Source: Megalodesulfovibrio gigas DSM 1382 = ATCC 19364 (GTDB lineage Bacteria; Desulfobacterota; Desulfovibrionia; Desulfovibrionales; Desulfovibrionaceae). From it: 39,675 nucleotides of DNA. A program made the translations under genes and the position numbers. Where the stretch lies: positions 2,140,709-2,180,383 of the forward strand of contig NC_022444.1 in NCBI RefSeq assembly GCF_000468495.1, given 5' to 3'. The notes beneath the pieces are model-generated. The model was not told where the DNA came from. It made no database searches and was given only the letters and a program-made list of their open reading frames with translations. Of this stretch, positions 1-39,675 are shown piece by piece (position 1 is the stretch's first letter; each line of letters starts with the position of its first letter).

Positions 1-240
1 CGGATGCGTGGCGGGCATTCGGCTGGTGTCCGTCGGGTGGATGTGGTCTTCCCTGGCGGCCTTGGCGCTGGCACCCACGGCGACGGACCCGTCCATGACC
101 GGCGCTGCCGTGGCCAGGTTGCGCAGGGTATTGACCGTGGCCCTGCGGGTACCGGCGCTCGTGTCCACGGCCACATTGTCCGTACCAGCCGGGGCGGTGG
201 TTTCAGCCAGAGCGCTGATGCGAGTCCCTTCGCCTGCCAT
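1..240 (-). CDS. Tail-fibre-like protein, N-terminal part (runs off the window)
   Basis: The reading frame is open from an ATG at 240 to the window edge (80 codons visible). The start is set by an AGGAGG Shine-Dalgarno sequence (SD) 4-5 bases upstream. The N-terminus (MAGEGTRISALAETTAPAGTDN) and the later stretch ASAKAAREDHIHPTDTSR resemble the head-domain repeat of phage tail-fibre and tail-collar proteins, where A-S-R-E-D-H-x-H-P-x-D-T-S-R is common. It sits 14 bases downstream of the TipJ C-terminal frame, the expected place for a side or central fibre gene. The receptor-binding part lies outside the window, so host-range function is inferred. Confidence 0.7.
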   Translation of the reverse strand, partial: MAGEGTRISALAETTAPAGTDNVAVDTSAGTRRATVNTLRNLATAAPVMDGSVAVGASAKAAREDHIHPTDTSRMPATHP

Positions 241-254
241 GATGCCTCCTAAAT

Positions 255-1658
255 TTATGCGATGGCCAGGGGCGACCCGGCATCTGTAATAATGAGCGCG
301 CCTGTATGGGTGACCAGCCCGTTGGTCGCATCAACCACGGCCACGGCGCTGCTCCAGTTCAGGTCGACCAGGTCCCGCGCTACGTCCGTAGCCGCGGCCC
401 GGACGTAGCGCAGATATGGCGGCGTGGCGTCCATGGCCACCACAGCGGATGTAGCCGTGCCGGTGTAAACCTGGCTTCCGTCCGCCGGGCCAAAATTCTC
501 CGGGCTCCCCAGCAGCACTGCATACCCCGTGGCTCCAGCCACGGGCTGCCAGGTCAGCACCGCGGCTGCCGTCAGCATCCCTGCCACAGCCAGGCCCGTG
601 GGCGCGGGCAACGGGGGCTGCACAATCGTCAGGGTGGCGGCCCCGCCGGGCGTGCCCGCCGCCGTCACCGCAGCGACCCTGACCTCCATCTCCGGCCAGG
701 GCCCGCCCAGCAGCTGCAGCTGCGTCGTGGTGACCGTGTAGGCGGTGTCCGTGGTGGAAGCGCCGGCCTTGAGGGCGCCGTCCACATGGATGGAGACCTG
801 ATACGTGGCAATGCCTGCCACCGCGTCCCAGGCAACGGTGGTTTGCGCGCCGTCCATGGTCACGATGCGGAGGTGTTGCGGCACGGCCACGGCGTTGTAG
901 GACGCCGTCACCTTCTGCCCATCCACGGGCTGGCCATTCACATGGGGCACAACCCACACCTCCACGGGCAGCCCCGGCGTGGCAAAGGACAGGGAGTATG
1001 CGGCCACCCCGGCCCACACTGCATAGGTGGCCCCGTTGACCAGGGCCCGGACGTCAAACACCGTGGCGCTGCCCGACCAGGACAGGGTGAATTGATGCAT
1101 GCCGCCGGACTCGCCCCGGTACTGCAGGGTCGCCGCCACGCACGGGGCGAGGGAGCCGATGGCGCTCCCTTCTGCCGGGGCGGTCCCCACGGGCAGGTAG
1201 ACCCGGCGGTCCATGAGATTGCCCACCACCCTGACCGAGTTGATCCCCTGGGGCTCGACCCGCAGCACCCGCACGTCCATGGGCTCTGCCGTCTCCACCA
1301 CGAAGGTGTATTGGGTGGCGAGCACGTCGTCATGTTGGATGGTCTTGGTTTCCGCCGGCAGCGCGCCGGTGACGCAATGGGCATGCTCCGTAGGCTGCAC
1401 GACAAAGGGGCCGGCGGGGGAGCCGCCGGGCAACTGCAGGTACAGGGCAGCCGCCTGGAAGCCCATGAAATCCACGGGCTCCGATGTCCAGATGCGCTCG
1501 CCGTCCAGGGCGGCAATCAGGCCGCACTGTCCGGCGTCGGTCATGCTGGCCGTGCATTGCACCCGCCCCAGGAACCGCAGCAAATACCCCTTCATGCCAA
1601 CGGTGAATTCCACGGGATTGCGGTGGTACCGGTCTTCGTAGTACCGCCGCATGCCCAC
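255..1658 (-). CDS. TipJ/gpJ-like tail-tip protein, C-terminal fragment with fibronectin-III domains
   Basis: This 467-codon frame begins at an internal ATG, but the homologous sequence continues upstream in the same frame without a start (EATEITIHGCTSRQQAYEVG, to about 1709). That stretch and the following RRYYEDRYHRNPVEF are typical of the gpJ/TipJ core (a turn, then 'R-Q-A-x-x-x-G', then a basic segment). The rest is beta-rich, with two visible fibronectin-III-like repeats (roughly residues 235-345 and 350-440; L-R-I-V-T and W-D-A-V-A-G-I-A-T-Y-Q-V, then P-T-G-L-A-V and W-Q-P-V-A-G-A-T-G-Y). FN3 repeats are usual at the end of tail-tip proteins and probably display receptor-binding surfaces. 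It is separated from its N-terminal half by a frameshift at 1709-1717 and is probably not translated alone, because no SD precedes 1658. Confidence 0.75.
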   Translation of the reverse strand: MGMRRYYEDRYHRNPVEFTVGMKGYLLRFLGRVQCTASMTDAGQCGLIAALDGERIWTSEPVDFMGFQAAALYLQLPGGSPAGPFVVQPTEHAHCVTGALPAETKTIQHDDVLATQYTFVVETAEPMDVRVLRVEPQGINSVRVVGNLMDRRVYLPVGTAPAEGSAIGSLAPCVAATLQYRGESGGMHQFTLSWSGSATVFDVRALVNGATYAVWAGVAAYSLSFATPGLPVEVWVVPHVNGQPVDGQKVTASYNAVAVPQHLRIVTMDGAQTTVAWDAVAGIATYQVSIHVDGALKAGASTTDTAYTVTTTQLQLLGGPWPEMEVRVAAVTAAGTPGGAATLTIVQPPLPAPTGLAVAGMLTAAAVLTWQPVAGATGYAVLLGSPENFGPADGSQVYTGTATSAVVAMDATPPYLRYVRAAATDVARDLVDLNWSSAVAVVDATNGLVTHTGALIITDAGSPLAIA

Positions 1659-3487
1659 CTCGTAGGCCTGTTGCCTGCTGGTACAGCCGTGGATGGTGAT
1701 TTCCGTGGCCTCTCCTCGCTGCCGTTTTCATCCAGGCAAATCACGGTCTTTTCGGTCCAGGTCACCGGGTCGAGGTATTTTGCGTAAACACAGGTGGGCG
1801 AGGTGCCATTTCGTGGCAGGTAGCTGACCTTGAAGCTGTCCTTGTCATAATCGTCTTCCGTGAGCTGGATGGCTTCGTCGCTCCATTCGTCCAGCACCAG
1901 CGCCAGCTTCCCGCCCGGCATGGCCGGCGCGGCAAGCCCGGCCTCGGCCGCCAGAGACACCAGTTCCAACAAATCTGTTTGCGACGTGACCGCGTAGTCG
2001 AACCAGTGTCCCGCCGTAGCCATGGCCGCCTTGGCCTCCGCCAACAGGGCATAGTCCAGGATGCCCTGGGGCAGGCCGCCCATGTTGGGCGCGCAGACCA
2101 TGTAGGCCACGGCGTCCACGATGGAGCGCGTGGGCTGGTACGGCGTCGTGAGCCCGGTGGCCGTCACCACGGGCAGCAGCCGCGTGGATTTGACGCGCAC
2201 CTTGTCGGCCACATTGTTGGAGAGCTGGTTGGTGGCCATGATGCTCACTTCCAGGAGCGTGCAGTCCTCGTAGGTCCGGTGGGGCGGGCCGTAGCCGCGC
2301 AGCCCGGAGATGATGACGTCATCCACGGCGTCGGGCTGCAGGAACTCCTCTGACCCGCGTTTGATGCGGAACTGGTAGCGCCCCGGCCCCCAGGGCGGGG
2401 AAATCTTGTACGACCAGCGCAGGGGCTCCGGATAGGCGAGGGTCCAGGCAAAGGTCCACACCTGCGTCCAGTCCGTCAGCGGGGAGCCGCTGTTATCCAC
2501 CAGCCGCACATGCACGTCGGCAATGGCGCTGGCGAACCACTTAAGGCCCGCCACCAGCTGCCACAGGCCGGCGGGCATGGTGATGTCCCATTCGATTTCC
2601 GCCACCGCCGTCCCCGAAGGGTTGACCGTCACCGTCAAATATTCGTTCCACTTGAGCTCCTGCCCGCTGACCTCCTCGCAGGTCCAGACCACGCGGGGGA
2701 TCATGGTGGGCGACTGGCCGGGGCGGATGATGCGGTGGGATGTGCCGGCGTAATCCTGGATGGGCGTGTCGTCGATGGTGACGTTCTCAACCAGGTGCTC
2801 GCCCCTGCCGAGCATGTACAGCCCGTAAAAGATCTGATTTTGCGTGGCCCCGTCGATGTTGACGAACCCTGATTGCAACAGGTCGGGGTAGTATTTGGTG
2901 GTCCCGAATCGTTCCGGATAGGGCTGCCCCAGTCGCGGCCTGTTGCCGCCGGGGGCCAGGCTGTACATGGTGATGTCCAGATCATTGGACGTCACCGCAG
3001 AGGCCTGCTTGCGGGCCGGAAACACCAGGGAGACCAGCAGGGTCCCGCCGGCCAGGATGCCGGCGCTGATGAGCGACCCGGCCCAGGTGCCAGCCAGGCC
3101 GAAGGCATAGGGGGCCAGGGCCGCTGCGGCCAGCACGGCGATGCTGGCCAAAATCTGCAGGGCGTTGGAGTCCCCGCCGCCGCGCGGCAACTGGACGAAC
3201 ACCGCATCCGCCCCCGTGGGCAAGGGCGTGCCCCACCATCGCCGCAACACGGGCCGGCCATTGACCAGCAGCATCAGCGGGCCGGAGGTCTGGGGCCGGT
3301 AGTGGGCCAGGATGGCCAGGGGCGTGGTGCCGGGGCGCACCTGGGCCACGGCCAGATCGTCCAGGCCGGTCATGGGGTTGCGGATGCGGCGGCCTGGCCC
3401 GAAGGGATGCGCCAACATGGGCAGGGCCGGCTGGGGGTCAGGGGCGCGCCACAACGACGGCGTATTGCACAGGCAGTTATCGAACAT
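1592..3487 (-). CDS. TipJ/gpJ-like tail-tip (host specificity) protein, N-terminal part, frameshifted
   Basis: Central tail-tip protein of lambda-like siphoviruses, which forms the tip below the baseplate hub and contacts the host receptor. The ORF starts at 3487, overlapping the NlpC/P60 gene by 11 bases. Residues about 100-155 hold two hydrophobic segments (ALAPYAFGLAG, GILAGGTLLVSLVF), as in TipJ-family N-termini. A conserved block follows (NRPRLGQPYPERFGTTKYYPDL, QIFYGLYMLGRGEH, VENVTIDDTPI) and then long beta-rich hub-like sequence. From about residue 590 (after DENGSEE) the sequence turns into an arginine/proline-rich out-of-frame tail, while recognisable TipJ sequence continues in the -1 frame. 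One missing base within the GAG-rich stretch at 1709-1717 explains this. No slippery heptamer lies there, so it is either a true inactivating mutation or a sequencing error. Restored, the protein would be about 1,070 residues, a normal gpJ length. Confidence 0.8.
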   Translation of the reverse strand: MFDNCLCNTPSLWRAPDPQPALPMLAHPFGPGRRIRNPMTGLDDLAVAQVRPGTTPLAILAHYRPQTSGPLMLLVNGRPVLRRWWGTPLPTGADAVFVQLPRGGGDSNALQILASIAVLAAAALAPYAFGLAGTWAGSLISAGILAGGTLLVSLVFPARKQASAVTSNDLDITMYSLAPGGNRPRLGQPYPERFGTTKYYPDLLQSGFVNIDGATQNQIFYGLYMLGRGEHLVENVTIDDTPIQDYAGTSHRIIRPGQSPTMIPRVVWTCEEVSGQELKWNEYLTVTVNPSGTAVAEIEWDITMPAGLWQLVAGLKWFASAIADVHVRLVDNSGSPLTDWTQVWTFAWTLAYPEPLRWSYKISPPWGPGRYQFRIKRGSEEFLQPDAVDDVIISGLRGYGPPHRTYEDCTLLEVSIMATNQLSNNVADKVRVKSTRLLPVVTATGLTTPYQPTRSIVDAVAYMVCAPNMGGLPQGILDYALLAEAKAAMATAGHWFDYAVTSQTDLLELVSLAAEAGLAAPAMPGGKLALVLDEWSDEAIQLTEDDYDKDSFKVSYLPRNGTSPTCVYAKYLDPVTWTEKTVICLDENGSEERPRKSPSTAVPAGNRPTRWACGGTTKTGTTAIPWNSPLA

Positions 3488-3929
3488 ATCGCCAATACCC
3501 CGTGATTGCCCAGAACATGCTGCGCAGGTCCAGCATGCTGGATCGGACCACCCCCATGTGCTCCAGGGCGTGCAGGATCAGGATGCGTCCGCCCAGCTCC
3601 ACCACCATGCCGATGTGGTGGGCGGCCTGGCCACGGGTCAGGGACACGGCGTCCCCCTCCCGTGGCTGCTGCGTGGGCGCATAGCCAAAGGTGTCCATGA
3701 CGCGCGGCTCGTCGCGCAGCAGGCGGGCCGCGGAAAACACCGTGCGCGCATGGTCGATGAAGCAATCGGGGCACTCCCGCCCAAAATGCTCACGGCTCCA
3801 GAGCCTGAACCACCACAGGCAATCCTGATCCTCACACCAGGGCCGCCCTTTGTATTGATCCGACCAATGAGGCTGGCGGGCCACGTGTGACGGGAGGGAC
3901 GGGGGCAACGGGTGCGTACAATGCGTCAT
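3477..3929 (-). CDS. NlpC/P60-like tail-tip peptidoglycan hydrolase (gpK-like)
   Basis: A 150-residue protein with the compact NlpC/P60 fold of phage tail assembly peptidases. The N-terminus has W-S-D-Q-Y-K-G-R-P-W, then D-C (Cys about residue 37, likely nucleophile) followed by a W/F-rich helix. The catalytic-His segment is A-H-H-I-G-M-V-V (about residues 103-110). The C-terminal I-L-I-L-H-A-L-E-H-M-G-V-V-R-S-S ending in I-T-G-Y-W-R-Y-V-R closely follows the family. A second short Cys motif (C-x-x-C, residues about 53-56) precedes the core. It overlaps the upstream DUF1833 gene by ATGA and the downstream TipJ gene by 11 bases. Known role of the family: cutting murein during genome injection, or assembly of the tail tip. 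Confidence 0.75.
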   Translation of the reverse strand: MTHCTHPLPPSLPSHVARQPHWSDQYKGRPWCEDQDCLWWFRLWSREHFGRECPDCFIDHARTVFSAARLLRDEPRVMDTFGYAPTQQPREGDAVSLTRGQAAHHIGMVVELGGRILILHALEHMGVVRSSMLDLRSMFWAITGYWRYVR

Positions 3930-4420
3930 GAGATCAGCCCCGGTTCCGTGGTGCTGGTGTACTTGGCCCGTGGCACTTGCACCCCGGACATGTTCGCCAC
4001 CCTGGCTGAGGCTTCCGCCCCGCCGTGGGCATGGTCCACCTGGGCCACCTCCAGGGGCAGCGGGAATTCCATGGATGGCGGCTGGTTCGGCCCGCGGTAC
4101 TGGCGGTAGAGGATTTCGATGGGAGGGCCGGCAATGCCGGCGTCGTACAGCGCACGGTGCATGCCGCGGGTCAGCGCGCCGGTGCGGATGCGCATCTCCC
4201 CGCAGGTGCGGCGCTCCAACCCCGGCAATTGCAATTCAAACTGAGCCGGCAGGTACGTGCCCTGGGGCGTGGGCAGGGCGTCATGGGAGAACACCACCAT
4301 GATGGGCGCGTGGAGCGCCGCATGCGTGATGGTCAGGGTCTCGAAAATCGTGTCCTGCGGGTCGGCGTAGGCGCAGGCCTCCCGCTGGGCGTCGTCCAGG
4401 GTCGCGTAGTAGGCGTCCAT
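3926..4420 (-). CDS. DUF1833 family tail protein
   Basis: A 164-residue protein with the DUF1833 layout: an early segment F-E-T-L-T-I-T-H-A-A-L, then V-V-F-S-H-D-A-L, Y-L-P-A-Q-F-E-L-Q-L-P, a central long beta/alpha region, and a C-terminus Y-T-S-T-T-E-P-G-L similar to the 'Y-T-P-x-x-F-P-G-L' ending of the family. The family is found between minor tail proteins and NlpC/P60 hydrolases in siphoviruses and is probably a tail-hub or tip component. The start ATG directly follows the stop of the LamG gene (TAGATG), and its stop overlaps the next start (ATGA). Confidence 0.75.
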   Translation of the reverse strand: MDAYYATLDDAQREACAYADPQDTIFETLTITHAALHAPIMVVFSHDALPTPQGTYLPAQFELQLPGLERRTCGEMRIRTGALTRGMHRALYDAGIAGPPIEILYRQYRGPNQPPSMEFPLPLEVAQVDHAHGGAEASARVANMSGVQVPRAKYTSTTEPGLIS

Positions 4421-5536
4421 CTATTGCTCCGGGAACGGCAAGGCCGGTGGAGTAAACCCATAGCTGCTGTATCTGCCGGTTGTGCTTTTTGTAATACGGA
4501 GCCCCCGGATTGCGCCGCGCAAGCGGCTGCCAGGGCAATTGCCCCACTGCCCGATGCCCAGGGGGGATGCCGGCGCGGGGGGGTGGCTGGATGCGTTGGA
4601 GCCGGAATACGCCAACCCGTCAACGAATGGTGTGATGCCAAACCTGTTGTTGACGGACGTTGCGAGTTCAACGGCCACGTGGTGCCATGTGTGCGGCTGC
4701 ACCACCGGTCCCAATATGGGCAATATGACGCCCCCGGAACGGCTGGGCCAGCTCATGGCGCACAGCCGCCCGTTGTAGGTCTGCAATCCCCACGTCACGC
4801 TGGAGTAACTGCACCCATTGTCAAACCCGACAATGCGATTGGCCGCACCGCTTGACGGGACGTCGTCGAACCACACCCAGGCCTCGACCCACAGTTTGTA
4901 AGTCGGTAGCGGGTGTGGGTTGTAGGTCGGGTAGAAAGCCTCCGCCGCCGGCGTGTGCAGGTACCCGGAGCCGTCAAAGCGCATGGACCTGCCGCCATCG
5001 GCATCCGCCTGAATCCAGATGCCCTGGTTTATCAGCGTGCGCCCTGTTTCGTCGCGAATCGCCTTGCTGCTGCCAAACCGGCCCTTGGCGTTGAGCAGCA
5101 ACACCACGGAGTCGTACAGCGCGTCTACCCCTGGCACGCCTGGCCCGGCCAAGGGCCAGACGGTGTCCACGCCGACGCTGTCCGCCCGTTTGACATGGAG
5201 CGCCACGGAAAAATCGCTGTAGAGTGTCCCCACGCCCTTGCGCTGCGGATACCCGGCAAAGCGCGCCACATGCGCGGCATAGCCCAGCAGCGGCAGCCAA
5301 TCCGCCGCAAACCAGTTGAGCCCAAGATTGCAGTCACGTTCGTAAAATTGCAGGAACGCAGGCACCTGGGCATGGAGCAGCCGCAGCTGCGCCCGCAGCA
5401 CATGCGGCGCACCCCGGCCGAACCGCCGCACCTCGTGCCGTCCGGACTGCAGCTCCCTGGACAGCAGATTGCTGCCCAGCTGCCTGGATATCTGCCGCTG
5501 CGGGCCGGGCAACCCTTGAGGCCACAACACGGCCAT
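4421..5536 (-). CDS. Phage tail protein with C-terminal LamG/concanavalin A-like domain
   Basis: 371 residues from ATG 5536, chosen over the GTG at 5539 because AGGAGG lies 6 bases upstream and the ATG overlaps the previous stop (ATGA). Residues 1-150 resemble a tail-hub protein (L-Q-F-Y-E-R-D-C-N and W-F-A-A-D-W-L-P-L-L-G-Y). Residues about 165-371 form a LamG-type lectin fold: R-S-M-R-F-D-G-S-G-Y-L-H-T-P at its start, W-V-E-A-W-V-W-F, H-T-W-H-H-V-A-V-E, F-V-D-G-L-A-Y-S-G, and G-A-I-R-G-L-R-I-T-K-S-T-T-G-R-Y at its end, the usual phage LamG signature. Such domains often bind carbohydrate, so a role in adsorption is plausible, although this copy is fused to a baseplate-like N-terminus. Confidence 0.75.
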   Translation of the reverse strand: MAVLWPQGLPGPQRQISRQLGSNLLSRELQSGRHEVRRFGRGAPHVLRAQLRLLHAQVPAFLQFYERDCNLGLNWFAADWLPLLGYAAHVARFAGYPQRKGVGTLYSDFSVALHVKRADSVGVDTVWPLAGPGVPGVDALYDSVVLLLNAKGRFGSSKAIRDETGRTLINQGIWIQADADGGRSMRFDGSGYLHTPAAEAFYPTYNPHPLPTYKLWVEAWVWFDDVPSSGAANRIVGFDNGCSYSSVTWGLQTYNGRLCAMSWPSRSGGVILPILGPVVQPHTWHHVAVELATSVNNRFGITPFVDGLAYSGSNASSHPPAPASPLGIGQWGNCPGSRLRGAIRGLRITKSTTGRYSSYGFTPPALPFPEQ

Positions 5537-5934
5537 CACTCGCCTCCTGTCCAGAGGGCTGGCGAGCCATCCACCAGGGGCACGCCGGCGATGACTTCCA
5601 CCTTGATCGTGACCTTTGTGTGCCGGCGATTGTAGGTCTGGTCTGTGGGCGGCTCAACAAACCGCAAAAAGTGGTGTGTGTACTGGATGTCCGGCAGCCA
5701 CGGCGCAGCGAACGGGGCGCAGCCGCCATTCAGGGCATCCTCGTAAAACGCGCAGAACGTCGCCCATTGCGCCATGGTCATGACAAAATGAAAGGTCGCC
5801 TCGTGCTCCGGGTACGTCCGCGTGCGCATGGGGTGGCGGGCTTCTTCGGGGTCCAGCGTCCCGGCGCGGGGCGCGGCCTCGAAGTCCAGTAACGGAGCCT
5901 GCGGCAGGGTGGCGGGCCAGATCGCCAGCGCCAT
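5536..5934 (-). CDS. Minor tail protein (gpM-like position)
   Basis: 132 residues from ATG 5934, which overlaps the tape measure stop (ATGA); GGAGG lies 7 bases upstream. The frame stays open to 6267, but that extension lies inside the tape measure gene and is an out-of-frame shadow. The protein begins M-A-L-A-I-W-P-A-T-L-P and contains G-T-L-D-P-E-E-A-R-H-P-M-R-T-R-T-Y and W-A-T-F-C-A-F-Y-E-D-A-L-N-G-G-C-A-P-F, matching short phage tail proteins encoded immediately after tape measure genes (lambda gpM position). It probably helps to initiate tail assembly around the tape measure C-terminus. The match is by pattern and position. Confidence 0.65.
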   Translation of the reverse strand: MALAIWPATLPQAPLLDFEAAPRAGTLDPEEARHPMRTRTYPEHEATFHFVMTMAQWATFCAFYEDALNGGCAPFAAPWLPDIQYTHHFLRFVEPPTDQTYNRRHTKVTIKVEVIAGVPLVDGSPALWTGGE

Positions 5935-8900
5935 CAGAACCGCCTCCCATATCTCGCGTCCAACGCCGCCACCATGCCCGTGCCGCGGCCGCCGTCGGCC
6001 AGGATTTTTTGGGTCACGGCCTCCACGATGATGTTCAACGTCTTGCCATCCGCGCTTTGTTCCGCCCGTGTCGTCGTGCCCGGCGCTTCCTGGATGTTCA
6101 CCGTCATCTGCACCGGCGCGGCCACGCCGTCCCCGCCAGCAACACGCGCCCCGGCCTGGACGGGCTGCAAGGCCGGCAACGGTGCAAGGGCCGCGGTGGC
6201 CCCGCCAGGCACGCCAAACGCGCCTGGCACCCCGCCCATGGCAAAGGGGTACACACCGCCGAGCCAAGCCGGCAGCTGTACGCCCAGGTGCCCGGACGCG
6301 GTGCGGGTCAGGTCAACCCTACCTTCCTTGCCGCCGGGCAGCACAGCACGCACCCCGGAACCAACCATGGGGACGATGGCCTCCGCGCCGGCCTCGCCCA
6401 TCAATCCCTGCGCAAAAGCGAACAGCGTGGGTTTGGTTACGATCTTGTTGGAATAGGCGGACAGGCCGGGAGCATTGAACACGTTGCCCTTGGCGCTGGC
6501 CAAGATACCGGCCGTGGAAAACGACCCGCCCTCGACGCCCGCCCAGATCGAGCTGCTGTCAAAGCCGCCACCCAACAAACTGCCCAGCCCTCCTTTCAGA
6601 AACGACATGCCGGCGTCCAGGATGTCATTGGTCCAATCCGTGGTCAGCTTGGCCACCCAATCACTAAAGGCGCGGGCCATGTTGTCCAGCATGCCGGCCC
6701 AGGCGTCTTCCACGGTGGCGGTCCCGGTCAGAAAACCGTACACCCAATCCCCGGCCACCTGCCCCAGGGCCGAGGCCGCTGAGCTCTTGAGCTCCAAGAG
6801 GCCATCGGCAAAGGCCACCGCCCCTTCCCGCGCCTTAGTGGCTTCGCTCTTGAATTCCTCCAGGCCTTCGGAGAGCCGGGCCAGGAACGCCTCGCCCGGC
6901 GTGCCGGTCTTCTGGATGGTCTGCAGTCGCTCCAGGGCGGCGGATTCCCTGGCCACCTGGGCGATGACCGCCAACTCCGCATCGCCGGAGGCCTGGGCCT
7001 TGGCAATCACGGCGTCGTAAAACGCCTCGCGTGCGCCGCTCATGAGCTGCGTGGTCTCAATGTAGTGATCCGCTACCCCGGACCAGACCTGCTTTTCTTC
7101 GTCCCTCCGCTTCCGGTCGATGTAGGACGTCGGGCCTTCGTTGGCCAAGTCCCACCACTCGCTGAAGTCCTTGGACGTGCTCATCTTGGCATCGCGCGAT
7201 TTGATGGCCGTGGCGCTGTCCAGCTCTGCCAGCAGCCGGGCCAGCTCTTCCGCCGGGAGGTTGGCGCGCTTCAACGCCTCTTCGGTGGCCTTGGCTTCGG
7301 CCTGGATTTGCGCCAGCAGGCCTTCCCGCTGCAGGTCCATGTTGCCCGTGGACATGCCCAGGGATTCCATGAGCCGGGCGGTTTCTTCAGAGACGCGGCG
7401 CTGCGCCTCGATGGTCTGCTGCGCGGATTCCTGCTCGTCCTTCGTGATTTCTGCGAGCATGGCGGCTTTGTACGTGGCGAGGTCGGCTTCAATTTGCTGG
7501 CGCTTCTCGGCACTGGCCATGATGTAGCCGTCGCTTTCGCGCACCTTGGCGACGTAATCATCCACCTCGCGGCGTCGTGCCGCAAAGTCTCCCTGCGTCA
7601 GGCGGATGTTGTCCGCTGTCAGCTTCTCCTGGATGGACCGGGCTTCGTCGGCAAAGCGCTGGTAGTCGGCAATGCTCTCGCCGCTCATCCCCAGCTTTTC
7701 CATGGGGTTTACGGCGTAGATGCCCGTGCCTTTTTTCTTTTGCCGTGCCAGCCACGCAGACGCATCCGTGGAAATCACCTTGTCGATGTTCCCGCCTACG
7801 GCCTCCACCACCTTGAGCTTTTGCTCCACTTCATCCCAAACGGCCATGGCGATGTGGTCAATGCCGCCGTATCGCCCTTTGTCGTAGTTGCGCTTCCCAT
7901 TATCCGTGGCCAGGATCGTGCCGGCTTTGATCCATGCGGCGTTAAAATCTTCCGCGCGGGATTCATAGGATTTCCCGACGAACTCCTTGACGTTGGTAAA
8001 AATCTTGTCAGACGTCGCGCCAGCGAACAGCTTTTTGAACTCTTCCGGCTTCACGCCAAAGGACTCAAGCTCATTGCCCAGGCTGTTGGCAAGGCCAGTG
8101 TATCCCCACTCCACCAGCCCGGAGCAGTCAAACCCCGTCGCCATGGACGTGCCGCCCCAATCGTAGGGCTTGCCAAGCGCGCTCTGGATGCTGGAACTGA
8201 GGGTCTTAACAGCGGACCCCACCAGCACTTCGCCGTCAATCTTGCCCTTGTCGCCCATGCCGTACTGGTCTTTCAACCACGTTTCGCGGTCGCTCTTGGC
8301 CATGGCGTTGCGCTGGTCAAGGACATACTTGCTGTCAGCCGTCAAAGGGCGACTTGATGCGCGCGAAAAGGTATCCTGCATGCCCTGAAGATCAGCTTCG
8401 GTCATGTTCAGGTCGCGTAGCGATGCAGCGAACGGAGATTCAAATTCTGTTCGCAGGCTGATGACATATTCCTTGCTCGTGAGCTTCGTCAGATCAACAA
8501 GCACGCGGTCAATCTCGTCGGCAAAGGTCTTGGCCGTGGCGGATGCGTCGGCAAAGGCCTCGGCGTGCTCCTTGATGTAGCGGTGCGACTCGGCAAGGAC
8601 TTTGTATTCCTTGACCAGCCCATCCACGCGCTTTTTGTCTTCGTCCGCCAGCCTGCTCAACGCGGCATTGGCCTTGTCCGCATCCGCCGCAAGTGTGGCG
8701 AGCGATGAACCGATCAACCCAAATCCTGGGACATTGGCCATCGACGAAAGCGACATGAACGCGCTGCCGCCAGCATCAGAGAACTCTTTCAGTGACATTC
8801 TTCCGTCATCAACAGCGGCGCGCAACATCTCCATGGCCGAATGCAATTCCGCAACTTTACGAATTCCAGCCAATCCTTCTGTGAGTCCAGAAAGTAAAGA

Positions 8901-11132
8901 CTCGATTTCGTCTAGCGACATTACCGCTTCTGACAGCAGCGCGAACTCATTCTTCATTCGCTGGATGTTCGACTCAACGCTCCCCGCCGCCTTTTCCCAG
9001 CCCTGACCGAATTTCTCCAGCTGCGTTGCCAGTTTGGGGATGAAGTCTGTGGCCACCACTTCGCCGGACTTGAGCAGCTCCTTGAACTGCGCCACAGTCA
9101 CGCCCAGGGCATCCGCGCCCATCTTCATGGCGCCGGGGATGCGCTCGCCAAACTGCAGCCGGAATTCTTCCGCACTCACTGTGCCCTTGGAGAGCATCTG
9201 CCCCAGGGCCACCAACGCCCCGGATACGTCTTCGGTGCTGCCGCCCACCTTCGTGATGGCCTGCGTAGTCGCTTCAAAGATGTCCCGAATGTCCTTCGTG
9301 GACACGCCCACAAACTCTGCTGCCGCAGCGAACTTGATGTAGGCCTGCGACGTCTCCACGATGCCCTTGCCGTAGGTGTCGGCAAAGTTCGTGATGTATT
9401 GCCCTTCGGCCCCGGCCCGATCTCCGTAGACGCCCTCCAGGGTCAGCCGCAGCTTGTCCATGTCCATGGCGGCCCTGACCGACGCGGACGCCAGCTGCTG
9501 GACGCCTGCGACGGCCGTGTAAATCCCGCCGTACAATGCAATGTTGGTGAAGGCCGCGGTAAAGCCCTTCACACCACGGTCCATGGTGGACAAGGATACG
9601 CTGAACTCCTTCTCCAGTGCCTTGATTTCCCGCTTGGACAGGTCCAGGGTGCTCACCAGCCCCTGCAGGGCCTGGGCGCGGACCTTCATTTCCACGCCCT
9701 TGGATGCCTGGGACTGCAGCGCGGCAATGCGGTCCTTGGAGAGGTTGGCGGACTCGGCAAGGATGGCCAGGTTTTTCATGGCCACATCAGTAGCTGATGT
9801 TTTCGCTTGGACGTATGCAGATGGGTCTACCACCGCCGGGGCATTGACCATGCCCGTTGTCACGCCCATGCGGCGCTCCAGCTCGGCAATTTTCTGCTGG
9901 GCCAAATTTGCGTTGGTGGCGAACTCCTTCAGCGCGTCCGTTTTGAAGCGAAGTTCCGTCTGTTGGGCAGCCATGCGCTGCAACTCTTCCAGCTCGTCAG
10001 CGGACGCGCCAAGGGCCGCCCCAAACTGCCGGGCGCGCTCTCGTGCACGGTCCATGGCCGTGGTGAGGCTTGTGTCGAACGCTCGCGCGGAACGCTGCGC
10101 CGCAGAAAGGGTGCTCTCCATGCCCGCAGCGTGCAGGCCGTAGAAGTCGTCAAACCCTCCAAAGCCAGAAAGCTGCCCGGCGGTCTTGCCGCCCATGAGG
10201 GCCGGGCCGTAGGTGCCGAAATTTTGCGTCGTCGGAGACGCCGTCGTGGCCAACCCTGCCTTAGCGCGCATGGATTCCAGCTCGGCAGCCGTCAGGTTCG
10301 CGGCCTTGCCGATATTCTCTATGGACTGCTCCAGGGCCGTTTTTTTGGCCACGGCCTGCATGGCTGTTTCGAGCTTGACCACCTCGGCTTCCGCCAGCCC
10401 CAGCGTGGCGGCCAGCTGCGCCAACTCCATCTTCTGCGCGGCAGTAGCAGAACCGGAAATGCCAAACACGCCTTGCAACCCTTCCATTTGACGGGAAAGG
10501 TACAGGATTTTCGCGGCGCTGGCGTCTGCAGCTCCGGCAACATCTGCCAGTGCTTTTTGCGCAAGGTCTGTTTTGATTCTCACTTCGCCAGCAGACTGCA
10601 GCTTTTGCAACGTCTCTTGCGAAAGCGTTGCCTGTCCAGCCATGGCCGCAAGCGCCGTGGACACCTGCGCCATGGCAGCCTTGACCTGCTGCCCAAACAC
10701 GGTGGCCCCGTTGGCTGCGCCGCTGAAGCTGGATGCAAACTTCTGCGCTTCCAGGTCGCTCAGGTTGAGGGACTTCTTCAGCCCATTGAGCGCATCTTCA
10801 GCCGCCTTCATCCGCCGCGTGTCCAACATGCGATTCTGAAGTTCCGCCCACTTGTCGGCGGTGGTGCCGACGCGGTGTTGCAGGTCGCCAAGCTCGACAT
10901 TCATCGCCTTCACGCCCTGGATCGTGGCGCGGGAGGTGTTCGTCAAGGACGACATGTAGCCAGTGAGCCGCCGATACCCCTCCTCAATCTGCTTGGGCGT
11001 CAGCGCATTGTTCATGTCGTCAGACATCTTGCTGGACGACTCTTTTACCATGCGCTGCATGGTGGAAAGATCGGCCCGCAGCTGATCGGTATCGCCCTTG
11101 ACCGCGATGTAAATGCCGCCCGGCACCTTCAT
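5934..11132 (-). CDS. Tail tape measure protein with embedded NlpC/P60 domain
   Basis: At 1732 residues this is the longest gene in the window. It sets tail length and passes through the tail during DNA ejection. The N-terminal ~500 residues are alanine-rich coiled coil. The conserved tape measure domain spans about residues 520-715 (F-T-N-I-A-L-Y-G-G-I-Y-T-A-V; S-A-E-E-F-R-L-Q-F-G-E-R-I-P-G-A). Residues about 985-1150 form an NlpC/P60 peptidase: K-P-Y-D-W-G-G-T-S, D-C-S-G-L-V-E-W-G-Y (catalytic Cys about 1003) and I-D-H-I-A-M-A-V-W-D (catalytic His about 1093). Further coiled coil follows, then a glycine-rich C-terminus with hydrophobic stretches and a final R-Y-G-R-R-F. The ATG follows the gp10-like stop directly (TAAATG) with GAGAGGTG 6 bases upstream. 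The peptidase insert suggests murein digestion during injection. Confidence 0.93.
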   Translation of the reverse strand: MKVPGGIYIAVKGDTDQLRADLSTMQRMVKESSSKMSDDMNNALTPKQIEEGYRRLTGYMSSLTNTSRATIQGVKAMNVELGDLQHRVGTTADKWAELQNRMLDTRRMKAAEDALNGLKKSLNLSDLEAQKFASSFSGAANGATVFGQQVKAAMAQVSTALAAMAGQATLSQETLQKLQSAGEVRIKTDLAQKALADVAGAADASAAKILYLSRQMEGLQGVFGISGSATAAQKMELAQLAATLGLAEAEVVKLETAMQAVAKKTALEQSIENIGKAANLTAAELESMRAKAGLATTASPTTQNFGTYGPALMGGKTAGQLSGFGGFDDFYGLHAAGMESTLSAAQRSARAFDTSLTTAMDRARERARQFGAALGASADELEELQRMAAQQTELRFKTDALKEFATNANLAQQKIAELERRMGVTTGMVNAPAVVDPSAYVQAKTSATDVAMKNLAILAESANLSKDRIAALQSQASKGVEMKVRAQALQGLVSTLDLSKREIKALEKEFSVSLSTMDRGVKGFTAAFTNIALYGGIYTAVAGVQQLASASVRAAMDMDKLRLTLEGVYGDRAGAEGQYITNFADTYGKGIVETSQAYIKFAAAAEFVGVSTKDIRDIFEATTQAITKVGGSTEDVSGALVALGQMLSKGTVSAEEFRLQFGERIPGAMKMGADALGVTVAQFKELLKSGEVVATDFIPKLATQLEKFGQGWEKAAGSVESNIQRMKNEFALLSEAVMSLDEIESLLSGLTEGLAGIRKVAELHSAMEMLRAAVDDGRMSLKEFSDAGGSAFMSLSSMANVPGFGLIGSSLATLAADADKANAALSRLADEDKKRVDGLVKEYKVLAESHRYIKEHAEAFADASATAKTFADEIDRVLVDLTKLTSKEYVISLRTEFESPFAASLRDLNMTEADLQGMQDTFSRASSRPLTADSKYVLDQRNAMAKSDRETWLKDQYGMGDKGKIDGEVLVGSAVKTLSSSIQSALGKPYDWGGTSMATGFDCSGLVEWGYTGLANSLGNELESFGVKPEEFKKLFAGATSDKIFTNVKEFVGKSYESRAEDFNAAWIKAGTILATDNGKRNYDKGRYGGIDHIAMAVWDEVEQKLKVVEAVGGNIDKVISTDASAWLARQKKKGTGIYAVNPMEKLGMSGESIADYQRFADEARSIQEKLTADNIRLTQGDFAARRREVDDYVAKVRESDGYIMASAEKRQQIEADLATYKAAMLAEITKDEQESAQQTIEAQRRVSEETARLMESLGMSTGNMDLQREGLLAQIQAEAKATEEALKRANLPAEELARLLAELDSATAIKSRDAKMSTSKDFSEWWDLANEGPTSYIDRKRRDEEKQVWSGVADHYIETTQLMSGAREAFYDAVIAKAQASGDAELAVIAQVARESAALERLQTIQKTGTPGEAFLARLSEGLEEFKSEATKAREGAVAFADGLLELKSSAASALGQVAGDWVYGFLTGTATVEDAWAGMLDNMARAFSDWVAKLTTDWTNDILDAGMSFLKGGLGSLLGGGFDSSSIWAGVEGGSFSTAGILASAKGNVFNAPGLSAYSNKIVTKPTLFAFAQGLMGEAGAEAIVPMVGSGVRAVLPGGKEGRVDLTRTASGHLGVQLPAWLGGVYPFAMGGVPGAFGVPGGATAALAPLPALQPVQAGARVAGGDGVAAPVQMTVNIQEAPGTTTRAEQSADGKTLNIIVEAVTQKILADGGRGTGMVAALDARYGRRF

Positions 11133-11600
11133 TTACGCACCTCTCAGCTTGTTGCCGATTGACTTGGCGAACGCCTCAGCAGCCTGCCCCATCACTTCTT
11201 CCCGCGAGGACCGCAGGTAGGAGTGCGCCTTCACGTGGCCAATAACCTGCCCGTACGTGGGCAAAAACTTGCGACCCTCCACCAGCGCGTGGCCAAACTC
11301 CACCAAATGGGCATGAGGGGCAGCGGAATAGACAATTGCTCCACCATCGGGGAATTTTGACTTTTTGTGCTTGATGGACTGCCGCAGCATGGTCCCGCTC
11401 TTGTGGTGCTTCTTGCTGTATACGTTCTCACGTTCCGTGTTCTTGTAGTCCCGGAATGCCGTACTGGCCTTGGCGCTGGCCTTGATGGCCACCGCAATCT
11501 CCATGGCCGCATCGTCGATGGCGACATTCACAAGCCGCAGAAGCTCCACGCTGAACGATGGCGGGATCCTGACTTCCACTTCAGCCTTGAGCTTTCCCAC
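11133..11600 (-). CDS. HK97 gp10-like protein (tail/head-tail joining)
   Basis: 155 residues from a GTG at 11600, preferred because AGGAG lies 7 bases upstream; longer in-frame starts lie inside the chaperone ORF. The N-terminus V-G-K-L-K-A-E-V-E-V-R-I-P is followed by an alpha-helical segment, then the diagnostic core A-P-H-A-H-L-V-E-F-G-H with downstream K-F-L-P-T-Y and a helical C-terminus. This is the HK97 gp10-like family, usually encoded beside the head-tail adaptor and tail completion genes. Here it lies between the tail assembly chaperones and the tape measure gene, an atypical position. It overlaps the chaperone ORF by 20 bases. Confidence 0.75.
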   Translation of the reverse strand: MGKLKAEVEVRIPPSFSVELLRLVNVAIDDAAMEIAVAIKASAKASTAFRDYKNTERENVYSKKHHKSGTMLRQSIKHKKSKFPDGGAIVYSAAPHAHLVEFGHALVEGRKFLPTYGQVIGHVKAHSYLRSSREEVMGQAAEAFAKSIGNKLRGA

Positions 11601-11952
11601 GGTTGCGCTCCTGCTCCTGCTTCTCGCGTCCGACCACAATGGCCGTCTGCGCCATCAGCTGCACCTCTTCCATCAGCTCAAGGTGGGCAGATTCTTCAAT
11701 GTGCAGCATGTCCAGCACGCACTTGACTGCCAGCAGGTTGATATCCACCGCGCCCCCCATGCCCATGATCAGCTGCCCGCTGCACCGCCGGTACACGTCC
11801 ACGGCCAGGGTATTTTCTGGGAGCACATCCGGCCGGCACTTCCAACACGGCGGACCATCCTTCTTGCGCTCCACGTCCTCCGGTGTGTCCCATCGGCTTG
11901 GCGCGAAGGCGGCCCGGCACGTGTCGCAATCGGTGCGGTTGTCCTGGGCCAT
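11581..11952 (-). CDS. Tail assembly chaperone, second ORF (gpT-like, DUF1799-like), expressed by -1 frameshift
   Basis: Open frame of 123 residues from its first ATG, but more likely translated as the C-terminal part of a -1 frameshift fusion with the upstream chaperone ORF. The junction reads through L-E-E-L-A-R-W into M-A-Q-D. Two Cys pairs (C-D-T-C and C-W-K-C, residues about 9-12 and 36-39) could bind zinc. The middle L-P-E-N-T-L-A-V-D-V-Y...M-G-G-A-V-D-I-N-L-L-A-V-K-C-V-L resembles the DUF1799 family, normally encoded just before tape measure genes. The C-terminus is glutamate/glutamine-rich. A weak SD (GAGGAG) 10-11 bases before 11952 leaves independent initiation possible. In lambda the equivalent product (gpGT) recruits tail tube protein to the tape measure. 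Confidence 0.7.
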   Translation of the reverse strand: MAQDNRTDCDTCRAAFAPSRWDTPEDVERKKDGPPCWKCRPDVLPENTLAVDVYRRCSGQLIMGMGGAVDINLLAVKCVLDMLHIEESAHLELMEEVQLMAQTAIVVGREKQEQERNRGKAQG

Positions 11953-11969
11953 CCATCGCGCCAGCTCCT

Positions 11970-12371
11970 CTAGTTTTTTCTCGCGTCTTCCCTGGCAACC
12001 TTCCGCGCCTCGTCCATTTCCCGATGGCAGCCGGAGATGAACGCAAGCACGCTCATGTCGCCGTCATCACCGGCAACGACGGCGTGGCGGGCGAACAGGG
12101 CTTTGTTCTTGTCGGTACAGGGCAGCTCGTTGCCGTCTTCGCCGTAGACGCCCTTCCAGCCCTTGATGCTTTTGATCGCCAGCGCATACCGGGCATCCCC
12201 GGCATGGGGCTCCACCACCACCTTGGAATCGCCCTTGGAGAACTGCCAGGACGAGGACACGCCCAACCCCTCGCGCTCGTCCGGCGGGAGGTGATGCAGT
12301 GTCAGCACGCCGCCATCGGGGTCGTTGGGAATGGGAAAGTCCTGCACAAGGATCTTGGTCTTGATGCGCAT
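11970..12371 (-). CDS. Tail assembly chaperone, first ORF (gpG-like)
   Basis: 133 residues starting M-R-I-K-T-K-I-L-V-Q-D-F, with V-L-T-L-H-H-L-P-P-D-E-R near residue 25, a mixed central part and an acidic/basic helical end. The position between tail tube and tape measure genes, and the frameshift signal at its 3' end, identify it as the lambda gpG equivalent; sequence similarity alone would be weak. The stop TAG (11970-11972) lies immediately after A AAA AAC. Without a shift the product is this short chaperone; with a -1 shift it becomes a 263-residue fusion. The family coats the tape measure protein before tube polymerisation and is absent from mature virions. Confidence 0.78.
   Translation of the reverse strand: MRIKTKILVQDFPIPNDPDGGVLTLHHLPPDEREGLGVSSSWQFSKGDSKVVVEPHAGDARYALAIKSIKGWKGVYGEDGNELPCTDKNKALFARHAVVAGDDGDMSVLAFISGCHREMDEARKVAREDARKN
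11973..11979 (-). promoter_or_regulatory. Programmed -1 ribosomal frameshift site (A AAA AAC)
   Basis: On the minus strand the end of the gpG-like gene reads GCG AGA AAA AAC TAG. The heptamer A AAA AAC is in the correct phase for -1 slippage. After the shift, reading continues CTA GAG GAG CTG GCG CGA TGG ATG GCC CAG, in frame with the downstream ORF. The adjacent GAGGAG could act as the internal SD stimulator known from bacterial frameshift sites. This matches the conserved G/GT arrangement of siphovirus tail chaperones. Confidence 0.85.
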
Positions 12372-12440
12372 TGTCCGTTGTCCTTTTGAATGGGTTGGCC
12401 AAGGGAACCAGGGGCAACACCGTAGTTCCCTTGACGCGGA

Positions 12441-13154
12441 TTAGAAGCGGCCGCCGTGCAGGGTGATGGCATCGCCAGCCACTTCGCCGGTGATCGCATT
12501 GCCCGCGTGGTCCGCCGTGCCCTCAAGGGTCAGCGTCCCGGCAGCCACGGTCTTGATGAGGTACTGGCCATCGTCGGCAGTGCTGCCTTCGATGATCAGC
12601 GTCTGCCCGGCCTCGAAGCCGGCGGTCACAAAGCCGCTGGCGGAATCGGTGATGGTCGCATCGCCAGCGCCGCCGGAAACAATGGCGATGGTGGAGGCGG
12701 TCAGGTGCGTCATGAAGTACGCGCCGTCGCCGTTGCAGAGCAGTTCCACGGTGATAGGGAAAAGGCCGTTTTTATTGGCTTCCCCGGGGGAGACGTTGGA
12801 GACCTGGAAGCCGGACGTGGCGTCTTTCGCCAGGTCGCAGGTGTAGAAGTCCAGCAGGTTCAAATAAGCCCGAACATCCGTCAGCTTGGAGTTGGCCTTG
12901 AGTGCCGCGCGAAGCACGCCCTGGCCAAACGTGTCCCCGGCCATCATGTAGCCGGAAAACTGCATGGAGCCGTATTTGCCTTCGCCGTTGAATTGCACGC
13001 CGAAGTCACGCCGGAACTCCGACGCCTCAATGGGCGTCCGGCTGGTATCCGGCAGTTTCATGGAGTTCAGGCCCTTGACCACCGCCTGATTGGCGGTGCC
13101 GTACCCAACAACAAGCGCAGCATCGGCTGCAGGCAGAAAGTTCGCAGTAGCCAT
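12441..13154 (-). CDS. Major tail tube protein
   Basis: 237 residues from ATG 13154; a GTG nine bases earlier is in frame, but GAGGTG lies 8 bases from the ATG. The protein is beta-rich with few charged helices: F-G-V-Q-F-N-G-E-G-K-Y-G-S-M-Q-F-S-G-Y-M fits the tube-forming beta-barrel family. The last ~80 residues (I-A-I-V-S-G-G-A-G-D-A-T-I-T-D to G-D-A-I-T-L-H-G-G-R-F) form an appended beta domain that could decorate the outer tube surface. Its position before the chaperone pair and after tail completion supports the call. It polymerises as stacked rings around the tape measure protein. Confidence 0.8.
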   Translation of the reverse strand: MATANFLPAADAALVVGYGTANQAVVKGLNSMKLPDTSRTPIEASEFRRDFGVQFNGEGKYGSMQFSGYMMAGDTFGQGVLRAALKANSKLTDVRAYLNLLDFYTCDLAKDATSGFQVSNVSPGEANKNGLFPITVELLCNGDGAYFMTHLTASTIAIVSGGAGDATITDSASGFVTAGFEAGQTLIIEGSTADDGQYLIKTVAAGTLTLEGTADHAGNAITGEVAGDAITLHGGRF

Positions 13155-13172
13155 TCTTGACACCTCGATAGG

Positions 13173-13604
13173 TTATGAAAGTTGCTCCACCATACCCAAC
13201 AGCTCGACGGCCCCGGAGAACAACCCGGACTCGTCGCGCATGGTTTCCACGATATCCACACGCTGCAACGTGAAGGCCGCAATGCCCGTGGCAGACAAGG
13301 TTGCGCCTTCAAAGAGGTCGCAGACATTGCCCACCAGTTGCTCCACATCGCCGGCCTTGGCGGCGAACGCGGAGAACAACACCCCGGCCCACTGCATCCG
13401 CTCCGTGAACGTGTCTGCCGGGGCGATGACGCGGAAGGAAAACACCACAAACGGCGTGGCCCACTGCTGCCAAGGGTGCAGGTACGCCAGCCTGCCGGAG
13501 GTGGCGACGTACAGCGGGCTGGTCGCGTTGGCGTTGAAGTGCGCCATAATGGCCGCACGAATGGCCGCGCGGGGATCGCCCTTGACCGCAAGCCGCCCGC
13601 TCAC
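13173..13604 (-). CDS. Tail completion/terminator protein (DUF3168-like)
   Basis: 143 residues from a GTG at 13604 that overlaps the head-tail adaptor stop (GTGA) and has GGAGG just upstream; the longer in-frame start at 13643 lies inside the adaptor gene. The layout is alpha/beta: D-P-R-A-A-I-R-A-A-I-M-A-H-F, S-P-L-Y-V-A, W-A-T-P-F-V-V-F-S-F, V-Q-L-V-G-N-V-C-D-L-F-E, and a C-terminal V-D-I-V-E-T-M-R-D. This is the pattern of short tail terminator proteins, which cap the growing tube. The call rests on pattern and on position between adaptor and tube genes. Confidence 0.65.
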   Translation of the reverse strand: MSGRLAVKGDPRAAIRAAIMAHFNANATSPLYVATSGRLAYLHPWQQWATPFVVFSFRVIAPADTFTERMQWAGVLFSAFAAKAGDVEQLVGNVCDLFEGATLSATGIAAFTLQRVDIVETMRDESGLFSGAVELLGMVEQLS

Positions 13605-13930
13605 ATGCCCTCCCGGCCCACCACTTCCATGGCATCCAGCCACCAGAAGTCAGGTTCCGTGTCGTCAATGTGCGAAATGTTCAGCACCCGGCTGCCCCAG
13701 AGTATGCGGTGCTTGATGGTCAACCCGGCGAAGGGCCGAATCTTGATCTTGTGCGTCACGTAGCCCTGATTCTCCATGGCCAGCCGGGATTCCTGCCCGC
13801 GCACGTCGTCAATGTCCGCCCACGCCAGCCCGACGTCTGCCCAAGCCGCGCCCCATTCCCCGCCCGCGTCCTGCGTCGGGGTGTTGGCCTGCACCATCAC
13901 GGGGTGCCTGAGTTGGCCGGCGCGCAACAT
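13601..13930 (-). CDS. Head-tail adaptor (SPP1 gp16/HK97-type stopper)
   Basis: 109 residues: M-L-R-A-G-Q-L-R-H-P-V-M-V-Q-A-N-T-P-T-Q-D-A-G-G-E-W opens exactly like the head-tail joining family ('G-x-L-R-x-x-I-x-I-Q', then 'D-x-x-G-x-x-x-x-x-W'). The second half has H-K-I-K-I-R-P-F-A-G-L-T-I-K-H-R-I-L-W-G-S-R-V-L-N-I, the usual beta-barrel core. It plugs the connector and docks the finished tail. Both ends overlap their neighbours by ATGA/GTGA. Confidence 0.85.
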   Translation of the reverse strand: MLRAGQLRHPVMVQANTPTQDAGGEWGAAWADVGLAWADIDDVRGQESRLAMENQGYVTHKIKIRPFAGLTIKHRILWGSRVLNISHIDDTEPDFWWLDAMEVVGREGM

Positions 13931-14157
13931 CAGGCCACCACGCCATTGCTGTTGGAATTGCCGGCCCGGTCGCGGGGATCAGGCGCAACCATGGTCAAGT
14001 TCAGGGGGGCGCAGACTTCGTTGTCCTCATCCATCAGAAGGTCATAGCCAACCCGGACCTTGCCGCGGTCGTGGTCCATCTTGATGGAGATGTTCACGGC
14101 GTCGTCAGGCAGGCCCAAGAGTTCCATCACGGCGTCGATCTTCTCAGCGGTGGTCAT
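13930..14157 (-). CDS. Small phage protein of unknown function (head-tail region)
   Basis: 75 residues from ATG 14157, which overlaps the gp6-like stop (ATGA) and has GGAGG 6 bases upstream. Two parts are visible: a helical N-terminus with T-A-E-K-I-D-A-V-M-E-L-L-G-L-P and a beta-like stretch V-N-I-S-I-K-M-D-H-D-R-G-K-V-R-V-G-Y-D. No family recognised. The tight coupling on both sides and the normal GC-rich codon use make it a real gene. An assembly or connector-accessory role is only inferred from position. Confidence 0.6.
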   Translation of the reverse strand: MTTAEKIDAVMELLGLPDDAVNISIKMDHDRGKVRVGYDLLMDEDNEVCAPLNLTMVAPDPRDRAGNSNSNGVVA

Positions 14158-14783
14158 CACATCCCTCCCGGCACAATCCAGGGGTCAAGGAGCCCGTCCA
14201 CGTAGGACCTGGGCAGTTCCACGAAGCTCTGCGACCGGCTTTCCATGGCGAGGCTCTCCCGCTGGGCGTAGAGGTCTGCCACGCGAATCTTCAGCCACGC
14301 CACGATGCCGGGGGGCAGCACGGCCACCTCCGGCGATTCCGTCTGCGGAAAGCCACAGACATAGGTGATGCTCACGGCGCCGGGCCGAATCACTGTTTGC
14401 GGCCAAGCCTCACCGCGATACAGCCGCGCCGGCATGGTGCCGCTGGAGTTGTCCACGACGTAGTCCACGCCTTCGACCATGGTCTGCGTCTCACCCGCAG
14501 CATCCACATAGACGACGCTTTCCACCCTCTGGAGGGGCGGAAAGGGCAGCTCAACATAGGCCGTCCAGGCCAGCCGGGAAGGCCAGGCGTCCAGCGTCAA
14601 CACCCGCGTGGCCTGGAGCCACTGCCGGTTGGTCAGGTGCTCGCCGTAGGATACCGCCGCGGCCAGAGCCGCCAGGATCAGCTCGTCCTCGGCATCATGC
14701 GTCACACGCAGGTGGGCCTTGAGCGCGTCCAGGGGCAGGGCCTGGGCCGTGGGGGCGATGGTGATGCGAGATCGATGCGTCAT
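14157..14783 (-). CDS. gp6-like head-tail connector protein
   Basis: 208 residues. The N-terminus L-P-L-D-A-L-K-A-H-L-R-V-T-H-D-A-E-D-E-L-I-L-A-A-L-A-A-A is the standard opening of the HK97 gp6-like connector family ('L-x-x-L-K-x-x-L-R-V-x-x-x-x-D-D-x-x-I'), followed by A-V-S-Y-G-E-H-L-T-N-R-Q-W. The central part is an inserted beta region (P-F-P-P-L-Q-R-V-E-S-V-V-Y-V-D) as in long versions of the family. The C-terminal helix V-A-W-L-K-I-R-V-A-D-L-Y-A-Q-R-E-S completes it. It forms the ring under the portal. Confident from sequence and position. Confidence 0.88.
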   Translation of the reverse strand: MTHRSRITIAPTAQALPLDALKAHLRVTHDAEDELILAALAAAVSYGEHLTNRQWLQATRVLTLDAWPSRLAWTAYVELPFPPLQRVESVVYVDAAGETQTMVEGVDYVVDNSSGTMPARLYRGEAWPQTVIRPGAVSITYVCGFPQTESPEVAVLPPGIVAWLKIRVADLYAQRESLAMESRSQSFVELPRSYVDGLLDPWIVPGGM

Positions 14784-14864
14784 GATGCACCCCGGCAGGG
14801 CGGTTTCAGGGTTTCGACTTCTGCAAGAGCCGGGAGCGTTCCCGACTCCTCAGAAACCAAAACA

Positions 14865-15110
14865 CTACTTTTTGACGGCGGCCTTGCCCTTTGCGAGGGT
14901 GGCCGCCGGAGTGGTCGCCGAAGTCCCAGTGGATACAACCGCAGGCTCCTCCACGACTTCCTCCACGACGTCTTCCACGGCCACCGCCCGCCCCCGTGAA
15001 ATGAAGTGCCGGGCGCCGTCTTCGCTCAGGTCGTAAATCTGACCCGCCTTGAACTGCCGGCCTTCACGGTCCTTCACCACGTAGTCTTCGATGAACCTGA
15101 CCCTGGCCAT
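14865..15110 (-). CDS. Small head-region phage protein
   Basis: 81 residues. The first 40 (R-V-R-F-I-E-D-Y-V-V-K-D-R-E-G-R-Q-F-K-A-G-Q-I-Y-D-L-S) look like a small beta fold ending at H-F-I-S-R-G-R-A-V, similar to short proteins found between capsid and connector genes. The C-terminal half is low complexity, with V-V-E-E-V-V-E-E encoded by near-repeated trinucleotide blocks, then an A/T-rich tail ending K-K. It ends about 80 bases before the connector gene start, one of the few real gaps in the operon. Confidence 0.6.
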   Translation of the reverse strand: MARVRFIEDYVVKDREGRQFKAGQIYDLSEDGARHFISRGRAVAVEDVVEEVVEEPAVVSTGTSATTPAATLAKGKAAVKK

Positions 15111-15112
15111 GG

Positions 15113-15541
15113 CTAGGCCACCGTCACAGAGGCCAGGCCCGAGGCGGGGCCATGCTTGGTGCGGCCCAGGACCACAGCCGCAACGGGGCCGCCCGTGGCA
15201 TCGGCGTGGGCCACCCCCACCTTCACGTGGGCCTTGGCATGGCCGGCCAGGTCGTTGTTGTTCAGGACCAGCACCACCTGGGTATTGTCGTTGGAGCCGG
15301 CCGCCGCGGTGACGGTCTTCAGGGCCGTGGCGGCGTTGCTCCCGTTGGCGTCGCAGGGCACCAGGGAGACCACCACGTCCGCGGCGGCCATGTCGCCCAG
15401 GGTCACAATGGCCATGAGGTCGGTGACGTCTGCCATATCCACCACATCGGAGAACACGGTGCCTGCGGCGGTGTTCACCGTGGCGGGGTCAATGGTGGCC
15501 AGCACGCCCAGGTTCTCGGCAAGATTCGCATTGTGCAGCAT
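15113..15541 (-). CDS. Putative capsid-associated (decoration-type) protein
   Basis: 142 residues from ATG 15541, chosen because AGGAG lies 7 bases upstream; the frame stays open further, but only through the capsid gene end. The composition is alanine/valine/aspartate-rich with alternating beta-like segments (V-V-D-M-A-D-V-T-D-L-M-A-I-V-T-L-G; V-V-V-S-L-V-P-C-D-A-N-G). It contains V-V-L-V-L-N-N-N-D-L and ends in V-A-A-V-V-L-G-R-T-K-H-G-P. Small beta proteins right after the major capsid gene are often decoration proteins, but no family was recognised with certainty. Confidence 0.55.
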   Translation of the reverse strand: MLHNANLAENLGVLATIDPATVNTAAGTVFSDVVDMADVTDLMAIVTLGDMAAADVVVSLVPCDANGSNAATALKTVTAAAGSNDNTQVVLVLNNNDLAGHAKAHVKVGVAHADATGGPVAAVVLGRTKHGPASGLASVTVA

Positions 15542-15571
15542 GACTCTTCTCCTTCTGCTCTCCATCAGGAG

Positions 15572-15601
15572 CGCCCCGGCCCACTGGAAGCGGCCGGGGC
15601 G
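15572..15601. terminator. GC-rich hairpin after the major capsid gene
   Basis: A perfect 10-bp stem (CGCCCCGGCC / GGCCGGGGCG) with a 10-base loop lies 14 bases beyond the capsid stop and 31 bases before the next start. No U-tract follows on the minus strand, so it is more likely a partial terminator or an RNA-stabilising element that keeps capsid mRNA abundant than a full stop. Confidence 0.55.
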
Positions 15602-15614
15602 TTTCCGTGTGGGA

Positions 15615-17117
15615 TTAGCCCGCCCGTTCTTCCAACGCGACGAAGCAGGACAGGGTGTTGATGCCTTCACGGGGCGCGATGGCGGTATTCCACCAGGGCT
15701 GGCCGGCCACGCGCATGACAAAGCGGTAGGCCGTCACGTCATAGTCGAACCAGAGGTGGATGGAGATTTCCGAGCGCAGGCCGCCGACCTTGGTCACGGT
15801 CATGTACTGGCTCAGGTCGGCCAGGATGATGTCCCCCTCGTCCCCCAGGGCATTGCAGGCCTGGGTAGGGAGGATGGGACGGCCCATGAGGGTCGAGTAC
15901 GGCGTGGCGCTCAGGCCGCCCGCGGGCAGGTAGGCCGGGAAGGCCCCCGCGGTGGACGGGAACTCCATAGTCATGAGCTGGGCTTCCACGTCGGGGTGGA
16001 TGAGCCAGGCCGCATTGGCGCGGCAGGGGGCGTGCATGCGGGTCCACATCTTCACCAGGTTCTTGTAGAGCACCGTGTCTGCCGCCTGGCCGGCCTCCTT
16101 GGCCACGCGCACCAGACTGCCGGCGCGCAACAGCCCCTTGGGCTGGCCCACGCCCGTGCCCTGCACAATGGCCAGGTTCAGCTTGAAGTCGAACTTCTCG
16201 GGCACCTTGCGCCGCAGGTAAGCATCCAGGCTGGGGGCGTCCTCCATCAGCTCCTCGGTCACGGGGACCAGGGCGGTCAGCTTGTGCAGCTTGATGGTAT
16301 CCTCGCCCAGGGCCGGCTTGCTCTGTTTGATCTGCGCGGCCTCGTCGGTCCAGTAGGCCTGGATGCCGCCGGAATCCTGCCAGGGCGTGGTCTCGTCCTT
16401 GGGCATGGTGATGGAGTTGGAGCTGGTGGTCAGGCCGTCGGTGCGGGAAATGAGCGTCTGTTCCCCGAAGACCTTTTCCATGATGGCCAGGCGGAAATCG
16501 GGCGGGATCATGTAGCCGCCATCCGCCCCGGTGCCTTCGTTGCCATAGGTGGTAGGCCCGCTCTGCACCAGCCGCGGGTCCACATAGCCGCCCTGGCGGG
16601 ACGCCGCGCGCACCGCGGCGGCAAAATCGCCCATGGACCGCCAACCCCAGCGGCCCCGCTCTTCCTGGGAGGCAATGTGCAGGCCGCCCGCCGGGCGGGT
16701 GCTGCGACGGGGGGCGGCCTGCGGGGCCTGGGCAGGCAGGCGGGGGGCCGCCGCATGCGGGGCGGGCTGGGCGCCAGGATGCACGGCGGGCTCCTGCTCG
16801 GCGCGATACTCGTCATCGTGCTGCGTCTGGCGGCCCAGGCCCTCGCGCAGGCGGTCGGACTGGGCCTGCACGCTCCTGCGCCGGGCGATTTCCGATTCTG
16901 TGCGGTGGAACTCGGCGGTGATGTCGTCCAGCTCCGCGGCCTCCTCGTCGGTCAGGTCCCGCTTGCCGGCGTCGGCCGTGGCGAGGATGGCCTCGGACCG
17001 CTCGTTGAGCTCCAGCAGGCGATTCTGCAAGGCCTCAATCGGGCTCCCGTCGCACAGGATGAGGGCGGCGGGGTCAATGTCCAGCGCACGCTGGAGCAAG
17101 GCATTGAAAGTCGTCAT
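15615..17117 (-). CDS. HK97-family major capsid protein
   Basis: 500 residues from ATG 17117 (ATGA overlap with the protease stop; AAGGAG upstream). Residues 1 to about 125 form a coiled-coil 'delta' scaffolding region (E-A-L-Q-N-R-L-L-E-L-N-E-R-S-E-A-I; D-L-T-D-E-E-A-A-E-L-D-D-I). A Pro/Ala/Gln-rich linker to about 175 probably contains the processing site. The HK97 core follows: G-G-Y-M-I-P-P-D-F, T-S-S-N-S-I-T-M-P, L-T-A-L-V-P-V-T-E-E-L-M-E-D, and a C-terminal G-D-I-I-L-A-D-L-S-Q-Y. The upstream-encoded ClpP-like protease presumably removes the delta region during maturation. Confidence 0.93.
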   Translation of the reverse strand: MTTFNALLQRALDIDPAALILCDGSPIEALQNRLLELNERSEAILATADAGKRDLTDEEAAELDDITAEFHRTESEIARRRSVQAQSDRLREGLGRQTQHDDEYRAEQEPAVHPGAQPAPHAAAPRLPAQAPQAAPRRSTRPAGGLHIASQEERGRWGWRSMGDFAAAVRAASRQGGYVDPRLVQSGPTTYGNEGTGADGGYMIPPDFRLAIMEKVFGEQTLISRTDGLTTSSNSITMPKDETTPWQDSGGIQAYWTDEAAQIKQSKPALGEDTIKLHKLTALVPVTEELMEDAPSLDAYLRRKVPEKFDFKLNLAIVQGTGVGQPKGLLRAGSLVRVAKEAGQAADTVLYKNLVKMWTRMHAPCRANAAWLIHPDVEAQLMTMEFPSTAGAFPAYLPAGGLSATPYSTLMGRPILPTQACNALGDEGDIILADLSQYMTVTKVGGLRSEISIHLWFDYDVTAYRFVMRVAGQPWWNTAIAPREGINTLSCFVALEERAG

Positions 17118-17872
17118 CAGGATACTCCTTGTTTGACTTTCGGGTTTGTAGAAACCCCGCCTGATGGAGGGGACATTCGTTTTGCCGTGAGTTGCATGCG
17201 GTGCAGCCTGGCCTGACGGGCGGCTAGGCGCGGCCGGCCGGCCATGCCGCAGGCTGCCTGCGCGGTGGCCACCAGGGCCGAAGGGGCGCGCTTGAATTTC
17301 TGCATGTCCACATGGGCGAAGGCCGCCACGGCGATTTCGCCGGCCACGCCGTCGATGAAGCCCTGAGCCAAGGCCTCCTCCGCCGTCATCCACGTTTCCG
17401 CGTCCATCATGGCCCCCACGACGTCAGCGCCCAGGCCGGTCCTGTCGCAGTAGGTCTTCAGCAACTGGCCCTGCACCTTGTCCAGGGTTGTTGCCATTTC
17501 CCGCAGCTCCAGAGCCGTGCCGGCCGCCACCACCCAGGGGTTGTGGATCATGAAGAACCCGTTGGCCGCCATGCGGACTTCGTCCCCGGCCAGGGCGATG
17601 ATGGACGCGATGGAGGCGGCCAGCCCGTCAATCTCCACTTCCACCCGGGCCGGGTGCTTGCGCAGGGTGTTGTAGATGGCCGTGCCGTCGAATACGGACC
17701 CGCCCGCGCTGTTGAGGTGCACCGTGATGTGGGAGACTTTGCCCAGGGCCTTGATTTCGTCGGCAAAGCGCTTGGCGGACAAGCCCCCAAGCCAGCCTTC
17801 GCCGATGTCTTCGTAAATCCAGACCTCGCCGCGCTTGCCCTGCGCGGCCACATGGAACCCTTTAGGCTTCAT
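17117..17872 (-). CDS. ClpP-type prohead maturation protease
   Basis: 251 residues from ATG 17872 (GGAG 6 bases upstream; the start overlaps the portal stop by 11 bases). The ClpP fold is evident: H-L-N-S-A-G-G-S-V-F-D-G at about 60-70, the nucleophile region I-D-G-L-A-A-S-I-A-S-I-I (Ser about 100), and F-F-M-I-H-N-P-W (catalytic His about 124), followed by helices to residue ~200. The C-terminus is a basic tail. Located between portal and capsid, it is the self-compartmentalising protease that trims scaffold from the capsid shell. Confidence 0.92.
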   Translation of the reverse strand: MKPKGFHVAAQGKRGEVWIYEDIGEGWLGGLSAKRFADEIKALGKVSHITVHLNSAGGSVFDGTAIYNTLRKHPARVEVEIDGLAASIASIIALAGDEVRMAANGFFMIHNPWVVAAGTALELREMATTLDKVQGQLLKTYCDRTGLGADVVGAMMDAETWMTAEEALAQGFIDGVAGEIAVAAFAHVDMQKFKRAPSALVATAQAACGMAGRPRLAARQARLHRMQLTAKRMSPPSGGVSTNPKVKQGVS

Positions 17873-19148
17873 CCCTGTCTCCGTTGGTGATGGCGGCAAA
17901 GACATCGCCGGTTCCTGGGGTGCCGTCCGTGTCTTCATCTGCCGGCTGAGATTGCCCGATGCTGTCCAAGGGCACGTTCTGGCTCTGCACCGTGAGCACG
18001 TCCGCCTCCGGACCAAGGGTGTTGAGCCCGCGGCGCCGGCGGACCTCGTTGCGGGTGGCAATGCCGTTGGCCACCAGCTGGACGTCGGCTTCGGCCCGGG
18101 CCTTGGCATCGCCCTCGGTGAGCCAGTCCAGGTCCATGGCCACCGTGAACTGGCGGTTGGTCGTCGGAAACAGCTTGAAGGCGGCCTCTTCGCACATCCG
18201 CTTGGCCCACGGGGTCAGCGCGTCGCGCACAAACTCCAGGGACTGATGCTCGATGTTGCTGAAGGTGGCGTGGTAGAGGTGGGCCACCTTGTGCGGGGGC
18301 ACCCCGAACCAGCGGCAGCACTCCTCCACCAGAAACTGCCGGGACTCCACAAATTGCGCCTTGTCCGGCATGGCGCTCATTTCCTGGTACTTCATGCCAT
18401 TGGCCAGGATCAGGAACTTGTGCGCCTGGTCCACGCCCTGGTGCACGGCGTTGACGGATTCGCGCAGAAACTGCACCTGCTCCTGGTTGAGATTGGCGTC
18501 CGTGGTCAGCAGGCCGCCCATGTGCGCGCCGTTGCCAAAGTACGCCGCCCCGAAGCGTTCCATGGCGCGGGTGTGCGCCAGGCTCTCCGCGGCCACCCGC
18601 ACCACCTCGAAGCCAGACACCCCGTCCAGGCCGGGGCCATGCAGGTGAAAGACATTGCGGTATGGCAGCACCGCATCCGGCGCGCCATAATTGCTGACCC
18701 GCACCACCAGTTCCCGGGTGGCCCGGTCCCGCTCGAAGGCCACCCGTTCGGGCATGATGGGCCACAGGGCCACGGGTCTGCCGGCCATGTCCCGCTCGAT
18801 CTCGGCGAAGAAGTTGCCGAAGATCAGGGCCTGAATGAGCATGGCCTCCTTGAAGGAAAAGGCCGTCATCTCCGGATTGGGGCGCACGTTCAGCACGCGG
18901 GCTGCCGGATGGTCCCGGCGCAGGTCCCGGTTGCCGTCGGGGCGTTCGGCATAGACCTCCCAGTTGCAGGAGGCCAGGGCCTTGGAAATCACGCTCACGC
19001 AGGCCCACAGGACGGAAAGCTGCAAGGCGTCATCGGGCGTGATGCGCACGCCGGCCAGGGGCCTTTTCCAGACCACCCCGCGCACGGGGCTTTGCACGGC
19101 ATCCGGCGTGGTGGCGCGGGAAAAAAGGCGTTTCAAATACCCAAACAT
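17862..19148 (-). CDS. HK97-type portal protein
   Basis: 428 residues: M-F-G-Y-L-K-R-L-F-S at the start, V-L-W-A-C-V-S-V-I-S-K-A-L-A-S, L-I-F-G-N-F-F-A-E-I-E-R, and F-R-V/P-P-H-K-V-A-H type segments (G-V-P-P-H-K-V-A-H-L-Y-H-A-T-F-S-N-I-E) typical of the HK97 portal family. It forms the dodecameric ring through which DNA is packaged. It begins two bases before the terminase stop boundary (TGACATG) and overlaps the protease gene. Length is normal for the family. Confidence 0.94.
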   Translation of the reverse strand: MFGYLKRLFSRATTPDAVQSPVRGVVWKRPLAGVRITPDDALQLSVLWACVSVISKALASCNWEVYAERPDGNRDLRRDHPAARVLNVRPNPEMTAFSFKEAMLIQALIFGNFFAEIERDMAGRPVALWPIMPERVAFERDRATRELVVRVSNYGAPDAVLPYRNVFHLHGPGLDGVSGFEVVRVAAESLAHTRAMERFGAAYFGNGAHMGGLLTTDANLNQEQVQFLRESVNAVHQGVDQAHKFLILANGMKYQEMSAMPDKAQFVESRQFLVEECCRWFGVPPHKVAHLYHATFSNIEHQSLEFVRDALTPWAKRMCEEAAFKLFPTTNRQFTVAMDLDWLTEGDAKARAEADVQLVANGIATRNEVRRRRGLNTLGPEADVLTVQSQNVPLDSIGQSQPADEDTDGTPGTGDVFAAITNGDRDEA

Positions 19149-19149
19149 G

Positions 19150-20748
19150 TCAGGCCCACACGGCGACAGGGTTAAACTGTTCCTGCGGCGTCACCCCCAC
19201 CACGGCCCCGTTCAAAGCCATGGCCAGGGCCACCAGGCCGTCGATGCGGCCCGTGCTTTTCTGCTTGTCGAACTTGCGGTTGCCGGCCGGGTCGGTCTGG
19301 ATGCGCGTGTTGGCGGCGCACCAGGAGAGCACCGGGTGGTTGCCGTGGCGCAGGCGGCCCTCCACCACCAGGTCTTCCACGGTCTCCACGGCCGGCGTGA
19401 AGTCCTTGAAGCCCTGGCCATGCTTCACCAGCCGGATGCCGTCGGGGAGCTCGTCTTCTTCGCCGTCAATCCAGGCGTCCACCCCGAGCTTGTCCAGCTC
19501 CCGCAGCAGGTCATAAATGCGGTAGCGGTCGAACTTGAGGGAGGCGAAGCGGAAGGCCGCGTGCAGCTCGGCAATTTTGCGGGCCACCCATTCATAGTCG
19601 ATGGTCTTGCCCGGCTTGGCTTCCAGGTGGCCCTGATCCCGCCAGAGCACGTAGGGGATGTGGTCCCGCTCCCCGCGCTCCCGCAGGCCGTCGCCGGGGG
19701 TCCAGAAAAAGGGCAGCACGTGGTAGGTGCCGCCGGCGTCGCAGGCCGTGAGCACCAGGGCTGTCAGGTCGTTCTTGCCCGAGAGGTCCAGGCCGGCGAA
19801 GACCTCGGCGTCCTCGAACACGTCCATGTCGGGCTCGGCGCCGTTGGCCTTCCAGACGCCGGGGGTGATGAAATGGGCCGCGGCGTCCACCCGCTGGTTC
19901 AGGTGCAGGTTGCGAAAAGCCGCCTCGGCGCTGGCCATGCGCTGGGCCTTGGCCGCGGTTTCGCGCATGGTGGGCAGGGAGCAGAAGTCACCCAGGGCCG
20001 GGTTGCAGGCGTGCCAGGTGGCCTCGTCCCAGGGGTCCGCGTCTTCGGGCGCGGCGAACACGAAGGACTTGAAGGTGGGGTCCTGGACCTCCCCGGCCCG
20101 GACCTGCTCGCCGTAGTCGATGAGCTGGGAGAGCAGCGCCTGGTCGTCGGGGGCCTGGGTGGAAAACACCCATACCAGGGGCTCAGCATGGGCGCCGCGG
20201 GAGGTCATGAGGGCGTCGTACAGGGCGCGGTCGCTGCCGAATTCGGCCAGCTCGTCAAAGAAGATGACCGACGAGCTCTTGCCCATCTTGCCCTTCTTCT
20301 CGCCCGAAAGCACCGAATAGCGGGAGCCGGACACCGGGTCGATGATCTGCTTGCGGGACTCGATGACGTTCAGACGGGCCTGCAACTCATCGTCCATGTA
20401 GACCATGGCGCAGGCGTAGTTGAACAGGATGCCGGCCTGGTCCCGGTCCACGGACAGGGAATAGAGCTGGCCATTGCGGATGGCCTCGGGGCCGCAGAGA
20501 TGCACCAGGCACAGGCCGGCCACCAGCGCGGTCTTGCCATTCTTTCGCGGGATGGACAGCAGCGCCTCGCGGACGGTCCGCAGGCCCGTGTGGGCGCAGA
20601 CGGGGCCGTAGACCTCATAGATGATGTCCTTCTGCCAGTCGCGCAGCACAAAGGGCTGGCCGGCCCCGGTGCCGTCGGGCAGGCGCAGGGTCTCCAGAAA
20701 TTCAATAACCGCTGCGGCGCGGAGGCTATGGCGGAAGGGGCTAGCCAC
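19150..20748 (-). CDS. Terminase large subunit
   Basis: 532 residues from a GTG overlapping the small terminase stop by 8 bases. Walker A-like L-S-I-P-R-K-N-G-K-T (about 64-73), Walker B V-I-F-F-D-E-L (about 165-171), and the C-terminal RNase H-like nuclease opening with F-A-G-L-D-L-S-G-K-N-D-L-T-A-L (catalytic Asp about 290). This is the HK97-type terminase family, normally associated with a P27-type small subunit and an HNH protein, both present here. It powers DNA translocation and cuts the concatemer. Confidence 0.94.
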   Translation of the reverse strand: MASPFRHSLRAAAVIEFLETLRLPDGTGAGQPFVLRDWQKDIIYEVYGPVCAHTGLRTVREALLSIPRKNGKTALVAGLCLVHLCGPEAIRNGQLYSLSVDRDQAGILFNYACAMVYMDDELQARLNVIESRKQIIDPVSGSRYSVLSGEKKGKMGKSSSVIFFDELAEFGSDRALYDALMTSRGAHAEPLVWVFSTQAPDDQALLSQLIDYGEQVRAGEVQDPTFKSFVFAAPEDADPWDEATWHACNPALGDFCSLPTMRETAAKAQRMASAEAAFRNLHLNQRVDAAAHFITPGVWKANGAEPDMDVFEDAEVFAGLDLSGKNDLTALVLTACDAGGTYHVLPFFWTPGDGLRERGERDHIPYVLWRDQGHLEAKPGKTIDYEWVARKIAELHAAFRFASLKFDRYRIYDLLRELDKLGVDAWIDGEEDELPDGIRLVKHGQGFKDFTPAVETVEDLVVEGRLRHGNHPVLSWCAANTRIQTDPAGNRKFDKQKSTGRIDGLVALAMALNGAVVGVTPQEQFNPVAVWA

Positions 20749-21163
20749 CGTAGAGCTTCCTCTTGGGCCGGGCCGTGTCGGCGTCCTGGTCGATGGTCAC
20801 GCCCTTTTTGCGCAGCTTGGTGGAAAGGGAGGTCAGCAGCGCATTGGATTCCTTCCAGACGGCAAGCCAGGGGTTCTTGCGGCGGACCTCCCCGTATTCC
20901 GTCAGCACCAGCACCACTTCGCCTTCCTTGCGCAGGGCCTTGTCCGCCTTCACGGCCCGGACTTCGGCCTCGCAAAACTGGCGCAGCAGGCACACGGCCT
21001 CGGTGTCAAACACGCCGGGGGAGTGCTCCGCCACGATCTGCACGAAGAGCTTGCGCGCCTGGACGGACATCCCCGAAGGAGGCGCAGGCGGCTCTTTGAC
21101 TCGCTTGCCCACCTCTACGGCGTGCAGATACTGGCCCTGGGGCTTGGGTCCGCGCGCGCCCAT
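20741..21163 (-). CDS. P27-family terminase small subunit
   Basis: 140 residues from ATG 21163; longer upstream starts lie in the HNH gene, and AGGAGGGC lies about 9 bases before this ATG. It opens M-G-A-R-G-P-K-P-Q-G, the usual basic N-terminus of the P27 family, and contains L-F-V-Q-I-V-A-E-H, L-L-R-Q-F-C-E-A-E and N-P-W-L-A-V-W-K-E-S-N-A-L-L, which correspond to 'N-P-x-x-x-x-x-x-x-x-x-x-x-L' in the family. It recognises the packaging site. The start A is shared with the HNH stop (TAATG). Confidence 0.85.
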   Translation of the reverse strand: MGARGPKPQGQYLHAVEVGKRVKEPPAPPSGMSVQARKLFVQIVAEHSPGVFDTEAVCLLRQFCEAEVRAVKADKALRKEGEVVLVLTEYGEVRRKNPWLAVWKESNALLTSLSTKLRKKGVTIDQDADTARPKRKLYGG

Positions 21164-21492
21164 TATTGCGCGCCCTCCTGATTCCCCCCCTGGTTCCCCC
21201 CTTGATTCCATGGATGCAGGGGATCCAGGGGCCAGCCCGTGGCGTCGCAACCGGACAGGAGCCCGCCGTTGTCCTGGCGCTGCTTGTGGCGGCTGTGGCA
21301 GGAGGCGCACAGGGGCTGCAGGTTGGCGCGGTTGAAGGGCGCACCGCCATCGGCAATGGGCGTGATGTGGTCCACTACCGTGGCGCACACGACCTCACCG
21401 GCCCGCGCACAGAACCGGCACAGCGGCTCCTCGCGCAGCACCCGCTCGCGCAGGCCCTGCCAGAGGGACGTATTGTAGGGCCAGCTGGCCAT
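21163..21492 (-). CDS. HNH endonuclease of the packaging module
   Basis: 109 residues from ATG 21492 (overlapping the previous stop). HNH core: C-R-F-C (about 25-28), V-D-H-I-T-P-I-A-D-G-G, N-R-A-N-L-Q-P-L-C-A-S-C-H-S-R-H-K. The two Cys pairs bind structural zinc, and the central D-H plus later N and H are catalytic. The C-terminus has a G-G-N-Q-G-G-N-Q repeat. HNH proteins beside HK97-type terminases are required with the terminase for site-specific cleavage at cos ends. Confidence 0.9.
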   Translation of the reverse strand: MASWPYNTSLWQGLRERVLREEPLCRFCARAGEVVCATVVDHITPIADGGAPFNRANLQPLCASCHSRHKQRQDNGGLLSGCDATGWPLDPLHPWNQGGNQGGNQEGAQ

Positions 21493-21920
21493 CACTTGCC
21501 CCCGCCCAGCAGCCACTGCCGCAACCCCAACGTCACCACGGTGCCGAGGGTGCCGATCAGACCGATCAAAATGAACAGGATCAGCCCCTTGCTCAGATGG
21601 GAGGCCAGGGCGTCCACCCGCGCATACCAGGCCATGACGCCGCGCAAACGCTCGATACCGTCCGGCACGTCGCGGCCGCCCACATCCCGGAAGACGCCGA
21701 AAAGATGACCGATTTCCTTTTGCTGCTCCTCGTTCAGGATGCAGCGAGGCCGGCAGGCGTCGCGCAACTCGCTGGTGAAGGGGCTCAGGGCCTCCGCCAT
21801 GGCCTCAGCCGTGGCTTTCTGGATGATCGCCTGGAGTTCGCGCCGCTGGGTCTCGGTGAAGGTCGAGGCCTCCGGCTCCGCAAAGACGCGCTTCGGGGTC
21901 TGTTCGTGCCCGTCGTTCAC
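21492..21920 (-). CDS. Membrane-anchored phage protein of unknown function
   Basis: 142 residues from a GTG that overlaps the lipoprotein stop (GTGA). A helical glutamate/alanine-rich N-terminus (E-T-Q-R-R-E-L-Q-A-I-I-Q-K-A-T-A-E-A-M-A-E-A) leads to a cysteine pair (C-R-P-R-C), another helix with Q-Q-K-E-I-G-H-L-F, and one clear C-terminal membrane segment (about 113-134: G-L-I-L-F-I-L-I-G-L-I-G-T-L-G-T-V-V). It lies between the lysis cassette and the packaging genes. It could be a lysis accessory or a holin-like protein; no family recognised. Confidence 0.6.
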   Translation of the reverse strand: MNDGHEQTPKRVFAEPEASTFTETQRRELQAIIQKATAEAMAEALSPFTSELRDACRPRCILNEEQQKEIGHLFGVFRDVGGRDVPDGIERLRGVMAWYARVDALASHLSKGLILFILIGLIGTLGTVVTLGLRQWLLGGGK

Positions 21921-22324
21921 CGCCCTGCCTCCTCGCGTGTCTGCGCCGGGTTCGCGCCTGCGCCCAGGCCTTCCGCGCTTCGGCCACCAGTTGCGTTGCG
22001 TCCATCAACCACATCCTCCAGGGCCGAAGGCCACGCCGAGGCCTGGCGCTTGTAGCAGTCCAGGGCGTCTTCCAGCAGGCCGATGTACACCTGGGCCAGA
22101 CTCCAGTTGCGGGCCGTGGCCTCGATATTGACCGGAGCGCAAAGCTCCCAGCCGCGGAACACCTCGGGCACGTCCAGGGTCCATGGCGTGTAAACCGGCG
22201 GCACGGGCCGGCCGCAAAGGGTGAACTGCTGGATGACGTCGATGGGCTCCGCCGGCACCTTCGGCGTCTTGGGGGCGCAAGCGGTCAGGGAGCACAGCAA
22301 GGCAAGCATGAACAGGCGTTTCAC
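21917..22324 (-). CDS. Outer-membrane spanin-like lipoprotein (Rz1-like)
   Basis: 135 residues from GTG 22324, overlapping the Rz-like stop (GTGA). The signal peptide M-K-R-L-F-M-L-A-L-L-C-S ends in a lipobox L-T-A-C (Cys 16), followed by the proline-rich stretch P-K-T-P-K-V-P-A-E-P expected of outer-membrane spanins. At 135 residues it is longer than Rz1 of lambda, and two further cysteines (C-G-R-P; W-E-L-C) occur. With the upstream inner-membrane partner it would fuse inner and outer membranes in the last step of lysis. The call comes from lipobox, proline content and position. Confidence 0.65.
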   Translation of the reverse strand: MKRLFMLALLCSLTACAPKTPKVPAEPIDVIQQFTLCGRPVPPVYTPWTLDVPEVFRGWELCAPVNIEATARNWSLAQVYIGLLEDALDCYKRQASAWPSALEDVVDGRNATGGRSAEGLGAGANPAQTREEAGR

Positions 22325-22734
22325 TGGTCCACCTTCCCCTGTGCCCCTTCATTCAGCAGCTCGATGATGACCTGATGATCGAATCCAGGATCCTCAGTGG
22401 CCGGCACGGCAGCCACCGGCGCGGCGCTGCCGACTGCCGGCTTCTTCCGGGCCGAGGCGATGCGGTCCAGCAGCCGGGGAATCTGCGCCGTCCTGCCCAG
22501 ACAGGCGGCCAACTGCCCCTGCACGGCCGCCGTGGCGTTGGCCATGCGCAGCCGGTCCAGTGTGCGCAGGGCCTCCACGCTGGCCGCCCTGGCTGCCTTC
22601 GCTTCCAGGCCGATGATGGTCGGCTCGTCGAACATGCGCCGGGCCTCCCACCCACCAAAAGCCGCGCCGGCAATCAAAATTACCAGCACCACCAGACGGG
22701 CCTGCAGGGGAAGGATCGAGGTCAGGGAAATCAT
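22321..22734 (-). CDS. Inner-membrane spanin-like protein (Rz-like)
   Basis: 137 residues with an N-terminal membrane anchor (about residues 11-28: R-L-V-V-L-V-I-L-I-A-G-A-A-F-G-G-W), then a periplasmic helical region (G-L-E-A-K-A-A-R-A-A-S-V-E-A-L-R-T-L-D-R-L) likely to form a coiled coil. This N-in/C-out layout, directly before a lipoprotein gene and directly after a holin, is that of Rz-type inner-membrane spanins. ATGA overlap with the holin stop. Confidence 0.65.
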   Translation of the reverse strand: MISLTSILPLQARLVVLVILIAGAAFGGWEARRMFDEPTIIGLEAKAARAASVEALRTLDRLRMANATAAVQGQLAACLGRTAQIPRLLDRIASARKKPAVGSAAPVAAVPATEDPGFDHQVIIELLNEGAQGKVDQ

Positions 22735-23030
22735 TGCTGCTCCTCGCGAGGGGGCTGTTCAAACCGCCGCTGCGCCACCTTGCCGCCAACGCTGGCGCCC
22801 AGGGTGATGCCCAGGAGCACTGACGGGTCCTGGTACTCGCCCGTGGTCAGCACGTGGGCCGCCCACACGCCGAACACCACTCCCACTGACGCCAAAGAGG
22901 AAACCAAGGCCACCACGCGCATGGTGGACAGCCCGCCGTCCGCGTCGGCAAGGACCTGGCCGAGAATGTGAGCGAACAAGGACATGGGCGTTCCGACCGG
23001 CCCGGCGCCGGGTTCGGTGTCGCCTTTCAT
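22731..23030 (-). CDS. Putative holin
   Basis: 99 residues from ATG 23030 (AGGAG 9 bases upstream, ATGA overlap with the endolysin stop); an alternative ATG at 22985 would give an 84-residue form. Two membrane segments are visible (M-R-V-V-A-L-V-S-S-L-A-S-V-G-V-V-F-G-V-W and S-V-L-L-G-I-T-L-G-A-S-V-G), then a basic tail K-V-A-Q-R-R-F-E. Small size, two TMs and position beside the endolysin indicate a class II-type holin. A dual start, as in lambda S, is possible but unproven. Confidence 0.65.
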   Translation of the reverse strand: MKGDTEPGAGPVGTPMSLFAHILGQVLADADGGLSTMRVVALVSSLASVGVVFGVWAAHVLTTGEYQDPSVLLGITLGASVGGKVAQRRFEQPPREEQQ

Positions 23031-23527
23031 TGCATGCGCTCCTGCACTTTGCGGGCATAGGCCCGGCCGGCGTCCGCCGTCGGGCTGCCCGCGTTGTAGG
23101 CGGCCAGCACCCCGGCCCAGCCATGGCGGTCGAAGAATCGGGCATGAAGATGGCGCAAATGCTTGCAGCCATAGTGCGCGCCCACCGCGGGGACGCACAG
23201 TTCGGAAAGGAACACGCCCTGAAACCCGCGCTCCCGGGCCACGGCGCCCATGACCTGCATGAGTCCCCAGGACGTCTTTTGCGCGGCCCACTCCGTCAGG
23301 CCGCTGCAACCACGCAGGGAGGGAAAGGATTGTGGGGGGCTGGCGCCTGGGGTGGACAACGGGCGAAGGTCCCGCGCATCCACCAGCCAGCGATACTGGG
23401 GCTCAAACCGAATGGCGTAGGAGTTGAGGCCCGATTCCACCTTGGCCACGGCCACGACCACGTTGGACGGCAGCCCAAATTCCCCGGCAGCCGCGTCCAG
23501 AATCGCCAGAATCGCATCACCAGACAT
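23027..23527 (-). CDS. SLT-type lytic transglycosylase endolysin
   Basis: 166 residues from ATG 23527, with AAGGAG six bases upstream. Lysozyme-like SLT fold: V-A-V-A-K-V-E-S-G-L-N-S-Y-A-I-R (catalytic Glu about 30), T-S-W-G-L-M-Q-V-M-G (about 87-96), and A-G-V-L-A-A-Y-N-A-G-S-P (about 140-150), the three classical motifs. No signal peptide, so it needs the adjacent holin for release. It is the first gene of the coupled late operon in the window. Confidence 0.88.
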   Translation of the reverse strand: MSGDAILAILDAAAGEFGLPSNVVVAVAKVESGLNSYAIRFEPQYRWLVDARDLRPLSTPGASPPQSFPSLRGCSGLTEWAAQKTSWGLMQVMGAVARERGFQGVFLSELCVPAVGAHYGCKHLRHLHARFFDRHGWAGVLAAYNAGSPTADAGRAYARKVQERMQ

Positions 23528-23924
23528 AGCGCTCTCCTTGCGGAGCGACGTGCTATTCGATTTCGATACGCATTCGCCCCACAAAAAGATTCATATGCGA
23601 TATTGGGAAAGATGAAAGAGTCTAAAACGATCTATTTCGTACCCAAAAAAACCGTTTTGTATCAAAAAGACCAGCTTGCAACCAATTACAAGGAGCACTT
23701 GGTGAAGGCGAAGGGGCTGGCGCAGTAGGGCCAGGGGACTTGCGGCGGAGGCTGGGGTGGGTTGTTGGTTTGAGATCGGACAGAATGTCTGGAGAAACTA
23801 TTCCGCCTTGATGAGCCTGGTTGTGTAGAATTAATTTGACAGCATGGCCTTGCTTGCTTACTGGCAAGAAAAGTTCACTTTGCAAGATAACTCAATTCAA
23901 CCCACTACCCGCAGAGGAGGCGAG
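23528..23924. other. Intergenic region upstream of the late operon
   Basis: About 400 bases between the divergent endolysin gene and the small gene at 23925. Composition falls toward AT compared with the phage genes. It should carry the promoter for the minus-strand late operon, but I see no convincing -35/-10 pair. It contains one possible 38-codon plus-strand ORF, listed separately. Confidence 0.5.
23612..23728 (+). CDS. Possible small basic protein (38 residues)
   Basis: ATG at 23612 with a weak purine stretch (GGGAAAG) just upstream; ends at TAG 23728. The product M-K-E-S-K-T-I-Y-F-V-P-K-K-T-V-L-Y-Q-K-D-Q-L is lysine-rich and not low-complexity. It lies on the strand opposite the late operon. 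No family recognised; it may be chance. Confidence 0.25.
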   Translation: MKESKTIYFVPKKTVLYQKDQLATNYKEHLVKAKGLAQ

Positions 23925-24086
23925 ATGGCAAGGCCCATTGAAGCGACCCCGGCGCTGACGGGGAAGGGTGCTGCAGAATTCATCACGGCCGCGATGAACC
24001 CCAAGCCGTACACCCCGCCGACGTTCAACACCCAGAAAATGCACGAAGCCGTGCGTAAGATCGCTGCTGCGCGTGCCCAGAAATAG
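23925..24086 (+). CDS. Putative small antitoxin-like partner of the GNAT protein
   Basis: 53 residues from ATG 23925; GAGGAGG sits 5-6 bases upstream and decides this start over the upstream frame extension. The sequence has a helix-like first half (L-T-G-K-G-A-A-E-F-I-T-A-A-M-N), a proline-rich linker (P-K-P-Y-T-P-P-T-F) and a basic helix (M-H-E-A-V-R-K-I-A-A-A-R-A-Q-K). Its last 14 bases overlap the GNAT gene, so the two are translationally coupled. Small partner first, acetyltransferase second is the order of GNAT toxin-antitoxin loci, but this is not the RHH/DUF1778 antitoxin I would recognise; the role is inferred. Confidence 0.55.
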   Translation: MARPIEATPALTGKGAAEFITAAMNPKPYTPPTFNTQKMHEAVRKIAAARAQK

Positions 24087-24648
24087 CCTGGAATACAACG
24101 GTTTTCGCATAAACCCCGTGGAGGACTTCTCGGTCTTCACGGGGTTTTCCTGTTTGCGTCCAGAAGACAAGGACCGCGACCTGGACGAATTCATCAGGCA
24201 TGATGCGGAGAGGCACTTCAAAGACAAGGTGGCGGTCACCTATCAGTTGGAATCAGTGGTTGATCCGGAATTGGCCGGAATCCCACTGGGCTTTGCCACG
24301 CTGCAGAACGACGCCATTCGCATCAATGGCGACGACAGCCTGCCAGACATCTGCGTCCAGTATCCTTATCGGGCTTTCCCTGCCGTTAAAATTGGTCGCT
24401 TTGGCATTCACGTTGACTACCAGCGCAACAACCTTGGCTCCCTGTTTTTGTTCATGCTCAAGTGGTTACTGACAACGGAAAACAGAACCGGCTGCCGGTA
24501 CATCACCGTGGATGCACGGCGGGACAAGAAGAACAAGATTGATGTCACGGGGTTCTATCGGCGGAATCAGTTTGAAGAGCTGCCGTGGGAAAGCAAGACC
24601 TCAAAATATGTGCCCATGTACTTTGACCTGATCAACTTCGAGCCGTAA
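24073..24648 (+). CDS. GNAT-family N-acetyltransferase (toxin-like)
   Basis: 191 residues from a GTG at 24073 inside the upstream gene; no good SD, consistent with translational coupling. GNAT fold: A-V-T-Y-Q-L-E (early strand), V-K-I-G-R-F-G-I-H-V-D-Y-Q-R-N-N-L-G-S-L-F (beta4 plus the acetyl-CoA loop, here Q-R-N-N-L-G-S), G-C-R-Y-I-T-V-D-A (beta5), and F-Y-R-R-N-Q-F (the tyrosine often acting as general acid). The spacing matches small tRNA-acetylating toxins of the TacT/KacT type better than housekeeping GNATs, although the protein is longer than those. A strong terminator follows. Confidence 0.7.
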   Translation: MPRNSLEYNGFRINPVEDFSVFTGFSCLRPEDKDRDLDEFIRHDAERHFKDKVAVTYQLESVVDPELAGIPLGFATLQNDAIRINGDDSLPDICVQYPYRAFPAVKIGRFGIHVDYQRNNLGSLFLFMLKWLLTTENRTGCRYITVDARRDKKNKIDVTGFYRRNQFEELPWESKTSKYVPMYFDLINFEP

Positions 24649-24686
24649 ACCGTCTCGCTGTTTTCCTTGCCACCCATGGCCGTCAA

Positions 24687-24722
24687 CCCGCCCCGCCTCA
24701 CCTTTCCGTGGGGCGGGGTTTT
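24687..24722 (+). terminator. Rho-independent terminator of the GNAT pair
   Basis: Stem CCCGCCCC (24687-24694) pairing with GGGGCGGG (24710-24717), then a G and TTTT. It lies about 40 bases after the GNAT stop on the same strand. Confidence 0.85.
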
Positions 24723-24831
24723 GTTGCCCCTCCCCGGCGTACCTGCCATCCCGAAAAGAACCAGGCGACGCCTGCGGGGGGTGATAAAAGCAAACGCTGG
24801 CAAACAGTGATTTTTTTCAAAACAGCCTACC

Positions 24832-24870
24832 AAAAACCCAAGGGCTTGCGATTTTCACCGCAAGCCCTTG
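24832..24870 (-). terminator. Terminator following the tRNA-Pro fragment
   Basis: A perfect 12-bp stem (CAAGGGCTTGCG / CGCAAGCCCTTG) with an 8-base loop, followed on the minus strand by GGTTTTTGG. It begins 7 bases after the CCA of the tRNA fragment, so it is the natural terminator of that tRNA gene or was carried in with an attP site. Confidence 0.9.
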
Positions 24871-24877
24871 AAATTTC

Positions 24878-24928
24878 TGGTCGGGATGAAAGGATTTGAA
24901 CCTTCGACCCCCTGAACCCCATTCCAGA
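24878..24928 (-). tRNA. 3' fragment of a tRNA-Pro(GGG) gene; probable attachment-site remnant
   Basis: The minus strand reads, ending at 24878, a complete tRNA 3' part: anticodon-loop region T-GGG-G (anticodon GGG with G37, as in tRNA-Pro), a variable loop GGGGTC, T-arm GAAGG-TTCAAAT-CCTTT, 3' acceptor strand CATCCCG, discriminator A, and encoded CCA. The matching 5' half (expected to begin CGGGATG) is absent: upstream bases are AT-rich, and the anticodon stem cannot pair fully (one G-A mismatch). Integration of mobile elements into tRNA 3' ends leaves exactly such a fragment. The element should lie on the side of the missing 5' half, that is, above 24.93 kb. Confidence 0.75.
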
Positions 24929-25069
24929 AAACTTGGTTGTATCCATTGAAATTATTAACTTTTTGTTTTGACTGTCAACAGTTCACCGGAGGTGTTAAAT
25001 AGGTGATAGAGGCTTCCGGTTCACCAGGAGGTTGACCGGGGTGGCGTGCTGTTTTGATATACTTACTCG
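24929..25069. other. Start of AT-rich element; degenerate repeat region
   Basis: Base composition changes here. The region holds two copies of a GTTCACC(A)GGAGG motif 35-40 bases apart (24980-25040), then GTTGACCGGGGTGG. Multiple short repeats of this sort occur inside the ends of IS21-family elements; a remnant is possible but not shown. No gene seen. Confidence 0.4.
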
Positions 25070-25804
25070 TTAAAATTCACTTAAATCCTTACCAAATGGC
25101 GTAACTACGCCATTCTTAACAAAGTCATCCATTTTATATTTTCCATCTTCGGCTAGACCTTCTTCTGTAAGAGCCTGGTGCCATTTTGCCAAAGCATTTG
25201 TTTGGGATTCATAGTCAGTATTCCAGACTGGCTGCATATATTCTATCCACAACTGGACTTCTCTAACGGATGGGCACCTTTTATTCGAAGTTGACAGTAA
25301 CTCAGCAGTTTTAAGTAAAAAGATGGCTAGCTCTTTATCCACCACCTCATGTGGATTGGACCAATGTTTTCTTCCGTAACATCCAGAATAAAGACTCATT
25401 GATTTTATATTATTCAGGAGCTTTGCGTTTGATCTATTGAACAGCTTTCTGAAATCGGCAAGCTTTCTAGCTCCAGACAAGGCCATTGTCAAAAACATCC
25501 ACATAAAATTCTTATCTGTATGGGACGAAAATTCTCTCCATATGGCCTTTATTGAGTCATCGTCTCCGCCTAAAGCTATGCGGCGTAGTATTGATAACTT
25601 TCCTATCTCTTCTATCGAAAGGATTGCCAAAGCGCATGAAGATGGATATCTTCCTGCATCAAATAATATCCGTGCGTCATTAGCTAGTCTTTTCGCATTG
25701 TCAATTACGCATTCCATTCCTTTTGCTACATCTTCTGGCGATAGCTCTCCACGATACGGACTTAAGCTTAAATCGGTGACTGTTTTATTATTTTTATCAG
25801 GCAT
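25070..25804 (-). CDS. AbiV-family abortive infection protein (HEPN_AbiV)
   Basis: 244 residues from ATG 25804; a TTG-initiated extension to 25831 lacks a better SD. The AbiV pattern is clear: Y-R-G-E-L-S (17-22), G-M-E-C-V-I-D-N-A-K-R-L-A-N-D-A-R-I-L-F-D (29-49), G-R-Y-P-S-S-C-A-L-A-I-L-S-I-E-E-I-G-K (51-69), and R-E-F-S-S-H-T-D-K-N (90-99), which gives an R-x4-H HEPN ribonuclease motif (R90, H95). HEPN proteins are RNA-cleaving effectors of antiphage and toxin systems; lactococcal AbiV blocks late phage protein synthesis. It stands alone, bounded by degenerate repeats. AT-rich codon use differs from the phage genes. Confidence 0.8.
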   Translation of the reverse strand: MPDKNNKTVTDLSLSPYRGELSPEDVAKGMECVIDNAKRLANDARILFDAGRYPSSCALAILSIEEIGKLSILRRIALGGDDDSIKAIWREFSSHTDKNFMWMFLTMALSGARKLADFRKLFNRSNAKLLNNIKSMSLYSGCYGRKHWSNPHEVVDKELAIFLLKTAELLSTSNKRCPSVREVQLWIEYMQPVWNTDYESQTNALAKWHQALTEEGLAEDGKYKMDDFVKNGVVTPFGKDLSEF

Positions 25805-25831
25805 AATCGAAATCCCAACGACATTGAGCAA

Positions 25832-26115
25832 TAAGATTAAGCTGGCAATTCAGTCGCACATGACGATACTCGACCTGAATACTCTTGCAGACAACCAGCT
25901 TCTAACCATTGAAAAGTCATAGAATTATCTCACGAGCTGGGTATGTTTAGCGAAGGGTAATAGATAGGTGTTAAAAGCTCCCGTTTCGTCGAATGGTTGG
26001 CCAAAGTTGGTGTAACGATGCGACCTGAGAACCGCAGCAGCAATTAGGCACTTACACAACCATACTAATGATGGAGATAAGGGTGTAAAGTTATTGATTG
26101 CTGCTACATGAAACG
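25832..26115. other. Intergenic region with degenerate copy of the 25.0-kb repeat
   Basis: Bases about 25962-26013 align with 24995-25045 (shared TAxATAGGTG, then GCTxCCG, GGTTGxCC and GTxGG in the same order and spacing). The two copies flank the AbiV gene in direct orientation. No convincing gene seen. Confidence 0.4.
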
Positions 26116-27555
26116 TCAGTCATTCTCTTCTGGCATGGAGGTTAATTGTTTCAAATAAGTGGCTTCATCAGATTCCAAAAGTGTTCTTGTTGATTCGTTG
26201 TTTAAAATTTGCCAAGAGATATTCTCCTTAGTTACATTGTATTCATTACTCCAGCCGCCTACTAAAGTACCAATTTGTTCTTCCGAGTCTCTTACTAAGC
26301 GCATTGCCAATGTTTGAGGGAATAACAACTCAGCAGCAAATGCATTAGCCCTTTTTTCAAAGAATTTTGGCGTAGCACCTCCTAAAACTTCACAGACATC
26401 TAAAGTACTGTTCCTGTCAACTAAGAGGTGGCAGATTTCATGAGCTAAGGTGAATAATCTCCCATGTGAATGTGAGCATTTGTTTCCTTCTGCTGTATTT
26501 AAAATAATAATAGGACCATGTTTTTTCCCCCAACAGGCTACAGCTTCAAGAGATGTTCCTCCAAAGACATGTTCATGAATTGGAATATTCCATGATTTCA
26601 GTAAGTCGTCAGGGTTAACAGGAGTGTCATGAGTTACTTTTAAATACTCGCGCAATTTTGCTGCAATAGTATAACCCTGCCGATACGGGGCTCTCCCCCA
26701 ATGGATCCAACCTATCTCAGTTGTTGCTGCTTCTAGCAATTTACTATCTATATGCCCAGATGATTTGATTAAATTTAAAATATTTCGTTGCTGCTCTAAT
26801 GTTACATATCCACTGCTTAATCTTGCAGCAGCAAAAATTTCACTTTCAATGAGGATGTGATCTACCCACTCCAGTTCCCAATAATCTTGATTTGAATTAG
26901 AAAGATAATTAAAGTCATATTGATTCATGCTTGCAATCAAGTACAGTTTGTCATTGATAATTTTTCTTGAGTTATCGTCTTTATTTTTCCATGCGTTAAG
27001 AATTGACTTGATATTTCTATCGTTAATATCTTTGATCCATGAAACAATTTCATTACCAACATTCTCAAAAAAGCTATACGCTTTATGCAAATCCACAATA
27101 GTTTGTCTTTGCTCGGCTGAAAAAATTAAATTTTTTCCTGTCCGAAGAATAAATACCGAAGGAATCTCTATCCCAGGAACAGATTCAGAGAGATCATGTC
27201 GTAGAAAAAAAGATTTAAGATTAGATTCCTTTTCAGGCGTGGAGTGGTCTTTAGAAAAAATAAGGTTTCTAATTTTCTGAAATTCACCATTCCAGTATGT
27301 AGGAATAGATTCTGGAGGCACTGCAAAAGGAATATTTTGCTCTGTAAAAATCCATGACCAGTTGCTAGCTAAAAAAGACAGTAAGCCAAGCCAATTCCAC
27401 TTTAAGGGTACAGTATTCGGTTCATGACCAGAAGACCATACAGGTGTGTTGTCAATGGATAAAAGGATTTCACCATAGCCGAATCGTTTATGTCGGCTAC
27501 TGGTTAGTCTGCTCATTTCAATTGAGACTTTATTCTCAATGTTGAATCTAGCCAT
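26116..27555 (-). CDS. ImmA/IrrE-like zinc metallopeptidase (COG2856 type)
   Basis: 479 residues. Zinc site H-E-I-C-H at 372-376 with the downstream helix F-E-K-R-A-N-A-F-A-A-E-L-L-F-P (E400 or E409 as third ligand), the hallmark of ImmA/IrrE peptidases. The first ~270 residues are a large helical region with W-N-W-L-G-L-L-S-F-L-A-S-N-W near residue 55. Residues 275-310 (I-G-W-I-H-W-G-R-A-P-Y-R-Q-G-Y) lead into the peptidase. Family members cleave XRE repressors or other partners to trigger element excision or toxin release. The start overlaps the upstream 137-residue gene by 8 bases (ATGGCTAG), so the pair forms one unit. No HTH was recognised in this protein. Confidence 0.75.
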   Translation of the reverse strand: MARFNIENKVSIEMSRLTSSRHKRFGYGEILLSIDNTPVWSSGHEPNTVPLKWNWLGLLSFLASNWSWIFTEQNIPFAVPPESIPTYWNGEFQKIRNLIFSKDHSTPEKESNLKSFFLRHDLSESVPGIEIPSVFILRTGKNLIFSAEQRQTIVDLHKAYSFFENVGNEIVSWIKDINDRNIKSILNAWKNKDDNSRKIINDKLYLIASMNQYDFNYLSNSNQDYWELEWVDHILIESEIFAAARLSSGYVTLEQQRNILNLIKSSGHIDSKLLEAATTEIGWIHWGRAPYRQGYTIAAKLREYLKVTHDTPVNPDDLLKSWNIPIHEHVFGGTSLEAVACWGKKHGPIIILNTAEGNKCSHSHGRLFTLAHEICHLLVDRNSTLDVCEVLGGATPKFFEKRANAFAAELLFPQTLAMRLVRDSEEQIGTLVGGWSNEYNVTKENISWQILNNESTRTLLESDEATYLKQLTSMPEEND

Positions 27556-27961
27556 ACATCTTCATCCATTTTTTAAATTCTCTAGCATGCCCACTTTTTT
27601 TGGCTCGTTCTTTCAATTGCGCAATGATACTTGAGTCAATGTCGTTTGTTTTGTTACAAGGGAATCCATGGTAGCAGTTGCTGAATTCCCCACCGACCGC
27701 ACGGTATACAACACCACGATAAACATTGTAAAAATTTTTTGGATATTGCGTTGTGTCAAATGGAGAAGCGCAATCTGGGATTGCATCTTTTAACAGTTCA
27801 GTCGCCTCACTAAGTTTTAAATCCTGAGGGCATTTGCCTATCAAGTGTCCTCCACTAGATTGAAACCCAGCATAATTCTTTTTCCAACGATGCTTCGGAC
27901 GTCCTGGCGTAGGGTCGTACTCTCGGGATCCATCATTCTTCAGTTCTATATCGCGTATCAT
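27548..27961 (-). CDS. Unknown 137-residue protein coupled to the ImmA-like peptidase
   Basis: Not recognised. Visible: G-G-H-L-I-G-K-C-P (about 37-45), a helix with L-S-E-A-T-E-L-L-K-D-A-I, then Y-P-K-N-F-Y-N-V-Y-R-G-V-V-Y-R-A (about 72-87) and C-Y-H-G-F-P-C (about 95-101), followed by a basic helical end (L-K-E-R-A-K-K-S-G-H-A-R-E-F-K-K-W). Four cysteines and a His in the core could bind metal or form an active site. Small size, basic charge and tight coupling to an ImmA-like peptidase suggest a toxin or effector, but no catalytic family is assigned. Confidence 0.6.
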   Translation of the reverse strand: MIRDIELKNDGSREYDPTPGRPKHRWKKNYAGFQSSGGHLIGKCPQDLKLSEATELLKDAIPDCASPFDTTQYPKNFYNVYRGVVYRAVGGEFSNCYHGFPCNKTNDIDSSIIAQLKERAKKSGHAREFKKWMKMYG

Positions 27962-28378
27962 TCACAGATTCCACTATTGTTAACACAAGCAGTTGACTTT
28001 GTCTAATTTGCATACGGAGAGGAGACTAGCACTCATCCCAGAATTCGTGTAACCACCTTAGTTTGCGAGGATTGTCTAGGGAATTTGTTTTATTGAATAA
28101 TTCAAGTTGGCACAACACGTCAAGAACTTGCTCACTCATCTCGTAACAGTTCAAGGTGAACACGGTGCTTCTGCCATTCATCAGTCTGAAAATTCAGTTT
28201 TAATCCAGTCAACTTCTAAAACTTGTTCATGTCAACTACTAATGTCTTTATACCTTGTCGTGACTACCTCACTGCCATTTTCTATTACACGGCGAGTTAC
28301 TGTTTTCCTCGTTAAGGAGCCATCGGCGATGCCTACCGCATTACATGAAGACGCATTTAATCGCTACAGTATAAATTT
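27962..28378. other. Intergenic region, possibly gene remnants
   Basis: About 400 bases. It contains one short minus-strand ORF (listed) and a plus-strand frame of 91 codons with no SD and serine/threonine-rich random-looking product, which I do not accept. The region may be a decayed gene. Confidence 0.4.
28026..28181 (-). CDS. Possible small ORF or gene remnant (51 residues)
   Basis: ATG 28181 to TAG 28026; product M-N-G-R-S-T-V-F-T-L-N-C-Y-E-M-S-E-Q-V-L-D-V-L-C ending K-L-R-W-L-H-E-F-W-D-E-C. The composition is protein-like, but there is no SD and an in-frame stop lies just upstream. It may be the C-terminal remnant of a lost gene. Confidence 0.3.
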   Translation of the reverse strand: MNGRSTVFTLNCYEMSEQVLDVLCQLELFNKTNSLDNPRKLRWLHEFWDEC

Positions 28379-29818
28379 TTAGTCTGCGGCATTTTGTTTG
28401 CTTGAGGTGTGACATTGATGGCATGCCCTGGCAAATATCTCAGTGTAAATGCCATGAGCTTCAGGAAACAACACTTCTGTCAAAGTAGTGTATATTGGAT
28501 CGTGATGGAATTTTGATTTTTTACCCTCTGAACAAATTGATCCCCATGCTTCCACTTTGCGTTCCTTTATTGAATCACTCGTCTCATCTCTGCCATATGC
28601 TTTCATTGCACAGCAAAACAAGAAGTAGAGAGGTGTATGTGATATAAACACATTGTCATATATGTTCTTAAAATTTGTATAATTCCAGCCACTTCCATTT
28701 GCGCTAGGATCACCAGTTTTAGCAGCATTCATCATCCGCAGGTAACCCTTTAGTCTCACTTTGATCTTATTGTCACATAGGTTCATTTCAGGAAAGAATT
28801 GACTTGCATGCTTGGCCAAATCGTCTACATCAAGTGCCGGATCGAAAGATTTGAAAAACTGTTCCTTCAGGTTTTGAAGACGAACTTCTTCCGCTTGCTT
28901 TTTCAACTCCGCAGCAATAGCTGCTCTTTTAGAGTTGTAATCGAACCAATAAAATAGCTGCTTCTCGACGTCTTTATTTAACATCTCAAAGTCAATTATT
29001 GTCGAATGCCCTGAATGAGAAAGCTTGCCATCCTGAAGCTTCGGCTCAACCCAAAAGCACTTTAAGCAGAGTCTTTGATGTTGATCACACAAGTTTCGAG
29101 CTTCCTGATCTAACACTATGGCATTCATATTGTTAGCGTGAAAAGTATCTAACTCCATCATCCGGGCATTGCAAAGAGAAAACTTATTAAACACCCAGAC
29201 GAGTAATTCACCTTTTTCACGATAAAAATCTCTCCTTTCTAATATGACATCGAGAAATGTGGTGGACAATTGAATTTCAAAAACTACATGGAGGGTTCCA
29301 TTATACAAAGCCCGAACATCTGGTTTCCGCCAAGTGCTTGGGTCTTCACCCTTGACTACTTCTTCAACTTCGATGCCAGAGAACCTAGAATCGAATTCCA
29401 ATACCTTGCGCAAATCTTCCTTCATCGCCTTGTGCGGCAGAGACTCTTTTTGACCATTGAATTTGGCGGCAAGAATACGTTCTTTGGTCCAGTTCTTCTT
29501 ATCGAGTTGGGGGCAATTATTTTCTCGTTGAATATGTGCGAAATAAAATCGATCTCCATTTCGGTGACAATTCAGGCGCAGAGGTTTATGGCAATAAGGA
29601 CAAATCATCAGCAAATGATCGTCCTCAGTAATTTTATGTTGTCTTGCCAATTCTCTACGCAACGTCATTGCACTATTCACGTCACTACCAATTGCTTCCT
29701 GCGCAAGAAGTACATCGCCAGAAACTAAATCTAAAACTTCTTTTACCTCTGGATTGTCACAGCAGAGGTTTTGGCTATTGTCGAGATTGCCAGCTACCCT
29801 TTTGTATTCAGTATCCAT
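28379..29818 (-). CDS. CoiA-like nuclease (zinc finger plus PD-(D/E)xK)
   Basis: 479 residues. Zinc-binding part: C-P-Y-C (73-76) with H95 and C102 in F-Y-F-A-H and N-N-C-P. Nuclease core: R-K-P-D-V (164-168) and F-E-I-Q-L-S (180-185), the D...E-x-Q pattern of competence protein CoiA-like and DUF6035-like nucleases, followed by R-R-D-F-Y-R-E-K-G-E-L-L-V-W-V-F-N, the equivalent of 'R-x-x-x-Y-x-x-x-x-x-x-x-x-W'. The C-terminal half is helical (A-A-E-L-K-K-Q-A-E-E-V) with a Cys/His-rich end. It follows the ParB gene by 36 bases on the same strand with no visible SD, so coupling is likely. Function on mobile elements is not established; DNA processing or defence is possible. Confidence 0.7.
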   Translation of the reverse strand: MDTEYKRVAGNLDNSQNLCCDNPEVKEVLDLVSGDVLLAQEAIGSDVNSAMTLRRELARQHKITEDDHLLMICPYCHKPLRLNCHRNGDRFYFAHIQRENNCPQLDKKNWTKERILAAKFNGQKESLPHKAMKEDLRKVLEFDSRFSGIEVEEVVKGEDPSTWRKPDVRALYNGTLHVVFEIQLSTTFLDVILERRDFYREKGELLVWVFNKFSLCNARMMELDTFHANNMNAIVLDQEARNLCDQHQRLCLKCFWVEPKLQDGKLSHSGHSTIIDFEMLNKDVEKQLFYWFDYNSKRAAIAAELKKQAEEVRLQNLKEQFFKSFDPALDVDDLAKHASQFFPEMNLCDNKIKVRLKGYLRMMNAAKTGDPSANGSGWNYTNFKNIYDNVFISHTPLYFLFCCAMKAYGRDETSDSIKERKVEAWGSICSEGKKSKFHHDPIYTTLTEVLFPEAHGIYTEIFARACHQCHTSSKQNAAD

Positions 29819-29854
29819 AGCGATCGACTTGTTACGTTTAGAAATACGGCGGGA

Positions 29855-30742
29855 CTATTTCAACCCTTCAAGCACCTGCTCCAACTCATCTCGCAACGTC
29901 TCAAGCTGAGTACGGAGCTCCTCCCTTTGCTCTGGCTGGATGCTGCCTATATCTGGACCTTTCAATTTCTGGAGCTGAGTCGAGGCGGTTTTTACGGCCC
30001 TCACGCTGCTGCCAAAGTTAAACCCTCGTTCCTCGTCCATCTCGGCAGCTTCCTTCTTTTTCTTCTTGTACGCTGCCTGGGTCATGCCACTGTCTTTTAG
30101 ATGGTCCCATTTCTTGGCTTTGGCTTTCGGTCCTTTGGCTTTGGCTACTTCGACCAACACCCACTGGGAAACATCTTTGCGCTTTCGAGCCTCATCAAGA
30201 ATTTCTTCGGGAATCTTATTGATAGACAATATCTCGCTTACACTGGACATGGATTTGCCAATCATCGTTCCAAGGTGATCCAGCCCGTATTTTCCTTCTT
30301 CTCTGAGTTTGGCTAAACCCTCAGCCAATTCAACCGGATTCAGGTTCTCACGCTGGACGTTCTCAATGAGAGCGATTTCTTGATGCTTTCCCTCAACAAA
30401 CATTCCTGGAATAGTTCTGAAACGCTGAAACAGTACTTGCAGCTCTGGGTCGTCAGGGTTCTCTTTCGCCTTCCGCAGGATGCTCTTGATGGCCTTGACC
30501 CTCCGCTCTCCAGCTACAACAATGAGCTTTCCATCATCCTCTCTTTGACGAAAAACGATGGGCTGCATGAGCCCATATGCTTTGATAGACTCTTTGAGGG
30601 CTTCCAGGGCTTGCTTGTCGAAAAACTTCCTGGGCTGCTCCTTATCTTCAAGAATATCCCCAACGGGAAGGTCATAAATCTTTCCGTCTACGTATTTTGC
30701 TTCGTCGGAAACTTTAGCGTTTACATCAAATTCGTCAGCCAT
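29855..30742 (-). CDS. parB: ParB/RepB/Spo0J-family protein (orphan, no ParA)
   Basis: 295 residues; AAGGAGGGGGG lies just before ATG 30742. ParB N-terminal CTPase/nuclease-like domain: Q-P-R-K-F-F (36-41), L-M-Q-P-I-V-F-R, V-V-A-G-E-R-R (75-81), then I-E-N-V-Q-R-E-N-L-N-P-V-E-L-A (126-140). An HTH follows around 152-175 (L-G-T-M-I-G-K-S-M-S-S-V-S-E-I-L). The C-terminus (about 255-295) is a glutamate/leucine coiled coil that may dimerise. No ParA is encoded nearby. A palindrome lies 68 bases upstream of the start (30810-30823). It may act in segregation of the element or as a CTP-dependent regulator. Confidence 0.85.
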   Translation of the reverse strand: MADEFDVNAKVSDEAKYVDGKIYDLPVGDILEDKEQPRKFFDKQALEALKESIKAYGLMQPIVFRQREDDGKLIVVAGERRVKAIKSILRKAKENPDDPELQVLFQRFRTIPGMFVEGKHQEIALIENVQRENLNPVELAEGLAKLREEGKYGLDHLGTMIGKSMSSVSEILSINKIPEEILDEARKRKDVSQWVLVEVAKAKGPKAKAKKWDHLKDSGMTQAAYKKKKKEAAEMDEERGFNFGSSVRAVKTASTQLQKLKGPDIGSIQPEQREELRTQLETLRDELEQVLEGLK

Positions 30743-30809
30743 TGCCCCCCTCCTTTCATATCATTCGTCAACCAATAGCATGTATGATTTTAGTCTATTG
30801 CAGAAGAAC

Positions 30810-30825
30810 TTCGGTCAACCGAAAT
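30810..30825. repeat. Palindrome copy 1 (TTCGGTCAACCGAAAT)
   Basis: An inverted repeat TTCGGT-CA-ACCGAA upstream of parB. The same 16 bases recur at 33740-33755. Likely a protein-binding site; parS-like or repressor operator. Confidence 0.6.
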
Positions 30826-30928
30826 GTCGTCTCTTGCACTGGCCCTGCCCTGGCATCTTTTCCGTGACCAACGATCAAGCCCGAGGATACCTTCAGGACT
30901 CAACATCCCTTACCTAGACGGAGTCCTT

Positions 30929-31317
30929 ATGCGCTTCGACAACTTTGAACTTATCTATTCTTACACTCGAAAACAAGCACTTGCGGGCAGGGTTCTCATC
31001 GAGATCAGTCAGGAGGCAAAAAAGACGGCTTCAAAATACACGCCGCAATCTCGGCTAATCATTTTCACCTTTATATCACACCTGCTGCTGGCTTGGAAGG
31101 AGAGGGACAATCAGCCCGTGGCAGACTTCATGATGTACTGGAAATGCTCAAAGCTGCGGCATCTGTGTCGCTGGGATGGATCACACGTGTTCTTTGACGT
31201 GATGCTTCTGAAGCACCCCCGAACCATAGAGAAAGTGAATTGCTCGGAATGGTAGGCCCTGATGAGGATGGAAGCGCATGCTTGACGATTTGTCTTCCGA
31301 AGGACCGTTTACTATGA
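30929..31317 (+). pseudogene. Decayed DUF6573 gene with three frameshifts
   Basis: The N-terminus M-R-F-D-N-F-E-L-I-Y-S-Y-T-R-K-Q-A-L-A-G-R-V-L-I-E-I aligns with the intact DUF6573 protein at 36512 (W-N-V-I-Y-T-Y-T-R-A-Q-A-I-A-D-G-V-L-V-D-V). At about 31022 homology jumps to another frame (D-G-F-K-I-H-A-A-I-S ... G-L-E-G-E-G-Q-S-A-R-G-R-L-H-D). It returns to the first frame near 31178 (S-H-V-F-F-D-V-M-L-L-K-H-P) and jumps again near 31237 (E-L-L-G-M-V-G-P-D-E-D-G ... L-T-I-C-L-P), ending at TGA 31317. The open frame 30824-31255 is therefore only a patchwork. Confidence 0.85.
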
Positions 31318-31334
31318 AGTACGTCAGGATACCA

Positions 31335-31658
31335 TCACGAAGATATTATCCTGATGATGCCGTACAGGCGGCGAATCGATTCACTGTCTGCCCTTATTAC
31401 GTATTCTTGAACGAACTGCCTCAAATCGTCGCTATGTGCCTGGAAATCCTCAATGTCAAACAATTCAACAAGAGAAACCTCCAAAGCACTACCAATCTTC
31501 TCCAGAATCGCAATAGTCGGATTGGCTTTTCCTCGTTCAACATCGCCAAGGTATTGAACGGAAAGGCCCGACTTCTCCGCCAGTTTTTCTTGAGTCATAT
31601 TTTTGGCTTTCCTCAAGAATCTCAAATGATCACCAAAAGCGGTCTGCAAATCGTTCAT
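31335..31658 (-). CDS. XRE-family transcriptional regulator
   Basis: 107 residues from ATG 31658 (GGAG 7 bases upstream; a second ATG directly before it at 31661 is also possible). HTH_3 domain: F-G-D-H-L-R-F-L-R-K-A-K-N-M-T-Q-E-K-L-A-E-K-S-G-L-S-V-Q-Y-L-G-D-V-E-R-G-K-A-N-P-T (about 9-50), complete with the 'E-R-G' helix end. The C-terminal third (F-V-Q-E-Y-V-I-R-A-D-S-E-S-I-R-R-L-Y-G) probably dimerises. It is divergent from the flagellin gene; two direct repeats in the shared gap are likely operators. It may control itself and flagellin, or serve as the element's repressor. Confidence 0.85.
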   Translation of the reverse strand: MNDLQTAFGDHLRFLRKAKNMTQEKLAEKSGLSVQYLGDVERGKANPTIAILEKIGSALEVSLVELFDIEDFQAHSDDLRQFVQEYVIRADSESIRRLYGIIRIISS

Positions 31659-31705
31659 CATGCCTCTCCTTGAAATAGCAAGGATAGACGATGAAACGCA
31701 CTGTC

Positions 31706-31752
31706 AACATAATCTATGGACTATTTTTTGCATATAAACATAAACTATATAC
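31706..31752. promoter_or_regulatory. Direct repeats in the XRE-flagellin divergent region (candidate operators)
   Basis: AACATAATCTATGGAC (31706-31721) and AACATAAACTATATAC (31737-31752), 12 of 16 bases identical and 31 bases apart, that is three helical turns. Between the divergent regulator and flagellin starts, these are natural binding sites for the XRE protein. Confidence 0.5.
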
Positions 31753-31770
31753 GAGTTTTCTAGCCGACAC
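31741..31770 (+). promoter_or_regulatory. Weak candidate sigma-28-type flagellin promoter
   Basis: TAAA at 31741 and GCCGACAC at 31763 resemble the -35 and -10 of flagellar class 3 promoters (TAAA-N15-GCCGATAA), but the spacer is 18 bases and the last bases differ. The site lies about 77 bases before the flagellin ATG. Confidence 0.3.
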
Positions 31771-31846
31771 CTCGTATATCAACAGTTTTTAGAGTTCCTG
31801 ACGAACGGCGCAGGTATTATTTTCCTAGCAAGGCGGGGATAGATCG

Positions 31847-33328
31847 ATGTCTCTGGTAATCAATCACAACCTGATGGCAATGAATGCCAGTCGGAACCTC
31901 GGCACCCATTATGATTCACTGAGCACATCCGTTCGACGTTTATCCTCGGGGTTGCGAGTGGATTCAGCGGCAGATGATGCAGCTGGGCTGGCTATCCGTG
32001 AAATGATGCGCGCCGATATTTCCACCATAAACCAAGGAATCCGAAACGCCAACGACGCTATATCAATGATTCAGGTGGCAGACGGAGCACTGCAGGTCAT
32101 CGACGAAAAGCTGATCCGTATGAAAGAGTTGGCAGAACAAGCAGCAACAGGAACCTATACTTCCGATCAAAGATTGATAATCAACTCTGAGTTTCAAGCA
32201 ATGGCATTGGAGATTCAAAGGATTTCAAAGTCAACAGACTTCAATGGGGTTAAACTTTTGGATGGTAGTCTAAGTGGCACTCATGATGGAACGTCGTTGA
32301 CTTCTTATGGGGCTGCAAAAATCCACTTCGGAACAGGTAATAATAGTTCTGAAGATTATTATTACGTTAACATTGCCGACGCAGGATTAGTTAATTTGGG
32401 CTTAGCGACAGAGCCACTGAATGTTCCTTATGTTAACAATGATATTGCAACCCAAGGAGTATGGTTCTTTATAAATAGTGGAGTGGAACTTGTTGGTGTT
32501 ATTCCCGTTGGAGCTCAGAATGTTTCAATTGAAATTAACAGCTACATTAATGACAACGACATTCAAGTATTCACAAGAGACGGGAAGCATTTAGCTGGAA
32601 CAAATCTTGATGATTATGTTTGGACAACAAGTTGGTTCACAACGCCTCCAAACAACATTACAAGAGGAAATGTGAATCAAACCCTCATAATTGAAGATAA
32701 CGGATTTTTTAGCAATGCCAAATATGACGACTCAAACTTAATAGATGGAAAGACTGTTAACTATGACTTTGCAAGACCCAACGTAGTTTCGAATTATCGC
32801 AACATGGAAATAAGATATAGCGGAGATTCAGATACAAACAACAATGGGCACACCGATGACGATGTGCCTGTCTCAAGTTCATATGAAAAACTAGAGATAA
32901 ATAATGTCAAAGAAGACCTTATAATCATTTCTGTTGGTGGTGGAGGGTTTGATGTTCGAGGAACTTGGGATGTCTTAGAAAATAATATTTCTGACTCATT
33001 TCTTCTTTCTGGAGGTGTAAAAGTCGAATCAATCGCAAGTCAAGAATTAGCACAAAGGATGCTAGGAAAAATTGATGCGGCCATTGTAAAAAAGGATGGC
33101 ATCCGTGCAAACCTCGGCGCACTGCAAAATCGTCTACAAAATACTGTCTCTAACCTTTCCATCCAGGCCGAAAACCTCCAAGCATCAGAATCCCGTATCT
33201 CCGACGTCGATGTTGCAACAGAGATGACCGAATTTGTGCGACACCAGGTACTAACACAATCGGCAGTAGCTATGCTTGCACAAGCGAATAGTCTGCCCAG
33301 AATGGCATTGCAATTAATTACAGGGTAA
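31847..33328 (+). CDS. Flagellin
   Basis: 493 residues, with GGCGGGGAT upstream of ATG 31847. The N-terminal D0/D1 part (1 to about 140) is canonical: S-L-V-I-N-H-N-L-M-A-M-N-A, L-S-S-G-L-R-V-D-S-A-A-D-D-A-A-G-L-A-I, A-N-D-A-I-S-M-I-Q-V-A-D-G-A-L, T-D-F-N-G-V-K-L-L-D-G. The C-terminal D1/D0 part (about 405-493) is also canonical: I-R-A-N-L-G-A-L-Q-N-R-L, E-S-R-I-S-D-V-D-V-A-T-E-M, and the ending A-Q-A-N-S-L-P-R-M-A-L-Q-L-I-T-G. The middle ~250 residues are an asparagine/aspartate-rich surface region (pre-peptidase-like V-E-L-V-G-V-I-P-V-G-A-Q-N-V-S-I). Full length and intact. A flagellin on an integrated AT-rich element is unusual; it may alter the filament surface of the host. Confidence 0.93.
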   Translation: MSLVINHNLMAMNASRNLGTHYDSLSTSVRRLSSGLRVDSAADDAAGLAIREMMRADISTINQGIRNANDAISMIQVADGALQVIDEKLIRMKELAEQAATGTYTSDQRLIINSEFQAMALEIQRISKSTDFNGVKLLDGSLSGTHDGTSLTSYGAAKIHFGTGNNSSEDYYYVNIADAGLVNLGLATEPLNVPYVNNDIATQGVWFFINSGVELVGVIPVGAQNVSIEINSYINDNDIQVFTRDGKHLAGTNLDDYVWTTSWFTTPPNNITRGNVNQTLIIEDNGFFSNAKYDDSNLIDGKTVNYDFARPNVVSNYRNMEIRYSGDSDTNNNGHTDDDVPVSSSYEKLEINNVKEDLIIISVGGGGFDVRGTWDVLENNISDSFLLSGGVKVESIASQELAQRMLGKIDAAIVKKDGIRANLGALQNRLQNTVSNLSIQAENLQASESRISDVDVATEMTEFVRHQVLTQSAVAMLAQANSLPRMALQLITG

Positions 33329-33449
33329 TCACTATTCAGCAATTTTAAATAGATATTTCCATAAAATGGGAGGTATCCATATGCTTTAAAAGCATCAATC
33401 ATGAGAAAGATGACGGTTTAAAATCAACAACCTCAAAATCGGAGGTATG

Positions 33450-33614
33450 ATGCAAACGAAGAAATGCTACAAGTGCGGTGAAGAGAACCTTTTGAAAGCA
33501 ACCGCCTGTTTCAATTGCGGATCAAAGCTTTCTAACGGTGCAGCAATCATGAACCTTTTTAAAATTGGTGGAATTCTCTTGCTCTTCTGGATAATCAGCA
33601 AGTATTACGGATAA
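33450..33614 (+). CDS. Zinc-ribbon membrane microprotein (54 residues)
   Basis: ATG 33450 (an in-frame ATG at 33447 sits too close to the GGAGGT). The N-terminus has a zinc ribbon C-Y-K-C-G...C-F-N-C-G (two C-x-x-C knuckles, residues 6-9 and 20-23). The C-terminus is one membrane segment (I-G-G-I-L-L-L-F-W-I-I) ending S-K-Y-Y-G. A strong terminator follows 8 bases after the stop. It is an independent small gene 120 bases downstream of flagellin; function unknown. Confidence 0.65.
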   Translation: MQTKKCYKCGEENLLKATACFNCGSKLSNGAAIMNLFKIGGILLLFWIISKYYG

Positions 33615-33621
33615 ATTCAAT

Positions 33622-33672
33622 TGGACTTCTTCTGAGGCAAGTTGTCTTCAGAAGGAGTCCATTTTCTTTTTT
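33622..33672 (+). terminator. Strong terminator after the zinc-ribbon microprotein
   Basis: Stem TGGACTTCTTCTGA with TCAGAAGGAGTCCA (one G-U pair), followed by ATTTTCTTTTTTT. Confidence 0.9.
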
Positions 33673-33739
33673 TAATTGCAGATGCAGATAAAGACCATCC
33701 GTGGGTAAGCTTAATTACAATGGTCAATTATCGATGAAT

Positions 33740-33755
33740 TTCGGTCAACCGAAAT
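33740..33755. repeat. Palindrome copy 2 (TTCGGTCAACCGAAAT)
   Basis: Exact repeat of the sequence at 30810-30825, here extended by one T on the left to a longer palindrome (TTTCGGTCAACCGAAA). It lies about 270 bases before the gene at 34022. Confidence 0.6.
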
Positions 33756-33850
33756 CTTGAGTGAATATTTCCACACTCCCTTTTTTTGTGCAGCTGTCAC
33801 GACTCGCCCTGTATTTCGCACATAAACGCCCTCCAGCTCGAAATTTCATC

Positions 33851-33903
33851 AAACCCCTGCCCAACTCTGCCCCATAAGCCAAAACGGGCAGGAGGAGGGG
33901 TTT
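33851..33903. repeat. Long imperfect hairpin
   Basis: AAACCCCTGCCC (33851-33862) pairs with GGGCAGGAGGAGGGGTTT (33886-33903) with a GGA bulge. No U-tract follows on either strand, so it is not a simple terminator; a replication, nicking or RNA structural role is possible. Confidence 0.4.
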
Positions 33904-34021
33904 ATGCACGTTCCAGAGGCCATTGGCAAAAGGGGTTCAAACGGCAAGTTCCTCTAATTCGTGACTCTTTGTTGTCCTTCCTAAAGATATCCCATGGAAA
34001 ACACCACTGGAGGTATCGACA

Positions 34022-34438
34022 ATGGCGAAAAAAATATCACCCGAGAACAAGAAGCAGGTGATGGAGTCGAAGTACGATCCGATCAAGCTTCGGCAGTTGT
34101 GTGAAGCAGGTGTCACCGCCATGGAGGCAAAGCAGGCCCTGGGCTTGAGTTCCATGCAGAGCTTGCGTCAGCACCTGATGAGACTTTCCGTCGAATCACA
34201 GAACCTCATGACCCTACCCGGATTGTATGAGAGAAGCTCAACTCGGGCTAGATTGACGAAACAAGGGATCAAACTTTCCCTCTCCAAGCTCAAGGCTTCC
34301 GGGATCGAGTACCCCGAGAACACCGAATTTCGCATGGAGTTCGATGAGGAGCGAAATCAAATTCTCCTGACCTGGATGGGCATAGGCACCGGCCAAGTCG
34401 ACCAATACGAACCCTCAGACATTTCGAATGTAAGGTAA
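34022..34438 (+). CDS. Small protein with HTH-like N-terminus and AbrB-like C-terminus
   Basis: 138 residues; GGAGGTATCGACA precedes ATG 34022. Residues about 25-60 (L-R-Q-L-C-E-A-G-V-T-A-M-E-A-K-Q-A-L-G-L-S-S-M-Q-S-L-R-Q-H-L) look like a helix-turn-helix. The last ~40 (G-I-K-L-S-L-S-K-L-K-A-S-G-I-E-Y-P-E-N-T-E-F-R-M-E-F-D-E-E-R-N-Q-I-L-L-T-W) resemble a swapped-hairpin AbrB/SpoVT half. The gene at 35930 has the same two-part layout. Probably DNA-binding; family not recognised. Single-gene unit closed by a terminator. Confidence 0.6.
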   Translation: MAKKISPENKKQVMESKYDPIKLRQLCEAGVTAMEAKQALGLSSMQSLRQHLMRLSVESQNLMTLPGLYERSSTRARLTKQGIKLSLSKLKASGIEYPENTEFRMEFDEERNQILLTWMGIGTGQVDQYEPSDISNVR

Positions 34439-34441
34439 AAA

Positions 34442-34488
34442 GGGGAGCCACGGCAATAAAGCTGCTGTGGCTCCCACTGTCTTTTTTT
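34442..34488 (+). terminator. Terminator after the 34022 gene
   Basis: Stem GGGAGCCACGGCA / TGCTGTGGCTCCC (one wobble), then ACTGTC and TTTTTTT. It begins a few bases after the stop. Confidence 0.9.
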
Positions 34489-34758
34489 ATAAGAGGTTTA
34501 ACAACATGAAGCTGGGGGCTGTCATCATACAGTTACTTGTCTATCCTGTCTCACACAAGCTCTCATTGACATTGCTGTAAATAAATTTTTTCCGTCAATG
34601 ATGGAATTCAAAAAGCAATCTTTGTACAGGGCGAGAATTCTTCTCTACTTATCCATGTTATTGAAGTAAAAACCTGGAATGGGTGAGCTTGATGAATTAG
34701 CAATCACAATGAAACCGCCCATCAACTTAGACGCAATTATAGGCTAGAAATCGAACTT
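34489..34758. other. Non-coding gap between convergent terminators
   Basis: About 270 AT-rich bases. A CATTGAC/GTCAATG inverted pair is visible near 34566-34605. No supported gene. Confidence 0.4.
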
Positions 34759-34793
34759 AAAAAAGGGGCTGTGACGCCAAAGCATCACAACCC
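34759..34793 (-). terminator. Terminator of the 34804 gene
   Basis: On the minus strand: GGGTTGTGATGC, loop TTTG, GCGTCACAGCCC (12 bp with two wobbles), then C and TTTTTT. It begins 10 bases after the stop of the minus-strand gene. Confidence 0.85.
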
Positions 34794-34803
34794 AATTTCC
34801 TTT

Positions 34804-35010
34804 TTACATTTCTATAACAATTTTAATGTGTTCAAATATTCTATATGTAACATCCAGATCATCAATGTCATAATCTTCATTGCCAATCGCAACAGGTTTC
34901 ATCATCACACGTATAGTTGCATCTTCAGGTATTTTATGTTTTGCAACAAATGCATGAATACAACGTGCAACAAAAAACTTTAATCCTTCTTCTTCGAAAT
35001 CAATTTGCAT
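34804..35010 (-). CDS. Unknown small acidic protein (68 residues)
   Basis: Start ATG 35010 with GGAG 8 bases upstream; the frame extends to 35040 without an SD. Product M-Q-I-D-F-E-E-E-G-L-K-F-F-V-A-R-C-I-H-A-F-V-A-K-H-K-I, then a likely beta strand A-T-I-R-V-M-M-K-P-V and an acidic D-Y-D-I-D-D-L-D-V. Not recognised. It has its own SD and terminator, so it is a real single-gene unit; small acidic proteins on mobile elements can be anti-defence or regulatory factors, but nothing here proves that. Confidence 0.55.
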   Translation of the reverse strand: MQIDFEEEGLKFFVARCIHAFVAKHKIPEDATIRVMMKPVAIGNEDYDIDDLDVTYRIFEHIKIVIEM

Positions 35011-35297
35011 TATAATATCTCCATTTAAATTGTTATACAATCAATGCATCACGCTGATACAATTCATGCGCGTTTGCATTGCAGACTATACGTGACATAT
35101 ATTTATACAAAATTTTATGAAAATTCGATGCTTGCGATCTTGAAGGCATTGTATAAGGGATAATCTGGACATGCGTATGGTGAGCATATTGAACTTAAAG
35201 AGTGGATAGATATTAAACTTCGCCCTCGTGACCACCTTTGCCGTTCAGGATATCCTCCCAAAAGAAAAATCCACTTGAATGCTGATTGGAGGATCAA

Positions 35298-35546
35298 ATG
35301 AATAACTCGAATGATAGCAAAGCAAACATTGACATACTAGATGAACTCATAATCAATTTTCGACCAATAGAGCAATTGTTCAAAGTCATGTCTGCCACTG
35401 ATGCTTCAATTGGTGGTGATCTTGTGCGTCAATATGCGGAGATTGGATTATGCTTGACAGCAATTTTTCGGATACATCTTACAAAAAACTTTACTTCAAA
35501 CGGCGAAAACATGGACGACAAGATAGAATGTAATCATAATTCTTAA
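35298..35546 (+). CDS. Unknown small protein (82 residues)
   Basis: Start ATG 35298, six bases after GGAGG. Helical core: I-D-I-L-D-E-L-I-I-N-F-R-P-I-E-Q-L-F-K-V-M and I-G-G-D-L-V-R-Q-Y-A-E-I-G-L-C-L-T-A-I-F-R-I, with an asparagine-rich end. No family recognised. It is followed 38 bases later by its own terminator. Confidence 0.5.
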   Translation: MNNSNDSKANIDILDELIINFRPIEQLFKVMSATDASIGGDLVRQYAEIGLCLTAIFRIHLTKNFTSNGENMDDKIECNHNS

Positions 35547-35583
35547 GATTGATTACAAATCATATCTAATCACATTACTCATG

Positions 35584-35620
35584 GTGTTTTGATTGGAATA
35601 TCAAAACACAGCAGTTTTTT
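35584..35620 (+). terminator. Terminator of the 35298 gene
   Basis: Perfect 10-bp stem GTGTTTTGAT / ATCAAAACAC with a 6-base loop, then AGCAGTTTTTT. Confidence 0.8.
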
Positions 35621-35818
35621 AGTTGAATTAACTATGTCGTGAACGCATTTTTTATTATGAGTACGCCTTCTGTGCAGCACATTGAACTCTAATATCGTTG
35701 TGAGGCTTTAAATGCCCATCTCATTGCAAATGATTATAATTTAGATTTATAATTGTCGGCTTTTGAAGTATCAACGGCAACATGTCTTCATCTCTTGCCG
35801 GTCGTTGCGCTATCGGTC

Positions 35819-35846
35819 TTGACAAAATGAATTTCAATGCTATGAT
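35819..35846 (+). promoter_or_regulatory. Sigma-70 promoter for the 35930 gene
   Basis: Perfect -35 TTGACA (35819-35824), 16-base spacer, -10 TATGAT (35841-35846). The transcript would start about 75 bases before the ATG. Confidence 0.75.
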
Positions 35847-35929
35847 GGAATTTGCTTAAGACTCTGACAACCACCACTGCAATTAACTGCCAGATTTAAT
35901 TCAATTTTACTACCTGAAGGAGATAGACT

Positions 35930-36325
35930 ATGAATGACCAGGGAACTAAAAAGAGAAAGGTTTCTGAGGAGGAGATCAACAATTTTGCACATGCACTTGT
36001 TGATAAATTCAAAGACAAGAATGATAATGACGAAATTTATCATTCTGAAATTTCGGGACAATTCAATGTCTCTTCCTCTGTGGTCGATAAAATTTACATC
36101 AGGGCAATCGCACTTGGCCTTCCGAAGTTGATTTTAAAACAGAAAGAGAAGAAAAACGACTCAACAGAAAATCCTTTTATCAACGATCGCATGAGCATAA
36201 TGATCGGAAAATCAGTTATCAACAGACTCAATGAACAAATCGAAAATGATAAATTCGAGGTCAAAGACGAATTCAAAGTTGAACTTGATGACGACAAGAT
36301 AGTTCTGACTAGAATTAAAAATTAG
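35930..36325 (+). CDS. Small protein with HTH-like region and AbrB-like C-terminus
   Basis: 131 residues; AAGGAG lies 7 bases upstream. Lysine/glutamate-rich N-terminus, an HTH-like part (E-I-S-G-Q-F-N-V-S-S-S-V-V-D-K-I-Y-I-R-A-I-A-L-G, about 42-65), a charged linker, and a C-terminus I-G-K-S-V-I-N-R-L-N-E-Q ... F-E-V-K-D-E-F-K-V-E-L-D-D-D-K-I-V-L-T-R-I matching the 'G-x-V...L...Y-x-x-G-D-x-V-x-V-x-x-x-D-x-x-I-x-L' rhythm of AbrB/SpoVT folds. Same architecture as the 34022 product, so the two may be distant paralogues. Strong own promoter and terminator. Confidence 0.6.
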   Translation: MNDQGTKKRKVSEEEINNFAHALVDKFKDKNDNDEIYHSEISGQFNVSSSVVDKIYIRAIALGLPKLILKQKEKKNDSTENPFINDRMSIMIGKSVINRLNEQIENDKFEVKDEFKVELDDDKIVLTRIKN

Positions 36326-36348
36326 TCAAACAACTTGAATTACTCCAA

Positions 36349-36382
36349 GGGGCGGTGCTTTTCGCATCGCCCTCTTTTTTAT
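36349..36382 (+). terminator. Terminator of the 35930 gene
   Basis: Stem GGGCGGTGC / GCATCGCCC (one wobble) with a short loop, then TCTTTTTT. Confidence 0.85.
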
Positions 36383-36511
36383 TAATTACATCTATGATTT
36401 GTTTTAATTATATCAAACATGAGTTCTATCAAGCTTTCAAGCCAGTGCCTTTGAAAATGATTTTGGATATCCTTTTGAAGTTTTCAATATTTAAATCAAA
36501 AGGATGCTCCC

Positions 36512-36898
36512 ATGTCGAACGATGAATCCTGGAACGTGATCTACACCTACACCCGTGCCCAGGCAATCGCAGATGGAGTTCTGGTCGATGTCACAACGCA
36601 GGCCAGGCAGTCCGGTTTTAAGGTGCCCGTGGCCGTGACTGAACGGCTGTTCCACCAGTACATCATCCCGCCTCCTGGGCTCGAAGGAGAGGGCCAGAGC
36701 ATCGAAGGCAGACTCCACGATCTTTTTTTCCAAAGCATCATGACCGCCCAAAAGGCTCGTGGCAAGGACCGGGTGGCGTTCGAGGTGCTGTTCTTGATGC
36801 GTCCCGGAGAGCATGAGACCGTGCACTGCATCCTTCACATAGGACCCGGAGATGCAGGCGAACCCGTAGTGACAATCATGCTGCCAGGGGATGAATGA
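36512..36898 (+). CDS. DUF6573 family protein (intact copy)
   Basis: 128 residues; AGGATG lies upstream of ATG 36512. The family signature is plain: V-I-Y-T-Y-T-R-A-Q-A-I-A-D-G-V-L-V-D-V (about 9-27), G-F-K-V-P-V-A-V-T, E-G-Q-S-I-E-G-R-L-H-D-L, then V-A-F-E-V-L-F-L-M. DUF6573 proteins are common on plasmids and integrative elements and have no known activity. GC content is higher than the flanks, suggesting a different origin. A decayed paralogue lies at 30929-31317. The stop overlaps the start of the next frame (ATGAATGA). Confidence 0.85.
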   Translation: MSNDESWNVIYTYTRAQAIADGVLVDVTTQARQSGFKVPVAVTERLFHQYIIPPPGLEGEGQSIEGRLHDLFFQSIMTAQKARGKDRVAFEVLFLMRPGEHETVHCILHIGPGDAGEPVVTIMLPGDE

Positions 36899-37103
36899 GG
36901 AGGGCTGCCCCAAACCCGGTCCCTTGGGATTCCCTGGGCCAGGTCCTTGGTTTCCCCTTGGCATTGGGCCATACTGGGGCCCTCCTGGGAGAAAAATTGG
37001 GGGATGGGCTTTCCTGTCCCCCTTGGCCAACATCCCAGGAAAATTTATTTTTGCCCCAAAGACTGTATTTGTCCCAGCACCGCAGGGATACAATCATCTG
37101 TAA
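36891..37103 (+). CDS. Possible Gly/Pro-rich small protein in a GGG/CCC tract
   Basis: Frame of 70 residues overlapping the DUF6573 stop. Product M-N-E-E-G-C-P-K-P-G-P-L-G-F-P-G-P-G-P-W-F-P-L-G continuing G-P-Y-W-G-P-P-G, then a more ordinary end (P-L-A-N-I-P-G-K-F-I-F-A-P-K). An alternative frame from ATG 36895 is equally long, so coding is uncertain; the underlying DNA is very skewed in runs of G and C, which alone can create such frames. Confidence 0.35.
   Translation: MNEEGCPKPGPLGFPGPGPWFPLGIGPYWGPPGRKIGGWAFLSPLANIPGKFIFAPKTVFVPAPQGYNHL
36898..37050. repeat. GGG/CCC-rich structured tract
   Basis: A ~150-base island inside AT-rich DNA built from alternating GGG and CCC runs (CCCTTGGG, CCCTGGGCC, TTCCCCTTGG, GGGGCCC, CCTGGG). 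It could fold into several exclusive hairpins, and G-runs at 36976-37008 (GGGG, GGG, GGGGG, GGG with loops of 7, 9 and 2) fit a G-quadruplex pattern. Confidence 0.5.
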
Positions 37104-37131
37104 TTAAACGAGAATTTTATTAAAAAAATTC

Positions 37132-37159
37132 TTGCGCTTTTTTCCGGTCATGGTATAAT
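37132..37159 (+). promoter_or_regulatory. Promoter of the helicase gene
   Basis: -35 TTGCGC (37132-37137), 16-base spacer, perfect -10 TATAAT (37154-37159). It gives a leader of about 90 bases before the ATG at 37259. Confidence 0.7.
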
Positions 37160-37202
37160 TTAAAAATTGATCTTTGAAAATCAAGACAGCTTGTACGAAT
37201 CG

Positions 37203-37227
37203 GCTGCTGATCAAGCAGCACGTGCTG
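37203..37227 (+). promoter_or_regulatory. Overlapping palindromes in the helicase leader
   Basis: GCTGCT-GATCA-AGCAGC (37203-37219) and the perfect palindrome CAGCACGTGCTG (37216-37227) share CAGC, so their hairpins exclude each other. They sit between the promoter and the SD (AGGAG), suggesting an attenuator or a binding site for a regulator. Confidence 0.5.
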
Positions 37228-37258
37228 GTGCTCCCGGTGTTTATTATAGGAGCACTAA

Positions 37259-39067
37259 ATGAGCTTATTATCCCATGAGTTTTTCAATTTACACCAGGAA
37301 GATGAATTTCAAAACATTGAGGGCAGTGACGAAGACAAAACGATGACTGATAAATTCAATGGAAGGTTGGAGACACCGTTAAGCAATGTGAAAGTTGAAC
37401 ACAATCCCTTCCGCGATCAATCTCTGCAATATAAACCCATGCCGCAGGCCCCGGTCTACTCAATGCAGCCTCCTGTTGTTTCCACTGATACAAAAAATAC
37501 ATTAACCACAACAACCGAATCCAACAATCCATTCGAAAATTACAATTCAAAGACAACTAATTCCACCGCAAAACCTGAAACGACGAGTCCTTCAACAACG
37601 AATCCGTTTCCCTTCTATAGTCAAACTCCCGCCCACGGAAAAGCTTCCACCAAAGATGTTTCGGATCACGAATTATTGATCCCTTTGGTGACGGATATTG
37701 AATTCTTTGCTGATGATTTGGGGGACGTTTATTCAAAAGTAAATGATGTTCCACACGTCATCGAATCATCGTCCAGCTTGCTTCGACAGATTTTGGAAGG
37801 CCGCTTTCTCGACATCCATAACCGGCTTCCAAGGCGTAGTGATGTAAATAATGTGATTGAGTGTCTTGTATTTGAAGCAAAAAGAAGTGGACGTACACGT
37901 AAAGTCTTCAATCGGTTTGCAGTACTTGACAATGACAATGCTAAAATTATTGCGATTGATCTTGCAAATTCAAACGGCGAAGCCATTATCATCGACAGAA
38001 ATGATTGGACGGTAACGTCCGACCATAAAATCGATTTTGTTCGCCATCCCCACATGCGCGAGTTGGAACACCCTGACCCCAGCGGGTCATTGTTGGAACT
38101 TTCGGAACTTCTCGGCGTTTCCGACGCAGAATCATCGTTATTGTTCGCATGGCTTGCCTGTGCCATGAGAACCGACATGGCGCGGCCGATCCTTATGTTA
38201 CACGGCTCACCGGGGAGTGGAAAATCGACTCGCGCCAAAATGTTGCGGGATTTGCTTGATCCATCAGTTGTCTTCGATATGTTTCCTAAAAAGGCTGATG
38301 AATTACCGTTACTGATGCATTCGAAAGCAATTCCACTCTTTGACAATGTCGGAAACCATCTGTCAGACGATCAATCTAACACATTATGCATGGCTTGCAC
38401 TGGCGGTTCTCTTAGTAAGCGCAAGTTGTACTCGAATCGTGATATGATAACGCTCCCTTTTCAACGCGCTGTCATCATGACTGCTGTAAACAATCCGATT
38501 ACTGCTTCTGATCTGATCGATAGATCACTCATCATCCGTTTCGAAAGAATAAAAATACGTGCAACAGACGAGTCTTTGACGGCAAGGTATCTTTCACGGA
38601 AATCTCACATCTTAGGCGGCTTGCTCAATATAATACCAAAGGCGCTCGAAATTGAAAAGACTTTGAAGATTAACAATCTGCCTCGCTTGGCTCACTTTGC
38701 AAAATTCGGATATGCTGTCAGCGAAGCACTTGCAAATGGTTTCACTGGTGATCGGTTCTTGGCAGAACTTCGCTTGAGTCAACAGGGTTCGTTATTGGAA
38801 AGCGTTGCCGATGATCCTTTGCCTGGATTGATTTATGATTATGTCTCTCAGGTTCAAGTCGACCATGTTCCAATGAAAGTTTTTTTTGAAGACTTAATGG
38901 CGTACGCGAAGGTTTGCTCAATTGATCCGAAAAAGCTCCCCGCCGCTCCAAATTCCATGAGTAGGAAGATCAATTCAATGACACACATCTTCGAAGAATT
39001 TGGATGGCTCGTTTCTATCGATAGAGGACTTGGAAACGTCTCGGTGGTAACATTTAACAAAGCTTAA
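37259..39067 (+). CDS. AAA+ ATPase, SF3-helicase-like replication protein
   Basis: 602 residues; AGGAG lies 6 bases upstream. Residues 1 to about 130 are a disordered S/T/N/P-rich tail (T-T-T-E-S-N-N-P-F; T-S-P-S-T-T-N-P-F). About 130-290 form a lead-in domain (I-P-L-V-T-D-I-E-F-F-A-D-D-L-G). The ATPase core follows: Walker A H-G-S-P-G-S-G-K-S-T-R-A-K (about 313-325), Walker B A-I-P-L-F-D-N-V (about 355-362), sensor 1 M-T-A-V-N-N-P (about 405-411), and D-R-S-L-I-I-R-F-E-R-I (about 420-430). A winged-helix-like end (S-R-K-I-N-S-M-T-H-I-F-E-E-F-G-W) follows. This is the plan of D5/P4-type superfamily 3 replicative helicases without a primase domain. The iteron cluster directly downstream supports an initiator-helicase role. 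Confidence 0.75.
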   Translation: MSLLSHEFFNLHQEDEFQNIEGSDEDKTMTDKFNGRLETPLSNVKVEHNPFRDQSLQYKPMPQAPVYSMQPPVVSTDTKNTLTTTTESNNPFENYNSKTTNSTAKPETTSPSTTNPFPFYSQTPAHGKASTKDVSDHELLIPLVTDIEFFADDLGDVYSKVNDVPHVIESSSSLLRQILEGRFLDIHNRLPRRSDVNNVIECLVFEAKRSGRTRKVFNRFAVLDNDNAKIIAIDLANSNGEAIIIDRNDWTVTSDHKIDFVRHPHMRELEHPDPSGSLLELSELLGVSDAESSLLFAWLACAMRTDMARPILMLHGSPGSGKSTRAKMLRDLLDPSVVFDMFPKKADELPLLMHSKAIPLFDNVGNHLSDDQSNTLCMACTGGSLSKRKLYSNRDMITLPFQRAVIMTAVNNPITASDLIDRSLIIRFERIKIRATDESLTARYLSRKSHILGGLLNIIPKALEIEKTLKINNLPRLAHFAKFGYAVSEALANGFTGDRFLAELRLSQQGSLLESVADDPLPGLIYDYVSQVQVDHVPMKVFFEDLMAYAKVCSIDPKKLPAAPNSMSRKINSMTHIFEEFGWLVSIDRGLGNVSVVTFNKA

Positions 39068-39675
39068 GTCTGACAAGTCGGACAGCACCAGCACGTTTTT
39101 TGGTTCCAGGCTCGTCCTTGACGCCCCCAGGGAGGTATTTGGGGATATTTGGGAGATACCAGGGAGGTATTTAAAAATATCTCCCTCACATAAATTATTG
39201 AAAATATTAAAAAAATTTGATTTTAGGGAGATATGGGAGATATTTTCGCAAAAAACTATTTTCAATTTTTTGATTTCCTTTTCCCCAAAGGAAAATATTA
39301 TTTACATCTATGTATTTACATTGACTTCAGTATTTATATTGATATTAATTTTACCTTCATATAAATTGTCATTAATATATATTCAATTCATACTTCAACT
39401 TAATATTTATATTCATTCGAATCATTGTATATAATATGTGTATCAATTATGATCCACTGATAGTACCTGTAACTGCTACTTCAATTTAAAATTTCTATTA
39501 AGCTTAATAACTATATTATAATCATATTATCATTGTATAATAACATTTAATATAACCAATTCAAAGTATATTATACCAATGTTAGATTGATAATATAATT
39601 AACTGTAACTAATAAGCATATCATAAGCATTGATTACAATTAATATTAATATACATTTGAATTATAAATTAAATA
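39068..39675. other. Putative replication origin region: iterons then AT-rich DNA
   Basis: No gene is supported. The first ~180 bases hold the GGGAGRTAT repeats listed next; from about 39245 to the window end the DNA is almost entirely A and T, with ATATT/AATAT repeats, suited to easy unwinding. A hydrophobic 78-codon frame at 39198-39434 is a by-product of the AT bias. Confidence 0.55.
39130..39243. repeat. Iteron-like repeats (GGGAGRTAT)
   Basis: Direct copies begin at 39130 (GGGAGGTAT), 39141 (GGGGATATT, degenerate), 39151 (GGGAGATAC), 39162 (GGGAGGTAT), 39226 and 39235 (both GGGAGATAT), with one inverted copy at 39177-39185 (ATATCTCCC). The first four are 10-11 bases apart, so they face the same side of the helix. 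This spacing and the adjacent helicase gene fit initiator-binding iterons. Confidence 0.65.

Follow-up and report, generated by a model that had tools for sequence, protein, structure and literature searches.

The replication modules closest to the one described here are those of phage-inducible chromosomal islands (PICIs), SCCmec elements and phage P4. In PICIs, the origin is found 3' of rep and invariably comprises two sets of iterons around an A/T-rich region (PMC6092414). In the SaPIs, the C-terminal domain of Rep reads the origin located directly downstream of its own gene, and the SCCmec helicase Cch2 uses its C-terminal domain to bind direct repeats downstream of its gene; Cch has DUF927, while Cch2 has a D5_N/primase-C-terminal domain (PMC7581432). 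A standing question is how helicases of the SF3/D5 type, carried by mobile elements, achieve self-loading at their origins. Here, we analyzed a 39,675-nucleotide stretch of the Megalodesulfovibrio gigas chromosome (hereafter, the window; C2:2140709-2180383, within a two-contig 3.8-Mb genome), whose last part very probably is a P4/PICI-type rep-ori (replication module) belonging to an integrative element of ~20 kb that occupies tRNA-Pro(GGG). A previous sequence-only reading of this segment had interpreted it as a replication module of an integrated element, and our results support this interpretation.

The GC content is ~65% in the first ~24 kb of the window, which belong to a prophage, and ~40% in the remainder. 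The rep gene and its origin are part of an element of ~20.1 kb, which is bounded by attL and by tRNA-Pro(GGG) itself (Table 1) and has two tyrosine recombinases at its right end; the att repeats and the recombinases support the proposed integration. A third att copy is present at C2:2105777-2105854, on the far side of the prophage, and the prophage and the element form a tandem at a single tRNA-Pro att site. The genome G006, a relative from the same family, has a sister element that likewise abuts tRNA-Pro(GGG). The adjoining ~60-kb prophage (window 1-24869, reaching the third att copy) is a possible helper. At its left end (window 25070-27555), the element carries two genes that are probably defence cargo, one for an AbiV-type HEPN protein (E 2e-42) and one for an IrrE-like, weakly CapP-like metallopeptidase. 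The DUF6573 gene adjoining the helicase has similar ORFs, as read from ORF lists, in four sister elements (L018, L022, L081 and L086). The small ORF at 34022 has no family match but has relatives in sister elements, and the ORF that it resembles at L004 5112-5495 sits downstream of the origin. A flagellin gene was noticed in or beside at least four elements (window 31847-33328; L022 1542-3611; L091 35-337 and L095 7320-8642, both on the reverse strand); the window copy is a Pfam match, and the other three were read from ORF translations.

Table 1. Features of the element and its replication segment (window coordinates unless stated otherwise).
Feature	Position	Strand	Remarks
attL, copy of the tRNA-Pro(GGG) 3' end	24870..24924	-	55-bp match (96%) from BLAST and a genome search
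ParB-like gene	29855..30742	-	ParB_N, E 3e-16
Cro/C1-type HTH regulator	31335..31661	-	HTH_3, E 4e-17
Small ORF	34022..34438	+	resembles ORFs at 35930 and L004 5112-5495; compared by eye
Small ORF, apparently same kind as the 34022 ORF	35930..36325	+	
DUF6573 gene	36512..36898	+	DUF6573, E 8e-25
Candidate -10 of rep, TATAAT	37154..37159	+	perfect hexamer, by sequence
Structured mRNA leader of rep (predicted)	37161..37258	+	fold z -2.9
rep, predicted SF3/D5-like AAA+ initiator-helicase	37259..39067	+	602 aa
Left arm, outer block of four iterons	39130..39170	+	39130, 39141 (degenerate), 39151, 39162; 10-11 bp spacing
Left arm, inverted single iteron	39177..39185	-	ATATCTCCC on + strand
Left arm, inner pair	39226..39243	+	GGGAGATAT twice, both exact, at 9 bp spacing
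A/T-rich spacer, presumed unwinding element	39255..39675	.	runs on to ~39769 (extended coordinates)
attR, tRNA-Pro, right element end	C2:2185636-2185756 (outside the window)		tRNA at L004 9667-9743

An origin laid out like those of PICIs and P4, a prophage in tandem at the same att site and an AbiV-type defence gene would all suit a true phage satellite (PICI or P4-like), whose induction and packaging would depend on a helper (perhaps the adjacent ~60-kb prophage). Like a PICI, the element has an integrase and a specific att site, and a satellite nature would be compatible with the rep-ori interpretation. However, we consider it rather unlikely: the ORFs that were scanned with Pfam, NCBIfam or PHROGs included no recognisable terminase, capsid-remodelling or AlpA/Stl-type gene, the element carries ParB-like and flagellin genes instead, and relatives of its helicase reside on plasmids. 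Moreover, the element differs from PICIs in lacking a primase adjacent to or fused with rep, as well as any recognised packaging or interference gene. Given that neither a primase nor a packaging gene was found, we do not classify it as a PICI by gene content.

The rep product does have the features of an AAA+ helicase that had been read from the sequence, since the 602-aa ORF contains a Walker A (HGSPGSGKS), a Walker-B-like (IPLFDN) and an arginine-finger (DLIDR) motif, all aligned across the family. The families suggested for it (D5_N, Pox_D5 and AAA) were not recovered with Pfam: AAA matches stayed below threshold, and D5_N and Pox_D5, like DUF927 and primase_Cterm, remained unmatched. In NCBIfam, TIGR01613 (P4-family primase C-terminal) reached E 0.006 and 15.5 bits vs. 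a cut-off of 108.7, and no significant hit came from searching the PDB by sequence. Because the curated sequence families provided no match above cut-off, Rep was classified by its fold and layout. According to an AlphaFold2 model, which was built with window and viral homologs and is mostly confident from residue ~131, a disordered region (~1-130) is followed by a core (~131-519) and a winged helix (~520-602). The best PDB match of the model is the SaPI5 primase-helicase PriRep1 (7ola_C; Z 17.8, rmsd 6.5, 377 residues aligned), and further matches are vaccinia D5/mpox E5 (Z ~15) and SCCmec Cch (Z 13.6). Thus, the D5 relationship appears as a D5/SaPI-Rep fold, and the model is closest to replicative SF3/D5 initiator-helicases, which argues against a non-replicative AAA+ family. 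The anticipated C-terminal winged helix was predicted both in the whole protein and when the last 103 residues were modelled alone (mean pLDDT 84.5); among its matches is 1ka8, the origin-binding domain of phage P4, at a Z of 6.4 that other winged helices reach as well. Taken together, the AAA+ motifs and the predicted fold suggest that Rep is an SF3/D5-type self-loading initiator-helicase. A self-loading helicase is also what Cch and Cch2 provide, although their DUF927 and D5_N domains are unmatched in Rep by Pfam; Cch2, moreover, works with the primase-polymerase CCPol-MP and at only three iterons. The disordered N-terminal tail (window 37259-37648) holds three NPF tripeptides, and the homologs in L018 and L091 hold two and three, respectively; as many occurred in no more than 1 of 20,000 shuffles. 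These repeats are a candidate recruitment motif for a host replication protein.

Directly downstream of rep lies an arm of iterons followed by A/T-rich DNA. The four repeats at 10-11 bp spacing (39130/39141/39151/39162) were confirmed, while the reported 'at least six' copies of GGGAGRTAT are reached only with near matches: five sites in 37259-39675 are exact (39130, 39162, 39226 and 39235 on the plus strand, 39177 on the minus strand), and 39141 and 39151 are degenerate. The description of the adjacent DNA as 'nearly pure' A/T was overstated, as 39265-39675 is 81% A/T. From the start of the inverted single iteron to that of the inner pair, the distance is 49 bp. A mirror-image right arm is located at 39788-39901 (extended coordinates; C2:2180496-2180609), beyond the window end; it was missed by the sequence-only reading because the window stops at a 1-base assembly gap (N at 39676). 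The arms, each 131 bp long, are imperfect inverted copies of each other (score 93.5 vs. ≤15.5 in block shuffles) on either side of a spacer of 515 bp, which is 82% A/T and crosses the assembly N. As mirror arms flank the spacer on both sides, we disfavour the explanation that it is mere low-complexity DNA. Genome-wide (3.8 Mb), GGGAGRTAT has 34 hits, nine of which fall within 772 bp at the origin and another nine in a second partial copy of the locus. A phage BLAST search with the origin DNA gave no match.

The locus therefore shows the phased direct repeats beside an A/T-rich unwinding element that define iteron plasmid origins, as well as the arrangement of a PICI/P4-type rep-ori, with the origin directly 3' of rep and two iteron sets around A/T-rich DNA. 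Iteron plasmid origins also feature DnaA boxes and an initiator that is not a helicase, whereas Rep is itself predicted to be one. The latter layout, along with SaPI5 PriRep1 as the nearest fold, is what it shares with the PICIs, the comparison with S. aureus SaPI origins resting on the descriptions in the cited papers. In contrast to the E. coli PICI EcCICFT073, whose arms are divergent (outward), those of the window face inward.

A near-identical, inverted ~8-kb duplicate of the locus occurs at C2:3528346-3536329 (L005 3347-11330). It contains the 3' part of the helicase gene, the origin, the recombinases, tRNA-Pro and the host genes next to it. A 1.5-kb N run marks the end of the other copy, and a transposase-like ORF is found at the matching end of L005; the duplicate may be either a real duplication or an assembly artefact. 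Two further observations concern the DNA to the right of the origin. A tyrosine recombinase of only 185 aa, in which the usual N-terminal domain is missing, is encoded at L004 5788-6345, and its homologs in L019, L021, L022, L081-L088 and L097 occupy the interval from the origin to the full-length integrase. Here and in about four sister elements (L018, L019, L091 and L099), the origin and the next gene are separated by a tiny hydrophobic ORF of 33-45 aa with a lysine/arginine tail and a strong Shine-Dalgarno sequence (here L004 4876-4977, window-equivalent 40167-40268), which looks like a type I toxin or a small membrane peptide.

Plasmid iterons often double as control sites, and the element encodes both a ParB-like protein and an HTH regulator. 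The repeats might accordingly serve as an operator for autoregulation or silencing, or as a partition (centromere) site for ParB, with the helicase doing another job, e.g., in defence or recombination. We find this very improbable, since the repeats are situated downstream of rep, away from its promoter, their spacing fits the P4 replication origin, and inverted arms lie behind the helicase in many unrelated contexts, including plasmids, where no ParB-like neighbour was noticed; furthermore, the helicase matches no defence family. Hence, we retain the replication origin as the preferred interpretation of the repeats.

As for rep expression, the claim of a strong promoter was not confirmed: the -10 hexamer is perfect, but TTGCGC, 16 bp upstream, matches TTGACA at only 3/6 positions, and the promoter scan listed none at 37154, owing to this weak -35. 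The structured leader, on the other hand, was corroborated. RNA 37161-37275 folds at -32.9 kcal/mol (z -2.9; 1/200 shuffles equally stable), and in the predicted fold the Shine-Dalgarno sequence GGAG is buried in a 9-bp stem. A leader hairpin that hides the ribosome-binding site would restrain translation of rep and therefore keep the Rep level low. Compared by eye, the rep 3' UTR (39068-39105; AGCACCAGCACG, then a T run) shows a 12-base complementarity with leader positions 37218-37235 (CGTGCTGGTGCT), and long-range pairing or antisense control is possible.

Homologs of the helicase are present in 28 of the 297 genomes of the order, as well as in viral contigs and on plasmids, at 24-30% identity where measured. 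They were found by profile searches, whereas a direct search of genome contigs with the single protein revealed no relative. The recurrence of repeats beside homologous helicases, on which the replication interpretation had been made to depend, was observed: inverted or clustered iterons follow the gene in ten genomes (G006, G011, G010, G118, G184, G132, G220, G213, G197 and G055) and on plasmids of Ca. Chlorohelix and Streptomyces, with sequences that differ from those in the window. The iteron types include GGTGGCGAT, GGTGAAGGC, GGTGGAGAT, GGACAGATA, GTGACAGGC and TGTGACGCT, among others; 12 TGTGACGCT-type sites lie behind the helicase gene of the Ca. Chlorohelix plasmid and 15 GGGACGCAC-type sites behind that of Streptomyces pSTS2, and pH6Ac has six 11-bp tandem repeats upstream of its helicase gene. 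G132, G184 and G220 each possess two helicase genes a few kb apart, and where arrays are found behind both, they differ. Clear arms were absent downstream of several homologs (L020, L022 with an IS insertion, L028, viral L032, L034 and L042). In a Mantel test of iteron similarity against protein domains, the correlation was weak (rho 0.08-0.15), and the winged helix performed no better than the AAA core.

While the iterons vary, their spacing recurs. The window's element, G118, G184 and the Chlorohelix plasmid share the order of an outer block, an inverted single iteron 15-22 bp on and, after 43-49 bp, a pair, which is followed by an A/T spacer and the mirror image. We scored this spacing with any 8-mer as template (maximum 48 per arm, 96 per two arms), and the window's element, G184 and the Chlorohelix plasmid reached two-arm scores of 90-92/96, compared with a null mean of 63.8 and maximum of 73 (n=244). 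The ranges were read off nine loci that are also among those scored, so that the independent cases are P4, EcCICFT073 and a few others. The annotated P4 ori, which was not used in deriving the rule, scored 48/48 for a single arm vs. ≤38 in shuffles, and EcCICFT073 scored 46/48 for one arm (null maximum 38) and 85/96 for two outward-turned arms; the outer distance was widened by 1 bp (to 15-23) after the latter result. Sliding the 43-49 gap lowered the mean arm score from 42.3 to 36.5-40.1, although some iteron-dense loci also score at neighbouring gaps, and the distance between the outer block and the inverted single is less sharply defined when the test uses eight sites. P4-family helicases do not all obey the rule, given that 30 TIGR01613 primases of the same class reached at best 40/48, mostly at shuffle level.

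The arm of the window's element has the triplet, the 15-23 bp distance, the inverted single, the 43-49 bp gap and the pair of the P4 ori. In P4, six type-1 repeats follow in the same order and spacing (a triplet, an inverted single 22 bp on and a pair 43 bp on), beside A/T-rich DNA, but the repeat itself (GGTGAACA) is unlike the iterons of the window. P4 alpha is of the same broad SF3/D5 helicase type, as the weak TIGR01613 similarity of Rep indicates, and has a winged-helix origin-binding domain in the PDB (1ka8); however, it is an annotated primase of 777 aa, whereas Rep, at 602 aa, has no primase. P4 also has a second region, crr, ~4.7 kb off, with a spacing score of only 36/48, while here both arms mirror each other around a single spacer. 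Given these likenesses, we tentatively propose, as a possibility that still calls for caution, that one origin-arm architecture (three sites, an inverted one and a pair, set at fixed distances; ~6 per arm and 12 per origin) is common to the Desulfovibrionaceae elements, the E. coli PICI, P4 and the Chloroflexota plasmid, with the spacing conserved rather than the iteron sequence; each arm would seat one Rep hexamer, one winged helix per site, and two arms would load the two helicases that a bidirectional origin needs.

The absence of a primase, also put forward in the sequence-only reading, was confirmed insofar as no primase-like gene was recognised by Pfam families among the element's ORFs scanned and Prim-Pol PF09250 had no match in the genome. 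Since this is so, priming by host enzymes is the likeliest route. Relatives carry a fused or adjacent Prim-Pol: Streptomyces pSTS2 and Methanothrix pH6Ac, which resemble the locus in having a homologous helicase (25-27% identity) and iteron arrays nearby, differ from it in encoding Prim-Pol next door (pSTS2) or as a fusion (pH6Ac). This difference, together with a truncated second rep copy elsewhere in the genome, could mean that the module is a relic, whose origin is intact but whose replication was lost along with the primase. We regard this as improbable, because the rep ORF is complete and all sites are kept in both arms. Furthermore, no primase-like ORF was noticed beside rep in the ORF lists of several sister elements either, which makes the primase-less state look stable.

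If the module is functional, as we favour, the recombinases would excise the element as a circle, and the C-terminal winged helix of Rep would bind both iteron arms, mirror images of each other, just behind rep. Rep hexamers on both arms would then melt the ~0.5-kb A/T spacer; such assembly and melting are expected by analogy with the SaPI/SCC helicases (PMC7581432) and PICI origins (PMC6092414). We infer one hexamer per arm, which six to seven sites per arm would suit. Bidirectional, autonomous replication would subsequently start with host enzymes, and as the element encodes no primase, the primer would come from the host DnaG, possibly recruited by Rep, or from RNA polymerase. Helper dependence would be expected if the element were a satellite.

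Our findings place the locus among the already known Rep-ori systems of P4/PICI type. To the extent that this could be checked, the novelty lies in a primase-less helicase family without a Pfam model and in a spacing common to different iterons. A spacing that stays constant amid changing repeats suggests a geometric constraint on helicase loading (~six sites per arm, two arms), and the spacing rule offers a sequence-independent way to find the origins of integrative elements. If the shared-architecture reading is true, its primase-less members would show a helicase that starts replication with host priming only. Moreover, our results point to sulfate reducers as hosts of a mobile-element family that has no recognisable primase and often carries flagellin genes.
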